Assembly: GCF_030143245.1 (NCBI RefSeq)
Contig: NZ_JARJNS010000007.1
Location: 1-64,000, forward strand
DNA length: 64,000 bases
Direction of reading: 5' to 3'
Source of the DNA: Rhabdaerophilum sp. SD176
GTDB lineage: Bacteria > Pseudomonadota > Alphaproteobacteria > Rhizobiales > Beijerinckiaceae
The position numbers and the translations under genes are program-made. How positions within the stretch are numbered: the stretch's first letter is position 1; the number at the start of each line of letters is the position of its first letter. The notes under the pieces are model-generated. The model saw only the letters and a program-made list of their open reading frames with translations, was not told the DNA's origin and did not search any database. Below, in pieces: positions 1 to 64,000 of the stretch.

Positions 1-1
1 C

Positions 2-85
2 AGTCCGTCCTCAGCAGGGCCGGACTCTAACTCCATGTGGAGGAAAATCTCAGTGGCAGGTCACCTTCATTTTGCGTCAGGCTGA
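2..85 (+). other. 3' end of an unidentified ORF entering from the left edge
   Basis: A frame is open from the window edge to a TGA at 83-85 and reads ...SAGPDSNSMWRKISVAGH... The tail resembles the carboxy-terminal ends that insertion-sequence transposases sometimes carry, and the neighbourhood is rich in IS remnants, but nothing here identifies a family. No start is visible. It may equally be non-coding. The stretch 86-195 up to the next gene shows nothing else I can name. Confidence 0.2.
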
Positions 86-195
86 GGAGGGCTGCTAAGC
101 AGAGCCTGATGTCGAGTTGCAGGATTATATTGAGGGCGCGTATTCTTCGGACGGCAGAACTGCTCGTCAATTGAGCGAGAAGGGCATTGGCAGCA

Positions 196-2016
196 ATGAT
201 TAAAAGTCGAAGGCGCCAAATGAACGAGAATATTTCTACCAAAACCCCGCCGTTTATAAATAAGAAGTCATTAAAAAACGAAATATCTTTCAATAAACGG
301 GCATTCAACCGAATGCTTAAGCGCGCGAATCCATGGCTTAAAAGCTTAGCATTTTCAGCAGATAGACCTGACTTTATTGAAGATCGACGCCAGGCCTGCC
401 TAAAAAGACTGAAGGCCGATCGTGATCATTGGAATGCGTGGGCCGATGCGATGCTCGAGTCCAAGGCCTTGCTAGAAATGGCCGGACAATGGCAAGTCGT
501 TGACCGCACAGGTTACTGGGCCCCCCGGCTTGGCGAGCCCTCCTTAGAGGAGGGGGCTAATGCTGAAACCCGTCGATGGCTTGATCTTGCCTATTGTGAC
601 TTCCGTGGACATATCTTCGACGCTTCGCCAATTTTAGTTGGATTCCGGTTCCCCGGCGTCGCTGACTTCGGTGTGATCGAGACCGGCGCAGGTTTACAGC
701 GTACCTGCTTTCCAGATGGGGTAAACTTTGCTGGAGCCGTCTTCGAAGGTCACGCGCTCTTTTCGCACACCGTCTTCGGCGGAGGCGGTCCAAACTTCAT
801 TGGAGTGCAATTCAGGCATGAGGCCTTTTTCCTAGGTGCCATCTTTGAAGGTCAAGCTGAGTTCAACCGCGTGAATTTCAGCGGGCTGGTCACGTTCGAT
901 TCTGCCGAATTTCGCGAGTTTTTAACGATGGCAGAAGCAAGCTTTACGGAGTCGTTGTCAGTCAACGGAACTGTTTTTCATGATGTGGTTTCCTTCGAGA
1001 GCGCACGCTTTCAAGACGAAGCATTCTTCGATGGCGCAAAATTTAGAGATTTTGTTTTATTTCAAGACGCCCATTTCGCCTCCATGGCTCTTTTTGGTAC
1101 TACTGAATTCCTTATCGGGGCCAGTTTCATTGGCACTACATTTTCAGGAGATGTGTATTTTTCGTTAAAACCTGGAGAATATAAACACAAAAAGCCATGC
1201 CGATTTAATGGAGCAATGGTCTTTCGCCGTGCGATATTCGAGCGCGCAGTTATCTTCGACGACGCTACTTTCGAATATGAGAGCGATTTCGTCGCTATAC
1301 AGGCCAAGAGTCTGTTTTCAATAACTGGCGTGACCTTCAAAGGGATTCCTGATTTTAGCCAAGCAGACTTCAAACAGGCCCCCCAGCTAGATCAGGCGCA
1401 CTTCCTAGAGGGCAAGCGTATGCCGAATCGCGACAGCGATTTCGACCCACTGGCAAGGTCAAGGGGTAGCGAGAATGAGAAAATTGAGCTTCCCGCTCGT
1501 TACCGCGCATTGAAACGACTGGCGATCCAGAGCCACGACTTCCGCAATGAACTCGACTTCCATGCTGAAGAGCTCAAGGCGCGCCGTGGAGTTATCGACT
1601 TTCCATTCGGTCGAGGCATGGGGTCGTATTGGTTCGGAATAATCTACGAGATCACTTCGGATTTCGGCAGGTCGCTCTTGCGCCCCCTGGTCTGCTGGCT
1701 GGTCCTGCTAGTCTTAAGCGCCAGCGCCTATTTCGCGGCGCAACTCGTCCGCCCCGATCATTGCTCCTCGATTGAATCGGCAGCTTACATCGCGATCCGC
1801 AAGGGCATCGCCATCGTCAACACGGAGGCGGCTGAGAAAACAAAGCAGGCCTACGCCTGCCTCTACGGCAATGAAGCGACAAGTGTGGCGGGGTCTATCC
1901 CCATTGCCGTAGTGCCCTATGTTGTCGAAGCAGTGGCTATAACCCAAACTCTAGTCTCGGGCGCGCTCCTTTTTCTCCTCATTTTGGCGCTCAGAAATCG
2001 CTTCCGCATCCGGTGA
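196..2016 (+). CDS. Pentapeptide-repeat-like membrane protein
   Basis: A 606-residue protein. Residues about 140-420 are a run of short repeats in which a Phe recurs every five residues (for example NFAGAVFEGHALF and FFLGAIFEGQAEF), the signature of a pentapeptide-repeat right-handed beta-helix of the FxxAxF type. The C-terminal third has a linker rich in charged residues and two hydrophobic segments (about residues 500-525 and 575-600), so the helix is probably tethered to the inner membrane. ATG at 196 follows GAGAAGGG; ATG at 220 (after GAAGG) is an alternative start. Base composition and codon use are clearly more AT-rich than the catabolic genes to the right, which fits horizontal transfer. 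Function unknown: pentapeptide proteins range from gyrase mimics to channel-associated or toxin-associated scaffolds. It stands alone, with no operon partner. Confidence 0.7.
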   Translation: MIKSRRRQMNENISTKTPPFINKKSLKNEISFNKRAFNRMLKRANPWLKSLAFSADRPDFIEDRRQACLKRLKADRDHWNAWADAMLESKALLEMAGQWQVVDRTGYWAPRLGEPSLEEGANAETRRWLDLAYCDFRGHIFDASPILVGFRFPGVADFGVIETGAGLQRTCFPDGVNFAGAVFEGHALFSHTVFGGGGPNFIGVQFRHEAFFLGAIFEGQAEFNRVNFSGLVTFDSAEFREFLTMAEASFTESLSVNGTVFHDVVSFESARFQDEAFFDGAKFRDFVLFQDAHFASMALFGTTEFLIGASFIGTTFSGDVYFSLKPGEYKHKKPCRFNGAMVFRRAIFERAVIFDDATFEYESDFVAIQAKSLFSITGVTFKGIPDFSQADFKQAPQLDQAHFLEGKRMPNRDSDFDPLARSRGSENEKIELPARYRALKRLAIQSHDFRNELDFHAEELKARRGVIDFPFGRGMGSYWFGIIYEITSDFGRSLLRPLVCWLVLLVLSASAYFAAQLVRPDHCSSIESAAYIAIRKGIAIVNTEAAEKTKQAYACLYGNEATSVAGSIPIAVVPYVVEAVAITQTLVSGALLFLLILALRNRFRIR

Positions 2017-2339
2017 TCCACCTAATCAGGACTAAGCGAGTTGTCAGCGTCTGGCTCGTTATGGGATTTTGCTCCAGAGCTTGTCCTTCATCACCACAGT
2101 CTTCAAAGCGAGGCCCCGAAATGACTTCTTTCAGTTTCGACGCCCGGACTGCTGAATGACGGCTATGGCGGCGCGAAGCCGACCAACCGGCACTTTAAGC
2201 TTCAGCGGCGGTTTGGTTCCTGAAAGGGGAACCAAAATGGTGTCGCAGCAGGATCCATAATTTTATCTGATAATATCAATTACATACGTGTTCGTATCTT
2301 TATTCGATAAGGGGCACCACATCGCTCGTTAAGTTGCGA
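2017..2339. other. Intergenic stretch between pentapeptide gene and IS6 element
   Basis: No credible ORF. Its right part contains the left copy of a diverged 119-bp direct repeat (2201-2319). The part from 2017 to 2200 shows nothing recognisable, apart from a GGCCCCGAAAT block that also occurs upstream of the right copy. Confidence 0.5.
2201..2319 (+). repeat. Left copy of 119-bp diverged direct repeat
   Basis: Aligns without gaps to 6536-6654. The last 59 positions (2261-2319 against 6596-6654) differ at about 10 sites, and 2201-2237 differs from 6536-6572 at about 6; the middle is less alike. It contains a hairpin, TTGGTTCC at 2213-2220 and GGAACCAA at 2228-2235, and an AT-rich tract ending GGGGCACCA. 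It is not coding. It may be a boundary or recombination site of an integrated element, or a duplicated regulatory region. Confidence 0.6.
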
Positions 2340-3159
2340 GGCACTGTCAGAGGAAAATCGGGTTGCCGCTGACGGGGAGGGTGGCTAGCCGGACCGGATG
2401 AGCAACGCCCGCATTTTTCGGTATTTCAAAACGAGCCCCGAGATCATCCGCCTCGCAGTGATGATGTATGTCCGCTACCCGCTCTCGCTTCGGAACGTCG
2501 AGGATCTGCTCCACGAGCGGGGCATCGACATCACGCATGAGACGGTGCGGTACTGGTGGAACCGGTTCGGGACGATTTTCGTGGCGGAGATCCGGCGCAG
2601 TCGTGTCCAGGCGATGCGGAATTTCCAGCATCGTCGGTGGCATCTCGACGAGGTCTTTGTGAAGATCAACGGCGTGAAGCACTATCTCTGGCGCGCTGTC
2701 GATCACGACGGCGAGGTGCTCGAGAGCTTCGTCACGAAGCGCCGAGATAAGAAAGCAGCGTTGAAGTTCCTCAGGAAATCGCTGCGCATGCATGGTCCGA
2801 CCGAGACGATCGTCACGGATCGCCTCGCATCATACGGCGCGGCTCTCAAGGTGTTGGGCGCCATCGACAAACGCGAAACCGGCCGCTGGTTGAACAACCG
2901 GGCCGAGAATTCCCACCAGCCATTTCGACGACGAGAACGGGCGATGCTCCGCTTCCGGCGGATGCGAAGTTTGCAGAAATTCGCCGCGGTCCACGGCTCG
3001 ATCCACAATCACTTCAACCAGGAACGACACCTCTCATCCAGGCCAACATTCAAGGAGCGCCGCGCCGCCGCACTGACCGAGTGGCGTCAACTTTGCGCGG
3101 CCTGATCCATGCTGGGGTAGGGCACTTTCCGAGACTATTTTGGTTTGTCTGACAGCACC
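2340..3159 (+). mobile_element. IS6-family insertion sequence (IS26-like size)
   Basis: An 820-bp element. The left end GGCACTGTCAGAGGAAAA at 2340 is matched by the complement of the right end, GGTGCTGTCAGACAAACC, ending at 3159: an imperfect terminal inverted repeat sharing CTGTCAGA. Size, single transposase and the GGCACTGT tip are typical of IS6. The 8 bp on either side (AGTTGCGA and ATTCTGGT) do not match, so there is no target-site duplication; in this family that points to a deletion or cointegrate event rather than simple insertion. Confidence 0.85.
2398..3105 (+). CDS. IS6-family transposase
   Basis: A full-length 235-residue DDE transposase that moves the surrounding element by replicative transposition. 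The catalytic triad is visible: Asp in WHLDEVFVKI (about residue 82), Asp in IVTDRLASYG (about 140) and Glu in NNRAENSHQPF (about 165), followed by the RRRERAM block typical of IS6. The N-terminal HTH region contains YPLSLRNVEDLLHERG. No frameshift or stop is seen, so it is probably functional. It fills nearly the whole element. Confidence 0.92.
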   Translation: MSNARIFRYFKTSPEIIRLAVMMYVRYPLSLRNVEDLLHERGIDITHETVRYWWNRFGTIFVAEIRRSRVQAMRNFQHRRWHLDEVFVKINGVKHYLWRAVDHDGEVLESFVTKRRDKKAALKFLRKSLRMHGPTETIVTDRLASYGAALKVLGAIDKRETGRWLNNRAENSHQPFRRRERAMLRFRRMRSLQKFAAVHGSIHNHFNQERHLSSRPTFKERRAAALTEWRQLCAA

Positions 3160-3314
3160 ATTCTGGTCGCAGATCGCGTCTCATCGATGAACTCCCGACG
3201 CTCTAGGGCCAGATCGATCTGGCCAGCGAACCAATCCCGACTTTGCTTCAGAATATCAGGACGGTGTTGTTTGACGGCGCGCCATCGACGCTTGAACCGC
3301 CTTGCCAGTCGCGG
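3160..3314 (-). pseudogene. IS630-family transposase fragment
   Basis: The minus strand reads in one frame from 3314 to the IS6 edge. It ends with RDWFAGQIDLALERREFIDE and then TRSATRM, which matches the block containing the first catalytic Asp (FIDET) of IS630-family transposases. An in-frame TAA lies just before 3314, and the downstream two thirds of the gene are missing: the reading frame stops exactly at the right end of the IS6 element at 3159/3160. It is therefore a remnant, not a gene. Confidence 0.6.
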
Positions 3315-3353
3315 TTAGAAGGGGTGTACGCCCAAAAAGAAGAACATAACGCG

Positions 3354-5165
3354 ATGGACGATTCAAACCCACTTGTTCCGATTGTCGAAGCCATCGAACT
3401 CCTTGCCGGCGATGTCGAGCGCCGCTGGCTGCGGCTGGCCACGGTCGGCCAGCATCTGGAGGCCTTGGTGTCCCGGATCGAGGCCACCGGGTGGCCGGCC
3501 CCCGGCCTAGGCCTCGCGATCCTCGGCATCATCGGCATCATGGTGGCTGCGCGCTTCTGGCGCCTCACGCTCGCGCGGTTGCTTCGCATTAAGCCGGACG
3601 GAGACAGCGCCCGCCTGAAGCTGATCGCCATGGGTTTCGGGCTGGCGGCTGCGGTGCTGGTGATCCAGCTGGTATCCAGCCCTGGTCCGATCCGCCGGGC
3701 CCTGCTGCTCAGTGCCGCGGGCACGGTACTCGGCATGCTGGCCTTCGACCTACTCGGCTGGATCATGGCACGGCGTGGCCCTGCGCCGGGCCTCCGGCGG
3801 TTCACACGAATCATTGCGGCGGCGATCCTCTGGGCGCTTGCCGGAGCCGGGATTCTCGCCGTGCTGCGCCAGTTCACCGCGGCGTTGCCGCTTCGTGATG
3901 CCGTAGGCACGTTTCTCGTGGCCCTGCCGGTCACGATCCTGCTGATCATCGCCTATTGGCGCGAACGCCGCGCCGTATCCTACACAATCGTTCACGACGG
4001 CAGGCTGCCTGATCTGGGCATGCGGCTGGCGATGCGCTGGCCCGCCTTTGCGATTGGTCTCGTCATTGTCGCATTTCTGCTGCTCCAGATCTTTAGCATG
4101 CGGGAAATCCCGATTGGCGCCGGCCCGACGGCCTTCACGCTGGTCCTGCTTCTTCTCTTGCCCTTCATCGATGTGCGGATTGCCCGCTGGGCGCGCTCGG
4201 GGCTCGATGGGGATCGCATCGGAGTCAGCAGCGTGGCCGCGCGACGGTCATTGCGGCTGGCTGTCGCGACGATCATCATTGCCCTTGTGCTTATCGTATG
4301 GGCTCGTCCCGTGGCCACCCTGCTCGGCGTAGAGCTCACGCTGGCATTCTGGCTTGTCCTTGAACTGGCCGGCATCCTGCTGATCGCCGCCTATTTCTGG
4401 AATCTCATTGGGGTTGCGGTTGATCGCAGCATGGGCGCCGCGAATGCAGCAACGCGGGACCACCATGATTCCGAGGAATTGTCGACACCGCGCTCGCGTC
4501 TCGGCACCATCCTGCCGCTAACAGCCGGCGTTGCGAAGTCCGGGATCCTAGCGCTCGCCGTGCTCAGCGCCCTGCTGGCGCTGGGCGTGAATGTCTGGCC
4601 CTTCATCACCGGTCTGTCCGTGTTCGGGCTTGCGATCAGCTTCGGATCGCAGACCCTGGTGAAGGACATCATTTCCGGCCTGTTTTTCCTCGCGGATGAT
4701 GCCTTCCGCCTCGGGGAATATGTCGAGACCTCCAGCGCCAAGGGAACCGTCGAAAAGATCTCGATCCGATCGATCTCGCTGCGCAACCCACGCGGGCCGT
4801 TGGCCACCATCCCCTATGGCCAGATCGGCAAGCTCATCAACCACTCGCGGGACTGGGTCATCGTCAAGATGGTTTTCCGTGTCGCCTTCGACACCGATGC
4901 CGAAATGGTGCGCAAGCTGTTCAAGAAGATCGGCCAGGACCTGATGGCGGACCCCGAGCTCGCCCAGGATTTGCTTGAACCGTTCAAGGGGCAGGGGATC
5001 GGCGCCGTCGAGGATGGCACGCTGCTGATCCGGGCCAAGTTCAAGGCGCGGGCAGGCCGGCAGTTCGCGGCCCGAAAGGCGATCCTTGCCGCGGTGCACA
5101 GGGCGTTCCGCGAAAACGGCATCCAGACTTCGCCGCGGCCGTTGCTGCTGCCTGAAAACGGTTGA
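3354..5165 (+). CDS. MscS-family mechanosensitive ion channel
   Basis: A 603-residue inner-membrane channel expected to open under membrane tension and release solutes during hypo-osmotic shock. The first about 350 residues contain many hydrophobic helices (for example GLGLAILGIIGIMVAARFW). The conserved MscS core lies at about residues 400-580: pore-lining helix (LSVFGLAISFGSQTLVKDII), the SGLFFLADDAFRLGEYVE block, then the beta domain (RNPRGPLATIPYGQIGKLIN). It is much longer than E. coli MscS (286 aa), as in larger multi-helix members. Translation could begin upstream at 3243, but that stretch is IS630-remnant DNA; ATG at 3354 gives a typical start. Its stop codon lies inside a 29-bp inverted repeat. 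It sits alone between mobile-element debris, so it is probably acquired cargo. Confidence 0.85.
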   Translation: MDDSNPLVPIVEAIELLAGDVERRWLRLATVGQHLEALVSRIEATGWPAPGLGLAILGIIGIMVAARFWRLTLARLLRIKPDGDSARLKLIAMGFGLAAAVLVIQLVSSPGPIRRALLLSAAGTVLGMLAFDLLGWIMARRGPAPGLRRFTRIIAAAILWALAGAGILAVLRQFTAALPLRDAVGTFLVALPVTILLIIAYWRERRAVSYTIVHDGRLPDLGMRLAMRWPAFAIGLVIVAFLLLQIFSMREIPIGAGPTAFTLVLLLLLPFIDVRIARWARSGLDGDRIGVSSVAARRSLRLAVATIIIALVLIVWARPVATLLGVELTLAFWLVLELAGILLIAAYFWNLIGVAVDRSMGAANAATRDHHDSEELSTPRSRLGTILPLTAGVAKSGILALAVLSALLALGVNVWPFITGLSVFGLAISFGSQTLVKDIISGLFFLADDAFRLGEYVETSSAKGTVEKISIRSISLRNPRGPLATIPYGQIGKLINHSRDWVIVKMVFRVAFDTDAEMVRKLFKKIGQDLMADPELAQDLLEPFKGQGIGAVEDGTLLIRAKFKARAGRQFAARKAILAAVHRAFRENGIQTSPRPLLLPENG

Positions 5166-5234
5166 TTACCGCTGAGATTTGACCCGGGTCACTTCTCAAC
5201 GAAAAACCCGGGTCAAATCTCAGCGGTAATCAAC
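5161..5234. repeat. Perfect 29-bp inverted repeat around the MscS stop codon
   Basis: Arms 5161-5189 and 5206-5234 are perfect reverse complements, separated by a 16-base loop. Each arm contains CTGAGATTTGACCCGGGT. The MscS stop (5163-5165) is in the left arm, and the coding sense of a truncated hydrolase begins immediately outside the right arm. The TTTGACCCGGGT pattern resembles end repeats of some IS21-like elements (from memory, not verified). It could also act as a transcription terminator. Confidence 0.75.
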
Positions 5235-5500
5235 ACAATATTCCGACATTGTCATTCGGCAGCACATTCGACACCCAGACGCCAGCGAGTTGGGCCAAGA
5301 TCGCCATCGAGAAGCTAACGAATGCGCAGGCTTTCATGATCCCCGAGGCTGGCCATGGGGCGGTCGTCTACCAGCCCTGTGTCGCCGAAATGGGCGTTGC
5401 CTTCATCGACAATCCGAAGCGCAGGTTTGACAATTCTTGCGCCCGGAGCATCAAGGTCGATTGGCATATCGCACCATGGGTGGCGGCACCGAAAAAATGA
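5235..5500 (+). pseudogene. C-terminal fragment of a TAP-like alpha/beta hydrolase
   Basis: In frame from the inverted repeat edge the sequence reads NIPTLSFGSTFDTQTP and ends at 5500. This is the C-terminal domain of secreted tripeptidyl-aminopeptidase-like alpha/beta hydrolases: the catalytic Asp lies in FGSTFDTQTP and the catalytic His in PEAGHGAVVYQPC, followed by the conserved C-terminal Cys segments. The nucleophile Ser domain and the signal peptide are absent, because the frame is cut at 5234. Only a TTG (5249) is available as a start, so it is a remnant that could not be an active enzyme. Confidence 0.75.
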
Positions 5501-5671
5501 GGCGTATATCCGCAATCATGAACGGCGCCGGGTCTTTCGATGGATTGACCCGTTGGCAAAGCCAATGCTTTAAGGCAACGCTTTCCAATCGCTTATCTTC
5601 CCAGCTCTAGACAAGCATGGAACTCTACCGCCATGGCGCGACCACGGCCTTATTTCGAGGAGAACGATCCA

Positions 5672-6382
5672 ATGAAGAAACCCTTCGCCGAGTTTATCGG
5701 AACATTCACGCTTGTGTTCTTCGGTTGCGGGGCGGCCGTCATTGCCGGCATGGGTTCGGGACCAACAGCGATCGATATTCTCGGGATTTCGTTTGCCTTC
5801 GGCCTGGCAATCGTCGCCATGGCCTATGGAATCGGCCCGGTCTCCGGATGCCACGTCAATCCGGCCGTCAGCGTTGGCGCCTACATCGCCGGGCGCATGG
5901 AATTGGGCGATCTGATCTCTTATGTCATCGCGCAGGTCCTTGGTGCCGTTGCCGGCGCGCTTGTGCTGTTCCTGATCCTCAGCGGGAAGGCGCAGGGCTG
6001 GAATGGCGGGCTCGGTCAGAATGGCTGGGGCGTCGGCTATCTCGGCGGATATGCCATGGCCTCGGCATTCTTGTTTGAAGCAGTGGCAACCTTCCTGTTC
6101 CTGGTCGTCATCCTTGGCGTGACCCAGAAGGGCCAACCAAACGAACTGGCTGGCCTTGCCATTGGCCTGACGCTCGTGGCGATCCACATCGTCGGGATCA
6201 ACGTCACCGGTGTTTCGGTCAATCCAGCGCGCTCCCTCGGTCCGGCTTTAGTTGGCATGGGAACCAATCCTGCAGCGCTGGGCCAGGTTTGGCTCTTCCT
6301 CCTCGCCCCTCTCGTCGGCGCTGCTGTGGCTGGCCTGGCCTTCAAGTCGGGCCTTCTGGGCACCCAAGCGCCATCAAAATAA
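5672..6382 (+). CDS. aqpZ: Aquaporin Z (water channel)
   Basis: A 236-residue MIP-family channel with six membrane helices. Both half-helix NPA motifs are intact (GCHVNPAVS and GVSVNPARS). The selectivity filter of water-specific AqpZ is visible: Phe in GISFAFGL, His in VAIHIVGI, then Thr and the Arg after the second NPA. It should pass water but not glycerol. The start at 5672 (MKKPFAEFIGTF) follows a GAGGAGAACG ribosome-binding site; an upstream in-frame ATG at 5633 would add a non-conserved tail. It lies alone inside the accessory island, near the MscS channel; both act in osmotic adjustment, so the two may have been co-acquired. Confidence 0.9.
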   Translation: MKKPFAEFIGTFTLVFFGCGAAVIAGMGSGPTAIDILGISFAFGLAIVAMAYGIGPVSGCHVNPAVSVGAYIAGRMELGDLISYVIAQVLGAVAGALVLFLILSGKAQGWNGGLGQNGWGVGYLGGYAMASAFLFEAVATFLFLVVILGVTQKGQPNELAGLAIGLTLVAIHIVGINVTGVSVNPARSLGPALVGMGTNPAALGQVWLFLLAPLVGAAVAGLAFKSGLLGTQAPSK

Positions 6383-6707
6383 GTCTTTCGCGGAGGGAAT
6401 TATCGGGCGCGGGCTTTGGTCGCAGCGAATGGCCCCGAAATTTCTGGACGCTGCGAACATCCGGTTTCGGACTACTGCATCGGCTCCGGGAAAGGCCGCC
6501 ATATCGACGCTGACTTGGCCAAAGGCTCACTCGACTTCAGCCGCTGCTTGGTTTCTGAAAGGGGAACCGAAGTGCTATAGCAATTGCTCTTTAGAAATTA
6601 TCTCTTAATATCAATAACATAAATGTTCGCATCTTTGTTCGATATGGGGCACCATTTCAAGCCGCCAATCGCCAGCAAAACCCGGCGCGGTGCGGCTTGG
6701 TTGAGGC
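6383..6707. other. Intergenic stretch after aqpZ
   Basis: Contains the right copy (6536-6654) of the 119-bp repeat. The rest shows no convincing ORF, RNA or terminator. The minus-strand operon on its right ends at 6708, so the island/backbone border probably falls here, where composition shifts to high GC. Confidence 0.5.
6536..6654 (+). repeat. Right copy of 119-bp diverged direct repeat
   Basis: Gapless match to 2201-2319 in the same orientation, 4335 bp away. It keeps the CTGAAAGGGGAACC block, the TTAATATCAATAACATAAATG tract with a small AACAT/ATGTT palindrome, and the GGGGCACCA end. The hairpin arms are imperfect in this copy. Confidence 0.6.
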
Positions 6708-8273
6708 TCAGGGCGATACAGCCCTCGCCTTTCCCGGCCGGTATTCATCCCGGATCTGGCGCTTCAGCAACTTTCCGGTCGGCGAACGGGGGAATTCCTT
6801 CCGGAAATCCACACTCCGCGGGCATTTGATCGCCGAAAGCCACTTCCGGCAGAAGGCGACCAGCTCGTCGGACAGGTCTTCGCTGGCCTCCCGCCCGTCG
6901 ACCAGCTGCACCACCGCCTTCACCTCCTCGCCGAATTCCTCGTTGGGAATGCCGATCACGGCGGCATCAAGCACAGCCTCGTGCTGGAGGAGCAGGTTCT
7001 CCACCTCCTGCGGGTAGATATTCACGCCGCCGGAAATGATGACGAAGGACTTGCGGTCGGTCAGATAGAGATAGCCCTCTTCGTCGAGGCGGCCGATATC
7101 GCCGAGGCTGGTCCAGCCCCGGGCATTCCGGCTGGACCGGGTCTTCGCCGGGTCGTTGTGGTACTCGAACTGGTGGCCGTTCTCGAAGAAGACCTCGCCC
7201 TCCGTGCCCACGGGCATTTCGACACCGTTCTCGTCGCAGATATGGATCACGCCCAGCTTGGCCCGCCCGACCGAACCGACATGTCCGAGCCATTCTTCGG
7301 TCGTCAGGGCGGTGAAGCCGTTATTCTCCGTGCCGGCATAATATTCATGGATGATCGGGCCCCACCACCCGATCATGCGGTGTTTCACCTCGACCGGGCA
7401 TGGCGCGGCGGCATGGACCGCCATGACCATCGACGCGGTCGAGTAGCGGCGGCGCGTTTCCTCGGGCAGTTTCAGCAAGCGCACGAACATGGTCGGGACC
7501 CACTGGCTATGGGTGATCCGCTCGGATTCGATCAGGGCGAGGGCCGTCTCGGCATCGAATTTCGGCATGATCACCGCCAAGCCGCCGGTGCGGATCGTCA
7601 CCATCGTGTGCCGGAGGGGCGCGGCATGATAGAGCGGCGCGGGGCAGAGATAGCGCGTGCCCGGCCCGTAGCCGAACAGGCCTGACAGGAGTTCGATCAG
7701 CATGGACGGGCTGCCGACAGGCTGGTCGGGCAAGGCCCATTTCACGCCCTTGGGCCGGCCCGTCGTGCCGGACGAGTAGAGCATGTCGAGCCCCTGCGAT
7801 TCATCGGCAATCGGGGTGACAGGAGCAACCGCCGCCATCGCGCCGAAGCCCGGCAGGCCCGCACCTTCCTGCCCGACCACGAGGACGGGGCATTGGAGCC
7901 GGAGATCGTCGGCGAAAGGCGCGATCCGCGCCACCAGTGCATCCGAAACCAGCACCAGCGCGGCGCCACAATCCTCGATGATATGGCGGATCTCGTCATC
8001 GGCGAGATGCGTGCTGGCCGTGGTGTAATAAAGGCCGGTCCGGTCGGCCGCGAAGCAGAGTTCGAGAAATTCGCGCCGGTTTTCCATCAGGATGACGAGA
8101 TGGTCGCCACGCTTCAGCCCGAGCCGCCGGAACACATGCGCCGCCTGGTTCGCCCGGGCCTCGAGCTCGGCGAAGGTGACAGCCTCGCCGCTTGTGCTGA
8201 TCCGGAAGGCCACGGCGTCGGGCCGTTCCAGCGCATGGCGGCGGGGATGGAAGGGCGGAAGATCAGGAATCAT
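6708..8273 (-). CDS. AMP-forming acyl-CoA synthetase
   Basis: A 521-residue ANL-superfamily enzyme that activates a carboxylic acid with ATP and CoA. Motifs in order: P-loop-like YSSGTTGRPKGVKW (about residues 168-181), the HEYYAGTENNG block, LGDIGRLDEEGYLYLTDRKS (hinge), and the catalytic Lys near SPTGKLLKRQ at the C-terminus. It is the last gene of the eight-gene minus-strand operon, overlapping the alcohol dehydrogenase by 11 bp (ATG at 8273; 8279 is an alternative). The transporter, acyl-CoA dehydrogenase and LysR in the same unit suggest it activates the imported substrate. The acid itself cannot be read from the sequence. Confidence 0.88.
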   Translation of the reverse strand: MIPDLPPFHPRRHALERPDAVAFRISTSGEAVTFAELEARANQAAHVFRRLGLKRGDHLVILMENRREFLELCFAADRTGLYYTTASTHLADDEIRHIIEDCGAALVLVSDALVARIAPFADDLRLQCPVLVVGQEGAGLPGFGAMAAVAPVTPIADESQGLDMLYSSGTTGRPKGVKWALPDQPVGSPSMLIELLSGLFGYGPGTRYLCPAPLYHAAPLRHTMVTIRTGGLAVIMPKFDAETALALIESERITHSQWVPTMFVRLLKLPEETRRRYSTASMVMAVHAAAPCPVEVKHRMIGWWGPIIHEYYAGTENNGFTALTTEEWLGHVGSVGRAKLGVIHICDENGVEMPVGTEGEVFFENGHQFEYHNDPAKTRSSRNARGWTSLGDIGRLDEEGYLYLTDRKSFVIISGGVNIYPQEVENLLLQHEAVLDAAVIGIPNEEFGEEVKAVVQLVDGREASEDLSDELVAFCRKWLSAIKCPRSVDFRKEFPRSPTGKLLKRQIRDEYRPGKARAVSP

Positions 8274-9294
8274 GGGCATCGAACCGGATGACGGTCTTGC
8301 CGATGCCGGACGGGCGCGCCGTCTCGTCGAGCGCGGCCTTGAGCTCGGTGAAGGCGAAGACCTTGCCGATGACGGGGCGGACCTCGTGCAGCACCATGGC
8401 TCGCAGCATGGCCTCGAACCCATCGCGATGACCGACCGTGACGCCCTGCAACCGGATCTGGCGGGTCACGATCGCGCCGAGCGGCAGGGTCGGCGCGAGA
8501 CCGGACAGGACACCGATCAGCGCGATCGTGCCGCCGACACGGATGCACTTGATGGACTGGCCCAATGTCGCTTCGCCGCCAAGCTCGATGATCGTGTCGA
8601 ACCCGCCCCGCCCGGCCGCGATCTCCCGCGCCGGCCGGGACCATTCCGGCGTGGTCTGGTAGTTGATCGTCGCATCGGCGCCGAGCGCCTTCGCCCGGTC
8701 CAGCTTGGCATCGCTGGAGGAGATCACGGTCACATGCGCGCCATGCAGCCTCGCGAATGCGAGCGCGAACAGGGCGACACCGCCGGTCCCCTGGATCAGC
8801 ACATGATCGCCGGGTCGGGTTGCCGCCAGGCCGGAAATCGCGCTCCAGGCAGTCAGGGCGGCACAGGGCAAGGTGGCCGCTTCCTCGTCCGTCAGATAAT
8901 AGGGAACGCGGACCACGCCCTCTTCGGAAAGGCAGACGAGATCAGCCATGACGCCATCCAGCGGCCCGCCAAGGGCAGTGGCGAAGCGTTCGGCCGAGGG
9001 CTCCCCGGCGATCCAGCCCTGGAAATAGGTCGGGCAGACCCGGTCTCCGACCTTCACCCGCGTGACGCCCGCGCCGGTGGCGATGACGGTGCCGACGCCA
9101 TCCGAAACCGGGATCAGCGGCAACTCGCCCGTTGCCCGGCCATAGCCCCGGAGCGGGACGATCAGGTCGCGCGCATTCAGCGCGGCTGCCTGCATGCGGA
9201 TCAGCACCTGCCCGGCCTGCGGAACCGGCTCCGGCCTCTCGGCGAGAACCAGATGGTCGAAGCTCCAGCCGCCCTCGATCTGGAATACGCGCAT
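8263..9294 (-). CDS. Zinc-type/quinone-reductase-like alcohol dehydrogenase
   Basis: A 343-residue medium-chain dehydrogenase/reductase, NAD(P)-dependent. The N-terminal GroES-like domain contains ALNARDLIVPLRGYG and the GDRVCPTYFQGW segment. The Rossmann domain has IQGTGGVALFALAFARLHGA, the nucleotide-binding turn. The catalytic-zinc Cys/His set of classical ADHs is not evident, so it fits the zinc-independent quinone oxidoreductase branch. The start at 9294 gives MRVFQIEGG. It sits between acyl-CoA dehydrogenase (20-bp gap) and acyl-CoA synthetase (overlap) in one operon. The substrate is unknown; reduction of an enone or oxidation of an alcohol intermediate are both possible. Confidence 0.8.
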   Translation of the reverse strand: MRVFQIEGGWSFDHLVLAERPEPVPQAGQVLIRMQAAALNARDLIVPLRGYGRATGELPLIPVSDGVGTVIATGAGVTRVKVGDRVCPTYFQGWIAGEPSAERFATALGGPLDGVMADLVCLSEEGVVRVPYYLTDEEAATLPCAALTAWSAISGLAATRPGDHVLIQGTGGVALFALAFARLHGAHVTVISSSDAKLDRAKALGADATINYQTTPEWSRPAREIAAGRGGFDTIIELGGEATLGQSIKCIRVGGTIALIGVLSGLAPTLPLGAIVTRQIRLQGVTVGHRDGFEAMLRAMVLHEVRPVIGKVFAFTELKAALDETARPSGIGKTVIRFDAHDS

Positions 9295-9314
9295 GCGCCG
9301 GTCCCTTCCCGCTT

Positions 9315-10454
9315 TCACAAGTTGATTGGCGTCGGATCCCAGCGCCCGAGCCGGTCCAGCAGCATGGCCGTGCTGCCATCGGTCAGCGCCGCCAGCTGGG
9401 CGGCACCGACATGCCGGGCGAAAGGATGGATCTCGCGCAGGCCCTCGGCGCCCATGGCATGCATCAGCGCGGGCAATTCCCGCTGGGCGAGGGCAACCGC
9501 GTTCACCTTCGCGGCAGCCGCGAGATGGCGGACATCGCCGCCGGCCTCGATGGCACTGACGGCGCTCTCCACCAGCGCCCAGGCGGCGGCGAGCGCGGTG
9601 GCGCATGCGGCCGGCTTCTCGCGCCAGACGGCATGCTCGTCCAGCGGCTTCCCGAAGCTCCGCCGCGTTCCACCATAGGCCTGGACAATGCGGAGCCCGG
9701 CCGAGACCATGGCGCAGCACATTGCCGCGACATAGATCCGCGCGCCGTTGATCTCCTCGAGGATGGCCTTGAAGGCGGTCCCGGCAGGCAGGAGCAGGCG
9801 TTCATCCGGCACGAGGCAATGGTCGAGCCGGAACCCGCCGGTGCCGATACTGGCCTGCGGAATGACGGATTCCACCGGATACCGCGTGACGGCCGGATCG
9901 GTCAGGTCCACGAGGAACGCGGCGATGCCGGCACCCTGCCCCGGCTGCCCGGTCTGCGCATAGACGATGGCATGGCGCGCATGCCGCGCATTGACGATCC
10001 ATCGCTTCTCGCCGTCCAGCATCCAGCCGGTCGAGGTCTTTTCGGCCCGGCATTGCATGGCCGCGGCGTCCGAGCCGGCACCGGGCTCTGTCAAGGCGGT
10101 GCAGGCACTGGCCCGCCCGGCCAGCAGGTCCGGCAGCAGCGCGCGGGCCAGATCGGGCGGGGCGGAAAGGACGATGCGCTTCGCGACGTTGTGCGTATTC
10201 ACAAGCGCCATCGCGAGGCCGAAATCGACCGCAGCGAGGATGGCACAGGCCTCGACCTTGGCCCGGAACGACAGGCCGAGCCCGCCGAAGGCTGGCGGCA
10301 CCTCAACCGCTGTCAGGCCGATCGCCCCCGCCCTGGCAAGCAGGGTCGGATCGGGCGAGGCCCCGCGTGCCCAGCCGGGCGCGGCCGGAGCCACCACTTC
10401 CCGCGTGAAGGCCCTGACCTCGGCGAGGAAAGCCCGGGTGGCCTCATCCGCCAT
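9315..10454 (-). CDS. Acyl-CoA dehydrogenase
   Basis: A 379-residue FAD flavoprotein that introduces an alpha,beta double bond into an acyl-CoA. Recognisable blocks: ALTEPGAGSDAAAMQCRAE (FAD and substrate binding, about residues 116-134), KRWIVNARHARHAIVYA, and the C-terminal helical domain with GGTRRSFGKPLDEHAVWREK. The usual catalytic Glu near the C-terminus cannot be assigned by eye. ATG at 10454 overlaps the permease stop by 11 bp, showing translational coupling. Together with the acyl-CoA synthetase it suggests beta-oxidation-like processing of the imported acid. Confidence 0.87.
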   Translation of the reverse strand: MADEATRAFLAEVRAFTREVVAPAAPGWARGASPDPTLLARAGAIGLTAVEVPPAFGGLGLSFRAKVEACAILAAVDFGLAMALVNTHNVAKRIVLSAPPDLARALLPDLLAGRASACTALTEPGAGSDAAAMQCRAEKTSTGWMLDGEKRWIVNARHARHAIVYAQTGQPGQGAGIAAFLVDLTDPAVTRYPVESVIPQASIGTGGFRLDHCLVPDERLLLPAGTAFKAILEEINGARIYVAAMCCAMVSAGLRIVQAYGGTRRSFGKPLDEHAVWREKPAACATALAAAWALVESAVSAIEAGGDVRHLAAAAKVNAVALAQRELPALMHAMGAEGLREIHPFARHVGAAQLAALTDGSTAMLLDRLGRWDPTPINL

Positions 10455-11391
10455 GGCGGACCTCCCGCCGGATGATCCGGGCGAAGGCGGCCTTGGCGAT
10501 CCCGACAATGCCGATGGGCATGAAGATCGTCGCGAGAACGAGGATCAGCCCGTAGAGGATCAGCCGGAAACTGTCGGCAAAGCGCAGCAATTCCGGCAGG
10601 AAAACCACGAGGAAGGCCCCGATCGCCGGCCCGGCAATCGTGCCCGACCCGCCGAGGATCACCGCGAGGATGGCATCGAGCGATTGCGCGACACCGAAGA
10701 TCTCGGGGTTGATGAAGCCCTGGAAATGCGCGTAGAGCGCGCCGCCGAGCCCGGCATACATGGCCGAGATGACGAAGGCGAAGAGCTTGTACTTCCACGC
10801 GGCGATGCCAAGCGCGGCCACGAGATCCTCGTTCTGGCGGATGGCGAGCAGGATCTCGCCCACGCGGGACCGGGCGATCAGCGCCGCCAGCAGCGTCAGC
10901 GAGGCGGCCAGCACGAGCGCGAGATAATAGAAGGCCTCACGATTGCCGCCCCAGGGCTTCGGAATGTTCGAGATCCCCGCCTCGCCCTTGGTGAGTTCGG
11001 AATAGTTCACCAGCACGATGACGATGATCAGGTTGAAGGCCAGCGTGACGATGGCGAAGTAATGGCCCTTGACCCGCAGGCTGGGATAGCCGGTTGCGAG
11101 CGCGAACAGGGCCGTGATCAGCGGCGCCATGATCATGGTGGCCCAGAGCGGCCACTGGAAGTTGAGCCCCATCAAGGTCGAGCCATAGGCGCCGATGCCC
11201 ATGAAACCCGCCTGCACGATGGAGACATAGCCTGTGAACCCCTGGATGAGGTTCTGCCCCTGCGCGACGATCACCCAGATCAAGGCAAGGATGCTCAGAT
11301 GGAGATAATATTTGACGGTCAGCACCTGCGGCAGGACTGCGAGCAGGGCCAGGGCGAGCAGCCATGGAAGGAGCGCGAGGATCCGGTTCAT
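10444..11391 (-). CDS. Branched-chain amino acid-type ABC permease (LivM type)
   Basis: A 315-residue inner-membrane permease of the Liv/HAAT family. About nine hydrophobic helices are seen, including the family signature GYVSIVQAGFMGIGAYGSTL and the C-terminal ILGGSGTIAGPAIGAFLVVF. It pairs with the LivH-type permease upstream (4-bp ATGA overlap) to form the transmembrane channel, energised by the two ATPases of the same operon. The presence of acyl-CoA enzymes downstream makes an aromatic or aliphatic carboxylate more likely than leucine as substrate. Confidence 0.88.
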   Translation of the reverse strand: MNRILALLPWLLALALLAVLPQVLTVKYYLHLSILALIWVIVAQGQNLIQGFTGYVSIVQAGFMGIGAYGSTLMGLNFQWPLWATMIMAPLITALFALATGYPSLRVKGHYFAIVTLAFNLIIVIVLVNYSELTKGEAGISNIPKPWGGNREAFYYLALVLAASLTLLAALIARSRVGEILLAIRQNEDLVAALGIAAWKYKLFAFVISAMYAGLGGALYAHFQGFINPEIFGVAQSLDAILAVILGGSGTIAGPAIGAFLVVFLPELLRFADSFRLILYGLILVLATIFMPIGIVGIAKAAFARIIRREVRHGG

Positions 11392-12251
11392 GGCGCGCGC
11401 CCCAGCAGGCCCTGCGGCCGGATCAGCAGGACGAGGATCATCACGACAAAGGCGATGACATCCTTGTAGGCCGAGGAAATGAAGCCGGCAGCGATGGATT
11501 CGGTGATCCCGAGCACGGTGCCGCCGAGGATCGCGCCGGGGAAGGACCCGAGCCCGCCGAGGATCAGCACGGCAAAACCCTTGACGACCAGCCCCTCGCC
11601 GATGCCCGGGGCGATCGCGAAGAGCGCGCCGACCATGATGCCGGCCGCCACGCCGAGCGCGGTCGACATGCCGAACACGATCAGCGGGATGGTACGCACA
11701 TTGACGCCCATCAGGATGGCCGCGTCGCGGTTCTCGGCCACCGCCCGGATCGCCTGGCCGGTCTTGGTCCGCTCGACGAAGATCATCATCGCCACGACCA
11801 GCACGATGGCGGCGACGATCACGTAGAGGCGGAGTTCCGGAACGGTGATCCCGCCGAGCCGGAACACCCGGGAGAGCCCGGTGGGGATGACAACCTGCTC
11901 ATGGCCGAACAGCTGGAGATTGATGCCCTCGACCATCATGGTCAGGCCGAGGGCAACGATGAAGGCGTTGATATGGTTGGCATTCCGCACGGGGCGATAG
12001 GCGAGGATCTCGACCAGCATCCCGAGAAGGATGCCGGCGACGAGCGCGACCGGAATGGCCGCCAGCACCGGCAGACCCTGCGAGGTCGCAAGAAAATAGG
12101 TGAGGTACCCGCCGAACATCGAGATCGAGCCATGGGCGAAATGGGCGATCCCGAGAATGCCGAAAACGGTGGTCAGGCCGAGGGCGATCAGCACATAGAC
12201 GCCGCCGATCGCCAGACCGTTGATCGTCTGCTGGAGAATTTCGATCAGCAT
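11388..12251 (-). CDS. Branched-chain amino acid-type ABC permease (LivH type)
   Basis: A 287-residue permease. It starts with LIEILQQTINGLAIGGVYVL and contains the family blocks ALGLTTVFGILGIAHFAHGS and GLVVKGFAVLILGGLGSFPG, with eight or so helices. It follows the binding-protein gene by 16 bp and overlaps the LivM-type gene by 4 bp. It should form a heterodimer with that protein in the inner membrane. Confidence 0.88.
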   Translation of the reverse strand: MLIEILQQTINGLAIGGVYVLIALGLTTVFGILGIAHFAHGSISMFGGYLTYFLATSQGLPVLAAIPVALVAGILLGMLVEILAYRPVRNANHINAFIVALGLTMMVEGINLQLFGHEQVVIPTGLSRVFRLGGITVPELRLYVIVAAIVLVVAMMIFVERTKTGQAIRAVAENRDAAILMGVNVRTIPLIVFGMSTALGVAAGIMVGALFAIAPGIGEGLVVKGFAVLILGGLGSFPGAILGGTVLGITESIAAGFISSAYKDVIAFVVMILVLLIRPQGLLGRAP

Positions 12252-12267
12252 CGGCCTGCCCGATCCG

Positions 12268-13482
12268 TTACTTCAGCGTGCTGAGGAACTGCGAATAGGC
12301 CTTCGAATCCGAGGGAAGATCCTCGACGAACACCCATTTGCCCTTCTGCCACTGGAAGGCGCCGTTGGACGTGTAGGCCTGGCCGTTGACGTCGAACATC
12401 TTTCCGTCGACCGGCTGGTACTGCATCACCACCTGCGGCGGAACGGCAAGGTTGCGCAACGCCTTGGCGACAGCTTCCGTATTCTCCGCCGTGCCGGCTG
12501 CCTCGATCGCCGCCTTCAGCGCATAGAGCTGGTCATAGGCGTAGGGGGAGCTGGGCGACGGCGAGGCATTGTACTTCTTGGTGTAGTTGGCGTGGTAGGC
12601 GACGCCGTTCTTGCTGGCGGAAAGCAGCGTCAGCTCGGTCGGGCGGAGATCCCAGACGCCTTCCATCTGTTCCGAGGTCGTGACGCGGAGGAACTGCTCC
12701 TCGCTGCCGCTGGTGAAGCCGTAGCGCGGGATGTTCATGCCCAGCTCAACCGCCTGACGATAGACGAAGGCGGCGGGCTCGACATAGCCGACGACGAGGA
12801 TGGCATCGGGGTTGAGCCCGCGGATCTTCGTCAGCTGCGGGGTCATGTCGCGATCCTTGAGCGAGAAGACCTCGCGGGCGATGATCTCGCCGCCGACCTT
12901 CTTGATCTCGCGTTCGACGGAATCGACATACTGGGCGTAGAAGCCGACATCGAGCGCGCCGAGCACCGCGATCCGCTTCTGGCCCTTCCGCGCGATGAAG
13001 GTGCCGGCCGCCTGGCCGGTATAATCCGCCGGCGGACGCGTACGGACGAGATTCGGGATCTTCTTGGTGGTGATCGAGCGCTCGGCCGCATTGCCGACCA
13101 GCATCACGGCCTTTTCGTTGCCGATGAAGGACGCGACCGCGCTGGTCGAGCCCGAGCAGCAGAAGCCGAGGATGTATTTCACGCCATCGCGGTCGATCAG
13201 CTTCCGAACCGCGTTGGTGGCTTCGGTCGGGTTGGCCTTGTCGTCATAGGCGATGACATCGATCTTGTAGATATCCGGGCCGGCCTTGATGCCGCCTGCC
13301 GCATTGATTTCCTCGGCGGCCATTTTCACCGCATTCGCCTGCGGCAGGCCGTAAACAGCGCCGCCCCCGGTCAGGGCGTCGGCGACGCCGACAGTAAGCT
13401 TCTTTTCCGCCGCCAGCGACGAGCCGGCGACGAGAGTCAGCGCCAGGGCGGCGCAGGCACGCGTGAACTTGTGTTTGGACAT
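12268..13482 (-). CDS. Liv-type ABC transporter substrate-binding protein
   Basis: A 404-residue periplasmic protein of the Peripla_BP_6 family. The start at 13482 follows GGAGGAAACC, and the first 24 residues (MSKHKFTRACAALALTLVAG...) form a Sec signal peptide with likely cleavage after SSLA. The mature N-terminus KLTVGVADALTGGGAVYGLP is the typical ligand-lobe start. Two adjacent Cys (GFCCSGSTSA) near the hinge are unusual for the family. It is encoded between the ATPase and permease genes and should capture the substrate of this operon. Confidence 0.88.
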   Translation of the reverse strand: MSKHKFTRACAALALTLVAGSSLAAEKKLTVGVADALTGGGAVYGLPQANAVKMAAEEINAAGGIKAGPDIYKIDVIAYDDKANPTEATNAVRKLIDRDGVKYILGFCCSGSTSAVASFIGNEKAVMLVGNAAERSITTKKIPNLVRTRPPADYTGQAAGTFIARKGQKRIAVLGALDVGFYAQYVDSVEREIKKVGGEIIAREVFSLKDRDMTPQLTKIRGLNPDAILVVGYVEPAAFVYRQAVELGMNIPRYGFTSGSEEQFLRVTTSEQMEGVWDLRPTELTLLSASKNGVAYHANYTKKYNASPSPSSPYAYDQLYALKAAIEAAGTAENTEAVAKALRNLAVPPQVVMQYQPVDGKMFDVNGQAYTSNGAFQWQKGKWVFVEDLPSDSKAYSQFLSTLK

Positions 13483-13510
13483 GGTTTCCTCCGTTGTCGT
13501 TTCTTGTCGG

Positions 13511-14212
13511 TCAGTGACCGAGATAGGCACGCATCACATCCGGGTGGTTCTTGAGGGCGCCGGCAGCGCCCTCCATGACGATCCGCCCGGCTTCGAACAG
13601 GTAGGCGCGGTCCGCGAGGTTGAGCGCCATCATCGAATTCTGCTCCACCAGCAGGATGGTCACGCCCATCGCCTTGATCCGGGCGAGGGTCTCGAACACG
13701 CTGGCGACAATCTTCGGCGCGAGGCCCAGCGAGGGCTCGTCGAACAGGCAGATCCGGGGCCGCGCCATGAGTGCCCGCGCGATCGCCAGCATCTCCTGCT
13801 CGCCGCCGGAGAGCTTCCCCGCCGCCTGGGACTGGCGTTCCCGCAGGATCGGGAACATGTCCATCATCCGGGAGAGATCGGCTTCCTGCTCGGGGTCGGT
13901 GCGCGTATAGGCCCCCATGCGGAGGTTCTGGATCACGCTCATCTGCGGGAAAACCTGCCGCCCCTCGGGGCACATGGTGATGCCGGCGCGGACAATCGCA
14001 TGGCCGCTTGCCCGGGTGATGTCATTCCCCTCGAACGAGATCGATCCGCCCGAGGCCGGCACCAGCCCGCAGATCGCCTTCAGCGTGGAGGATTTCCCGG
14101 CTCCGTTCGCGCCGATCAGCGCGACGCATTCGCCAGCGGCGACATCGAGACTGACGCCATGCACCACCTCGATGCCGCCATAGCTGACCTTGAGATCGCG
14201 GACACTCAGCAT
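13511..14212 (-). CDS. Liv-type ABC ATPase (LivF type)
   Basis: A 233-residue cytoplasmic ATPase. Walker A GANGAGKSSTL (about residues 35-45), Q-loop near CPEGRQVFPQMSVI, signature KLSGGEQEMLAIARALMARP and Walker B ICLFDEPSLGL are intact. The short length and ITMCPEGRQVF segment mark the LivF subtype. It lies 1 bp after the LivG-type gene and 28 bp before the binding-protein gene, in the same operon. Confidence 0.92.
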   Translation of the reverse strand: MLSVRDLKVSYGGIEVVHGVSLDVAAGECVALIGANGAGKSSTLKAICGLVPASGGSISFEGNDITRASGHAIVRAGITMCPEGRQVFPQMSVIQNLRMGAYTRTDPEQEADLSRMMDMFPILRERQSQAAGKLSGGEQEMLAIARALMARPRICLFDEPSLGLAPKIVASVFETLARIKAMGVTILLVEQNSMMALNLADRAYLFEAGRIVMEGAAGALKNHPDVMRAYLGH

Positions 14213-14213
14213 G

Positions 14214-14981
14214 TCAGGCCGCCTCGCCGAGATAGGCGTCGATGACGGCAGGGTTCGCGCGGATCTCGGCCGGGCTGCCTTCGGCGATCTTGGCGCCGAA
14301 ATTCAGCACGACGATCCGGTCGCACAGCGCCATGATCAACGCCATGTGATGCTCGATGATCACCACCGCGATGCCGCGCTGGCGGATGCCGCGGATCAGT
14401 TCGGCAAGCTCCTGCCGCTCATGCTCCACCAGCCCGGCCGCCGGCTCGTCGACCAGCAGGATGCGCGGCTGCGCGGCCAGCGCCGTGGCGATCATCAGGA
14501 AGCGCTGCTGGCCGGAAGAAAGGCTCGCGACAGGACGATCCGCAACCGGGTGGAGCGCGCAGAGCCGGAGAACCTCGTCAACCTGGCTGTCGATATCCGC
14601 CTGTTCGCGCCGCCAGCTCCCGAATGGCAGGATCGATGCAAACGGATTGACCTGCCGGATCGCATGGCACCCCATGGCCACATGCTGGCGTACGGTGAAT
14701 TCGGGGAAGACACGCGCCGTCTGGAAGGTGCGGCTCAGGCCCCGGCCGACGCGCTGCGCTTCCGGCAATCCCTCGATCGGCTCTCCGGCAAGGATGATCG
14801 AACCCGATGTCGGCGGAAACACGCCCGACAGGACATTGACCGTGGTTGATTTTCCGGAACCGTTCGGCCCGATCAGCCCGAGGATCTCGCCCGCCGAAAC
14901 CGTGAAGGACAAATCCCGCACGGCCCTGACGCCACCGAAACTCTTGGCAAGGCTGTCCACGCGAAGGATCGGCTCGGTCAT
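14214..14981 (-). CDS. Liv-type ABC ATPase (LivG type)
   Basis: A 255-residue ATPase and first gene of the operon. Walker A GPNGSGKSTTVNVL, GRGLSRTFQTARVFPEFTV (Q-loop typical of LivG), signature SLSSGQQRFLMIATALAAQP and Walker B ILLVDEPAAGL. The signature has SSGQ instead of the usual SGGQ, a conservative change. ATG at 14981 faces the divergent LysR gene across 137 bp containing an operator-like palindrome. Confidence 0.92.
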   Translation of the reverse strand: MTEPILRVDSLAKSFGGVRAVRDLSFTVSAGEILGLIGPNGSGKSTTVNVLSGVFPPTSGSIILAGEPIEGLPEAQRVGRGLSRTFQTARVFPEFTVRQHVAMGCHAIRQVNPFASILPFGSWRREQADIDSQVDEVLRLCALHPVADRPVASLSSGQQRFLMIATALAAQPRILLVDEPAAGLVEHERQELAELIRGIRQRGIAVVIIEHHMALIMALCDRIVVLNFGAKIAEGSPAEIRANPAVIDAYLGEAA

Positions 14982-15044
14982 GATGCAGTTCCACCAGCGA
15001 CACTACCCTTAGGAGTGTAGGCAGGTCCGGTGCCGGCGGGGTAT

Positions 15045-15058
15045 CGCAAAGATTTGCG
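15045..15058. promoter_or_regulatory. Palindrome between LivG-type and LysR genes (LysR operator candidate)
   Basis: CGCAAA-GA-TTTGCG is a perfect 6-2-6 inverted repeat set in the only divergent spacer of the operon, about 60 bp upstream of the LysR start. LysR proteins commonly bind such dyads (T-N11-A type) and repress their own gene while activating the divergent one. Confidence 0.45.
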
Positions 15059-15118
15059 CTAGATATTCAATTTTTCGATGATACTCTGGCGCCAGAACAG
15101 AAGCCTTCAAGGCCGCCC

Positions 15119-16009
15119 ATGGTCCGCATCCGGAATATCAATTCCATCCATGTCTTTGACAGCGTTGCACGATTTGGCAGCGTGACGAAGGCGGCCCATC
15201 ATTCGGGCAGCACGCAGAGCTCGGTCAGCTACCATATCAAGAAACTCGAAGCCGATCTCGGCGTGGTGCTGTTCCGGCGCACGGCCCATGGGCTCGAACT
15301 GACCGAGGAGGGCGCGAGGCTGGCAAGCCATGTCGATGCGGGCCTCCGCCAGATCGGCAAGGGGATCGACGAGGTCGCGCGGCGCCATGCCACGGTCCGG
15401 GTGGCGCTGGTGCCGATGTTCGCGAGCCGCTTCGTCTCCTCGCGCATCAGCCGGCTCCAGCAATCCTGCCCGGATGTCGAGGTCGTGCTGCTCAACCACA
15501 ACAACACATTTGTCGACTTCCCGGATCCGCGCAGCTTTGCCGATTTCGGCATCCAGTGGGGCCGTGGCAACTGGCCGAAATTCCATGCCGTCCGGCTGTG
15601 GGACGAAAGGCTCGTGGCGGTCTGCAGCCCGGATTACCGGGCACGGCTCGCTATCGGGCAGCCGGCGGATGTCCAGCGTTGCACCCTGCTCCATGTCGAT
15701 GACAAACGGATGTGGGCGGAATGGATGGAGCGCTGCGGCACGAGCCTGCGGGCCGAGCAATCCAGCATGATGCTGGAGGACCGGCATTTCCAGCTCAGCT
15801 CGACCATCAACGGACTCGGGATTTCCCTGTTCGCGGAATGGCTGGTCCGGGGAGAGCTTGCCTCCGGCGCCCTTGTCAACCCGTTCGGCCAATCCTGGCC
15901 GACAAGCTTCAGCTACCACCTCGTGACACCGAAGGGCGCGCCCCTGCCCCCCGGCGCCAAACGCGTGCGGGACTGGTTCCTCAAGCTGGCCGGCGAGACG
16001 GCGCGGTAG
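15119..16009 (+). CDS. LysR-family transcriptional regulator (GcvA-like)
   Basis: A 296-residue regulator. The N-terminal winged helix (residues about 5-64) contains FGSVTKAAHHSGSTQSSVSY, and the rest is a LysR substrate-binding fold. The SQP triad usual at the recognition helix is STQSSVS here, as in the GcvA-like branch. It is transcribed divergently from the transporter/acyl-CoA operon and is probably its inducer-dependent regulator; the inducer is likely the transported acid or its CoA ester. Confidence 0.88.
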   Translation: MVRIRNINSIHVFDSVARFGSVTKAAHHSGSTQSSVSYHIKKLEADLGVVLFRRTAHGLELTEEGARLASHVDAGLRQIGKGIDEVARRHATVRVALVPMFASRFVSSRISRLQQSCPDVEVVLLNHNNTFVDFPDPRSFADFGIQWGRGNWPKFHAVRLWDERLVAVCSPDYRARLAIGQPADVQRCTLLHVDDKRMWAEWMERCGTSLRAEQSSMMLEDRHFQLSSTINGLGISLFAEWLVRGELASGALVNPFGQSWPTSFSYHLVTPKGAPLPPGAKRVRDWFLKLAGETAR

Positions 16010-16259
16010 CGGGTTCGCCGGCCCGGGCCGGAATGGCGGATATGGAATCGAAAACGCCGTCGGAGACCGATCCGCGGAGCGGAGCCCCTCTCCGTGACAA
16101 TCTCCACTCCTTTGGAAGGGTCAGGCCTACGTGCCGGAATATCGACTGGATCTGCCAGACTTGCGAATTTGAGGTGTTTTCTGTCCCGTCAGTCCTCACG
16201 ATTATGTTTCTATTAACGAATCCGGCCGCAATGTGTTCAAGCCCGCAAGGAGATCATCG

Positions 16260-18005
16260 ATGAAGCACGAAGATCTTTCCGAGAATTTTTCTAGCAACTG
16301 GTTCACCAATCTCAAGTTGGTGTATAAGATTATCGTTGCACTCGCGGCACTTCTGCTACCATTGACCGCGTCAACAATTTACTCGATGCAACAAGTTGGC
16401 GTCGCAGATCAGAAGATCGACCACGTTGCCGAGCAGAGACTGCCAACATTGGTGCATCTCTCGACCATGGCATTCGAGCTCGCGGATTCGGTTGGCGCAG
16501 CGCGCGGATACATGCTCTCCGGCGACCCCGCCTTCCGCGAGGCGCGGGCAGCCTCGTGGAAATCCCTCGAAGAGCATCGCAAGGCCTATCGCGAGGAAGC
16601 GAAGACCTTCACCCAGGAGATCAACCGGACGCGCTGGGCCGAACTTGATGCGCTCCTCACCGAGATCCAGAGCCTCCAGGATCGCCTTGAAGCCTCGATC
16701 CCCGCCAACACGCGTGCCAGCGAAGCGCAGGTCAAGAGCTACGGCGAGACCCATGCACCGAAGATCCGCCGTGCCATCGAGATCATCGAGGGTGACGGCA
16801 AGGGCGATGAGGGCCTGAAGAAGCGCCAGGTCGCCCTCGCGATCAGCGAAATCCGCGAGGCCAGGGCCACCATCGATCACATGATCATCGCCAACGAGGT
16901 GCTTGCCGGCGTCGCCCTGCTCGTCGCGGCCCTCGTTGTCTTCCTGATGGTCCGTACGATCTCGCGCCCGATTGTGGCGATGACAGACGCGATGCGCGCG
17001 GTCGCGGCGAAGCAATACGGCACCGCCATTCCCGCCATGGGCCGGCGTAACGAGCTCGGCGCGATGGCCGGCGCGCTCGCCACCTTCCGCGACGGGCTGG
17101 TCGCCAATGACAGGATGGAGGAGGAATCCGCGCGCCGTCGCGAGCACGATGCCCGCCGCGCGGCGGAGATCGAGGCCGCAATCGGCGAGTTCGAGCGGAC
17201 GGCGGAATCGGTCATGCTGACGATTTCCTCGGCCTCCACCGAACTTGCCGCCGCAGCCGACGATCTGACAAAGTCCGCCCGGGAATCAACCATGCAAGCC
17301 GCCAGCGTTGCAGCGGCTTCGCAGCAGGCCAGCACCAATGTCAGCGGTGTCGCGGCAGCCGGCGAGGAGCTCAACGCCACAGCGGGCGAGATCGCGCGGC
17401 AGCTGGAAACGGCGACGCATTCCATCCGCTTCTCGGTCGAGCGGATGCGCGCGACCGATACCGACATCCAGGCCCTTGCCCTTGCGGCGGACAAGATCGG
17501 CACGGTGGTGGAACTGATCAACAACCTCGCCGGGCAGACCAACCTTCTGGCGCTCAATGCGACGATCGAGGCCGCCCGCGCCGGCGAGGCAGGCCGCGGC
17601 TTCGCGGTTGTCGCCTCGGAGGTGAAGAACCTCGCGGCGCAGACCGGCAAGGCAACGACCGATATCGCCACGATCGTGAACGAGATCCGGAACGTGACCA
17701 ACTCGACCATCGACTCGATCCAGGCGATCGACAGTTCGCTCCAGAGCATCGACCGCGTCAGTACCGAGATTTCCGGCACGGTCTCGCAGCAGCAGAGTGC
17801 GACGCTGGAAATCGCCGCCAATGTCCGCGAGGCCGCCAAGGGCACCGAGGATGTCACGCAGTCGATCGGCCATGTCTCCAGCGCAGCCGGCAACACGGCC
17901 GCGGCGTCGAGCCAGGTACTCAGTGCAGCGACGGAACTCGCACAGCAAGCCGAATCCATGCGCGAAAACGTCTCGTGCTTCCTGGCGCGGGTGCGCGCGG
18001 CCTGA
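16260..18005 (+). CDS. Methyl-accepting chemotaxis protein
   Basis: A 581-residue chemoreceptor. The start at 16260 follows AAGGAGATC; an upstream GTG at 16233 is less likely. TM1 at about residues 20-42 ([18 protein letters not shown]), a helical periplasmic four-helix-bundle sensor (about 43-210), TM2 (about 214-235), HAMP ([19 protein letters not shown]) and the signalling domain with the hairpin tip [20 protein letters not shown]. It should dimerise in the inner membrane and signal to CheA/CheW. No chemotaxis operon is nearby; it is a stand-alone receptor with unknown ligand. Confidence 0.93.
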
Positions 18006-18026
18006 CCGCACGGCCCGCCGGCGCCC

Positions 18027-19145
18027 TCACGGCGCCCGGAAAAGGTTCCTGTACCGCGCCGGATGGGCGCGGAGATATTGCGATGCCGCGTTGACTGTGC
18101 CGCCGAGATGCGCGGCGGCATGCCACGGCCAGCGCGGATCGAACAGGATCGTCCGCGCGAGGCCGACCATATCGGCATCGCCATTGGCGACAATTGCCTC
18201 GGCATGCTCGAAACCGGTGATCAGCCCCACCGCCACGACCGGCAGGCCCACAGCTTCGCGGATTTTCCGCGCCAGCGGCACCTGGTAGCCGGGCCCGATC
18301 GGAATCGAGGCGCGGGGGTCGATACCGCCGCTCGAGACATTGATGGCGGCGCAACCCCGCGCCTTGAGTTCCCGCGCGAACCGGACCGAGCTGTCGATAT
18401 CCCAGCCGCCCTCGATCCAGTCCGTCGCCGAGATGCGCACGCTGACGGGGCGCTCCGCCGGAATAACCGCGCGCACCGCCTCGAAGATCTCGAGGGGGAA
18501 GCGCATCCGGTTCTCGAGGCTCCCGCCATAGGCATCCTCGCGCCGGTTCGAGATGGGCGAGAGGAAATTATGCAGCAGATAGCCATGCGCGGCATGGAGC
18601 TGGATGCCGTCCAGCCCGAGCCCGACAGCGCGCCGGGCCGAGGCCACGAAGGCATCGCGGATGCGCTCCATCCCGGCCCGGTCGAGGATTTCGGAGGGAT
18701 GGTCGCCCTCGATCATCGGATGGGCGCTGGGCGCGACAGGCTGCCAGCCATCGGCCGCATCCGGCGGGATCTGCCGTCCGCCCCGCCAGGGCCGGTCTGA
18801 CGAGGCCTTGCGCCCGGCATGCCCGAGCTGCAGCACAAGCGGGATGCCCGACCACGCGCGGACGCTGTCCAGCATGGCCTTCATCGCCGCCTCCGTGGCA
18901 TCGTCATAGAGGCCGACGCAGGCCGGCGTGATGCGGCCGATCGGCTCGACCGCGGTCGCCTCGATAGTCAGTGCGCCAGCACCCGACTGTGCCAGCATCC
19001 CGTAATGCTGGATGTGCCAGGCATTCATGCAGCCATCGGCCGCCGAATACTGGCACATCGGGGAAATGACGATCCGGTTGGAGAGATCGATGCCGCCGAC
19101 ATGCAGCGGCGTGAACAATTGGGGTGAAGCCAAGGGAGGACTCAT
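18027..19145 (-). CDS. NADH:flavin oxidoreductase (Old Yellow Enzyme, YqjM/NamA type)
   Basis: A 372-residue FMN-dependent TIM-barrel ene-reductase. The motifs [17 protein letters not shown] (flavin binding, with the Cys typical of the YqjM class), LQLGHAGRKAS, the catalytic His-x-x-His pair in [18 protein letters not shown], and GGSLENRMRFPLEI are present. It reduces activated C=C bonds. ATG at 19145 is preceded on the coding strand by a poor Shine-Dalgarno; an upstream extension is out of character. It converges with the chemoreceptor gene and is divergent from the sigma-54-type unit at 19462. A paralogous domain forms the C-terminal half of the protein at the right window edge. Confidence 0.9.
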   Translation of the reverse strand: MSPPLASPQLFTPLHVGGIDLSNRIVISPMCQYSAADGCMNAWHIQHYGMLAQSGAGALTIEATAVEPIGRITPACVGLYDDATEAAMKAMLDSVRAWSGIPLVLQLGHAGRKASSDRPWRGGRQIPPDAADGWQPVAPSAHPMIEGDHPSEILDRAGMERIRDAFVASARRAVGLGLDGIQLHAAHGYLLHNFLSPISNRREDAYGGSLENRMRFPLEIFEAVRAVIPAERPVSVRISATDWIEGGWDIDSSVRFARELKARGCAAINVSSGGIDPRASIPIGPGYQVPLARKIREAVGLPVVAVGLITGFEHAEAIVANGDADMVGLARTILFDPRWPWHAAAHLGGTVNAASQYLRAHPARYRNLFRAP

Positions 19146-19273
19146 CCATGCGGGGAGGGAAAACCGAAGGGCGACGGGCCGACCACGCGAAGGGCCAGCC
19201 AACTGAATACATTATGCACGGCGCTGGGGACGAGGCAATCCGGCTGGCCGGGGCTGCGACCCCACCGCCCCGA

Positions 19274-19290
19274 TCCGGCGGATTTCCGCC
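19274..19290. promoter_or_regulatory. Upstream activator site 1 (candidate)
   Basis: TCCGGCGGATTTCCGCC contains the inverted repeat GGCGGA-TT-TCCGCC. It is nearly identical to the site 32 bp downstream. Its centre is about 130 bp before the predicted start of transcription, the usual position for enhancer-binding activators of sigma-54 promoters. Confidence 0.55.
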
Positions 19291-19305
19291 ATCTCCTCGG
19301 CCCCT

Positions 19306-19322
19306 TCCGGCGGGATTCCGCC
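19306..19322. promoter_or_regulatory. Upstream activator site 2 (candidate)
   Basis: TCCGGCGGGATTCCGCC, extended to CCGGCGG-GATT-CCGCCGG (19307-19324), is a perfect 7-4-7 dyad. It lies three helical turns from site 1, so both face the same side of the helix. Likely bound by the DctD-like activator encoded at 22285. Confidence 0.55.
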
Positions 19323-19387
19323 GGCCCCGGAAAGTCAGACTATCATCAAGCTATTGTTATTAATCGACTATTCTGGAAACCAGCCTC

Positions 19388-19402
19388 TGGCATGACGCAT
19401 GC
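19388..19402 (+). promoter_or_regulatory. Sigma-54 (-24/-12) promoter candidate
   Basis: TGGCATGACGCATGC fits the TGGCAC-N5-TTGC consensus with GG and GC at the exact 12-bp spacing; two positions differ (C to T, T to A). It precedes the Bug-type gene by about 60 bp and is served by a sigma-54 activator encoded in the same cluster. Confidence 0.55.
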
Positions 19403-19461
19403 TGGTCCCGTGGGTGGAAATGCGCCGTTCCGAGAATGCGCATCCATCAAGGGAGATGACC

Positions 19462-20457
19462 ATGTTCAAGCCGATCCGCCTTCTTGCCAAATCCGTCCTT
19501 GCGACATCGATCCTCGCGCTGTTGCCGGCCACAGCCGCACTCGCGCAGACCTATCCGTCCAAGCCGGTCTCGCTGATCGTGCCCTTCGCCGCCGGCGGCC
19601 CGACCGACACCATCGCCCGGCTTTACGGCGAACAGCTTTCCAAGACCCTCGGCCAGCCCTTCCTCGTCGAGAATGTCGTCGGCGCCGGCGGCGTGACGGG
19701 GACCAACCGCGCCGTCAAGGCTGCGCCGGATGGCTATACGTTCCTCGTCCATAACGTGGCCCCGCATGTGGCCGGCCCGGCCCTCTATGCCGGTGCAACC
19801 TACAGCCCGGTCTCGGATTTCGAGCCCGTTGCCTCGCTGGCCGAAGCGGCGATCTACATCGTCGTCCGCAAGGATTTCCCGGCGAAGACGCTCAAGGAAT
19901 TCCTCGATTACGGCAAGGCCAATCCGGGCAAGATCAGCTTCGCCTCGGCCGGTTCCGGCTCGGCGACGCATCTCGCCTGCGAATTGCTGAAGCTGAAGGC
20001 CGGCATCGACATGCTGCACATCCCCTATCGCGGCACGGGCCCGGCACTCAATGACCTGATCTCCGGCAAGGTCGACATGATGTGCGACCAGGGGCTGAAT
20101 GTCGGCGGGCAACTCAAGGCGGCCGCTGTCCGGGCGCTGGCCATTGCGCAGGATGCCCGCTCGAAGGCCTTCCCGGATGTCCCGACGACCAAGGAAGCCG
20201 GCCTCGAAGGGCTGATCGTCAATGCCTCGACCGCGATCTATGCGCCGAAAGGCACCCCGGCGCCGGTCATCAAGGCGGTGAGCGAGGCGCTCGACAAGGC
20301 CGGGCGTTCCGAGCTGATCACCCTGCGGCTGCAACAGCTGGTCTCCGAGCGCCCCTCCGGCGACCGGATGACCCCGGAAGGCCTGAAGCGCTTCACGGCC
20401 GAGGAATTTGCCAAGTGGACAACCACCATCAAGTCCTCTGGTATCAAGATCAACTGA
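19462..20457 (+). CDS. Bug/TctC-family tripartite tricarboxylate transporter binding protein
   Basis: A 331-residue periplasmic solute-binding protein. A signal peptide (FKPIRLLAKSVLATSILALL, cleavage near ALAQ) is followed by YPSKPVSLIVPFAAGGPTDT, the hallmark N-terminus of Bug proteins, and later VGAGGVTGTNRAVKAAPDGY. These bind carboxylates for TctAB-type transport or act as extracytoplasmic sensors. No TctA/TctB genes are in the window, so it is an orphan. ATG at 19462 is 7 nt after GGGAG; ATG at 19456 is adjacent and less likely. It is followed by a kinase/activator pair, suggesting that it presents ligand to the kinase or is the regulon target. Confidence 0.88.
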   Translation: MFKPIRLLAKSVLATSILALLPATAALAQTYPSKPVSLIVPFAAGGPTDTIARLYGEQLSKTLGQPFLVENVVGAGGVTGTNRAVKAAPDGYTFLVHNVAPHVAGPALYAGATYSPVSDFEPVASLAEAAIYIVVRKDFPAKTLKEFLDYGKANPGKISFASAGSGSATHLACELLKLKAGIDMLHIPYRGTGPALNDLISGKVDMMCDQGLNVGGQLKAAAVRALAIAQDARSKAFPDVPTTKEAGLEGLIVNASTAIYAPKGTPAPVIKAVSEALDKAGRSELITLRLQQLVSERPSGDRMTPEGLKRFTAEEFAKWTTTIKSSGIKIN

Positions 20458-20469
20458 GGGTAATGTCGG

Positions 20470-20495
20470 CCCGGATGGCCCTCAGGCCATCCGGG
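20470..20495 (+). terminator. Hairpin between binding-protein and kinase genes
   Basis: CCCGGATGGCC-CTCA-GGCCATCCGGG is a perfect 11-bp stem with a 4-base loop. It lies 13 bp after the stop of the Bug-type gene. No T-tract follows, so it may be a partial terminator or an mRNA-stabilising structure that lowers expression of the regulators relative to the abundant binding protein. Confidence 0.55.
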
Positions 20496-20506
20496 GATGA
20501 CGGATC

Positions 20507-22288
20507 GTGCAGCCAGCGCAAAGACCCATGACAGCCGCGATGACATCCGCCCTGATGGCGGGTGTCATTCTGCTTCTGGCTGCCGGAGGCTCGTTCTGGG
20601 CCTGGCTCTGGACAGGACGGGCCATTGTCGATACCGCGCGTGACCGGCTGACCCTGTACGAAACCTCGCTCGACGCCGCGGTGGAGCGCTTCCGCTACCT
20701 GCCGGAATTCATGGCCCTGACGGAACCCGTGCGGGCCTTGCTCGAAGCGCCCGATCCCACTCGTGCTGTGCAGGCCGATGCCCATCTCCTGCGCATCGCC
20801 CGCTCCGCCGGCGCCGACGTGCTCTTCGTGATGAATGCGGACGGGCTGACCCTGGCCGCCAGCAATGCCGGCGAGCCCACCTCCTTCGTCGGCCAGAACT
20901 ACGCCTTCCGGCCCTATTACCGCGCGGCGATCGAGGCCGGTTCCGGGCGCTACTACGCCGTGGGCGCCACGACGGGGAAGCCCGGCTATTTCCTCGCCTC
21001 GCGGATTGACGGGCCGCAGGGCCCGCTCGGCGTGGCGGTGGTCAAGGTCGATCTGGCCCCGCTGGAAGCGGAATGGCGGCGCACCGCCGAGAAGGTTGCG
21101 CTTGTCGACGAGCAAGGCGTCGTCTTCCTCGCCACCGATCCGGCTTGGCTCTACCACCCGCTGGCACCACTGGCGCCGGACGCCCTGCGCTATCTGGAGG
21201 AGACGCGGAAATACGGCTCACCGCCCCAGATTGGCCCGCCCTTGACGCAAGGCAGCAGCACCCGCTTCGGCCTGGCGCTGACCACGCTGCAGCCGGCTCC
21301 CGGTCAGGCCGAGACGCTGTTCGAACTGGCCCATCCCCTCCCCGGCCATGGCTGGCGGCTGATGCTGCTGGCCCCGGTGACGCGGGCCAGTGAAATGGCC
21401 TCGCTCGCCGCCTTCTCGGTGCTGGTTCTCGGCCTTGTCGCCTTTCTGGCCAGCACCGTCCTTGCCCAGCGCCGGGCCCATGCCCGGGCGCGGGAGCGCG
21501 CCCATGCCGAGCTGGAACGGCGGGTGGAGGAACGCACCCTCGCCCTGCGCGAGGCGCAGGACGGGCTGGTCCAGAGCGCCAAGCTGGCCGGCCTCGGCCA
21601 GGGCCTTGCGGGCATCGCCCATGAAATGGCACAGCCTCTCGCGGCAATGCGTGTCTCGCTGGCCAGCCTCGCCCATTTCATCGGCACGGGCGACAAGCCC
21701 AAGGCGCTGGGGACCGCCGAGGGCCTCGCTGCCATCGCCGACCGGGTGGAGAAACTTGCGGCGCAGCTGCGCAACTTCGCCCGGCCGGACAAGGAAGCGC
21801 CACGGCGGGTCAGCCTGCAGGATCTCGTCCATGGCGCCGTCTCGCTGATCGAGCATCGCCTCAAGGCGCAGGACATCACGCTGGCGCGGCATCTTCCGGC
21901 CGGACCGGTGGTTGTCGAGGCAAGGCCAAACCGTCTCGAACAAGTCATCGTCAACCTGCTCGCCAATGCGATTGATGCCAGCGAGGAAGCGGCGCGGCTG
22001 GAACCGCGCGCACGGCGGATCGATGTCACTTTGACCATTGAGGAGGGCGATGCCTGCCTCCGCGTCGAGGATGAGGGCCCGGGCCTCGGTGACCTCTCCC
22101 CGGACCGGGTGTTCGAGCCCTTCTTCTCCACCAAGGCCACCGGGCGCGGCCTCGGCCTTGGCTTGTCGATCTCGCGTGGCATCATGGCGGAGCATGGCGG
22201 CCGGCTGGGCCTTTCCCCACGCGTTGCGCGCGGCGTTGCGGCCGAATTGCGATTGCCCCTCGCACCCAGGGAAGGCGATGCCCGATGA
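20507..22288 (+). CDS. DctB-like sensor histidine kinase
   Basis: A 593-residue membrane kinase. TM1 at about residues 12-36, a periplasmic double-PAS-like sensor (NYAFRPYYRAAIEAGSGRYY and VGATTGKPGYFLASRI are typical of DctB), TM2 at about 298-320, a coiled coil, then the kinase core: H-box GIAHEMAQPLAAMRVSL with phospho-acceptor His at about 372, N-box VNLLANAIDAS, G-boxes DEGPGLGD and GRGLGLGLSIS. It should phosphorylate the adjacent response regulator (4-bp overlap). Start: GTG 20507 or ATG 20528; the upstream GGGGATGA favours the GTG slightly. Confidence 0.9.
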   Translation: MQPAQRPMTAAMTSALMAGVILLLAAGGSFWAWLWTGRAIVDTARDRLTLYETSLDAAVERFRYLPEFMALTEPVRALLEAPDPTRAVQADAHLLRIARSAGADVLFVMNADGLTLAASNAGEPTSFVGQNYAFRPYYRAAIEAGSGRYYAVGATTGKPGYFLASRIDGPQGPLGVAVVKVDLAPLEAEWRRTAEKVALVDEQGVVFLATDPAWLYHPLAPLAPDALRYLEETRKYGSPPQIGPPLTQGSSTRFGLALTTLQPAPGQAETLFELAHPLPGHGWRLMLLAPVTRASEMASLAAFSVLVLGLVAFLASTVLAQRRAHARARERAHAELERRVEERTLALREAQDGLVQSAKLAGLGQGLAGIAHEMAQPLAAMRVSLASLAHFIGTGDKPKALGTAEGLAAIADRVEKLAAQLRNFARPDKEAPRRVSLQDLVHGAVSLIEHRLKAQDITLARHLPAGPVVVEARPNRLEQVIVNLLANAIDASEEAARLEPRARRIDVTLTIEEGDACLRVEDEGPGLGDLSPDRVFEPFFSTKATGRGLGLGLSISRGIMAEHGGRLGLSPRVARGVAAELRLPLAPREGDAR

Positions 22289-23667
22289 GCCCCAACCCCG
22301 CCCCGCCTCAACCCGGCCGGATCCTTGTCGTCGAGGATGACCGCATGGTCCGCCGCGCTCTTGTCGAATGGCTCGGCATTGCCGGGCACCATGTCATCGA
22401 GGCGGAGGATGGTGCATCGGCCCTCGCGCAACTGCCGCAGGCATCGCCGGAACTCGTGCTGTCGGATATCCGCATGCCCGGCCTCTCCGGCCTCGACCTG
22501 CTGGCCCGGATCCGCGCCGTCGATTCCGATCTTCCGGTGGTGCTCGTCACCGGCCATGGCGACGTCCCGATGGCAGTCGCCGCGATGCAGGGCGGCGCGC
22601 ATGATTTCGTGACGAAACCTTACGATCCGGACCATCTCGCCGCCATCATCGCGCGCGCGCTCACCTTCCGCCGGCTGCGGGCCGAACTCGCCGCCCTGCG
22701 CAGCGGTGCAGCGGGTGCAGGCCCGATCGAGGCGCGGCTGCTTGGCCCCTCGCGGGCGATGGAGCAGGTCCGGCGGCAGGCACTGAAACTGGCGGCCCTG
22801 CCGGTGGATGTGCTCCTTATCGGCGAGACCGGCACCGGCAAGGACGTTCTCGCCGAGGCGCTCCACGCCGCGAGCCCGAGGGCGCGCGGGCCCTTCGTGG
22901 CTTTGAACTGTGCCGCAATCCCTGCCGACCTCGCCGAAAGCGAGCTGTTCGGCCACGAGGACGGCGCCTTTACGGGGGCGAGAGCCGCACGGGCCGGCAA
23001 GTTCGAGGCGGCGCAGGGCGGCACGATCTTCCTCGACGAGATCGAGAGCATGCCGCTGGCGCTGCAGGTCAAGGTTTTGCGTGTCCTCCAGGAAAGGCAG
23101 GTCGAGCGCCTCGGCTCCAACAAGCCGCGCCCGCTCGACTTGCGCGTCATCGCCGCCACGAAGGCCGATCTGCGCAAGGCCAGCGAGGACGGGCGCTTCC
23201 GGGCGGACCTGTTCTACCGCCTGAACGGCGCGGAACTGCATCTGCCCCCGCTCCGCGCGCGGGATCAGGACGCATTGCTGCTCTTCGAGCTTTTTGCCAG
23301 CCGGGCGGCCCGCAGCCAGAACCTGCCGGTGCCGCAACTCGCCCTCGCGGATCGCGAGGCGATCCTTGCCCATGCCTGGCCTGGCAATGTGCGTGAACTG
23401 AAGGCCGTCGCCGAGCGCTTCGCCTACGGGCTTGTCGAACCTCAGGGCGGGCTGGCGCGGCTTCTTGCGGGTGCGCATGCCGCTGAGGCCGGAGGCGCGG
23501 GCCTGATATCGCGGCTGGAAGAGTACGAGCGCATGCTCATCCGCGCCGCTCTGGCTGAATCCGGCGGCACCGTCTCTGCCGCAGCCGAGCGGTTGGGCCT
23601 GCCGCGCCGCACCCTGAGCGACCGGATGGCCCGTTTGGGCCTGACCCCGGGCGAGGCCGGCGGCTGA
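22285..23667 (+). CDS. DctD-like sigma-54-dependent response regulator
   Basis: A 460-residue NtrC-family activator. Receiver domain with acidic pocket VVEDD and phospho-acceptor Asp61 (LSDIRMPG), then AAA+ domain with Walker A GETGTGKD (about 180-187), the sigma-54-contacting loop GAFTGA (about 227-232), Walker B GGTIFLDEIES and the R-fingers, and a C-terminal Fis-type HTH (GTVSAAAERLGLPRRTLSDR). It overlaps the kinase gene by ATGA. A -24/-12 promoter and two palindromic sites upstream of the Bug-type gene are its probable targets. Confidence 0.93.
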   Translation: MSPNPAPPQPGRILVVEDDRMVRRALVEWLGIAGHHVIEAEDGASALAQLPQASPELVLSDIRMPGLSGLDLLARIRAVDSDLPVVLVTGHGDVPMAVAAMQGGAHDFVTKPYDPDHLAAIIARALTFRRLRAELAALRSGAAGAGPIEARLLGPSRAMEQVRRQALKLAALPVDVLLIGETGTGKDVLAEALHAASPRARGPFVALNCAAIPADLAESELFGHEDGAFTGARAARAGKFEAAQGGTIFLDEIESMPLALQVKVLRVLQERQVERLGSNKPRPLDLRVIAATKADLRKASEDGRFRADLFYRLNGAELHLPPLRARDQDALLLFELFASRAARSQNLPVPQLALADREAILAHAWPGNVRELKAVAERFAYGLVEPQGGLARLLAGAHAAEAGGAGLISRLEEYERMLIRAALAESGGTVSAAAERLGLPRRTLSDRMARLGLTPGEAGG

Positions 23668-23682
23668 GCGGAACGCTGCGGC

Positions 23683-24405
23683 TCAACCCGCCCGCAGAGC
23701 CGCGGTCAGCCGGGAAGCCGAAGCCAGCACGAGCGCGGTCAGCCGAGGCACCGCAATGGAATCGAACCGGGTAATCGGCCCGGAAAGACCAAGCGCGCCG
23801 AGCAGCACGCCATCCGCGCCGAAAACCGGCGCCGCCACGGCCGCGCTGTCCGGATCGCGCTCGCCCCGCGACACGGCATGGCCAACCGCACGGATCTCTG
23901 CGGCGCGCGGGTGGTCGCTGCCAGACCAGGTGGCCAGCACATGGCCGCTGGCGCCGATGGCGAGCGGCAGCAGGCTGCCCTCCTCGAGATGGGAGCGCAG
24001 CGCGCGCGGGCCGTTGACGCGATAGAGGCAGAGCCGGGCCTCGCCCTCGCGGACATAGAAGGCGGCGGTCTCGCCCGATTCGCGCGAGAGGGATTGCAAT
24101 TCAGGCCGGATCACCGCCTCGAGCGGAAACCCGAGCCGGTAGATCCGCGCCAGCGGCAGCACGGCCGGGCCGAGCCGGAACCGGCCATCGGCCTCGCGCC
24201 GCAGAAAGCCGAACCGCTCGAGTGACCCGGACAGCCGGAGCACGGTGCTGGGATAAAGCCCTGCCGCCTCGGCCAGTTCCTTGAGGGTGAGATGCGTGCG
24301 CCCCTCGCCGAAACAGGCGAGCAGAGCGAGCGCCCGTTCCACCGCCTCGACGCGCGGCAGCTCGGATCCATCCCCCTTGCGCGGCTTGGGCGGTCGCCCG
24401 GCCAT
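23683..24405 (-). CDS. IclR-family transcriptional regulator
   Basis: A 240-residue regulator. N-terminal winged HTH (about residues 18-80: VERALALLACFGEGR, LKELAEAAGLYPSTVLRL) and the C-terminal IclR effector domain (ESGETAAFYVREGEARLCLY, AAPVFGADGVLLGALGLSGP). ATG at 24405 follows GAGGGGGATC; the GTG at 24417 is less likely. It is divergent from the HMG-CoA-lyase-like/CoA-transferase operon, which it probably represses through the palindrome at 24456-24473; the effector would be the acid or CoA ester handled by that pair. Confidence 0.9.
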   Translation of the reverse strand: MAGRPPKPRKGDGSELPRVEAVERALALLACFGEGRTHLTLKELAEAAGLYPSTVLRLSGSLERFGFLRREADGRFRLGPAVLPLARIYRLGFPLEAVIRPELQSLSRESGETAAFYVREGEARLCLYRVNGPRALRSHLEEGSLLPLAIGASGHVLATWSGSDHPRAAEIRAVGHAVSRGERDPDSAAVAAPVFGADGVLLGALGLSGPITRFDSIAVPRLTALVLASASRLTAALRAG

Positions 24406-24455
24406 GATCCCCCTCACTCCTCTTGACGACAGACCGTCGATGGTCTTTTCTAAAA

Positions 24456-24473
24456 ACAGAATAATAATTCTGT
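24456..24473. promoter_or_regulatory. IclR operator candidate
   Basis: ACAGAAT-AATA-ATTCTGT is a perfect 18-bp palindrome, 15 bp before the lyase start. A weaker dyad, AGACC-N6-GGTCT, lies at 24431-24446. It is AT-rich against a GC-rich background and sits where a repressor would block the start of transcription. Confidence 0.55.
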
Positions 24474-24488
24474 CTAGCGGAATTTTTG

Positions 24489-25427
24489 ATGGCCCAACCT
24501 GACATCACCATCAGCGAGGTCGGCCCGCGGGACGGGCTGCAGAGCATCGCCCGGATCATGCCAACCGAGGCCAAGCAACGCTGGATCCGCGCCCTTGCCG
24601 CTTCCGGGCTGCGCGAGATCGAGGTCGGTTCTTTCGTGAACCCCAAGCGCCTGCCGCAAATGGCCGATACCGCCGAGGTGGTGGCCGACGCGATCACCCT
24701 GCCCGACCTGTCGGTCATCGCGCTGGTGCCGAACCTCGTCGGCGCAGAACGGGCTTTCGCAGCTGGCGCCCATCGCGTCTCGATGCCGGTCTCGGTGTCG
24801 GAGTCGCATTCACGCCAGAACATCAACCGCTCGTCGGAGGAGGCCATCGCCGAAGTCCGGGCGGTAGCCGCCTTGCGGAACAGCCTGCCGGATGCCGCCC
24901 GTCGCGGCGTCGAGGTCGGGCTGTCGACGGCCTTCGGCTGCACGATCGAGGGCATGATCGACGAGGACCGCGTCATCCGCTTCGCCGTGCTGGCGGCCGA
25001 AGCCGGCGCGGATTCGGTAGGCCTCTCGGATACGACCGGCATGGGCAATCCGGCGCAGGTCAAACGGCTCTTCACCCGGCTCCGGTCCGAACTGGGCAGC
25101 AAGGCCGGCGGCGCGCATCTCCACAACACGCGCGGCCAGGGCCTCGCCAATGTTGTCGCGGCTCTGGAAGCCGGCGTCACCACCTTCGATTCCTCGCTGG
25201 CCGGCCTGGGCGGCTGCCCCTATGCCCCGGGCGCGACGGGCAATATCGTGACGGAGGATCTCGTCTTCATGCTGGAAGCCTCGGGCCTGACCACCGGGAT
25301 TGACATTGACCGCCTCGTCGCGGCGCGCGCCATCCTCGCCGAGGCCCTGCCGGACGAGCCACTCTACGGCCACGTCGCCGAAGCCGGCCTGCCCAAGGGC
25401 TTCGTCTATGCCGGAGGCCGGACATGA
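24489..25427 (+). CDS. Hydroxymethylglutaryl-CoA lyase-family enzyme
   Basis: A 312-residue TIM-barrel enzyme of the HMGL/DRE-TIM family. The metal and substrate residues are in EVGPRDGLQ at the N-terminus, HLHNTRGQGLANV (metal-binding His pair) and the active-site Cys loop GLGGCPYAPGATGN. HMG-CoA lyase cleaves HMG-CoA to acetyl-CoA and acetoacetate in leucine degradation; relatives cleave other 3-hydroxyacyl-CoAs such as citramalyl-type substrates. The neighbours are a family III CoA-transferase (ATGA overlap) and an IclR regulator, not leucine genes, so a C5/C6 dicarboxylate pathway is an alternative reading. Confidence 0.85.
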   Translation: MAQPDITISEVGPRDGLQSIARIMPTEAKQRWIRALAASGLREIEVGSFVNPKRLPQMADTAEVVADAITLPDLSVIALVPNLVGAERAFAAGAHRVSMPVSVSESHSRQNINRSSEEAIAEVRAVAALRNSLPDAARRGVEVGLSTAFGCTIEGMIDEDRVIRFAVLAAEAGADSVGLSDTTGMGNPAQVKRLFTRLRSELGSKAGGAHLHNTRGQGLANVVAALEAGVTTFDSSLAGLGGCPYAPGATGNIVTEDLVFMLEASGLTTGIDIDRLVAARAILAEALPDEPLYGHVAEAGLPKGFVYAGGRT

Positions 25428-26617
25428 CAGGCCCGTCGCCGCTGGCCGGCATCCGCGTTGTCGAATTCTCCCACATGGTCATGGGGCCGAGTTGCGGGCT
25501 GGTCCTTGCCGATCTCGGCGCCGATGTCATCAAGGTCGAGCCGGCCGGCGCCGGCGACAATACCCGCCGCCTTGCCGGGTCGGGCGCGGGCTTCTTCGTC
25601 AGCTTCAACCGCAACAAGCGCTCCATCGCGCTCGACCTGAAATCGCCGCGCGGCCTGGCGCTGGTCCGCCGCCTGATCGCATCGGCGGATGTGATGACCG
25701 AGAATTTCCGTCCCGGCGCGCTCGAGGCGCTCGGCCTCGGCTACGAAGCCCTGAAGGCCGAAAACCCCCGGCTGATCCATTGCTCGCTCAAGGGCTTCCT
25801 GACCGGCCCCTACGAGAACCGCGCCGCCCTCGATGAAGTGGTGCAGATGCTTGGCGGCCTCGCCTACATGACCGGTCCGCCCGGCCGCCCGCTCCGGGCC
25901 GGCGCCTCGGTGAACGACATCATGGGCGGCATGTTCGCGGCAATCGGCATCCTCGCCGCACTCCATGAGCGGCAGACCACCGGTCTCGGTCGCTCGGTGA
26001 AGGCGGGCCTGTTCGAGAACTGCATCTACCTCATGTCGACGCATATGATGCAATATGCCGTCACCGGCAAACCGGCCGCGCCGATGCCGAACCGGCTTGC
26101 CGCCTGGGCGGTCTATGATGTGTTCGATGTCGCCGATGGCAGCCAGGTCTTTGTCGGTGTCGTTTCGGATACGCAATGGTCGGCCTTCTGCGCGGCTTTC
26201 GGGCTCGAGGACCTGCTGGCCGACCCGGCCCTCGCCACCAACCGCGACCGCGTGCTGGCGCGGGAGCGTTTCATGCCCCGCCTGCGCACGCTCTTCGCCG
26301 GCCGGTCACGAGCGGAGATCCTGGCCGAATGCGAGCGGATCGGCCTCCCCTTCGCGCCGATCAACCGCCCGGAAGACATGTTCGACGATCCCCATCTCAA
26401 CCATCCCGGCGCGATGGTGCCGGTGACGATCCCCGGCGGCGCCTCGGCCCGCGTACCGGCCCTGCCGCTCGAATTCGACGGCAAGCGCCCCGGCCTCCGC
26501 CACGACATCCCGAAAGCGGGCGAACAGGGAATCGCGCTCTGCCGCGAACTCGGCCTCGGCGAGGACGAGATCGAGGCCCTTCTCGTGGAAGGCGCGATGA
26601 CGGTCGCCCAGGCCTGA
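25424..26617 (+). CDS. Family III CoA-transferase (CaiB/BaiF type)
   Basis: A 397-residue CoA-transferase that moves CoA between acyl groups, usually from succinyl-CoA to a carboxylate. Conserved blocks: GIRVVEFSHMVMGPSCGLVL, LGADVIKVEPAGAGD, NRNKRSIALDLKSPRG and the catalytic Asp in ALDEVVQMLGGLAYMTG, the counterpart of the YDxxxQA motif of formyl-CoA transferase. Its start overlaps the lyase stop by 4 bp, so the pair is co-translated: CoA transfer to an acid, then cleavage by the lyase. Confidence 0.88.
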   Translation: MTGPSPLAGIRVVEFSHMVMGPSCGLVLADLGADVIKVEPAGAGDNTRRLAGSGAGFFVSFNRNKRSIALDLKSPRGLALVRRLIASADVMTENFRPGALEALGLGYEALKAENPRLIHCSLKGFLTGPYENRAALDEVVQMLGGLAYMTGPPGRPLRAGASVNDIMGGMFAAIGILAALHERQTTGLGRSVKAGLFENCIYLMSTHMMQYAVTGKPAAPMPNRLAAWAVYDVFDVADGSQVFVGVVSDTQWSAFCAAFGLEDLLADPALATNRDRVLARERFMPRLRTLFAGRSRAEILAECERIGLPFAPINRPEDMFDDPHLNHPGAMVPVTIPGGASARVPALPLEFDGKRPGLRHDIPKAGEQGIALCRELGLGEDEIEALLVEGAMTVAQA

Positions 26618-26640
26618 AACCCGATGAGCCTGAAACGCGA

Positions 26641-26663
26641 ACAGCCGGCGCGAGGCCGGCTGT
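26641..26663. terminator. Bidirectional terminator hairpin
   Basis: ACAGCCGGC-GCGAG-GCCGGCTGT is a perfect 9-bp stem between the convergent CoA-transferase and katG genes. Only a short T-containing tail follows on either side. Position and symmetry favour termination for both genes. Confidence 0.65.
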
Positions 26664-26688
26664 CCGATCTTCAGGGCTGGCGGCAGCC

Positions 26689-28944
<2,256 letters not shown>

Positions 28945-29068
28945 CTACCGGCCGGGGGTGACGGAATTTCGTCAGGTCGCGACGGAGGTCCGGAAGACTG
29001 GAACGCTTCTAGCAAGCCGGAACGATTAGATTAAGTTTTATTTTCTGATCGCTGTGATAAGTTTTGCT

Positions 29069-29965
29069 ATGCTCAATCTGACCCTGCGGCAGCTGCGTTA
29101 TTTCGAAGCCCTCGCCCGGCATGGCCATTTCGGCCGCGCGGCCGAGGCCTGCGCCATTTCCCAACCGGCCTTGTCGATGCAGATCCGCGAACTGGAGCAG
29201 GCGCTCGGCACCGGCCTGTTCGAACGCGGCGCGCGGCAGGTCCGGCTCACGGCCTTCGGCGAGGAAGTCGCGCAGCGGGCCCGCGATATCCTGCGCGCGG
29301 TCGACGAACTGGGCGATCTCGCCCGCGGCGCGCAGGAAGGCCTCGCCGGACGGCTGCGCATCGGCATCATCCCCACTGTCGCGCCTTATCTCCTGCCGCG
29401 GATCATCGCCGATCTGACGCGCGTTCACCCGGCGCTTGACCTGCATGTCCGCGAGACGATGACGCCCAAGCTGATCGAGGAACTGAACGAGGGCCGGCTC
29501 GACACGGCCATCGTGGCGTTGCCGGTCTCGGAAGCCTCGCTCGAGGAAGTGGCGTTGTTTTCGGAAAGCTTTGTACTGGTCCGGCCGGGCGATCAGGAAG
29601 GCCTGCCGGTGCCGGACCGGCGGCAATTGCCCGAAATGCGCCTGCTCCTGCTGGAGGAGGGCCATTGCTTCCGGGACCAGGCGCTTGCCTTCTGCCACAT
29701 GCCCTCGTCCCGCCCGCGGGAATGGCTGGATGGCTCGTCGCTATCCACGCTCGTGCAGATGGTCGGGGCCGGCATCGGCATCACGCTGATCCCGGAAATG
29801 GCGCTGGCGGTGGAAACGCGCTCGGCCCCGGTTTCCGTGGTGCGGTTCGAGGGCGAGCAGCCCTCGCGCACCATCGGCATGGTCTGGCGGCGCAAGAACC
29901 CGCTCGCGCCGCGCCTTGCCGGCATCGCGGCTCTGGTCAAGGACGCGGCGGCCAGCCCTGGCTAG
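29069..29965 (+). CDS. oxyR: Hydrogen peroxide sensor OxyR
   Basis: A 298-residue LysR-type activator. N-terminal HTH with ISQPALSMQIRELEQALG, and the redox pair Cys200 and Cys209 in GHCFRDQALAFC, the same nine-residue spacing as Cys199/Cys208 of E. coli OxyR. Peroxide forms a disulfide between them and switches on target genes. ATG at 29069 gives MLNLTLRQLRYFEALA; the in-frame GTG at 29054 is an alternative. The 169-bp divergent spacer to katG has AT-rich near-repeats (GATTAAGTTTTATT and GATAAGTTTTGCTAT) that could be its binding region, but no full four-part OxyR box can be read. Confidence 0.95.
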   Translation: MLNLTLRQLRYFEALARHGHFGRAAEACAISQPALSMQIRELEQALGTGLFERGARQVRLTAFGEEVAQRARDILRAVDELGDLARGAQEGLAGRLRIGIIPTVAPYLLPRIIADLTRVHPALDLHVRETMTPKLIEELNEGRLDTAIVALPVSEASLEEVALFSESFVLVRPGDQEGLPVPDRRQLPEMRLLLLEEGHCFRDQALAFCHMPSSRPREWLDGSSLSTLVQMVGAGIGITLIPEMALAVETRSAPVSVVRFEGEQPSRTIGMVWRRKNPLAPRLAGIAALVKDAAASPG

Positions 29966-29971
29966 GAGGCC

Positions 29972-31468
29972 TCAACCCGCCCGCGCCACGCCGATGAAGC
30001 GCTCGACTTCCTGCTGGACGATGCCCGAACTGCCGGCCACGCGCTCGGCGCTCTCGCGCACTTTCCGCGTCACCTCGTCGACCCGGCTCATCTTTTCCTG
30101 CAGCGAACCGAGCGAAGCCGTCACGCCGGCGGCATTGGAGGCCGCATCCTGCATCGTCCCGGAAATCTGCTGCGTCGTCGCATCCTGTTCCTCGATGGCC
30201 GCGGCGATCGAGGTCATGAACTGGTCGATCTCGACCACCCGGCCGACAATCACATCGATCCCGCCGGCCGAGGCCTTGGTCGCGCTCTGGACGGCCTGGA
30301 TCTGCTGGCGGATTTCCTCGGTGGCCGCTGCGGTCTGGGCGGCGAGGGTCTTCACTTCCTGCGCCACAACCGCGAAACCGCGTCCGGCCTCGCCGGCCCG
30401 TGCCGCCTCGATTGTCGCATTCAGCGCAAGCAGGTTGGTCTGCGAGGCGAGGCTTTCAATGAGCGTGATCACATCGCCGATCCGCAGGCTCGCCTCGGTG
30501 AGTTCGGCCATGCTCGCGCGTGATCCCTCGCCGGACTGGCGGACCGCGCCGAGCGCCTCGCTCGTGCTCTGGACCTGATTGGCGATCTCGCCGATCGACC
30601 GCGACAATTCACTGATCGACAGCGCAAGGTTCGAGACATTCGCCGCCGCATCGCTGGCCGAGCGCGCCGCCTCCGCCATGCCGTCCTGCGCGGCATCGGC
30701 AATGCCCGACAGCCCTTCCGCCGCCTGCCGCATGTCGTTGGATTGCATCCCCGCATCCTCGAGCGTGCGGCGGATCGCCGGCTCGAAGCCATGGATCGCC
30801 TGTTCCAGCGCCTGCCGGCGCGCGCCTTCTTCCTGTTGCTGGCGGGCAACATCCTCGCCGAGCGCCTGCGCCTTGCGTCCGGCCTCGATCACGGCTTCCA
30901 TCGACGCCTTGCTGACGGCAAAGGCTCTTTCCAGCATCATGACGAGCAGGATCAAGGCTCCGGCTTCCACGATCAGGATCACCGCATGGACAATGACCCG
31001 GAGGAAATCCGCTCCGGCATTGAACACGGCGGCGGGCATCAGGAAATTCAGTCCGAGATGATGTACCGCGACGACCAGGGTGGCGGCGACGATGCTCGGC
31101 CAGCAGCACAGCCCGGCCACAAGACCGAGCGCCGCGAAGAAGGCCATATGGATATCCATCTGGTAGGCATGCCCGGACAGGACCCCCAGCAGCAGCATCA
31201 CCTGCCCCATCAGCGTCGTTGCCAGCAGGTTGCGCGTCCAGAGGGATTCCGGCCGCATCCGCAGGGTCAGCGTCGCGCCGACCAGCAGCACCAGGCTGGC
31301 CAGCGCCGGCAGGGTGCCGAATTCACGGGTGAACCCGATCAGCGTGACGAGCGCCAGCAGGGCGGCCTGCGCCCCGAGAATGTAGGCGGCGGAGATCCGG
31401 CGGATACCGGCCATGTCGAGCGCCGGGGTGATCGTGCCGGCGGAAGCATTCGGGGTCACGGGGTACAT
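29972..31468 (-). CDS. Methyl-accepting chemotaxis protein with six-helix membrane sensor
   Basis: A 498-residue receptor. Instead of a periplasmic sensor, the first about 190 residues form roughly six membrane helices with conserved-looking polar residues: HAYQMDIHMAFFAALGLVAG and LVVAVHHLGLNFLMPAAVF. There is no clear HAMP domain; a coiled linker leads to the methyl-accepting signalling domain with the tip [20 protein letters not shown]. The start at 31468 (MYPVTPNASAG) overlaps the small upstream gene by 13 bp; a longer frame to 31792 reads through that gene in the wrong register. It converges with oxyR. The His residues inside the membrane may bind metal, haem or a small ligand; ligand unknown. 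Confidence 0.88.
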   Translation of the reverse strand: MYPVTPNASAGTITPALDMAGIRRISAAYILGAQAALLALVTLIGFTREFGTLPALASLVLLVGATLTLRMRPESLWTRNLLATTLMGQVMLLLGVLSGHAYQMDIHMAFFAALGLVAGLCCWPSIVAATLVVAVHHLGLNFLMPAAVFNAGADFLRVIVHAVILIVEAGALILLVMMLERAFAVSKASMEAVIEAGRKAQALGEDVARQQQEEGARRQALEQAIHGFEPAIRRTLEDAGMQSNDMRQAAEGLSGIADAAQDGMAEAARSASDAAANVSNLALSISELSRSIGEIANQVQSTSEALGAVRQSGEGSRASMAELTEASLRIGDVITLIESLASQTNLLALNATIEAARAGEAGRGFAVVAQEVKTLAAQTAAATEEIRQQIQAVQSATKASAGGIDVIVGRVVEIDQFMTSIAAAIEEQDATTQQISGTMQDAASNAAGVTASLGSLQEKMSRVDEVTRKVRESAERVAGSSGIVQQEVERFIGVARAG

Positions 31469-31758
31469 CCTGTGTAAAGATCGCCATTGAGAACGAGGAA
31501 GGCGCCGGCCGCATAAAGCCGTCGCACGAGATCGGGGCCATCCGCCGCCACCAGCAGCGTGCCGTCGAACCGGCCCCTTGCCAGCAGGCGGGCATCGGCC
31601 GTCGCGAGGATCTGCATGGCTTCGGCCTCGCCGCGCCAGGGCGGCGCGATCAGCAGCAGCGGCGTCGCCGCGCGCGGTATCGTCGCCACACCGAGCGGCA
31701 GGGCGAGGGCGACCAGGGCGCTGGCGAGAATCGACCGGAACCGGACATCGAGGGCCAT
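31456..31758 (-). CDS. Small predicted exported or membrane-anchored protein
   Basis: A 100-residue ORF. Residues 9-30 (SILASALVALALPLGVATI) form a signal peptide or single helix, followed by a compact alpha/beta-looking segment (ILATADARLLARGRFDGTLL, DGPDLVRRLYAAGAFLVLNG) with a C-terminal Cys. Its stop overlaps the start of the chemoreceptor by 13 bp, so the two are translationally coupled. No function is recognised; it may assist the receptor. Coding is supported by codon use and the coupling. Confidence 0.65.
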   Translation of the reverse strand: MALDVRFRSILASALVALALPLGVATIPRAATPLLLIAPPWRGEAEAMQILATADARLLARGRFDGTLLVAADGPDLVRRLYAAGAFLVLNGDLYTGCTP

Positions 31759-31763
31759 GCTTT

Positions 31764-31775
31764 CGGTCTAGACCG
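31764..31775. promoter_or_regulatory. Palindrome upstream of the small exported-protein gene
   Basis: CGGTCTAGACCG is a perfect 12-bp palindrome flanked by CTTT and GAAAG, ending 6 bp before the start codon at 31758. It may be an operator or a transcript-end hairpin for arsC-side transcripts; function not shown. Confidence 0.3.
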
Positions 31776-31854
31776 GAAAGGTTAATGCCCACTCACCATA
31801 AGGGTGATTCCGCATCATCAGAGCCTCGATGCGGGAGCGCGCACGGCCCGGCGG

Positions 31855-32289
31855 TTAACCGGTCCGACGGCCCTCAGCATCGATGAGCAACTCCCCGTCC
31901 TCCTTGCGGAACGGGCCCGGCGGCAGGCGGTCCAACAGGTCGAGCACGGTCTGGCTGGGCCGGCAGAGCTTAACCCCGCGCGGAGTACAGACGATCGGCC
32001 GGTTCACCAGCACCGGATGGACCAGCATCGCCGCGATCAGCGCCTCATCCGTCACGCCCGGGTCAAGCAGACCCAGCTCGGCCGCCGGCGATTTGGTCTC
32101 GCGCAGGGCCTTGCGCGGCGTGAGGCCGGCCGCGGCGAAGAGGCCGAGCAGCTGCGGCCGCGTCCAGCCCGTCTCGAGATAGGGAATGACCACCGGCGCA
32201 TACCCGGCCGCCTCGAGAATGGCCAGCACATTGCGGGATGTGCCGCAGGACGGGTTGTGGTGGATGACCACGGGAAAGGAGTCAGCCAT
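31855..32289 (-). CDS. arsC: Arsenate reductase (glutaredoxin-coupled ArsC)
   Basis: A 144-residue enzyme reducing arsenate to arsenite with glutathione/glutaredoxin. The active Cys15 lies in HHNPSCGTSRN, the family signature, and the arsenate-binding Arg residues are in LVNRPIVCTPRGVKLCRPS. Start at 32289 (MADSFPVV). It overlaps the aquaglyceroporin gene by 8 bp. Arsenite made here would leave through that channel. No arsR, arsB or acr3 is present in the window. Confidence 0.93.
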   Translation of the reverse strand: MADSFPVVIHHNPSCGTSRNVLAILEAAGYAPVVIPYLETGWTRPQLLGLFAAAGLTPRKALRETKSPAAELGLLDPGVTDEALIAAMLVHPVLVNRPIVCTPRGVKLCRPSQTVLDLLDRLPPGPFRKEDGELLIDAEGRRTG

Positions 32290-32950
32290 CGTTTGTCTCC
32301 TCGGCACCGGCCAGCCAGCTCTCGGCCTGCCAGGCGGCCAGCGCGCCGATCGCCTGCATGATCATAAAGGCCGGCACATCGGCCAGCGCGATACCCGCGA
32401 AACTCGGCGTGAAGGCGCGGGACAGCGTGACGGCAGGATTGGCGAAGGAGGTCGAGGCCGTGAACCAGTAGGCCCCCGTAATGACAAGGCCCACAATCAC
32501 AGCGACATTGCCCGCCTTGTGCCGGAGCGTCATCAGGATCGCCAGGACGAGGGTGAAGCTGGCCACGACTTCCGAGAACCAGAGCGCCGCTCCGGTGCGG
32601 GTGGCCCCGCCGGTCATCAGGGGTGCCATGCCGAACATCAGATGCGCTGCGACGGTTCCCGCCAGCCCGCCCAGGACCTGGGCGGCGATGTAGGGCGCCA
32701 GCCATCGGCCGGGCAATTCCTTGCGAAGCATGAAGACGAGGCTGACAACCGGGTTGAAATGCGCGCCTGAAACCGGACCGAACATCGTGATCAGCACGAC
32801 AAGCATCGCGCCGGTGGCCAGCGCATTGGCCATGAGCTGCACACCGACATCGCGGCTGAGCTGCGTCGCCATGATGCCGGATCCGATCACCGTGGCGACA
32901 AGCAGGGCGGTCCCCAGCGCCTCGGCAAAAAGCCGCGCCCGCAAAACCAT
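32282..32950 (-). CDS. MIP-family aquaglyceroporin, AqpS-like
   Basis: A 222-residue channel with six helices. The first half-helix carries NPV (SGAHFNPVVS) and the second NPA (SFANPAVTLSRAF). It lacks the aromatic/His filter of water-specific AqpZ, which suits passage of glycerol-like solutes or arsenite. In Sinorhizobium an AqpS channel next to arsC exports arsenite; this overlapping pair has the same logic. Start at 32950 (MVLRARLFAEALG); a longer start at 32983 is unlikely. It is distinct from aqpZ at 5672. Confidence 0.85.
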   Translation of the reverse strand: MVLRARLFAEALGTALLVATVIGSGIMATQLSRDVGVQLMANALATGAMLVVLITMFGPVSGAHFNPVVSLVFMLRKELPGRWLAPYIAAQVLGGLAGTVAAHLMFGMAPLMTGGATRTGAALWFSEVVASFTLVLAILMTLRHKAGNVAVIVGLVITGAYWFTASTSFANPAVTLSRAFTPSFAGIALADVPAFMIMQAIGALAAWQAESWLAGAEETNDG

Positions 32951-33019
32951 CGCTGAACTCCTCCTGACCGGCCCGGTTCCCATTCCGCTAGGCCCCCGAC
33001 TTGACGATCCGATGACAGG

Positions 33020-36000
33020 TCAGCCGCGCGGCGGCGGAGCGATGCCATGGTGGCGGCAGAAGTCTTCGAGCCGGTGGAACGCCGCCTCCTTGACCGGGCC
33101 ATAGCCGCGCAGATCCATCGGCGCCTCGGCCAGCGGCACCAACGCCGCCACGCCCCGTTCCGGCAAGGCGGCGATCCATTCCGCAATCCGCGCCTCGTAC
33201 CAGCCGATCAGCGCCCGCTCCATCCGCCGCTCAGGCGTGTGGCCGAACGGATCGAACAGCGTGCCACGCAGGCGCTTCATCGGCGCGAGCAGGCGGAAAG
33301 CACCCTGCATCCAGCCCCCGAAAGCGCGCTTGCGCGGCCGACCCCGCGCATCCGTGCCGCCCGGCAGCAGCGGCGGCGCGAGATGGTAGCGCAGGGTGAA
33401 ATCACCCTCGAAATCCCGGGCGATCTGCTCGGCAAACCCGCTTTTCGCATGAAGCCGCGCGACCTCGTATTCATCCTTGTAGGCCATCAGCTTGAAGAGG
33501 CTGCGCGCCACGGCCTCGGTCAGACGGGTGGAACCGAAGGGCGCTTCGGCCTGCCGCATCGCCTCGACCTGGCGGGCGAAACGGGCGGCATAGGCCGCGT
33601 TCTGGTAGGCGGTGAGGAAGTCAACGCGGCGCGAGACGAGGGATTCAGGCGTTTCCGGCGCAGGCCTTTCTGCGATCTCCAGCCGCTCAGGGCCAGCCAT
33701 CGCCATTCGTCCGAGCGTGAAGGCCTCGCGGTTTTGCGCCACCGCCACGCCGTTGAGCATGATCGCCCGCTCGATCGCCGGCAGGGAAAGCGGCAGCAGG
33801 CCCTGCTGCCAGGCCGCGCCGAACAGGATCATGTTGGCGAAGACCGCATCGCCCAGCCAGTGCTCGGCCAGCCGGTTGGCATCGAAGGCCTCGATCATCC
33901 CCTCGCCGGTCACGCGGGTGATCGCCGCCAGCCGCGCATCCACGGCAAGATCGGCATCCCGCCGCCGCACCACATCGCCGGTCGGCATCTCGGCAAGGTT
34001 CACCACGCCGCGCATCCCGGCTCGATAGGTGCCGGAGGCCTTGGGCGAGGAGGAGACGACGATATCGCCGCCGATCAGCGCATCCGCCGCGCCCTGGTCG
34101 ATCCGCACCTGCCGGAGATCCTCCGGCCGCGCCGCCAGCCGGAGATAGGAGAGCACGGGCCCGAATTTCTGCGCGAAACCGGTGAAATCGAGCACCGAAA
34201 CACCGCGCCCCTCGAGATGGGCGGCCATCGCGGCCACCGCCCCGATGGTGATGACGCCGGTGCCCCCGACCCCGGTAATCAGCACGTCCCAGCCCTGCGC
34301 AAGATCCGGCAGGACCGGCATCGGCAAGCTGCCGGCCTCGGGCAGCGCGCGCCCGGCCGGCTTGCGCCGCCGCCCGCCCTCCACCGTGACGAAGCTTGGG
34401 CAGAACCCGTCGAGGCAGGAGAAATCCTTGTTGCAATTGGAGAGGTTGATCTGCCGCTTGCGGCCGAACGGCGTCTCTTTCGGCTCGACGGAAAGGCAGT
34501 TCGACTGCACCGAGCAATCACCGCAGCCCTCGCAGACGAGATCATTGATCACCACGAACCGCGCCGGATCCGGCATCTGCCCGCGCTTGCGGCGGCGACG
34601 CTTCTCCGTGGCGCAGGTCTGGGCATAGATCAGCACGCTGACGCCGGGCACCTCGCGCAATTCGCGCTGGAGCGCATCCATCGCCTCGCGCGGATGGAGC
34701 GTCGTGCCGGCGGGAAAGGCGCCAGGCGCGAAAGCCTCGGGCGTATCGGAGACCACGGCGATGCGCTCCACCCCCTCCGCCCGGACGGAATGGGCGATGC
34801 CCTCGACCGAGATCGGCCCGTCCACCGGCTGGCCACCGGTCATCGCGACGGCATCGTTGAACAGGATCTTGTAGGTGATGGTTGCCCCGGCCGCGATGGC
34901 CTGCCGGATCGCCATCGAGCCGGAATGATACCAGGTGCCCTCGCCGAGATTCTGGAAAACATGGTTGTTGCCGGTGAAGCGCGACGAGGCCGCCCAGTTC
35001 ACACCTTCCCCGCCCATCTGGATCAGCGAGGAGGTGTCACGGTCCATCCAGCTCGCCATGAAATGGCAGCCGATTCCGGCCAGCGCCTTCGAGCCCTCCG
35101 GCACGCGGGTGGAAGTGTTGTGCGGGCAGCCGGAACAGAAAAACGGCGTGCGCGTTGCCCCGGCAATCTCCAGCACCCGCGCCGCCTGCGGCTGCAGGGC
35201 TGCAGCCCGCGCCGGCAGGCCGAGTTCCGGGAAGAAGCGGTCGAGCCGGCCGGCCACGATCGGCGCCAGCTGGCGGGGCGAGAGTTCGCCGGTCCAGGGG
35301 ATCAGACGATTTCCGTGTTCGTCATGCTTGCCGACCATGCGCTCCGGCTTGGCGGCGGGGGCATCGTAGAAATACTCCTTGAACTGGCTCTCGATAATGC
35401 CGCGCTTCTCCTCGACAACGAGGATCTCCTGCTTGCCCGTCACGAAGGCGAGCGCATCATGCAGCGGCAAGGGCCAGACCATACCCACCTTGTAGATGTC
35501 GATGCCCAGCCGCCGGCATTCCGCTTCGCCGAGGCCGAGCAGGCGAAGCGCTTCCATCAGATCGAGATGGGCCTTGCCGGTGGTGACAATGCCGAACCGG
35601 GCGCCGTGAATGTCATAGACCCGCCGGTCGATCGGATTGGCGCGGGCAAAGGCATAGACGGCGTGCTTCTTCGCCTCCATCCGCGCCTCGATCTGCGGGC
35701 CCGGCAGGTCCGGCCAGCGGTAATGCAGGCCGCCCGGCGGCGGCGTGAAATCCGGCGTCACGAAAACGCGCTCGGGTGGCAGCTCCACGCTGGCGCCGCT
35801 CTCCACGGTTTCCGAAATCGCCTTGAACCCCACCCACATCCCGGAGAACCGGCTCAGCGCATAGCCATAGGCGCCGAATTCCAGATACTCGGCCACCGAA
35901 GCCGGGTGCAGCGTCGGCATGAAGAAACTCATGAAGGCGACATCACTCTGGTGCGGCATCGAGGAGGAGACACAGCCATGGTCATCCCCCGCCACGACCA

Positions 36001-36445
36001 GCACGCCGCCATGCGGCGAGGCGCCATAGGCATTGCCATGCTTGAGCGCGTCGCCGGCCCGATCCACCCCCGGCCCCTTGCCATACCAGAGGCCGAACAC
36101 GCCCTGCACCTGCTTGCCCGGCTGCGTCTCGACCTGCTGCGACCCCAGAACGGCTGTCGCGGCGAGATCCTCGTTGACCGCAGGCAGGAACGCGATCCCG
36201 TGTTCGGCCACGAGATCCTTCGCGCGCCAGAGCTCCTGGTCGACGGCGCCGAGCGGCGAGCCGCGATAGCCCGAGACAAAGCCGGCCGTGTTCAGCCCTG
36301 CAGCCCGGTCGCGACGGGCCTGGTCGAGCAGGATCCGCACCAAAGCCTGCGTGCCGGTGAGGAAGACCCGGCCCTCGCGGGCGGTGTAGCGATCTTCCAG
36401 CCGATAGGCCTCCGGCCCGAATTCCTGCGGCGCGTGATGGTGCAT
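33020..36445 (-). CDS. Fused indolepyruvate ferredoxin oxidoreductase
   Basis: A 1141-residue fusion of the alpha and beta subunits. It oxidatively decarboxylates aryl pyruvates (indole-, phenyl- and p-hydroxyphenylpyruvate) to aryl-acetyl-CoA, reducing ferredoxin. N-terminal pyrimidine-binding part (TGTQALVRILLDQARRD, VSGYRGSPLGAVDQEL), TPP-binding part with FFCSGCPHNTSTRVPEGS, an iron-sulfur Cys cluster (LVCEGCGDCSVQSNCLSVEP, CNKDFSCLDGFC), and the C-terminal gamma-type domain (ITGVGGTGVITIGAVAA). ATG at 36445 follows GGGAGGG. The divergent Lrp gene probably regulates it. Its product with phenylpyruvate is phenylacetyl-CoA, the substrate of the paa genes 1 kb away. The big open frame on the opposite strand (33047-36529) is an artefact of codon bias. 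Confidence 0.92.
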   Translation of the reverse strand: MHHHAPQEFGPEAYRLEDRYTAREGRVFLTGTQALVRILLDQARRDRAAGLNTAGFVSGYRGSPLGAVDQELWRAKDLVAEHGIAFLPAVNEDLAATAVLGSQQVETQPGKQVQGVFGLWYGKGPGVDRAGDALKHGNAYGASPHGGVLVVAGDDHGCVSSSMPHQSDVAFMSFFMPTLHPASVAEYLEFGAYGYALSRFSGMWVGFKAISETVESGASVELPPERVFVTPDFTPPPGGLHYRWPDLPGPQIEARMEAKKHAVYAFARANPIDRRVYDIHGARFGIVTTGKAHLDLMEALRLLGLGEAECRRLGIDIYKVGMVWPLPLHDALAFVTGKQEILVVEEKRGIIESQFKEYFYDAPAAKPERMVGKHDEHGNRLIPWTGELSPRQLAPIVAGRLDRFFPELGLPARAAALQPQAARVLEIAGATRTPFFCSGCPHNTSTRVPEGSKALAGIGCHFMASWMDRDTSSLIQMGGEGVNWAASSRFTGNNHVFQNLGEGTWYHSGSMAIRQAIAAGATITYKILFNDAVAMTGGQPVDGPISVEGIAHSVRAEGVERIAVVSDTPEAFAPGAFPAGTTLHPREAMDALQRELREVPGVSVLIYAQTCATEKRRRRKRGQMPDPARFVVINDLVCEGCGDCSVQSNCLSVEPKETPFGRKRQINLSNCNKDFSCLDGFCPSFVTVEGGRRRKPAGRALPEAGSLPMPVLPDLAQGWDVLITGVGGTGVITIGAVAAMAAHLEGRGVSVLDFTGFAQKFGPVLSYLRLAARPEDLRQVRIDQGAADALIGGDIVVSSSPKASGTYRAGMRGVVNLAEMPTGDVVRRRDADLAVDARLAAITRVTGEGMIEAFDANRLAEHWLGDAVFANMILFGAAWQQGLLPLSLPAIERAIMLNGVAVAQNREAFTLGRMAMAGPERLEIAERPAPETPESLVSRRVDFLTAYQNAAYAARFARQVEAMRQAEAPFGSTRLTEAVARSLFKLMAYKDEYEVARLHAKSGFAEQIARDFEGDFTLRYHLAPPLLPGGTDARGRPRKRAFGGWMQGAFRLLAPMKRLRGTLFDPFGHTPERRMERALIGWYEARIAEWIAALPERGVAALVPLAEAPMDLRGYGPVKEAAFHRLEDFCRHHGIAPPPRG

Positions 36446-36467
36446 GAAGCCCTCCCGGTTTTTCGGA

Positions 36468-36503
36468 AGATCATGCCGGAACGGCGCGAAAGATCATGCC
36501 GGA
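36468..36503. promoter_or_regulatory. 13-bp direct repeat, Lrp operator candidate
   Basis: AGATCATGCCGGA occurs at 36468-36480 and again at 36491-36503, a 23-bp period, in the divergent spacer between the oxidoreductase and the Lrp gene. Overlapping it, CGCGAAA at 36484-36490 and TTTCGCG at about 36504-36510 form an inverted repeat. Lrp proteins bind such repeated or dyad sites as multimers. Confidence 0.5.
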
Positions 36504-36571
36504 TTTCGCGTTCCTGCTTTCCATTTTGACAGGATCTGCCAATTCTGGAGCAAACACAGAAAGACATTGCC

Positions 36572-37036
36572 ATGCAATTGCCACTCTCCGACAGCGACCT
36601 CCGCCTGCTCCGCCTGCTCCAGCGGGATGGTCGAATCTCCAACCAGGACCTTGCGGACGCGGCAGGCATGTCGCCCTCGGCCTGCTGGCGCCGCGTCAAG
36701 GCGCTGGAGGAAGCCGGGCTGATCGCCGGCTATGCGGCGATTCTCGCGCCCGAAGCCGCCGGTTTCACCTTCTCGGCGATTGTCCACGTCACGCTCGCGC
36801 GGCATGAGCGCGCCCATGTCGATCATTTCATCGAGGCCGTCTCGCGCCGGCCGGAAGTGCTGGAATGCTTCGCCACGACCGGCGAGGCCGATTACCACCT
36901 GCGCGTCGTCTCGCCGGACAAGGACAGCTACAACCGCTTCCTCGACGAGTTTCTCTTCCGCCTGCCCGGCATCGCGCATGTCCGGACGAATGTGGTGCTG
37001 AAGGATGTGAAGCTGACCACGGCGCTGCCGCTTTGA
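36572..37036 (+). CDS. Lrp/AsnC-family transcriptional regulator
   Basis: A 154-residue regulator. HTH at about residues 8-55 (LRLLRLLQRDGRISNQDLAD, SPSACWRRVKALEEAG) and an AsnC-type ligand-binding domain (about 70-150; FATTGEADYHLRVV carries the effector-binding turn). It is divergent from the indolepyruvate ferredoxin oxidoreductase gene; in related organisms such Lrp proteins respond to aromatic or branched-chain amino acids and control adjacent genes. Effector not readable. Confidence 0.92.
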   Translation: MQLPLSDSDLRLLRLLQRDGRISNQDLADAAGMSPSACWRRVKALEEAGLIAGYAAILAPEAAGFTFSAIVHVTLARHERAHVDHFIEAVSRRPEVLECFATTGEADYHLRVVSPDKDSYNRFLDEFLFRLPGIAHVRTNVVLKDVKLTTALPL

Positions 37037-37065
37037 TGCAGTTCGGCCGCTTGCGATTTGGTGGC

Positions 37066-37151
37066 GTCATGCCCGCCCTCGGGGCGGGCATCCACGACTT
37101 CGCCGGGAAGATAAATAGTCATGGATGGCCGGGCCAAGCACGGCCATGACG
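37066..37151 (+). repeat. REP-like palindromic intergenic repeat, copy 1
   Basis: GTCATGCCCGCC...GGCGGGCAT forms the first hairpin, then CCACGACTTC and a spacer, then GGATGGCCGGGC...GCACGGCCATGACG the second. The same modules occur in inverted orientation at 51712-51800. It lies between the convergent Lrp and TetR genes and may also terminate transcription. Confidence 0.65.
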
Positions 37152-37171
37152 AGAGAAGCAGCGGAAACGCC

Positions 37172-37819
37172 CTAACCCTGCACGACGCGGATGCGCGGAC
37201 CGCCGCCCGGCGCCGGCGAAAGTCCTCGCGCAACCTCGCGCGCACCGGCCTCGATCATCGTCATGACGAGATCGGCAAAGGCCTCGTGGCTGACGGGGCC
37301 GTTCTCCCGGAACCACATGAATTTCCAGTTCATCATGCCGAACAGGTTCATGGTCAGCGGCGTCAGCGCGGCGCGGTGCCCGGCAAGGGCCGGCTCCAGC
37401 GCGGCAATCGCCCCGGCGAAGCGCCGGACGAGCACCCGCTCGCGCTCGATCAACTCGGCCTTCTTGTCCTCGGGCAGACGCTTCATGTCGCTGATCTGGA
37501 TCTGGTGTTCCTCGTCGGCATGGCGATAGGCCTCGAGCAGGGCGGCGATCATCGCCCGAAGGGTCTCAGCCGGTTTCAGATTCTCCGGCACCGCTTCGGT
37601 CGCCGCGACGAGATCGTCCAGATGCGCCCGGATGATATCGAACAGGAGCTGCTCCTTGTTCGTGTAGTAATGGTAGAGCAGGGCCTTCGAGACCCCGCAG
37701 GCCGCGGCGATCTCGTTCACCGACGTCCGGTCGAACCCGTTCCGCGCGAACATCGCCGCTGCGGCCTTGAGGATCGCACGGCGCTTGTCATCATGATCGG
37801 CCGCGATGGGGCGTGCCAT
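37172..37819 (-). CDS. TetR-family regulator of the phenylacetate genes (PaaR-like)
   Basis: A 215-residue repressor. The N-terminal HTH is at about residues 15-60 (RNGFDRTSVNEIAAACGVSK, ALLYHYYTNKEQLL); the C-terminal helical ligand domain follows. It is the last gene of paaG-paaI-paaK-tetR, 4 bp after paaK. TetR regulators in paa clusters (PaaR) sense phenylacetyl-CoA; the position suggests the same here. The near-palindrome ACTGACCGGTCGGA at 40461-40474 is the best operator candidate. A longer frame to 37972 overlaps paaK and is out of register. Confidence 0.9.
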   Translation of the reverse strand: MARPIAADHDDKRRAILKAAAAMFARNGFDRTSVNEIAAACGVSKALLYHYYTNKEQLLFDIIRAHLDDLVAATEAVPENLKPAETLRAMIAALLEAYRHADEEHQIQISDMKRLPEDKKAELIERERVLVRRFAGAIAALEPALAGHRAALTPLTMNLFGMMNWKFMWFRENGPVSHEAFADLVMTMIEAGAREVARGLSPAPGGGPRIRVVQG

Positions 37820-37823
37820 ATCC

Positions 37824-39128
37824 TTATCCTTTCGGCCTCTGGTCGACGATCCGGCGGGCCTTGCCGGCGGAACGCTCGATCCCGTCCGGCGGCAGCACGT
37901 CAACCCAGGCGGAAATCCCGATCTTGTCCTTGATGCGCTGGGCAAGCAATTTTCCGGCCGCCTTCGCTGCATCGCCGGCGCCCGGGCGGGCCTCGACCTT
38001 GACCTCCATCTCGTCCATGCGCCCCTCGCGGGTGAGCACGATCTGGTAATGCGCAGAAAGCGCGTCCAGCGTCAGCAGCATCTCCTCGATCTGGGTGGGG
38101 AAAACATTCACCCCGCGCACGATCATCATGTCATCCGAGCGGCCGGTCACCTTCTCCATCCGGCGCATCGAGCGCGCCGTGCCCGGCAGGAGCCGCGTCA
38201 GGTCGCGCGTGCGGTAGCGGATGATCGGCATCGCCTCCTTGGTCAGCGCGGTAAAGACCAGCTCGCCCTTCTCGCCATCGGGCAGCACGGCCCCGGTCTC
38301 GGGATCAATGATTTCCGGGTAGAAATGATCCTCCCAGATGTGGAGCCCGTCCTTGGTTTCCACGCATTCATTGGCGACGCCCGGCCCGATCACCTCGGAC
38401 AGGCCGTAAATGTCCACGGCATGCATGTCGAAGCTCTGCTCGATCTCGCCGCGCATCGCGTTGGTCCATGGCTCGGCACCGAAAATGCCGATCTGCAGCG
38501 AGGAGGCGCGCGGGTCATGCCCGGCCTTCCGGAACTCGTCGAGGATCGCCAGCATGTAGCTTGGCGTGACCATGATGATGTCCGGCCGGAAATCCTGGAT
38601 CAGCTGGACCTGCCTTTCTGTCATGCCGCCGGAAATCGGGATCACCGTGCAGCCCAGCTTCTCGGCGCCGTAATGCGCGCCGAGCCCGCCGGTAAAGAGG
38701 CCATAGCCATAAGCGACATGGGCGATCATGCCCGGCCTCGCCCCGGAGGCCCGGAGCGACCGCGCGACGACATCGGCCCAGGTCTGGATATCGCGCGCCG
38801 TATAGCCGACCACGGTCGGCTTGCCGGTCGTTCCCGACGAACCGTGGATGCGCACCACCTGCTCGCGCGGCACGGCGAACATGCCGAAGGGATAGTTGTC
38901 GCGCAGGTCCGCCTTGGTGGTGAACGGGAACTTTGCCAGATCCGCCAGGCTCTTCAGGTCATCCGGATGCACGCCGGCATCGTCGAACTTCTTCCGATAG
39001 GCCGGCACATTGCGATAGGCATGGTCGAGCGACCATTTCAGCCGGCCGAGCTGCAGGGCCGCGATCTCGTCCCGCGAGGCGGTCTCGATCGGATCAGTCA
39101 GCGGCTTGTATGTGGAAATCGAAAACAT
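37824..39128 (-). CDS. paaK: Phenylacetate-CoA ligase PaaK
   Basis: A 434-residue AMP-forming ligase that makes phenylacetyl-CoA, the first step of the pathway. The ATP-binding P-loop is VVRIHGSSGTTGKPTVVGY (about residues 90-108). Other PaaK blocks: HVAYGYGLFTGGLGAHYGAE, SEVIGPGVANECVETKDGLH, and the C-terminal DDMMIVRGVNVFPTQIEEML. Length is normal. It is 6 bp downstream of paaI in the same minus-strand operon. An alternative source of phenylacetyl-CoA is the ferredoxin oxidoreductase at 33020. Confidence 0.95.
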   Translation of the reverse strand: MFSISTYKPLTDPIETASRDEIAALQLGRLKWSLDHAYRNVPAYRKKFDDAGVHPDDLKSLADLAKFPFTTKADLRDNYPFGMFAVPREQVVRIHGSSGTTGKPTVVGYTARDIQTWADVVARSLRASGARPGMIAHVAYGYGLFTGGLGAHYGAEKLGCTVIPISGGMTERQVQLIQDFRPDIIMVTPSYMLAILDEFRKAGHDPRASSLQIGIFGAEPWTNAMRGEIEQSFDMHAVDIYGLSEVIGPGVANECVETKDGLHIWEDHFYPEIIDPETGAVLPDGEKGELVFTALTKEAMPIIRYRTRDLTRLLPGTARSMRRMEKVTGRSDDMMIVRGVNVFPTQIEEMLLTLDALSAHYQIVLTREGRMDEMEVKVEARPGAGDAAKAAGKLLAQRIKDKIGISAWVDVLPPDGIERSAGKARRIVDQRPKG

Positions 39129-39134
39129 CGCCCC

Positions 39135-39584
39135 TCACCCCTCGATCGTCACGCCCGGGAAGAACTCGCCCTTCACCGTGCGCGAATGGCCCCGGAACAG
39201 CGCGATCGTCACGCCGTCCTGGTTGGTTACGGTGATGTCGTAGATGCCGCTCCGGCCCTGCCGGGACACTTCCTCGCCCCGCGCCACCAGCCGGTCGCCC
39301 CTGCGGCCGGGTGCGAGATAGGTGATCGAGCAATGCTGCGCCACCGTGCGCTGGTTATGCGTGTTGCAGGCAAAGGCGAAGGCCGAATCCGCCAGCGCGA
39401 AGATGAAGCCGCCATGGCAGGAGCCATGGCCGTTGACCATATGCGCGGCCACTTCCATCGCGATCTCGCTGCGGCCCGGCGCGACCGAGACCAGCACCAT
39501 CCCCTGTCCGGCCGAAGCATTGTCCTCGCGCCACATCGCCTCGGCACAGGCCTTGGCCAACGCGTCCCGTGTCATTGTCGTCAT
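39135..39584 (-). CDS. paaI: Hydroxyphenylacetyl-CoA thioesterase PaaI
   Basis: A 149-residue hotdog-fold thioesterase. The motif HMVNGHGSCHGGFIFALADS contains the catalytic region (G-H-x-x-C-H-G-G) with the acidic residue in FALADSAFAFA. In the pathway it hydrolyses stalled ring-hydroxylated CoA esters, a repair role. ATG at 39584 is 1 bp after the paaG stop, so it is co-translated; the longer frame to 39692 overlaps paaG. Confidence 0.92.
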   Translation of the reverse strand: MTTMTRDALAKACAEAMWREDNASAGQGMVLVSVAPGRSEIAMEVAAHMVNGHGSCHGGFIFALADSAFAFACNTHNQRTVAQHCSITYLAPGRRGDRLVARGEEVSRQGRSGIYDITVTNQDGVTIALFRGHSRTVKGEFFPGVTIEG

Positions 39585-39585
39585 G

Positions 39586-40380
39586 TCAGCGCCCCTCGAA
39601 ACGGGCTTCCCGCTTCTCCATGAAGGCGCGCACGCCCTCGGCATAATCCGCGCTGCGGCCGAGTCGGCGCTGCGCATCGCGCTCGTCATCAAGCTGCGCG
39701 TCGAGCCCCTGCGTGAAAGCTTTCTGGATCAGCGCCTTGGTCTCGGCGAGGCCCAACGTGGGCGCGTTAGCAAGGCTCATGCCCAGCTTCATCGCCTCCT
39801 CCATCAGGGCAGCATCCTCCACCGCGCGATAGATCATGCCGATCCGCTCGGCTTCCTCCGCCGGCACCGGAATCGCCAGCATCGCCAGCGCCTTGGCCCG
39901 GGCCTCGCCGACAAGGCGCGGCAGCATCCAGGTGCCGCCCGAATCCGGGATCAGCCCGATCTTCGAGAAGGCCTGGATGAATTTCGCGCTTTTCGCCGCC
40001 AGCACGATGTCGCAGGCCAGAGCGAGATTGGCCCCCGCCCCGGCGGCAACGCCATTGACCGCCGCGATGACCGGCTTCGGCAAGGCGCGGATCGTCCGGA
40101 TCAGCGGGTTGTAGAAGCTCTCGAGCGTCTGGCCGAGATCGGGCGCGGCGCCGCCTTCCGGTTGCACGCGGTCCGACAGGTCCTGCCCTGCGCAAAAGCC
40201 GCGCCCGGCGCCGGTGAGGATCACGGCGCGGCAGGAATCATCCGCTGCCAGCGTATCGATCGCCGTCCGGAGCGCACGGTGCTGCGCCTCGTTGAACGAA
40301 TTCAGCCTGTCCGGGCGGTTGAGCGTGACCACCGCGAGGGCGCCATGCCGCTCCAGAAGAACCGGTGAGGGTTCAGCCAT
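39586..40380 (-). CDS. paaG: 1,2-Epoxyphenylacetyl-CoA isomerase PaaG
   Basis: A 264-residue crotonase-family enzyme converting ring-1,2-epoxyphenylacetyl-CoA to oxepin-CoA, and later isomerising a double bond. Conserved features: GAGRGFCAGQDLSDR, oxyanion-hole region AAVNGVAAGAGANLALACDI, and FSKIGLIPDSGGTWMLPRLV with the catalytic Asp of PaaG. It is the first gene of paaG-paaI-paaK-tetR. ATG at 40380; the frame extends upstream to 40506 but without conservation. The promoter lies in the 244-bp divergent spacer with the transporter operon. Confidence 0.92.
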   Translation of the reverse strand: MAEPSPVLLERHGALAVVTLNRPDRLNSFNEAQHRALRTAIDTLAADDSCRAVILTGAGRGFCAGQDLSDRVQPEGGAAPDLGQTLESFYNPLIRTIRALPKPVIAAVNGVAAGAGANLALACDIVLAAKSAKFIQAFSKIGLIPDSGGTWMLPRLVGEARAKALAMLAIPVPAEEAERIGMIYRAVEDAALMEEAMKLGMSLANAPTLGLAETKALIQKAFTQGLDAQLDDERDAQRRLGRSADYAEGVRAFMEKREARFEGR

Positions 40381-40453
40381 CCTGCACTCCTTATCGTTCG
40401 TCCCGCCGGTCTTCTTTTTGCGGGGTCGGGCGATGGCATTTCGCAAAACCCAC

Positions 40454-40482
40454 TTGACTAACTGACCGGTCGGATAATTATC
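40454..40482 (+). promoter_or_regulatory. Divergent paa promoter with TetR operator
   Basis: ACTGACCGGTCGGA at 40461-40474 is a near-perfect dyad (core GACCGGTC). It lies directly after TTGACT (40454-40459), a -35-like hexamer, and overlaps AT-rich TAATTATC, a possible -10. A TetR dimer here could block transcription of the plus-strand transporter/paaZ operon and of paaG. The remaining spacer (40381-40453, 40483-40624) shows nothing else. Confidence 0.55.
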
Positions 40483-40624
40483 TTGGGAAGACGACGGGAT
40501 TGTCAACGGGCTTGTCAGACCCGGTCAAAAACAGATCCGATCTGCCGGCAAGGCAGACGGCACGGTGGAAACGCAATGGATAGGCTGACCATCCGGTCGG
40601 GCTATCCCAACAGGGAGAGAGTGC

Positions 40625-41785
40625 ATGTCCATACAAATGGGAATGACGCGCCGCCTCGCGCTGGCGGCAGGGATCGGCGCCATGATGGGTGCCGCGCCGG
40701 CTTTGGCGCAGGCCGAGATCAAGATCGGTGCCGTCCTGTCGGTGACAGGCCCGGCCTCCTTCCTCGGTGATCCGGAAAAGCGGACGCTGGAAATGGAAGT
40801 CGAGGCGCTCAATGCGAAAGGTGGCCTGCTGGGCCGCAAGATCCGGCTGATCGTCTATGACGATGCCGGCGATGCCAATGCCGCCCGCACTTTCGCCACG
40901 CGCCTGCTCGAAGAGGACAAGGTCTCGGCGATGGTCGGTGGCTCGACCACCGGCACCACGCTCGCCATGGTACCCGCATTCGAGGATGCGCAGGTGCCCT
41001 TCATCAGCCTTGCCGGTGCGATCCAGATCATCAAGCCCGTGCGGAAATGGGTGTTCAAGACCCCGCATACTGACACCATGGCCTGCGAGAAGATCTTCGA
41101 GGACATGAAGAAGCGCGGCGCCGTGAAGATCGGCATGATCTCGGGCACCGACGGTTTCGGCAAGTCGATGCGCGATCAATGCGTCGGCGTCGCCGGCAAA
41201 TACGGGATCGAGATCCTGCACGAGGAAAGCTACGGCCCGCGCGATACCGACATGACGCCGCAGCTCACCAACATCAAGAACAAGGCCGGCGTCCAGGCGG
41301 TGATCAACCCCGGCTTCGGCCAGGGCCCGGCCATCGTGACGCGCAACTACCGCCAGCTCGGCATCACCGTGCCGCTCTACCAGAGCCATGGCGTGGCCTC
41401 GAAGCAGTTCATCGACCTCGCCGGCCCGGCAGCCGAGGGCGTCCGCCTCCCGGCCGCGGCTTTGCTGGTCGCCAGCAAGCTCCCGGACAGCGACCCGCAA
41501 AAGAAGGTCGTGACACAATACACCGCCGACTACACGAAGAAGACCGGCCAGCCCGTCTCGACCTTCGGCGGCCATGCCTACGATGGCTTCCACATCTGGA
41601 AGCAGGCAGTGGAACGCGCCAAGACCGACAACCCGGCCAAGGTGCGTGACGAGATCGAGAAGACCAAGGGCTATGTCGGCACCGGCGGTGTGGTGAACAT
41701 GTCCGCGACCGATCATATGGGCCTCGATCTCTCGGCCTTCCGCATGCTGGAAATCAAGAACGGCGACTGGACCCTGGTCCAGTAA
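40625..41785 (+). CDS. Liv-type ABC substrate-binding protein, phenylacetate cluster
   Basis: A 386-residue periplasmic binding protein. The N-terminus MGMTRRLALAAGIGAMMGAA ends near ALAQ and forms a signal peptide with an Arg pair. Then IKIGAVLSVTGPASFLGDPE, the Peripla_BP_6 ligand-lobe start. ATG at 40625 follows GGGAGAGAG. It is the first gene of the plus-strand operon that continues with permeases, ATPases and paaZ; by context the ligand is phenylacetate or a related aryl acid (inference). Confidence 0.88.
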   Translation: MSIQMGMTRRLALAAGIGAMMGAAPALAQAEIKIGAVLSVTGPASFLGDPEKRTLEMEVEALNAKGGLLGRKIRLIVYDDAGDANAARTFATRLLEEDKVSAMVGGSTTGTTLAMVPAFEDAQVPFISLAGAIQIIKPVRKWVFKTPHTDTMACEKIFEDMKKRGAVKIGMISGTDGFGKSMRDQCVGVAGKYGIEILHEESYGPRDTDMTPQLTNIKNKAGVQAVINPGFGQGPAIVTRNYRQLGITVPLYQSHGVASKQFIDLAGPAAEGVRLPAAALLVASKLPDSDPQKKVVTQYTADYTKKTGQPVSTFGGHAYDGFHIWKQAVERAKTDNPAKVRDEIEKTKGYVGTGGVVNMSATDHMGLDLSAFRMLEIKNGDWTLVQ

Positions 41786-41822
41786 CCGCCCGGTTCCCTG
41801 GCACCTTGTTCTTGCCAGGAAC

Positions 41823-41891
41823 CGCGCAGCGCTGACGAAGCCATCCGAAATGGCTTGGATTGCTTCGTCACATTCGCGCCTCGCAGTGACG
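41823..41891. repeat. Palindromic repeat of the GACGAAGCAATCC type
   Basis: TGACGAAG at 41833-41840 pairs with CTTCGTCA at 41863-41870 around CCATCC...TTGGATTG, and the outer GCGCAGCG/CGCCTCGCAG parts extend the dyad. Alphaproteobacterial genomes carry many intergenic palindromes with this core. It lies between the binding-protein and permease genes and may stabilise the upstream message. Confidence 0.55.
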
Positions 41892-41924
41892 GGTGAGCGC
41901 GATGCAACCGGGAACAGAGGTGTC

Positions 41925-42797
41925 ATGCCCGAATTGCTGCAATTCGCCTTTTCCGGCCTGACGGTCGGCGCGGTCTATGCGCTGGTCGCGCTCGGCTTCA
42001 CGCTGATCTACAACGCCTCGGATGTCGTGAATTTCGCGCAGGGCGAATTCGTCATGCTCGGCGGGATGATCACGGTGTTCCTGCACCTTGCCGGCCTGCC
42101 GCTGCCGATTGCTGCCGTCGCCGCGATCCTGATCACCGTGCTGGTCGGCCTCGCGCTCTATGCCTTCGCGATCGACCTCGCCCGCGGTTCCGGCGCGGTG
42201 CAGATCATCATCATCACCATCGGCGCCTCGATCTTCCTGCGCGGCGTGGCGCAGGTCATCTTCGACAAGCGCTTCCACGCCCTGCCGGCCTGGTTCGGCA
42301 GCGAACCGATCCGCCTCGGCGGCGCGGCCATCCTGCCGCAGAGCCTTGTCGTGCTGGCCGGTGCCGCGCTGATTGTCGCGCTCATCTTCCTGATGATCGA
42401 CCGGACGATCCTCGGCCGCGCCATCCTCGCCACGGCCACCAACCGGCTGGCGGCGCGCCTTGTCGGCATTCCCGTCCGCCGCATCGTCGCGCTCTCCTTC
42501 GCGCTGTCCGCCGCCATCGGCGCGATTGCCGGCCTGCTCGTCACCCCGATCACGCTGACCAGCTACGATGTCGGCACGCTGATGGCGCTGAAGGGCTTTG
42601 CCGCTGCCATGCTCGGCGGCATGGGCAGCGCGCCGGGCGCCATTGTCGGCGGCGTCCTGCTCGGCCTCGCCGAGAGCTTCGGCGCCGGGCTGATCTCGTC
42701 GAAATACAAGGATGCCATCGCCTTCCTGATCATCCTCTTCACCCTGTTCGTGCGGCCGCAGGGCCTGTTCGGCAAACGATCCACGGAGCGGGTCTGA
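41925..42797 (+). CDS. LivH-type ABC permease, phenylacetate cluster
   Basis: A 290-residue permease with about eight helices: FAFSGLTVGAVYALVALGFT, IYNASDVVNFAQGEFVMLGG and GFAAAMLGGMGSAPGAIVGG are Liv permease signatures. ATG at 41925 (MPELLQFAFSG); the frame from 41850 runs into a palindromic repeat and is spurious. It overlaps the next permease by 1 bp. Confidence 0.88.
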   Translation: MPELLQFAFSGLTVGAVYALVALGFTLIYNASDVVNFAQGEFVMLGGMITVFLHLAGLPLPIAAVAAILITVLVGLALYAFAIDLARGSGAVQIIIITIGASIFLRGVAQVIFDKRFHALPAWFGSEPIRLGGAAILPQSLVVLAGAALIVALIFLMIDRTILGRAILATATNRLAARLVGIPVRRIVALSFALSAAIGAIAGLLVTPITLTSYDVGTLMALKGFAAAMLGGMGSAPGAIVGGVLLGLAESFGAGLISSKYKDAIAFLIILFTLFVRPQGLFGKRSTERV

Positions 42798-43744
42798 TGG
42801 AACGGCTGCTCCGCAACCGCTGGGCCCTCGTCCTGGCCCTGGCCCTCGTGTTGGCCGCCCTGCCGCTGGTCTTCCCGTCGAACTATTATTTCCGGGTTGC
42901 GGCGCTCGTGAACATCTTCGCCCTCGCCGCGATCGGCCTCAACCTGCTGATGGGCTATGCCGGGCAGGTCAGCCTCGGCCATGCCGGCTTCATGGGCATC
43001 GGCGCCTATGCCGTGGCGATCGGCGCCAGCCGCTTCGGCCTGAACGGCGCGGTCGCCATGCTGGCCGGCGCGGCAATAGCCGGGCTGCTGGCCTTCCTCG
43101 TGGGACGGCCGATCCTCCGCCTGAAAGGCCACTACCTCGCCGTGGCCACGCTCGGCCTCGGCCTGCTCATCTCGATGACGCTGACCAACGAGGCCGGCTG
43201 GACCGGCGGGCCGGACGGCATGGCCGTTCCCCGGCTCGAACTCTTCGGCCTGCGGCTGCGCGGACCGGATACCTGGTACATGATCAGCGCCGGCGCGCTG
43301 GTTCTCGGCGTGATCCTCGCCCTCAACCTGATCGAGAGCCCGACCGGCCGTGCCATGCGCGCCATCCATGACAGCGAGATCGCCGCCCGCGTCGTCGGCG
43401 TCGATGTTGCCGCCTACAAGCTGAAGATCTTCGTCATCTCGGCCATTTATGCCTCGATCGCCGGCTCGCTCATGGCCTTCCTCAACGGCCATATCACGCC
43501 GGATGGCACGGCCGGGTTCCTCCGCTCGGTGGAACTCGTGACGATGGTCGTGCTCGGCGGGCTCGGCTCGGTCCTCGGCGCGATTGTCGGCGCGGCGATG
43601 CTCGTCATCCTGCCGCAGGCGCTGACCATCTTCCACGAATACGAGCATCTCCTGCTCGGGCTGATCATCATGGCCAGCATGATCCTGCTGCCGCGCGGGG
43701 TGATCCCCTCGCTGCTTGCGCGCCTGCGCGGAGGCGGAGCATGA
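42797..43744 (+). CDS. LivM-type ABC permease, phenylacetate cluster
   Basis: A 315-residue permease. NLLMGYAGQVSLGHAGFMGI is the LivM signature, and VVLGGLGSVLGAIVGAAMLV the C-terminal family block. It overlaps the ATPase gene by 4 bp (ATGA). It forms the membrane channel with the LivH-type protein. Confidence 0.88.
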   Translation: MERLLRNRWALVLALALVLAALPLVFPSNYYFRVAALVNIFALAAIGLNLLMGYAGQVSLGHAGFMGIGAYAVAIGASRFGLNGAVAMLAGAAIAGLLAFLVGRPILRLKGHYLAVATLGLGLLISMTLTNEAGWTGGPDGMAVPRLELFGLRLRGPDTWYMISAGALVLGVILALNLIESPTGRAMRAIHDSEIAARVVGVDVAAYKLKIFVISAIYASIAGSLMAFLNGHITPDGTAGFLRSVELVTMVVLGGLGSVLGAIVGAAMLVILPQALTIFHEYEHLLLGLIIMASMILLPRGVIPSLLARLRGGGA

Positions 43745-44526
43745 GCGCCCTTCTGGAAACCGAGAACCTGTCCATCGCCTTCGGCGGCATCACGGCCGTC
43801 GACCAGGTCTCGCTTGCAGTCTCGCCCGGCCAGATCCATTCGGTCATCGGGCCGAATGGTGCCGGCAAGACCACGTTGTTCAACCTGATTTCCGGCCTCT
43901 ACCAGCCCTCGGGCGGCCGCGTGAACCTGGCGGGCGAGGAGGTCACCGGCCTGCCGCCGGAACAGCTGGCCCGGCGCGGCCTCTCGCGCTCGTTCCAGAA
44001 CCTGCAGATCTTCTTCCGCATGAGCGCGGTCGAGAATGTCATGGTCGGCTGCCATCGGCATGAGCGCACCGGCATCCTCAGCCATCTCCTGGCCCTGCCG
44101 AATGTGCGGGCCGAAAACCGCAATTCGCGCGAGATTGCCATGGCGCAACTGGCGCGGGTCGGCCTTGCCGATCTCGCGGAAAAGGAAGCAGGCTCACTCT
44201 CCTACGGCGCGCTGAAGCGGCTCGAGATCGCGCGGGCCCTCGCCACCGAGCCGCGTATCCTCCTGCTCGACGAGCCTGCCGCCGGCTGCAACGCGGTGGA
44301 AACCGAGGAGATCGACCGCGTCATCCATGACGTGGCGAAAGCCGGCATCGCGATCCTGCTGGTCGAGCATGACATGCGGCTGGTGATGCGCATCTCCGAC
44401 GAGATCACCGTGCTGGAGCGCGGCCGCAAGCTGGTCTCCGGCAAGCCGGATGCCGTGCGCGAGGATCCGCGCGTCATCGCCGCCTATCTCGGAACCTTCG
44501 GCAGCGAGGAGGCGAACCGTGCTTGA
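43741..44526 (+). CDS. LivG-type ABC ATPase, phenylacetate cluster
   Basis: A 261-residue ATPase. Walker A GPNGAGKTTLFNLI, Q-loop RGLSRSFQNLQIFFRMSAVE, and Walker B ILLLDEPAAGCNAVE. The ABC signature is degenerate: SLSYGALKRLEIARALATEP instead of LSGGQ. That form occurs in some LivG proteins and is compatible with function. Co-translated with its neighbours. Confidence 0.9.
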   Translation: MSALLETENLSIAFGGITAVDQVSLAVSPGQIHSVIGPNGAGKTTLFNLISGLYQPSGGRVNLAGEEVTGLPPEQLARRGLSRSFQNLQIFFRMSAVENVMVGCHRHERTGILSHLLALPNVRAENRNSREIAMAQLARVGLADLAEKEAGSLSYGALKRLEIARALATEPRILLLDEPAAGCNAVETEEIDRVIHDVAKAGIAILLVEHDMRLVMRISDEITVLERGRKLVSGKPDAVREDPRVIAAYLGTFGSEEANRA

Positions 44527-45217
44527 GATTTCCGGCCTGACCTCGGCCTATGGCCGCATCGAGGTGCTGCACGGCATCGGCCTTGCCGTGCCGGCCTCGC
44601 AGCTCGTCTGCCTGATCGGCGGCAACGGCGCCGGCAAGACCACCCTGCTCCGCGCGATTTCCGGCGTGCAGCCGCTGAAATCCGGCACGATCCGCTTCGA
44701 CGGGCAGGACATTACCCGCCTTTCGGCCGAGGAACGCGTGAAACGCGGCATCGCGCAGGTGCCGGAGGGCCGGCAGATTTTCGGCAGCCTCACGGTGGAG
44801 GACAACCTCAATCTCGGCGGCTGGCTCCATGGCGGCGGCACCGCTTCCGAGCGTGATGCGATCTATGCGATGTTCCCGATCCTCGGCGAGAAGCGCAACC
44901 TCGCCGCCGGCGGCCTCTCGGGCGGCCAGCAGCAGATGCTCGCCATCGGCCGCGCGCTGATGAGCCGCCCGCGCCTGCTGCTGCTGGACGAGCCTTCGAT
45001 GGGCCTCGCACCGGTGCTGGTCGAGCAGGTTTTCGGCGTGATCGAGAGCCTCCGGGACAAGGGCATCACCATGCTGCTGGTGGAGCAGAATGCGGCCGCC
45101 GCGCTCGCCAAGGCTGATTTCGGCTACGTCATCGAGACCGGCCGCATCACCCATTCCGGGCCCTCGGCCCAGCTGATCGGCGACCCCAAGCTACGGGAAG
45201 CCTATCTCGGCATCTGA
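44519..45217 (+). CDS. LivF-type ABC ATPase, phenylacetate cluster
   Basis: A 232-residue ATPase. GTG start at 44519, 8-bp overlap with the LivG-type gene, preceded by GAGGAGGCG. Walker A GGNGAGKTTLLRAI, IAQVPEGRQIFGSLTVEDNL, signature GLSGGQQQMLAIGRALMSRP and Walker B LLLLDEPSMGL are intact. It completes the five-part transporter. Confidence 0.91.
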   Translation: MLEISGLTSAYGRIEVLHGIGLAVPASQLVCLIGGNGAGKTTLLRAISGVQPLKSGTIRFDGQDITRLSAEERVKRGIAQVPEGRQIFGSLTVEDNLNLGGWLHGGGTASERDAIYAMFPILGEKRNLAAGGLSGGQQQMLAIGRALMSRPRLLLLDEPSMGLAPVLVEQVFGVIESLRDKGITMLLVEQNAAAALAKADFGYVIETGRITHSGPSAQLIGDPKLREAYLGI

Positions 45218-45246
45218 CGGCAAGAGACAGGAAACAGGAGATCGCC

Positions 45247-47304
45247 ATGGGCATTCAGCGGCTGCATTCCTACGCGGCAGGTCATTGGCATGCCGGCACC
45301 GGCAGCCCGGCCCTGCTGGTCTCGGCGATTGACGGCGCGCCCGTGGCCGAGGCGACGAGCGGCGGGCTCGACATGGCGGCCATGCTCCGCCACGCCCATC
45401 GCCGGGGTGGCCCGGCCCTGCGCGCGCTGACCTTCCACGAACGCGCCAGCCTGCTCAAGGCGCTCGCCCAGGCGCTGACCGCCCGCAAGGAGGAGCTTTA
45501 CGCCCTCTCCGCGCTGACCGGCGCCACCCGCGCCGACAGCTGGATCGACATCGATGGCGGCATCGGCACGCTCTTCGTCTATGCCTCGAAGGGCAAACGC
45601 GAATTGCCGAACGAGACCTTCCTTGTCGATGGCGCGGTCGAGGGCCTGTCGCGCAACGGCACCTTCCTCGGTCAGCATATCCGGGTTCCGCGCGAGGGCG
45701 CTTCCGTCCAGATCAACGCCTTCAACTTTCCGGTCTGGGGGATGCTGGAAAAGCTTGCCCCGGCGATTCTCGGCGGCATGCCGGTCATCGCCAAGCCGGC
45801 CACCGCCACGGCCTATCTCGCAGAAAAAGCCGCGCGGATCATCGTCGAGAGCGGCATCCTGCCCGAAGGCGCCTTCCAGTTTGTCGCCGGCTCGACCGGC
45901 GACCTGCTCGACCACCTGACCAGCCAGGACATGGTCGGCTTCACCGGCTCGCTCGCCACCTCGACGCGGCTGCAGGCCAACGCGAACATCCTGAAGAACG
46001 CGGTCCATTTCACCGCCGAGCGCGACAGCCTGAACTGCTCGATCCTCGGCCCGGATATCGAGCCCGGCTCGCCGGATTTCGACATTTTCATCAAGGAAGT
46101 CGCCCGCGAGATGACGGTGAAGGCCGGGCAGAAATGCACGGCCATCCGGCGGATCATCCTGCCCGCCTCGCGGATGGAAGCCGTGCAGGCGGCGCTGTCG
46201 AAGCGCCTTGCCGGCGTGGCCGTGGGCGATCCGCGGCTGGAAACCACCCGCATGGGCCCCCTCGCCTCGCTCGACCAGCGCGCCGATGTCCGGGCGCAGA
46301 TCGAGCGGCTCCGGGCGGAATGCGACATCGTCTGGGGGGATCCGGATGCCGCCAGCCTGAGCGGCGTCGATGCGGTGAAGGGCGCCTTCGTCACACCGAT
46401 GCTGCTCGCTGCGCGTGATGCCCAGGCCGCCGAGCGCCCGCATGATACCGAAGCCTTCGGCCCGGCTGCGACCCTGCTCGCCTATGGCGATCTCGACAAC
46501 GCCGTTGCCCTTGCCCGCAGGGGCGATGGCTCGCTGGCGGGCTCGCTGGTCACGCGCGATCCGGAGATTGCCCGCCGGGTGATCTTCGGCGCCGGCGCCT
46601 TCCATGGCCGGCTGCTGGTGCTCAATGCCGATTGTGCCGCCGAATCCACCGGCCATGGCTCGCCCATGCCGCATCTCGTTCATGGCGGGCCCGGCCGGGC
46701 CGGCGGCGGCGAGGAACTCGGCGGCATCCGCGCGGTGATGCATCACATGCAGCGCGTGGCCTTGCAGGGCTCGCCGGCCATGCTCACGGCCCTGACCAAG
46801 AGCTATGTGAAGGGCACGCCCGAACCGGTGAGCCCGGCCCATCCCTTCCGCCTCGCTTTCGAGGACCTGGTGCCCGGCCAGAGCTTCCACTCGCCCGAAC
46901 GCGTGATCACGCTCGCGGATATCGAGCATTTCGCCCATTTCACCGGCGATACCTTCTACGCCCATATGGACGAGGAGGCGGTGAAGGGCCACCCGTTCTT
47001 CCCCGGCCGCGTCGCCCATGGCTACCTGCTGCTCTCCTTCGCCGCCGGTCTTTTCGTCGAACCGAAGCGCGGCCCGGTCCTTGCCAATTACGGGCTCGAC
47101 AACCTGCGCTTCCTCAAGCCGGTCACCCCCGGCGAGTCGATCCGTGTTCGCCTGACGGTCAAATCGAAATCCCCCCGGAATGCCGCTTACGGCGAGGTGC
47201 GTTGGGATGTAGAAATCACCACGGGCACCGGTGAGACCGCCGCGACCTATGACCTGCTGACCATGAATGCCTATGCGGAACCGGCCGCGACGGCAGCGGA
47301 GTGA
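45247..47304 (+). CDS. paaZ: Bifunctional oxepin-CoA hydrolase/aldehyde dehydrogenase PaaZ
   Basis: A 685-residue fusion enzyme that opens the oxepin-CoA ring and oxidises the resulting semialdehyde. The N-terminal aldehyde dehydrogenase has Glu258 (FTAERDSLNCSI) and the nucleophile Cys297 (KAGQKCTAIRR), matching the E. coli PaaZ pair at almost the same positions. The C-terminal MaoC-like hydratase (about 555-685) has HFAHFTGDTFYAHMDEE and VAHGYLLLSFAAG. It follows the transporter genes by 29 bp and overlaps the next gene by 4 bp (GTGA). Length is typical. Confidence 0.95.
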   Translation: MGIQRLHSYAAGHWHAGTGSPALLVSAIDGAPVAEATSGGLDMAAMLRHAHRRGGPALRALTFHERASLLKALAQALTARKEELYALSALTGATRADSWIDIDGGIGTLFVYASKGKRELPNETFLVDGAVEGLSRNGTFLGQHIRVPREGASVQINAFNFPVWGMLEKLAPAILGGMPVIAKPATATAYLAEKAARIIVESGILPEGAFQFVAGSTGDLLDHLTSQDMVGFTGSLATSTRLQANANILKNAVHFTAERDSLNCSILGPDIEPGSPDFDIFIKEVAREMTVKAGQKCTAIRRIILPASRMEAVQAALSKRLAGVAVGDPRLETTRMGPLASLDQRADVRAQIERLRAECDIVWGDPDAASLSGVDAVKGAFVTPMLLAARDAQAAERPHDTEAFGPAATLLAYGDLDNAVALARRGDGSLAGSLVTRDPEIARRVIFGAGAFHGRLLVLNADCAAESTGHGSPMPHLVHGGPGRAGGGEELGGIRAVMHHMQRVALQGSPAMLTALTKSYVKGTPEPVSPAHPFRLAFEDLVPGQSFHSPERVITLADIEHFAHFTGDTFYAHMDEEAVKGHPFFPGRVAHGYLLLSFAAGLFVEPKRGPVLANYGLDNLRFLKPVTPGESIRVRLTVKSKSPRNAAYGEVRWDVEITTGTGETAATYDLLTMNAYAEPAATAAE

Positions 47305-49385
47305 CACGCGTGATCCATCTCCACCCGAGGGGACAGGTAACCCTGCTCGAGATCGACAACCCGCCCGTGAATGCCACCTCGCAGGCGGTGCGGCAGGGCC
47401 TGCTCGACGCCATCGAACGCCTCGATGCCGACCCGGCTGTCGGGGCGATCGTGATTGCCGGCGCCGGCCGGACCTTCACCGCCGGCGGCGACATCACCGA
47501 ATTCGGCAAGCCGCCGCTCCTGCCCCATCTGCCCGATGTCATCACCCGGATCGAGGCCTGCGCGAAGCCGGTCGTCGTCGCCTGGCATGGCACGGCCCTG
47601 GGTGGCGGCTGCGAGATCGGCCTGGCCGCGACAAAACGGATCATCGCGCCCGATGGTTCCGTTGGCCTCCCCGAAGTGAAACTCGGCCTGATGCCCGGCG
47701 CTGGCGGCACCCAGCGCCTGCCGCGCCTGATCGGCCCGGTTGCCGCGCTCGATCTCATCGCCTCGGGCCGCATGGTCAGCGCGAAGGAAGCGCTGGCCCT
47801 CGGGCTGGTAGATGCGATGGCCGCCGGCCATCTACGCGACGAGGCGATCGCCCTTGCCGAGAGCCTGATCGGCCAGCCGCTGGAACGCCTTTCGGCGCGC
47901 CCTGTTCCTCCCGCCGATCCGGTGGCCTGGGATGCGATGGTGGCGAAGGTGAAAAAGGACGCGAAGGGCCGGATTGCCCCGCTCGCGGCGATCCAGCTTG
48001 TCGAGACCGCCCGGGCCGAGCCCTTCGCCAGTGGCCAGCCGAAGGAGCGCGCCACCTTCTTCGACCTGATGGCCTCGCCGCAATCGAAGGCCCTGCGCCA
48101 CATGTTCATGGCCGAACGCGAGGTCGCCCGCGTGCCGGAACTCGCGGGCATCGCCCCGCGCGAGATCGGCCATATCGGGGTGATCGGTGCCGGCACGATG
48201 GGCTCCGGCATCGCGGTGGCCTTCCTCGATGCCGGCTTTTCCGTCACGCTGATGGAGGCCAGCGAGGCCGCGCTCCAGGCCGGGCTCGACCGCGTCAACG
48301 GCCTGTATCTCCGATCGGTCAAATCCGGTCGCATTGATGAGACAATCCGGCTCGAGCGCCTCTCGCGCCTGACGCCGACCACCGAGATCAAGGCGCTTGC
48401 CGAAACCGGGCTCGTCATCGAGGCGGTTTTCGAGGACATGGCGGTGAAACTCGATCTCCTCGGCCGCCTCGGCGCGGCCCTGCCGGCGGAGACGATCATC
48501 GCGACCAATACCTCCTATCTCGATCTCGAGGTCATGGCTGATGCCCTGCCCCATCCGGAGCGCTTCATCGGGCTGCATTTTTTCTCGCCCGCCCATGTGA
48601 TGAAGCTGCTCGAGATCGTCCGCGCCCGGCGGACCTCGAAGGAAGTGCTGGCGACCGGCCTCGCCATCGGCCGTCGCCTCAGGAAGATCGCCGTGATCGC
48701 CGGCGTCTGCGACGGCTTCATCGGCAACCGCCTGCTCGCCCGCTATCGCGCCCAATGCGAGTTCATGCTCGAGGAAGGCGCGCTGCCGCAGGAGATCGAT
48801 GCCGCGCTGGAGGCTTTCGGCTTCGCCATGGGCCCCTTCGCCGTGCAGGATCTTGCCGGGCTGGACATTGCCTGGGCGCGCCGGAAACGCCTCGCCGCCA
48901 CGCGGGACCCCGCCGCGCGCGACGTGCCGCTGGTCGACCGGCTCTGCGAGGCCGGGCGCTTCGGCCAGAAAGCCGGCAAGGGCTGGTATCTCTATGTCGA
49001 TGGCAAAAGGCAGGTCGATCCGGAGATCGACGCGCTGGTCCGGTCCCATGCCGCCGGCACCGGCCGGGCGCAACGCAGCTTCACCACCGCCGAAATCCAG
49101 AGCCGTGTGCTGACCACCATGGTCAATGAAGGCGCGCATATCCTCGCCGAGGGCATCGCCGCCCGGCCGCTCGATATCGATCTCGTGCTCGTCAACGGCT
49201 ATGGCTTCCCGAACTGGCGCGGCGGTCCGATGCACTACGCTGACGAGACCGGCCTGCCGCGCCTGCTCGCCGAGGCCGAGGCCATTGCCGCACGGGACGG
49301 GCAGGCCTATGCCGTCGCCCCGCTCCTGCGCGAACTGGCCGCCAGCGGCCGGACCTTCGCTTCGCTCAATACCCCCGATCGCTGA
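47301..49385 (+). CDS. Fused enoyl-CoA hydratase/3-hydroxyacyl-CoA dehydrogenase (PaaF/PaaH activities)
   Basis: A 694-residue FadJ-like two-domain enzyme. The N-terminal crotonase domain (about 1-190) has GAGRTFTAGGDITEFGK, LGGGCEIGLA and LPEVKLGLMPGAGGTQRLPR with both catalytic Glu. The NAD-binding domain starts at about residue 290 with IGVIGAGTMGSGIAVAFLDA, then the catalytic HFFSPAHVMKLLEIV and the C-terminal dehydrogenase domain. In this cluster it replaces separate paaF and paaH genes: hydration of 2,3-dehydroadipyl-CoA and oxidation of 3-hydroxyadipyl-CoA. The start is GTG at 47301. Confidence 0.9.
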   Translation: MTRVIHLHPRGQVTLLEIDNPPVNATSQAVRQGLLDAIERLDADPAVGAIVIAGAGRTFTAGGDITEFGKPPLLPHLPDVITRIEACAKPVVVAWHGTALGGGCEIGLAATKRIIAPDGSVGLPEVKLGLMPGAGGTQRLPRLIGPVAALDLIASGRMVSAKEALALGLVDAMAAGHLRDEAIALAESLIGQPLERLSARPVPPADPVAWDAMVAKVKKDAKGRIAPLAAIQLVETARAEPFASGQPKERATFFDLMASPQSKALRHMFMAEREVARVPELAGIAPREIGHIGVIGAGTMGSGIAVAFLDAGFSVTLMEASEAALQAGLDRVNGLYLRSVKSGRIDETIRLERLSRLTPTTEIKALAETGLVIEAVFEDMAVKLDLLGRLGAALPAETIIATNTSYLDLEVMADALPHPERFIGLHFFSPAHVMKLLEIVRARRTSKEVLATGLAIGRRLRKIAVIAGVCDGFIGNRLLARYRAQCEFMLEEGALPQEIDAALEAFGFAMGPFAVQDLAGLDIAWARRKRLAATRDPAARDVPLVDRLCEAGRFGQKAGKGWYLYVDGKRQVDPEIDALVRSHAAGTGRAQRSFTTAEIQSRVLTTMVNEGAHILAEGIAARPLDIDLVLVNGYGFPNWRGGPMHYADETGLPRLLAEAEAIAARDGQAYAVAPLLRELAASGRTFASLNTPDR

Positions 49386-49394
49386 GGATTTCCC

Positions 49395-50597
49395 ATGACC
49401 AACGCCTATCTCGTGGATGGCACGCGCACACCGATCGGCCGCTATGGCGGCGTCCTCGCCTCTGTCCGCCCGGATGACATGGCCGCCCATGCGATCCGCA
49501 CCTTGATGGCGCGCTTCCCTGCTGAACTGGCCGGCGCGGTCGACGAGATCATCCTCGGCTCCGCCAATCAGGCCGGCGAGGATAACCGCAACGTGGCCCG
49601 CATGGCCGGGCTGCTGGCGGGCCTGCCGGTGGAGATCCCCGGCACCACGGTCAATCGCCTTTGCGGCTCCGGCCTCGACGCCATCGGCATGGCGGCACGG
49701 GCCATCAAGGCCGGCGAAGCTGAACTGATGATCGCCGGCGGCGTCGAGAGCATGACGCGTGCCCCCCTCGTCATGGGCAAGGCGCAGGAAGCGTTCCAGC
49801 GTTCGGCCGAGGTGTTTGACACCACGATCGGCTGGCGCTTCGTCAACCCGCTGATGAAGGCGCAATACGGCATCGATTCCATGCCGGAAACGGCGGAGAA
49901 TGTCGCGGAAGACTATCAGGTCAGCCGCGCGGATCAGGATGCCTTCGCCCTCCGCTCGCAGGCCCGCGCCGCCGCCGCACAGCGGAACGGCCGCCTCGCC
50001 CGCGAGATCACGCCCGTCACCATCCCGCAGAAAAAGGGCGATCCGGTTGTCGTCGACAAGGATGAGCATCCGCGCGAGACAACGCTCGAGAAGTTGGCCA
50101 GCCTCGGCACGCCCTTCCGCAAGGGCGGCTCGGTGACAGCCGGCAACGCCTCCGGCGTCAATGACGGCGCGGCCGCCGTGCTCGTCGCCTCGGAAGCCGC
50201 GGTGACGCGCTTCGGTCTGACGCCGCTGGCCCGGATCACCGGCCTCGCGACAGCCGGCGTGCCGCCGCGCATCATGGGAATCGGCCCCGCCCCGGCCACG
50301 CAGAAGCTCTGCGCCCGGCTCGGCCTGAAGCCGGCGGATTTCGACGTGATCGAGCTCAACGAGGCCTTCGCCGCCCAGGCCCTGGCCAGCCTGCGCCTGC
50401 TCGGCCTGCCGGATGATGCGGAGCATGTGAACCCGAATGGCGGCGCCATCGCGCTCGGCCATCCGCTCGGCATGTCCGGCGCGCGGCTGGCCCTCACTGC
50501 CGCGATCGAAATGAAGGATCGCAGCGGCAAGCGGGCGCTCGCCGCCATGTGCATCGGCGTCGGCCAGGGCATCGCATTGGGGCTGGAGGCGGTCTGA
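49395..50597 (+). CDS. paaJ: 3-Oxoadipyl-CoA thiolase (PaaJ type)
   Basis: A 400-residue thiolase. Nucleophile Cys90 (NRLCGSGLDAIG), the NEAFAAQ block, His in GGAIALGHPLGMSGAR and the second Cys in AAMCIGVGQG. The segment YGIDSMPETAENVA is characteristic of the PcaF/PaaJ branch that cleaves 3-oxoadipyl-CoA to succinyl-CoA and acetyl-CoA. It follows the fused hydratase/dehydrogenase by 9 bp and closes the plus-strand operon, converging on paaE. Confidence 0.9.
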   Translation: MTNAYLVDGTRTPIGRYGGVLASVRPDDMAAHAIRTLMARFPAELAGAVDEIILGSANQAGEDNRNVARMAGLLAGLPVEIPGTTVNRLCGSGLDAIGMAARAIKAGEAELMIAGGVESMTRAPLVMGKAQEAFQRSAEVFDTTIGWRFVNPLMKAQYGIDSMPETAENVAEDYQVSRADQDAFALRSQARAAAAQRNGRLAREITPVTIPQKKGDPVVVDKDEHPRETTLEKLASLGTPFRKGGSVTAGNASGVNDGAAAVLVASEAAVTRFGLTPLARITGLATAGVPPRIMGIGPAPATQKLCARLGLKPADFDVIELNEAFAAQALASLRLLGLPDDAEHVNPNGGAIALGHPLGMSGARLALTAAIEMKDRSGKRALAAMCIGVGQGIALGLEAV

Positions 50598-50607
50598 CCC
50601 CCTCCCC

Positions 50608-51684
50608 TCACATCTGGTCGAAATCCACCGCCAGCCTGTCGCCGGTGGGGCGGCACTGGCAGGCCAGGACATACCCGGCCTCGACCTCCCAGGGCTCCAG
50701 GCTGAAATTCACGTCCATGCTGGCCTCGCCATCCGTCACCTTGGCGCGGCAGGTGCAGCACATGCCGCCCCGGCAGGAATAGGGCACGTCGAGGCCCGCG
50801 CGCTCCGCCGCCTCAAGCACGGTCTCGCCGGGTTGGAGCTCAATCGCATGGCTCTGGCCGTCATGCGTCAGGTGCAGCGGGATGCCCTTGGCCATCGAAC
50901 CCGAAGGCTTCGGCCTCGCCCCCGCCGCGCGCGGCGCGTTGGCGGTGAACAACTCGACATGGATCCGCTCCGGGCTGGCGCCCATTTCGGTCAGCACCGC
51001 CTTCGCATCGGCAATCATCGCTTCCGGGCCGCAGAGATAGATGTCGTCGATCGCCTCGATCCCGCCGAGGGTTTTCACCAGCAAGGCGATCTTCTCCGAA
51101 GTCATGCGGCCGTTGAGCAGGTCGATATCCTGCGCCTCGCGGCTGAGAATGTGGTGCACGGCCAGCCGGCCGAGATGCCGGTCCTTCAGGTCCTCGAGCT
51201 GTTCGCGGAACAGGATGCCGGCGGAATTCCGGTTGCCGTAAAACAGGGTCAGCCGGCAATCCGGGTCCCGGGCCAGCCGCGTGCGGATGATCGAGAGCAC
51301 GGGCGTAATGCCCGAACCGGCCGCGAAGAATACGAGATGGCCTCCCTTGCCCTCGCGGCTGGCCGCGCCGAACCGGCCCATCGGCGTCATCACCTCAAGG
51401 GTGGTGCCCGCTTGCAGCGCCCGGTTGGCGAAGGTGGAGAAGGCCCCGCCCTCGACTTCCTTGATCGCGACGCGCAGCTCGCCCTCATCCTCGCCGGTGC
51501 AGATCGAATAGGAACGCCGCAACTCCTCGCCCTCGATCACCGCGCGCAGGGTGAGATATTGCCCCTGCTCGAAACGATAGGCTTCCGACAGCTCCGCCGG
51601 GACCGCGAAGGCGATCGACACAGCATCCGGGGTTTCTCGGCGGATCTCGCGGATCGGCAGGGCATGGAAGCGGGGCGATGACAT
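50608..51684 (-). CDS. paaE: Phenylacetyl-CoA epoxidase reductase PaaE
   Basis: A 358-residue reductase passing electrons from NADPH to the PaaABCD oxygenase. FAD-binding domain with RSYSICTGEDEGELRVAIKE, NAD(P) domain with LVFFAAGSGITPVLSIIRT and the YLCGPEAMIADA turn, and a C-terminal plant-type 2Fe-2S domain with YSCRGGMCCTCRAKV and the fourth Cys in VLACQCRPTGD. ATG at 51684 (MSSPRFHALPI). It is the last gene of paaABCDE, separated from paaD by a 156-bp spacer filled by a REP-like repeat, which is unusual for this tight operon. Confidence 0.93.
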   Translation of the reverse strand: MSSPRFHALPIREIRRETPDAVSIAFAVPAELSEAYRFEQGQYLTLRAVIEGEELRRSYSICTGEDEGELRVAIKEVEGGAFSTFANRALQAGTTLEVMTPMGRFGAASREGKGGHLVFFAAGSGITPVLSIIRTRLARDPDCRLTLFYGNRNSAGILFREQLEDLKDRHLGRLAVHHILSREAQDIDLLNGRMTSEKIALLVKTLGGIEAIDDIYLCGPEAMIADAKAVLTEMGASPERIHVELFTANAPRAAGARPKPSGSMAKGIPLHLTHDGQSHAIELQPGETVLEAAERAGLDVPYSCRGGMCCTCRAKVTDGEASMDVNFSLEPWEVEAGYVLACQCRPTGDRLAVDFDQM

Positions 51685-51711
51685 GGTGGCGTTTCCGTTT
51701 GGGTTTACAAC

Positions 51712-51800
51712 GTCATGGCCGGGCCTGTCCCGGCCATCCACGACTTTGCAGGCAATTCACGATACAGTCGTGGATGCCCGCCCCAAGGGCGGGCATGACG
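51712..51800 (-). repeat. REP-like palindromic intergenic repeat, copy 2
   Basis: GTCATGGCCGGGCC...CGGCCATCCACGACTTTGC then a spacer and TCGTGGATGCCCGCCCC...GGGCGGGCATGACG. It is the reverse-orientation relative of 37066-37151, sharing the GTCATG ends, the GGCGGGCAT and GGCCGGG hairpins and the CCACGACTT link. It lies between paaD and paaE. Confidence 0.65.
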
Positions 51801-51840
51801 ACAAAAAACCAGTCGTTGGCAGGACACCCCATCCACCCCC

Positions 51841-52359
51841 TCAGATGCATTTGAAATAATCGAACGGCTCGCGGCAGCTCAGGCAGCGCCAATGCGCCTT
51901 GCAGGCGGTGGAGCCGAATTCGGAGACACGCTCGGTCTCGGCCAAGCCGCAATGCGGGCAGGCCACCGCCTCCACCCCGAACAGGGCCGCGCGGCCCTTC
52001 GCCTTGCCGACCGGCGGCGCGATACCATAGGCGCGGAGCTTTTCCTTGCCGGCCTCGCTCATCCAGTCGGTCGTCCAGGCCGGGCTGAGCGACAGCCGGA
52101 CCTTGCGCCGTGTGATCCCCGCCTTTTCAAGCGCGAGATCGACCTGCAGCGCGATCATGTCCATGGCCGGACAGCCGGAATAGGTCGGCGTGATCGTGAC
52201 CTCGATCCCCGCCTCGCCCCGCGTGACGGCGCGCAACACGCCGAGATCCTCGATGGTCAGGACCGGCACTTCCGGATCGCAGACCGAAGCGGCCGCTGCA
52301 TGGGCTGCCGCCAGTTCGGCATCGCCGGCTTCCGGCGGAAAGCTCAGCAGCGCACCCAT
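51841..52359 (-). CDS. paaD: PaaD, maturation/assembly protein of the epoxidase
   Basis: A 172-residue DUF59/MIP18-fold protein (VCDPEVPVLTIEDLGVLRAV, SGCPAMDMIALQV) with a C-terminal zinc ribbon (ACPHCG and WRCLSCREPFDYFKC). It is thought to assist iron-sulfur or diiron maturation of the PaaABCE complex. ATG at 52359 is 4 bp after paaC; the frame extension to 52410 overlaps paaC. Length is normal. Confidence 0.93.
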   Translation of the reverse strand: MGALLSFPPEAGDAELAAAHAAAASVCDPEVPVLTIEDLGVLRAVTRGEAGIEVTITPTYSGCPAMDMIALQVDLALEKAGITRRKVRLSLSPAWTTDWMSEAGKEKLRAYGIAPPVGKAKGRAALFGVEAVACPHCGLAETERVSEFGSTACKAHWRCLSCREPFDYFKCI

Positions 52360-52363
52360 CGCG

Positions 52364-53116
52364 TCACCACGTCGCGCCGGGATAGGTGCGCTGCAGGAAT
52401 TGCAGGTCACTCAGCAGATGGCCGAGATGCTCGGAATGCTCGCCGCGGCGGCCACCGGTCTGCATCCAGCCATCCCTCGGGCGTGTGAGCAGCGCCTCGC
52501 CGAAGACATGGTCGATCGTGCCATTCCAGACCGGCCGGATCACCGCCGGATCGACGGCGATCCCGGCATCGATCAGGGCCTGCTCGACGCCGTCCACCTC
52601 GAACATCTCGCCGGTGAAGGGCCAGAGATCGTCCAGCGCCTCCTTGAGCCGGGCCGCGCTTTCCTCGGTGCCATCACCGAGGCGGATCACCCATTCGCCG
52701 GTATGGCGCACGTGATAGGCCATCTCCTTGACGGCCTTCGCCGCAATGGCCGCCAGCGTCTCGTCCTTCGAGGCCGCGAGGCGCTCGAAATACGGATGCA
52801 TGAAGGCGGCATAGAGGAACTGACGCAGGATCGTGAAGGCGAAATCGCCGCGCGGCCGCTCGACCAGCAGGATGTTCCGCCAGTCCGGGCAATCGCGGAG
52901 ATAGGAGAGGTCATCCTCGCTGCGGCCCTTGCCCTCGATCGCGCCGGCATGGGTGTAGAGATTGCGCGCCTGCCCGATCAGGTCGAGCGCCATATTGGCA
53001 AGCGCGAGGTCTTCCTCGAGCATCGGCCCGTGGCCGCACCATTCCGACAGCCGATGCCCGAGCACGAGGGCATTGTCCGCAAGCCGGAGCGTATAGGTGA
53101 AGAGCGGCGTTTCCAT
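52364..53116 (-). CDS. paaC: Phenylacetyl-CoA epoxidase structural subunit PaaC
   Basis: A 250-residue ferritin-like subunit that forms a heterodimer with PaaA but lacks an active diiron site. Typical blocks: TYTLRLADNALVLGHRLSEW, MALDLIGQARNLYTHAGAIE, RDCPDWRNILLVERPRGDFA, MAYHVRHTGEWVIRLGDGTE. ATG at 53116 overlaps the paaB stop by one base (TGATG), showing tight coupling. Confidence 0.94.
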   Translation of the reverse strand: METPLFTYTLRLADNALVLGHRLSEWCGHGPMLEEDLALANMALDLIGQARNLYTHAGAIEGKGRSEDDLSYLRDCPDWRNILLVERPRGDFAFTILRQFLYAAFMHPYFERLAASKDETLAAIAAKAVKEMAYHVRHTGEWVIRLGDGTEESAARLKEALDDLWPFTGEMFEVDGVEQALIDAGIAVDPAVIRPVWNGTIDHVFGEALLTRPRDGWMQTGGRRGEHSEHLGHLLSDLQFLQRTYPGATW

Positions 53117-53403
53117 CACATATGCCCCACTTCCTCCGGCACCTCGTAGAAGGTGGGATGGCGGTAGATCTTCGAGGCTGTCGGCTCGAACAGGGCGTCC
53201 TTGTCCTGCGGGTCGGAGGCGGTGATGGCGCTCGAGGGCACCACCCAGATCGACAGCCCCTCGCCCCGGCGGGTATAGACATCGCGCGCGGCCTGCAGCG
53301 CCATCTCGGCATCGGGCGCATGCAGCGAGCCGCAATGGCGATGGCTGAGCCCGGTGCGGGAGCGGATGAACACTTCCCAGAGCGGCATGGTCTTTTCGGT
53401 CAT
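53116..53403 (-). CDS. paaB: Phenylacetyl-CoA epoxidase subunit PaaB
   Basis: A 95-residue subunit that bridges the PaaAC heterodimers. PLWEVFIRSRTGLSHRHCGS and LHAPDAEMALQAARDVYTRR are the family hallmarks, followed by SIWVVPSSAI and IYRHPTFYEVPEEVGHM. Start at 53403; 10 bp after paaA. Confidence 0.95.
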   Translation of the reverse strand: MTEKTMPLWEVFIRSRTGLSHRHCGSLHAPDAEMALQAARDVYTRRGEGLSIWVVPSSAITASDPQDKDALFEPTASKIYRHPTFYEVPEEVGHM

Positions 53404-53413
53404 GGTGATCCCC

Positions 53414-54409
53414 TTATTCCGCCGCGATCTTCGCCGCAGCCTTGCGGGCCGCGCGCTTTTCGGCATGGGCCAAAGCGGCCTCGCGCACCCAGACGCCTTC
53501 GTCATGCGCCTTCTGGCGTGCCTTCAGCCGCTCGCGGTTGCAGGGGCCCTCGCCGCGCACCACGCGGTTGAATTCGCTCCAGTCGATCGGGCCATGCTCC
53601 CAATGCCCGGTCGCCGCGTTGAAGCGGAGATCGGGATCGGGGAAGGTCAGGCCGAGAAAATGGCCCTGCGGCACGGTGGCATCGATGAATTTCTGGCGCA
53701 GGTCATCGTTCGAGAACCGCTTGATCTTCCAGGCCATGTTCTGGTCGGAATGCTGGCTGTCCTTGTCGGACGGGCCGAACATCATCAAAGCCGGCCACCA
53801 CCAGCGATTGAGCGAATCCTGCGCCATCTTCTTCTGCGCCGGGCTGCCCTTGGCCAGCGTCATCACGATCTCGTAGCCCTGGCGCTGGTGGAAGCTCTCT
53901 TCCTTGCAGATGCGGATCATCGCCCGCGCATAGGGCCCGTAGGAGCAGCGGCAGAGCGGGATCTGGTTCATGATCGCCGCGCCATCGACCAGCCAGCCGA
54001 TCATGCCCATATCGGCCCAGCTCGGCGTCGGGTAGTTGAAGATCGAGGAATACTTCGCCTTGCCGGTCAGCAATTGCTCGACCAGTTCCTCGCGGCTCAC
54101 GCCAAGCGTCTCGGCGGCGGAATAGAGATAGAGCCCGTGGCCGCCCTCGTCCTGTACCTTGGCCAGCAGCGCGGCCTTGCGCTTCAGCGAGGGCGCGCGG
54201 GTGATCCAGTTGCCCTCGGGCAGCATGCCGACAATTTCCGAATGGGCATGCTGGGAGATCTGCCGCACCAGCGTCCGGCGATAGCCTTCCGGCATCCAGT
54301 CATTCGGCTCGATCTTTTCCTCGGCATCGACACGGGCCTGGAACCGGGCGCGCAACTCGGGATCGTCAGCATGGGCCTTCTCGGCCACGTTCAGCGCCTG
54401 AGCATACAT
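53414..54409 (-). CDS. paaA: Phenylacetyl-CoA epoxidase catalytic subunit PaaA
   Basis: A 331-residue diiron oxygenase subunit that epoxidises the CoA-activated ring. Iron ligands fall in [19 protein letters not shown] and [17 protein letters not shown] (ExxH motifs) with an earlier Glu in [18 protein letters not shown] at 54409 is 9 nt after GGGAGG; the ATG at 54418 directly touches that site and is less likely. First gene of paaABCDE, with a TTGACA promoter in front. Confidence 0.95.
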
Positions 54410-54440
54410 TCTCGGCATCCTCCCTGATGTCGTTTCGGGG

Positions 54441-54468
54441 AGTATGTTACAAAAAATTCTTCTGTCAA
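54441..54468 (-). promoter_or_regulatory. paaABCDE promoter (sigma-70 type)
   Basis: On the minus strand TTGACA (54463-54468) and CATACT (54441-54446) are 16 bp apart. The -35 matches consensus exactly, the -10 at 4 of 6. It sits in the 68-bp gap between paaX and paaA. Confidence 0.55.
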
Positions 54469-54484
54469 CGGTTTTGGTTACAAA
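54446..54484. promoter_or_regulatory. GTTACAAA direct repeats flanking the paa promoter
   Basis: GTTACAAA occurs at 54446-54453 and 54477-54484, 31 bp apart (three helical turns), bracketing the -35 of the paaA promoter. The second copy includes the paaX stop. Candidate PaaX binding sites, though they do not match the published E. coli operator as I recall it. Confidence 0.4.
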
Positions 54485-55293
54485 TCCACACGCTGGCCTT
54501 CAAGAACTCGCAGCCTCGCCTCCAGTGCGGCAAGGGTCGCGTCGAACAGGCGCCTTGCCTCCGGCCCCGGCCAATCGGGCGGCAGCAGCCCCTCCGGCAG
54601 GAACGGATCGCGCAGCACCAGCCGCCGGAATTCGTGCACCAGCAGCAGGCGTGCGAGAAAGGCGTCACGCCAGCCGAGATCCGGCGCCAAAGGCAGCAGC
54701 GCAGCGGCATGGCCGGCCACCATCCGGTAACCCGCCTGCAGGCTGGCCAGCGGCCAGAGCCGCTGGACCCGGGCAGCAAGCGCCTCATCCCCTTCGGCAT
54801 GGAAGCCGGTCAGCCCCTCGCCCTGCCAGTCCTCGCGCCCGGCATGGACCGGCCGGGCCAGCAGGTTGGCCGCCAAGGCGCCATACCCGCTCTCGGCCAG
54901 TTCCGCGCGGATTCCGGCACGGTCGCTTCCCTCCTCGATCAGCACGAGATGGAGCCGGCCATCCGGCTGCGGGCGGTCATCGCCGAAGATCAGCGCGGCC
55001 GCACGGCCGAAATCATCTTCCGCGCCGGACGAGAGGCGGTAGAGCGCCGCCTTGCCGTCCCGTTCGCGGGTCAGCGTGCCGTTGGAGACGAGCCTCGACA
55101 GGGCCGTCCGCACGAGGCCAGGCTCGATGCCGAGCGCACCGAGCCAGTCCTGCAGGTCGGAAAGGCGCAGGGCCTCGCCCCTGGGCAGGGCCACGACGCC
55201 GAAGATCGTGACCAGCAGCGACCAGGTGCGCGGCGGCTTGCGCGCATGATGCGCGGCGATCAGCGCCTGCAGGGGAGCCGGGGCCTCGGCCAT
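54478..55293 (-). CDS. paaX: Phenylacetate regulator PaaX
   Basis: A 271-residue GntR-like winged-helix repressor whose effector is phenylacetyl-CoA. N-terminal HTH region with [60 protein letters not shown]; central ferredoxin-like and C-terminal domains follow, with [17 protein letters not shown] typical of PaaX. ATG at 55293 (MAEAPAPLQ). It lies just upstream of paaA in the same direction, so some paaABCDE transcription may come from the paaX promoter. Confidence 0.92.
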
Positions 55294-55485
55294 GGGGAAC
55301 CTCTTCCGCTCGTCCTTGCTTCCATGCGGGAAAGCGCCGGACGAGACAAGCCACCGGGCTGCGGCGATCGAAAAACGGATGCAGGGCGCCGGTTTGGCTG
55401 TATACATCCTCGCCATCCGGGCGCCGCCACCGCGAACGCCCCGCTAAGGAAGGCCCCGACAAGAAAGGCCCGGTAAGGAACCCGC

Positions 55486-56475
55486 ATGCGGCTCAGCCCC
55501 CTCGACAGCCTGATCGCGCCGTGGCAGGCCGCCGCGCCGGCCTTGCCCGTGGCGGCTCTGGCCCCGGAAGCCGCGATCGGCTGCCTGGCCGCGTCGGTGA
55601 TTGTCGCGCCCGGGCCGGTTCCTCCGGGCTCTATCGCCCTTCGGGCGGGCCTGGCAGTCCGCGCGGAGGATCTCATCGGCGCCGGGCCGCAATCGCCGGT
55701 CATGCAGACGGGGCGTCCGCCGGCCCTCCGGCCGGGCGATCTGCTGCCCGCCGGCACCGATGCCCTGCTCGACCCCGAGGCGGTGCAGGATCAGGGTGCC
55801 TTCCTCGAGATCACGGAAAGCGCCGTGCCGGGCCTGCATATCCGGAGGTCAGGCGAGGACCTTGCCGCCGGGCAGGTCATCGTACCGGCAGGCGGGCGCA
55901 TCTCCGCCCGACAAGCCTTTGCCGCCCGGCTGGCCGGGCTCGACACCCTGCCGGTTTTCGATCTCTCGGCCAGCCTAGAGGGGTTCGACGCCCCCCTTGC
56001 GGCGCTGCTCACCCGCCTGCTGGAAGGCTGCGGCTTCCGCATTGCCGACGATGACAGCGTCCTGTTCAGGCTCGAACCCGCCCGCACGACTACGCCGCGC
56101 CTCGCACTGCAGCCCGGCGAAACCGGCTGGATCGAACCCACGGGCCACGGATTCCGCATCGAGGTGCCGCCGCGCTTCGATGGCGCGCTGGCGATGACCC
56201 TCGCCGTCCTGCTGCCCCTCGTCCGCCATTGGACCGGCGCGCGGCCGGTCGCGCAGACGGGCATCCTCAGCCGTAAGCTCAGTGCCGGCCTCGGCATCGC
56301 GGCGATTGCCCTGTTCAAAACCGGGCCGGAACGACTCGAACCGCTCGCCCTCGGTGAGATTACGCTCGCTTCCTGGCTGGCGGCAGACAGCTATGCCGTT
56401 CTGCCGCCGGGGATCGAGGGCTTTGCGGCCGGCGAGACCTTCACCACATATCGCCTCGCCCCGCTTCTGGCCTGA
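55486..56475 (+). CDS. MoeA-related protein lacking the central catalytic domain
   Basis: A 329-residue protein. The N-terminal part resembles MoeA domains I/II (GSIALRAGLAVRAEDLIGAG, LPAGTDALLDPEAVQDQGAF, IRRSGEDLAAGQVIVPAGGR) and the C-terminus ends with SWLAADSYAVLPPGIEGFAA, like the last MoeA domain. The central molybdopterin-binding MPT domain (the SGG and PGNP-type motifs) is missing or unrecognisable; about residues 150-250 differ. It is followed 14 bp later by a MoeA fused to a binding-protein domain. The pair probably acts together in molybdenum insertion or sensing; a direct enzymatic role for this one is doubtful. Confidence 0.65.
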   Translation: MRLSPLDSLIAPWQAAAPALPVAALAPEAAIGCLAASVIVAPGPVPPGSIALRAGLAVRAEDLIGAGPQSPVMQTGRPPALRPGDLLPAGTDALLDPEAVQDQGAFLEITESAVPGLHIRRSGEDLAAGQVIVPAGGRISARQAFAARLAGLDTLPVFDLSASLEGFDAPLAALLTRLLEGCGFRIADDDSVLFRLEPARTTTPRLALQPGETGWIEPTGHGFRIEVPPRFDGALAMTLAVLLPLVRHWTGARPVAQTGILSRKLSAGLGIAAIALFKTGPERLEPLALGEITLASWLAADSYAVLPPGIEGFAAGETFTTYRLAPLLA

Positions 56476-56489
56476 CGAAAGGACCCCGC

Positions 56490-58418
56490 GTGACCGAACC
56501 CCATGCCGGCCTCGTCCAAGACCAGTTCCTGCGCATCCTGACGCGCGAGGAGGCCGTGCGCCAGTTCACCGAAGCCGTGCGCCCGGCTCCGCTCGGGCGG
56601 GAAACCTGCCCGCTGGCCGGTGCGGCAGGGCGTGTCCTCGCCGAGGATATCCGCGCCGCCGTCGATGCGCCGCCCTTCGACCGCTCGGTGGTCGATGGCT
56701 TTGCTCTCCGTGCGGCCGATCTCGCCGCCGCCAGCCAGGCGGCGCCGGTCACGCTGCGGCTCAATGCCGAGACGATCACCTGCGGCCATGCCCCCGTGCT
56801 GACGGTGCTGCCCGGCAGCGCGACCCCGATCTCGACCGGCGGGCCGATCCCGCGCGGGGCCGATGCCGTGGTGATGATCGAACATACCGACCCGGAAGGC
56901 GAGGCAGCGATCCGCGTCACGCGCGCGGTCACGCCGGGCCAGAACCTTTCCTATGCCGGGTCCGACATGGCCCGCGGGCAGGTGCTGCTCCATGCGGGCA
57001 CGCTGCTCACCGCCCGCGAGATCGGCATGCTCGCCGCCGTCGGACTGGCCGATATCCCGGTCTGGCGGAAGCCGCGCATCGCCGTGCTCTCGACCGGAAG
57101 CGAACTGGTCGAGCCCGGTCAGCCCCTGGGGCCAGCGCAGATCTACGATTCCAACGGGCCGATCATCGCCGCCGCGCTGGAAGAGAATGGCTGCGAGGCC
57201 CTGCGCTTCGGCATCGTGCCGGATGACGAAGCCCGGCTCGAGGCGGCCCTGCGCCACGCCCATGCCGAAGCGGATGCGATTCTGCTCTCCGGCGGCACCT
57301 CCAAGGGTGCGGGCGATCTCACCTGGCGCCTTGTCGGCCGGCTCGGCGCGCCGGGCATCATCGCCCATGGCGTGGCGCTGAAGCCGGGCAAGCCGCTCTG
57401 CCTCGCGGTCTGTGACGGCAAGCCGGTCATCGTGCTGCCCGGCTTCCCGACCTCGGCCATGTTCACCTTCCACGATATTGTCGCCCCGGTCTTCCGGACG
57501 ATGGCCGGTTTGCCTCCGCGCGAGGAATCGCGGACGGAAGCGCGTATCCCCGCGCGCATTTCTTCCGAACTCGGGCGGACGGAATTCGCCATGGTGGCTT
57601 TGGCCGAGGATGCGGAAGGGCTCGTCGCCCATCCAGTCGGCAAGGGCTCGGGCGCCGTTACTGCGTTCTCGCAGGCCGATGGCTTCTTGGCAATCGAGGC
57701 CGAGGCGGATTCGCTTCCCGCCGGCAGCCGCGTTGCGGTGACCTTGTTTTCGCCGGGCATCCGCATCCCGGATCTCGTGATCATCGGCAGCCATTGCACC
57801 GGGCTGGACGCGCTGGTGGCCACGCTGCGCCGGCGGGGGCTGACGGCCCGCATCCTCGCCCTCGGTTCGCTCGGCGGGCTCGCCGCAATCAAGCGCGGTG
57901 AGGCTGATCTCGCGCCGATCCACCTGATGGAAGAAGCCAGCGGCGTCTACAATCGCCCGTTCCTGACCCCGGAACTCGACCTGATCCCCGGCTGGAAGCG
58001 GCTGCAGGGCTTTGTCCATCGCAAGGATGATCCGCGCTTTGCAGGCCGCGATCTCGAGGATGCCGTCGCCGCCGCGCTCGCCGATCCCGATTGCCTGATG
58101 GTCAACCGCAACCAGGGCGCCGGCACGCGTACCCTGATCGATGGCCTGCTGAAAGGCGCCCGCCCGCCGGGCTACTGGAACCAGCCCCGCTCGCATAATG
58201 CGGTCGCGGCCAGCGTGGCGCAGGGCCGCGCGGATTGGGGCATCGCCATCGCCCCGGTCGCCGCAGCGCTCGACCTCGCCTTCATCCCGCTGGCGGACGA
58301 GCATTACGATTTCGCGGTCGCGCGCAGCCCGCGCAATCTCGCCGCGATCGAGGCTTTCCGGGTCGCCCTCGCCAAATCCGGCGACGCCTTGCGTGCCCTC
58401 GGCTTTACACCGGGGTGA
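56490..58418 (+). CDS. MoeA fused to a periplasmic-binding-protein-like domain
   Basis: A 642-residue protein. Residues about 25-420 are a complete MoeA, which inserts molybdate into adenylated molybdopterin: PPFDRSVVDGFALRAADLAA, STGGPIPRGADAVVMIEHTD, AVLSTGSELVEPGQPLGPAQ, IYDSNGPIIAAALEENGCE, LSGGTSKGAGDLTWRLV, and PGFPTSAMFTFHDIV. Residues about 430-642 are a binding-protein-like domain (DLVIIGSHCTGLDALVATLR, MVNRNQGAGTRTLIDGL, ADWGIAIAPVAAALDLAFIP) resembling the PBP domains attached to ModE-like regulators. It has no signal peptide, so it acts in the cytoplasm and may sense molybdate or a cofactor. The upstream truncated MoeA relative is its likely partner. Confidence 0.88.
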   Translation: MTEPHAGLVQDQFLRILTREEAVRQFTEAVRPAPLGRETCPLAGAAGRVLAEDIRAAVDAPPFDRSVVDGFALRAADLAAASQAAPVTLRLNAETITCGHAPVLTVLPGSATPISTGGPIPRGADAVVMIEHTDPEGEAAIRVTRAVTPGQNLSYAGSDMARGQVLLHAGTLLTAREIGMLAAVGLADIPVWRKPRIAVLSTGSELVEPGQPLGPAQIYDSNGPIIAAALEENGCEALRFGIVPDDEARLEAALRHAHAEADAILLSGGTSKGAGDLTWRLVGRLGAPGIIAHGVALKPGKPLCLAVCDGKPVIVLPGFPTSAMFTFHDIVAPVFRTMAGLPPREESRTEARIPARISSELGRTEFAMVALAEDAEGLVAHPVGKGSGAVTAFSQADGFLAIEAEADSLPAGSRVAVTLFSPGIRIPDLVIIGSHCTGLDALVATLRRRGLTARILALGSLGGLAAIKRGEADLAPIHLMEEASGVYNRPFLTPELDLIPGWKRLQGFVHRKDDPRFAGRDLEDAVAAALADPDCLMVNRNQGAGTRTLIDGLLKGARPPGYWNQPRSHNAVAASVAQGRADWGIAIAPVAAALDLAFIPLADEHYDFAVARSPRNLAAIEAFRVALAKSGDALRALGFTPG

Positions 58419-58464
58419 ACGGACCCTGCCCCGGGAAACCCAAGGGCTGGAAATGAAATCTCCC

Positions 58465-58534
58465 GCTTCGACCGTAAGGTCGAAGCTAGGAGCGAATGCG
58501 ACGCCGAGCAGGCTCCAGAGGAGCCGTCGCGAGG
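58465..58534 (+). repeat. Structured repeat with variable hairpins, copy 1
   Basis: Hairpin A GCTTCGACC-GTAA-GGTCGAAGC (58465-58486), conserved linker TAGGAGCGAATGCGACGCCG, hairpin B GGCTCC-AGA-GGAGCC (58511-58525), then GTCGCGAGG. Both stems are perfect. The downstream copy has different stem sequences but the same structure. Confidence 0.6.
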
Positions 58535-58556
58535 GCCCCAAGAGAAAAAAGACCCC

Positions 58557-58625
58557 GCCAAGGCCAACGGCCTTGGCTAGGAGCGAAGCGACGCCGAGCA
58601 GGTGCCACGAGGCGCCGTTGCGAGG
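58557..58625 (+). repeat. Structured repeat with variable hairpins, copy 2
   Basis: Hairpin A GCCAAGGCC-AAC-GGCCTTGGC (58557-58577), linker TAGGAGCGAAGCGACGCCGA, hairpin B GGTGCC-ACGA-GGCGCC (58601-58616, one G-T pair), then GTTGCGAGG. It lies 92 bp after copy 1. Between convergent genes, so it may also terminate transcription. Confidence 0.6.
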
Positions 58626-58640
58626 AAGCAAACCAAAAAA

Positions 58641-60077
58641 TCAACTCCTCACCCTCGGCTCGATCGGCTGGCCGAAAGGCAGGCCGAGCAGGCCTTCGAG
58701 GAGATGCGCGCCGGCCAGCGCCGTGGCATCGGCACGCGGCCGGGCCACCACCTGCAGCCCGACCGGCAACCCGCTGGAGGTGAAGCCGCAGGGAATGCAG
58801 ACCGAGGGGCAGGCCACCAAGGTGATGGCATAGGCAATCGCCAGCCAATGCACGTAATTGTCGAATTCGACACCATTGCACCGCTCGACATAGCGCTGCT
58901 CGACCGGGAAGGGCGGCACGATCGTGCCCGGGGCGAGCAGGAGATCATACGCGCCGAAGAATTTCAGCGTACGCTGATACATCGTCAGCCGCTGCGTCTC
59001 GGCCCGGGTGATCTCGTCCATCGTGAGGGCCAGGCCCTTCTCGATATTCCAGATCACTTCCGGCTTGAGCTTGTCGCGATGCGTATCGAGCAAGGCCTTC
59101 TTCGAAATGGCGAAGCCCTTGGCACGCAGGGTGTTGAAGCTCTCATGCGCCTCGGAGAAATCCGGATGCGCCTCCTCGACAATCGCGCCGGCCTCCGCGA
59201 ACCGGGCGGCGGCGGCGCGGCAGATCGCGGCCACTTCCGCATCGACCGGGGTATTGCCGAGATCGGCCGAGAACGCGACGCGCTTCGGCGCCCAGCCCGT
59301 GCCGAGCGCCGCGAGGAAGCCGCTGGCCGGCTTCGGCAGCGAGACCGGGTCGCGGATATCCTCGCCGCTCAGCATGTCGAGGAAAAAGGCACAATCGGCG
59401 ACATTCCGCGCCATTGGCCCCTGCACGCTCAGCAGCCGGTCCATCGGCGCAGCGGGTTGGGTGGCCACGCGGCCCGGCGAGGGCCGCATCCCGACAATAC
59501 CGCAAAAGCTGGCCGGATTGCGCAGCGAGCCGCCGAGATCGGAGCCATGCGCCAGCCAGGCCGTGCCGGTGGCGAGCGCCACGGCCGAGCCGCCGGAAGA
59601 GCCGGAGGCAGAGAGCCGTGTGTCCCACGGGTTGCGGGTCGGGCCGAACACCTCGTTGAACGTGTTGGCGCCGGCGCCGAATTCCGGCGTGTTGGTCTTG
59701 GCATAGACGATCCCGCCCTCGGCCTCGAGCCGCTCGACCAAGGGGTCGGACCGGACCGGCACATGATCGGCAAAGATCGGCGAGCCGAACGTCGTCCGCA
59801 TCCCCGCTACTTCCGTAAGATCCTTGATGGCAACGGGCAGGCCACAAAGCGGGCCGCGTTCGGCGAGGGGCCGGGCCATCAGCGCCTGCGCGAGCGTCCG
59901 GGCCCGCCCGAAATCGCGCGTTGGCAGCGCGTTGACCGGCGCTTCCACGGCTGCCACCCGTGCTTCCAGCGCATCAAGGCAATCGAGCGGGGTGATCTCG
60001 CCTTTCGCGAGACGGCCGATCACGGTCAGGGCGGTTTGGGAAATCAGGTCGTCGGAACGGGTCGAAACTTGGGACAT
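58641..60077 (-). CDS. Amidase (amidase-signature family)
   Basis: A 478-residue amidohydrolase. The Ser-cisSer-Lys triad is visible: Lys in LPVAIKDLTEVAG, cis-Ser in SASGSSGGSAVALATG, nucleophile Ser in GSDLGGSLRNPASFCG. It hydrolyses a carboxamide to acid and ammonia; the substrate cannot be told. ATG at 60077 (MSQVSTRSDD); the longer frame to 60248 overlaps the upstream end of the chemoreceptor. It follows the chemoreceptor gene by 67 bp. No transporter or regulator is adjacent. Confidence 0.88.
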   Translation of the reverse strand: MSQVSTRSDDLISQTALTVIGRLAKGEITPLDCLDALEARVAAVEAPVNALPTRDFGRARTLAQALMARPLAERGPLCGLPVAIKDLTEVAGMRTTFGSPIFADHVPVRSDPLVERLEAEGGIVYAKTNTPEFGAGANTFNEVFGPTRNPWDTRLSASGSSGGSAVALATGTAWLAHGSDLGGSLRNPASFCGIVGMRPSPGRVATQPAAPMDRLLSVQGPMARNVADCAFFLDMLSGEDIRDPVSLPKPASGFLAALGTGWAPKRVAFSADLGNTPVDAEVAAICRAAAARFAEAGAIVEEAHPDFSEAHESFNTLRAKGFAISKKALLDTHRDKLKPEVIWNIEKGLALTMDEITRAETQRLTMYQRTLKFFGAYDLLLAPGTIVPPFPVEQRYVERCNGVEFDNYVHWLAIAYAITLVACPSVCIPCGFTSSGLPVGLQVVARPRADATALAGAHLLEGLLGLPFGQPIEPRVRS

Positions 60078-60144
60078 GGCACCTCCAGCAGAAGTGCCAT
60101 CGTGGACAACCCGGCGGCTGCATGCAACCGCCGTGACGGCCCGG

Positions 60145-61821
60145 TCAGGCGGCGGCGCGCATCGACTGCACGAAGCCGTCAATCTCTCCGCGCAGCCGAT
60201 CGGCCTGCTGGGCAAGCCCCTCCGATGCCTTGAGAATGCTGGCGGCAACCTGGCTCGATTCGGAGGCCGCCTGGCTGACCTGCGTGATGTTGTTGGCGAC
60301 TTCTGCCGTTCCGGCCATCGCTTCCTGCACGTTGCGCGCGATTTCCTGCGTCGCCACGCCCTGGCTGGTCACGGCATTCGCCGCCTGTGCGGCCATCGTG
60401 TTGATCTGCTGGATGGCCTTGGCCACACCATTGATCGCGCTGGCCGCTTCCGCCGTCGTCCCCTGGATCTGGTTGATCTGCTCGGTGATCTCGGTCGTTG
60501 CCCGCGCAGTCTGGGCGGCAAGCTCCTTCACCTCGCTCGCCACCACGGCGAAGCCGCGCCCGGCCTCGCCGGCCCGCGCGGCTTCGATCGTGGCGTTCAG
60601 CGCCAGCAGGTTGGTCTGGGCGGCGATATTCTGGATCATGCCGACGATCTCGCCGATCTGCTGTGTCGCCTCGGTCAGCGCCTGCACCTTGTTCACCGTA
60701 TGCTCGGCCTCGCCCATCACCCGGGCCGAGATCGTGCTGGATTCCCGCACCGTGTCGGCCACGGCCTGCATCGACTGGGCGAGCGTATCCACCGACCCGG
60801 ACAGCGCGCCGACATTGATCGAGGTTTCTTCCGACGCCGCGGACACGATCACCGACTGGCGCGAGGTGCCATCCGCGCTCTGGTTGAGATGCTCGGCAGC
60901 TTCGCGCATCGAACGTGCGGCTTCCGCGACGGCCACGGCAATGCCGACGGCCTGCCCCTCGAAGGCCTGCGCGCTCTGCTGAAGGCGGTTGCGTTCGGCC
61001 TCGGCGCTGTCTCGTGCCTCGCGGACGGCTTGCTCGTTGGCAATCTTGTGGGCGGCCTCGTCCCGGAAAAACCGGAGGGCCTGCACCAGATTGGCAACTT
61101 CCTCGACCTTGCTTTCCGGAATGGCCCGATCGCTGAGATCCCCGCGGGCCAGCGCCGCCAGCGCCTCGGAGGCATTGCCGATCGGGCGCAGGATCCGCCG
61201 CTGGAACTGAAGGATCAGTGTAACGTAAAGCGCAATGCCGAAAACCAGCATGGCGAGATTGAGCCAGGACATCGAGGTCCCGAAGGCAGCACTTTCGTCA
61301 ACCTGCTTCGAATTGCCCTTCTCGATCGCCTCGGAAACGCGCGCCATTTCGCCTTCAAGCGCCTTGAAGGCGTCGAGGAAGCCCGGCAGGGCGGCCCGCG
61401 CATCCTTCAGGCTGCCCTTTTCGGCAAGACTGACAATCGACTCCGCAGAGGTGATGTACTTTTCCAGCGGATCGCGCACGCTCTTCAGCGCGGCACGGAC
61501 ATCCTCCGGCAGCGAGAGCTCATCCTGTGCCTTGATCTCCTTCCGGAAGGTCTCGGCCGATTCCTTGACATCCTCGGCTGCCGCCTTGGTCATCGACATG
61601 TCGTCGATCGCGACCCCGTACAGCGCCCGGAAGACGATACCGCGCAGATTGTCATGCATCATGTCGCCGGTCATGTGATGCCGCATCGAGGTCATCAGCA
61701 CGGCGGATTGCTCGCCACCGGCCTGGAAAGTCTTGGTGATCAGGAAACTGATGGCCCCTTGCAGGATGGCAAAGCCGATCGCGAAGGCGCAGGCGAGATT
61801 CACAACAAGACGAGGCTTCAT
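60145..61821 (-). CDS. Methyl-accepting chemotaxis protein
   Basis: A 558-residue chemoreceptor. TM1 at about residues 8-28 ([20 protein letters not shown]), a periplasmic helical sensor, TM2 at about 187-205 ([20 protein letters not shown]), HAMP ([20 protein letters not shown]) and the signalling domain with the hairpin tip [20 protein letters not shown]. The sensor carries Met/His-rich turns ([17 protein letters not shown]) near the membrane. ATG at 61821 (MKPRLVVN). It belongs to the same chemoreceptor class as the one at 16260. Ligand unknown. Confidence 0.92.
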
Positions 61822-61918
61822 GGACCCCTCCACACATGGTGAGTTGTCCAAAATATCGCAGTAACTAATTTAGTTATGGTAAACTATGCAGCAGACTTCG
61901 CCATCCCTTGTCGCGCGA

Positions 61919-64000
61919 TTACTCCGCCGCCTGTGAGCCGACTGAAGAAGCCTGCTGATGCGCATGCCGATCCGGCTTGGCCTTCAGCTTGAGTTCGACA
62001 AGATCATCGCGCTCACGCACGCTGTTGCGGTAGATCTGGTCTTTCCCCGGGCGATACTGCACCGGCTGGTGGATATCCGCCTGATACCAGGCCGCCGCCC
62101 GCAACGTGAAAGCGGGGTCGGCCAGATGCGGCCGCCCAAGCGCGACGAGATCGGCCCGCCCCGCCGCGATGATCGTGTTCATCTGGTCGGCACTGGTAAT
62201 CGCGCCAACGCACATCGTGGCGATGCGCGCCTCGTTGCGGATCCGGTCGGAGAACGGCGTCTGGAACATGCGGCCGTAATTCGGCTTTGCATCATGAACC
62301 GTCTGCCCGGTGGAAACGTCGATCAGGTCACAGCCCTCGGCCGCGAAAGCCTCGGCGATCGCCACTGAATCCGCGCCCGAAAGCCCACCTTCCTTCCAGT
62401 CTGTCGCAGAGATGCGCACCGACATCGGCTTCTCCGCAGGCCAGGCCCGGCGCAGGGCGCGGAACACCTCCAGCGGGAAGCGCAGCCGGTTCTCGAGGCT
62501 GCCGCCATAGACATCCTTCCGGTGGTTGGTCAGCGGCGAGAGGAAGCTGGCCAGCAGGTAACCATGGGCCGCATGCATTTCCAGCATGTCGAATCCGGCG
62601 CGATGGCCCCGCTCGGCTGCCGCGACGAACTCGGCGATCACCCGGTCCATCCCGGCGCGGTCCAGCTCGGCCGGCACCTGGCTGTCGGGGTAATAGGGCA
62701 AGGGCGAGGCCGAGACGATCGGCCAGGCGCCGCCCGGCAACGGCCGGTCCATGCCCTCCCACATCAGCTTGGTCGCGCCCTTCTGGCCGGCATGGCCGAG
62801 TTGCAGCGCGATCTTCGCCGCCGAATTCGCATGCACGAAATCAACGATGCGCTTCCACGCGGCTTCCTGCCCGTCCGTGTAGAGGCCGGCACAGCCCGGG
62901 GTGATCCGCGCATCCTCGGCCACGCAGACCATCTCGGTGAAGACAAGACCGGCCCCGCCCACGGCGCGGGAGCCGTAATGCATCAGGTGCCAGTCCTGCG
63001 GCAGGCCATCGACCGCCGAATACTGGCACATGGGCGAGACCACCGCACGGTTCTCCAGCTTCATCTCGCGCAGCCGGAACGGCTGGAACAGCGGTGGCAC
63101 CGGCGAGCCATCACGGCGGCCCTTCGCATCCGGCCTGATGGCGTCCGCCACCATCCGGTCAACGGCGGCCACCATTTCCGGGGCACGCAGCGCAAGGTTG
63201 TCATAGGTGATCGCCTTGGAGCGCGTCATCAGCCCGAAGGCGAAGCGCAAGGGCTCGAAATGCCAGAAGCGCCGCACATCCTCGAACCAGACGAGGCTGA
63301 CATCCGCCGCATGCTGGGTCTTCTCGACATCCTCGCGCCGCGCCGTCTCGAAATGGGCGAGTGCCGCCGGCACGTCCAGCCCCTTGGCATGAAACGCCTC
63401 GTGCAGCGCGATCGAATCCTCCATGGCGAGCTTGGTGCCCGAGCCGATGGAGAAATGCGCCGTTGCCTTCGCGTCGCCGAGCAGGACGATATTGTCCTTC
63501 ACCCAGCGCGCGCAACGGATCATCGGGAAGTTCCGCCACATCGACCGGTTGGTGATCAGCCGGTGGCCCTGCAACTCCTCAGCGAAGACGCCCTCGAGGA
63601 ATGCGGCGGATTGCGCCTCGTCCATCCGGTCGAGGCCGGCCTTGCGGAAGGTTGCCGGGTCGGTTTCCAGCACCCAGGTCGAATGGCCGGGCTCGTACTG
63701 GTAGCAATGCGCGATGAAGATGCCTTGCTCGGTCTCCTTGAAGAAGAAGGTGAAGGCATCGAACGGCCGGGTGGAGCCCATCCAGGTGAAATGGTTGGGG
63801 CGCAGGTCGGTTTCCGGCTGGAAATGGCCGCGATGCGTTTCGCGGATCCGGCTGTTGATGCCATCCGCCGCCACGACGAGGTCGTGAGTCGCGGCAAGCG
63901 CGTCGCCGTCGACCACCTCTTCCGAAAAGACCAGCTTCACGCCGAGTTCCCGCGCCCGGGCCTGCAGCAGCATCAGCAGGGTCCGCCGCGAGCAGCCGCA
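61919..64000 (-). CDS. Salicyloyl-CoA 5-hydroxylase/oxidoreductase fusion (5' end beyond window)
   Basis: At least 693 residues; the frame is open to the right edge, so the N-terminal FAD-binding GxGxxG is outside. The N-terminal half is a flavin monooxygenase ([20 protein letters not shown], then [20 protein letters not shown], the second FAD motif). The C-terminal half is an Old Yellow Enzyme ([63 protein letters not shown]). This domain order matches bifunctional salicyloyl-CoA 5-hydroxylase or 2-aminobenzoyl-CoA monooxygenase/reductase. By that family it dearomatises a CoA-activated benzoate derivative. The partner CoA ligase would lie outside the window. Confidence 0.88.

Follow-up and report, generated by a model that had tools for sequence, protein, structure and literature searches.

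The locus described here raises the question of what a DctB/DctD-type signalling pair controls when the sole uptake gene linked to it encodes a TctC/Bug-family binding protein. It lies in a 64-kb stretch of DNA from Rhabdaerophilum sp. SD176, called the window below, and on one strand the order is a -24/-12 element with two palindromes, the TctC/Bug gene, a gene for a DctB-like kinase and a gene for a DctD-like activator; the three genes are here called the triad. Judged by TctA, a complete TTT transporter (TctCBA) is not linked to them, nor is the membrane transporter that is a trait of DctB/DctD systems. We consider it quite probable, from the sequence comparisons given below, that the locus is a DctB/DctD-type circuit with the single binding protein as its linked output. 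Orphan Bug proteins are described as common in many genomes (PMC5812351). Many orphan Bug/TctC proteins are without a known role, and a conserved unit with a predictable operator would offer a handle on ligand, induction and permease.

Genes of the triad

The binding-protein gene (19462–20457, plus strand) encodes 331 residues and its product belongs to the TctC family, with a match to PF03401 of 218 bits against a cut-off of 27 (E 2.3e-64). The closest solved structures are 6hke and 2f5x (BugD), and there are also matches to 2qpq (Bug27) and to 2dvz, which is BugE according to a published table. The N-terminus has a hydrophobic segment, and periplasmic export is predicted from hydropathy alone.

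The kinase gene (20507–22288, plus strand) follows after a gap of 49 bp and starts with GTG, or with an ATG at 20528. The inferred protein of 593 residues consists of a transmembrane segment, a periplasmic dCache domain, a second transmembrane segment, HisKA and HATPase. HATPase_c is found by Pfam, HisKA is below the Pfam cut-off and dCache_1 reaches 40.1 bits where the cut-off is 45, and the sensor domain matches the DctB structures 2zbb, 3e4o and 3by9 with E values of 1.5e-41, 2.9e-41 and 1.8e-28 respectively. Residues Y132, R135 and K180 of the DctB pocket are retained, T156 replaces a Ser, and an Ala is found at the position expected for T171, which we take to be a pocket residue of DctB. 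The activator gene (22285–23667, plus strand) overlaps the kinase gene by 4 bp, and the product of 460 residues has a receiver domain, an AAA+ domain with GAFTGA at residues 227–232 and a Fis-type HTH. That the cluster encodes a DctB-like kinase and a GAFTGA activator, as the original prediction had it, is confirmed by the Pfam and DctB-structure matches. A single copy of rpoN was found in the genome.

All three genes are intact open reading frames, and dN/dS is 0.11–0.16 for each of them against three orthologues (L033, L035 and L036, with dS above 1 for L036), which by this measure places the triad genes under purifying selection. The gap between the binding-protein and kinase genes is without a GG-N10-GC element and contains an 11-bp G+C-rich hairpin (20470–20495, plus strand; -31.2 kcal/mol, z -3.76), which is not followed by a T run and is not classed as a terminator. 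The hairpin is predicted at the same place in all six orthologues (z -3.11 in L035 and -2.11 in L036); 4 of its 20 consensus pairs show a two-sided change, and at 8 of them one or two sequences have a break or a gap. Another candidate, a 5' leader stem-loop ahead of the ribosome-binding site (19414–19447, plus strand) with the inverted repeat ATGCGC/GCGCAT, or TTGCGC/GCGCAA in L036, was set aside because the fold z-scores are weak in two of three sequences, namely the window (-1.08) and L036 (-0.34), with -4.83 in L035.

The control region and its recurrence in related loci

A -24/-12 promoter had been predicted in front of the binding-protein gene, and the element TGGCATGACGCATGCT (19388–19403, plus strand) agrees with the consensus TGGCACG-N4-TTGCW at 10 of 12 positions, projecting a start site at about 19413–19414. 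Within it, TGGCATGACGCATGC (19388–19402) is the sole match to TGGCA[CT]N5[AT]TGC on both strands of the window. Counting this element, the window has seven places that reach a score of 10, so that by itself it is no more than suggestive; it is conserved in all six triad genomes, where it scores 10–11 of 12 and is located 73–77 bp upstream of the ATG. Further upstream are two perfect inverted repeats of the CGGCGG type, GGCGGATTTCCGCC about a central TT (site 1, 19277–19290, plus strand) and CCGGCGGGATTCCGCCGG about a central GATT (site 2, 19307–19324, plus strand), both present in all six orthologues. The corresponding near-identical 17-mers, TCCGGCGGATTTCCGCC at 19274–19290 and TCCGGCGGGATTCCGCC at 19306–19322, are spaced by 32 bp and lie some 130 and 100 bp upstream of the start projected 12 bp beyond the -12 GC, in agreement with the original prediction.

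The spacing of 32 bp is the same in all six orthologues, and 12 of the 15 columns at 19276–19290 and 10 of the 15 at 19308–19322 are invariant. For the sites and the -24/-12 element together 32 of 42 columns are invariant, against 27 of 208 in the remaining upstream region, and the DNA separating the conserved elements is mostly diverged among the triad genomes. According to the original prediction, absence of the paired sites from close relatives would speak against the proposal; all six triad genomes keep both sites, and the 32-bp pair is present in 6 of 17 genomes of the genus, exactly those with the triad. As a predicted control region, this stretch is well supported by the comparison with relatives. 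The two exact matches of TCCGGCGGRWTTCCGCC in the whole genome are the operator sites themselves, and with up to two mismatches there are 51 matches on both strands against 6 for the reversed control. A second copy of the operator pair was not found in the genome, and a wider regulon of such pairs there was rejected on this account.

For a survey of related DctD-type loci, the genome searches drew on samples of 298 genomes from the family and 397 from the order, with 94 regions, a subset, retrieved around matches; of the 94 loci in the collection scan, the best 80 were retained. Of 174 loci, 34 were left out of the tree and the scan because their kinase or activator gene call could not be used; L120, a copy of L036, was removed from the tree set and the window was added to it. 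A qualifying sigma-54 element is found in 62 of 140 loci, with none in the other 78; gene starts were automatic, which is why L032 and L034 fail to qualify although their upstream regions do carry the elements. A high-scoring palindrome pair occurs in 39 of the 62 sigma-54 loci and is lacking in 23. The spacing is 30–34 bp in 34 of the 39 pairs, against 39 of 160 high-scoring shuffles that preserve base composition only; there are near-copies among the loci, and at least one pair, in the G+C-rich L094, resembles chance. A recognised uptake gene lies behind the pair in 32 of the 34 loci with this spacing. Neighbours were labelled automatically, and L117, L173 and L208 carry the label 'none' in the tree, yet have an uptake match in the neighbour scan.

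Paired palindromes, most often 31–32 bp apart, recur upstream of the sigma-54 elements of ABC, MFS, TRAP, DctA and TctC genes, and judged by this survey the paired-operator layout is a standard design for the DctD-type regulator family and not specific to this locus. The emphasis that had been placed on the paired sites is justified as far as their conservation at the locus goes, but they are recurrent across related DctD-type loci, and their core is common to the Rhizobium DctD box. The survey suggests a rule, two similar palindromes about 31–32 bp apart upstream of a sigma-54 element, which could connect DctB/DctD-type regulators with their targets across several carboxylate transporter families.

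Transport or signalling by the binding protein

TctA is absent from the contig of the window, and the nearest transporter genes identified are those of a Liv-type ABC cassette at 10444–14981 on the opposite strand. The divergent neighbour of the triad encodes an old-yellow-enzyme family oxidoreductase (18027–19148, minus strand; PF00724), which adjoins it in five of six genomes and is missing in L036. On the other side (23683–26617) are an IclR regulator on the minus strand and, on the plus strand, an HMG-CoA-lyase-like enzyme and a family III CoA-transferase, a group that may be a catabolic unit for branched dicarboxylates. These three also adjoin the triad in five of six genomes, the exception being L036; the catabolic neighbours were rejected as an obligatory part of the triad, since they are not beside it in G094.

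The genome has 18 TctC and 6 TctA genes, and the nearest paralogue of the binding protein, 50% identical, is encoded on contig C19 as part of a full tctBAC operon, a candidate permease partner by sequence. Co-occurrence with the triad was uninformative on this point because a tctA of the C19 type is near-universal in the genus (83–100% in 15 of 17 genomes, a 91% fragment in one and at most 60% in G227). Shared regulation of the C19 operon was also rejected, the best sigma-54-like match upstream of it being 8 of 12.

In the reading that we prefer, the kinase would use its own periplasmic dCache pocket to bind a dicarboxylate-like acid and would phosphorylate the activator. The activator would occupy the two palindromic enhancers, three helical turns apart, and stimulate transcription from the -24/-12 promoter by sigma-54 RNA polymerase. 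A single transcript would run through the binding-protein gene and, past the hairpin, into the kinase and activator genes, giving positive feedback, with the hairpin probably favouring the first gene. The binding protein would scavenge the acid for a distant permease, most likely that of C19 tctBA. Since a carboxylate pocket like that of DctB is retained in the kinase itself, direct sensing is the simpler reading and a ligand presenter is not required; by analogy, the binding protein might possibly act as a co-sensor.

The binding protein may instead be a ligand-presenting co-receptor docking on the kinase, with transport secondary or absent, so that the triad amplifies its own receptor, but we hold this to be rather unlikely. 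The same pocket residues are retained in kinases adjoining MFS or DctA transporters, which function without a binding protein, and it also counts against a co-receptor that the linked output is the binding protein and its own regulators and nothing else, and that the paired operator is single in the genome. In its favour, five of the six genomes have no TctA on the contig that carries the triad, and in the remaining one (G094) the distance is about 65 kb; in L032–L036 no TRAP, MFS, DctA or query-type ABC genes are found closer than 4.5 kb to the kinase; and the hairpin could tune the stoichiometry. Published accounts offer precedents in BctC with BctE and AatJ with the DctB-like AauS, and a proposal of this kind for orphan SBPs of Rhodoplanes. 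A permease-free sensing triad, with TctC as dedicated receptor of the kinase and with the receptor and regulators themselves as main product, is unlikely; if true, it would explain an orphan Bug protein as a component of signalling and not of transport, and, the window clade and the L112/L113 clade being distant from each other on the kinase/activator tree, such a unit could have originated twice independently.

It is very improbable that the locus is a decaying remnant of a DctB/DctD-controlled TctCBA system without its membrane genes. Complete TctCBA operons with DctB/DctD-type pairs do exist in the order (L156, L163 and L168), and in the binding-protein tree the window clade and the TctCBA clade fall within one 11-row set (94% SH-aLRT), but the triad genes have intact reading frames and evolve under purifying selection, the promoter elements are conserved, and a direct sister relation of the two clades is found neither in this tree nor in the kinase/activator tree, a quick tree with long branches flagged. 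Just as improbable is that the kinase and activator mainly act on distant genes and the palindromes serve another regulator: the related AauR is described as also controlling unlinked genes in one species, and four one-mismatch and 45 two-mismatch single-site matches lie elsewhere or on the opposite strand, but the 32-bp pair is confined to triad genomes, carries the DctD core and recurs beside other DctD-type activators.

Comparison with known systems

The joining of a C4-dicarboxylate-type pair to a transporterless binding protein, as originally proposed, holds for the local circuit and the permease-less TctC, but TctC with such a pair is not unique to the locus, as three genomes from the order combine one with a complete TctCBA. 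In these (L156, L163 and L168) TctC is likewise the target, with sigma-54 elements of 10–12 of 12 and palindromes 32–33 bp apart, and the differences are a complete tctCBA (supported by Pfam for L156), divergent orientation and sites of the GGCAAG type. L112 and L113, from another genus of the family, resemble the locus in having a permease-less TctC gene oriented like those of the kinase and activator, and their -24/-12 elements score 11 of 12 (at -66) and 10 of 12 (at -65) respectively; they differ in standing on a separate branch of the kinase/activator tree and in having no significant palindrome pair in the scan. The regulator of the locus is of the sigma-54 AAA+ type, unlike TctDE/BctDE, since TctDE-type regulators are OmpR-like and not known to be sigma-54 activators.

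The BctDE-BctCBA system of Bordetella, of the TctDE type, likewise combines a TctC protein with a two-component system, and its BctC joins in signalling; as described, it differs in having a complete transporter and in requiring BctC for citrate induction. In Pseudomonas, MifS-MifR with PA5530 and AauS-AauR with aatJQMP are reported as DctB/DctD homologues that switch uptake genes, and AauS acts alongside a binding protein, resembling the pairing of kinase and TctC here. The targets given for MifR and AauR include permeases, of the MFS or ABC and not the TTT type, whereas the locus has none, and the AauR box, published as TTCGG-N4-CCGAA, is unlike the operator of the locus. The DctD box of Rhizobium is described with a GCGG-N3-TCCGC core and at least two palindromic sites, and the operator in the window has the core GCGGNNNTCCGC in common with it, 9 of 15 positions matching and the flanks being different. 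DctB-DctD-dctA of Sinorhizobium and Rhizobium has a dCache kinase, an NtrC-type activator, paired core palindromes and a sigma-54 target like the locus, but the target there is the dctA permease. What is unusual here is that the sole linked target is a permease-less TctC binding protein, whose gene apparently forms an operon with the regulator genes downstream of it.

Gene order around the triad

The nearest named relatives of this 3.96 Mb genome, whose contig C22 carries the window, are Beijerinckiaceae and Hyphomicrobiales MAGs. The triad lies on the forward strand and consists of genes for a TctC-family binding protein (19462–20457), a sensor kinase (20507–22288, with the start placed at GTG 20507) and a σ54 activator (22285–23667), all three of which are under purifying selection. 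With this kinase start the gap after the binding-protein gene is 49 bp, and the last 4 bp of the kinase gene are shared with the activator gene. The gap contains an 11-bp hairpin lacking a T run (20470–20495), which is predicted in 6/6 orthologues despite varying letters; no terminator was called on it, and it may raise the output of the binding protein over that of the regulators.

Upstream of the triad is a divergent oxidoreductase gene, towards which a σ70-like site, TTGCCT-N16-CATAAT, points on the reverse strand (19211–19238); its CATTATG (forward strand) is retained in the five triad genomes that have the oxidoreductase gene, and not in L036. Downstream follow genes for an IclR regulator, an HMG-CoA-lyase-like enzyme and a CoA-transferase, the last two occupying 24486–26617 with the IclR gene alongside. 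The top NCBIfam match of the CoA-transferase is succinate-glutarate CoA-transferase, below the cut-off, and these genes possibly constitute a route for 3-hydroxy-3-methylglutarate or a similar branched dicarboxylate. A Liv-type ABC cassette, which has a binding protein of its own, lies at 9315–14981 on the reverse strand together with an acyl-CoA dehydrogenase gene and adjoins a divergent LysR gene.

Putative promoter and paired palindromes

The original prediction was a σ54 circuit for an orphan Bug-type protein, and the -24/-12 element (19388–19403) and the two palindromes (19277–19290 and 19307–19324) are found where it had placed them. The -24/-12 element scores 10/12, a value reached at seven places in the window including this one, and taken alone the putative promoter is unremarkable. 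It is comparison with relatives that supports the element and the palindromes. The triad is present in six genomes, with kinase identities of 73–100%, and in their upstream alignment 32 of 42 columns within the elements are invariant, compared with 27 of the 208 other upstream columns (Fisher p 7e-16, for columns that are non-independent and elements picked from the window). The paired sites, expected to be kept in close relatives, are spaced by 32 bp in all six, and the distance from the -24/-12 element to the ATG is 73–77 bp in 6/6. The leader 3' of the promoter is fairly conserved in the same alignment (25/58 columns); it contains an inverted repeat at 19414–19447, whose ATGCGC/GCGCAT is TTGCGC/GCGCAA in L036.

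When 17 genomes of the genus were searched, allowing 10–26 bp between the two core repeats, each of the six triad genomes had the palindrome pair at this position, whereas the remaining eleven gave no such match. A further match with a differing spacing is located elsewhere in the triad genome G094, and a reversed control query gave matches in one genome. The pair occurs once in the genome of SD176.

Putative operators and neighbourhoods at related loci

The Rhizobium DctD box is given as TGTGCGgaaatCCGCACA in PMC11077940, according to which dctA is preceded by at least two sites. The window sites share with it the core GCGG-N3-TCCGC, and both agree with the box at 9/15 defined positions, every one in the core. 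A scan covered 140 loci that carry related kinase/activator pairs. At 62 of them an intergenic σ54 element of at least 10/12 stands ahead of a called gene start, and 39 of these also show two similar palindromes with a pair score of 16 or more, spaced by 30–34 bp in 34 loci (most frequently 32 bp, n=16). In the shuffle control 160 of 1240 regions reached the score, 39 of them with this spacing. A recognized uptake gene follows the promoter in 32 of the 34 loci (DctP 7, TAXI 6, DctA 5, ABC binding protein 4, TctC 7, MFS 3; 2 unassigned), a set that includes near-copies and is therefore not a count of independent events. There are at least three site types, with CGGCGG, as in the window, ahead of MFS, ABC and TAXI genes, and CGGCAAG and GTGCGG ahead of DctP and DctA genes. 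In nine hand-picked relatives a σ54 element of 10–12 of 12 always precedes the uptake gene, at a distance of 65–75 bp except in L114 (138 bp). Paired putative operators ahead of a σ54 element are therefore a recurrent trait of related DctB/DctD-type regulators.

By automatic labels, confined to six families and a reach of 5.5 kb, the nearest recognized uptake gene of the 140 pairs is DctP in 34, DctA in 25, TAXI in 25, MFS in 20, TctC in 11, ABC in 4 and none in 21. On a quick tree of the kinase and activator proteins the TctC label changes three times, each change being required by branches with an SH-aLRT of 95% or more; these changes need not represent three gains. The clades are that of the window (6 rows), that of L112 and L113, which have a lone TctC in the same gene order, and that of L156, L163 and L168, relatives within the order with a complete tctCBA divergent from the DctB/DctD-type pair (TctA and TctB of L156 identified by Pfam). 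The last three have σ54 elements of 10–12 of 12 and GGCAAG-type palindrome pairs spaced by 32–33 bp. In the genus itself, L114, L124 and L125 hold other DctB/DctD-type pairs, adjoining MFS or TAXI-TRAP transporters in place of the TctC triad.

Probable ligand, candidate permease and comparison with known systems

The closest solved structures to the binding protein are BugD and 6hke, labelled a possible TctC subunit and presumably the malate protein MatC. BugD is an aspartate binder according to a table in PMC5812351. The genome has 18 TctC and 6 TctA genes, and the nearest paralogue, with 50% identity, is part of a complete tctBAC operon on contig C19; a tree unites the two at 96% SH-aLRT, and the C19 protein is the nearer to 6hke. 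By similarity, this operon is a reasonable candidate partner for the triad's binding protein. Among the other five genomes with the triad, TctA matches fall on contigs different from that of the triad; the exception is G094, whose nearest TctA match is about 65 kb from it.

DctB structures from S. meliloti and V. cholerae (organisms as given in PMC8694187) align well with the sensor domain of the kinase. Of five succinate-pocket residues of DctB, Y132, R135 and K180 are unchanged, 156 is Thr for Ser and 154 is Ala for Thr; the pocket Arg and Lys are present in 138/138 alignment rows having a letter, with gaps in two further rows. The P. aeruginosa DctB, MifS and AauS dCache domains, which group with DctB structures, are treated as carboxylate binders in PMC8694187. 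Relatedness of both sensor and binding protein points to, and does not prove, a dicarboxylate ligand.

In the favoured reading the kinase would sense the ligand directly, the activator would bind the enhancer sites, and σ54 transcription of the binding-protein operon would give positive feedback. The binding protein may also present ligand to the kinase. In Bordetella, induction by citrate requires BctC, and an interaction of BctC with BctE or BctA is backed by two-hybrid results, as summarized in the review PMC5812351; for AatJ and the DctB-like kinase AauS, direct sensing and ligand presentation are both considered possible in PMC7386598. In Rhodoplanes, as outlined in PMC5994714, 14 of the 22 genes for histidine kinases have TTT binding-protein genes nearby, and sensing roles have been proposed.

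Searches of an open-access library brought up no description of a TctC gene controlled by a pair of DctB/DctD type, which does not amount to proof that none exists. PMC4618731 and PMC7020829 mention dctBD next to dctA, or TctDE in connection with TctABC. The predicted σ54 arrangement is real, conserved and largely as first described; its control design is ordinary, with a layout recurring at related loci, and its target is unusual.
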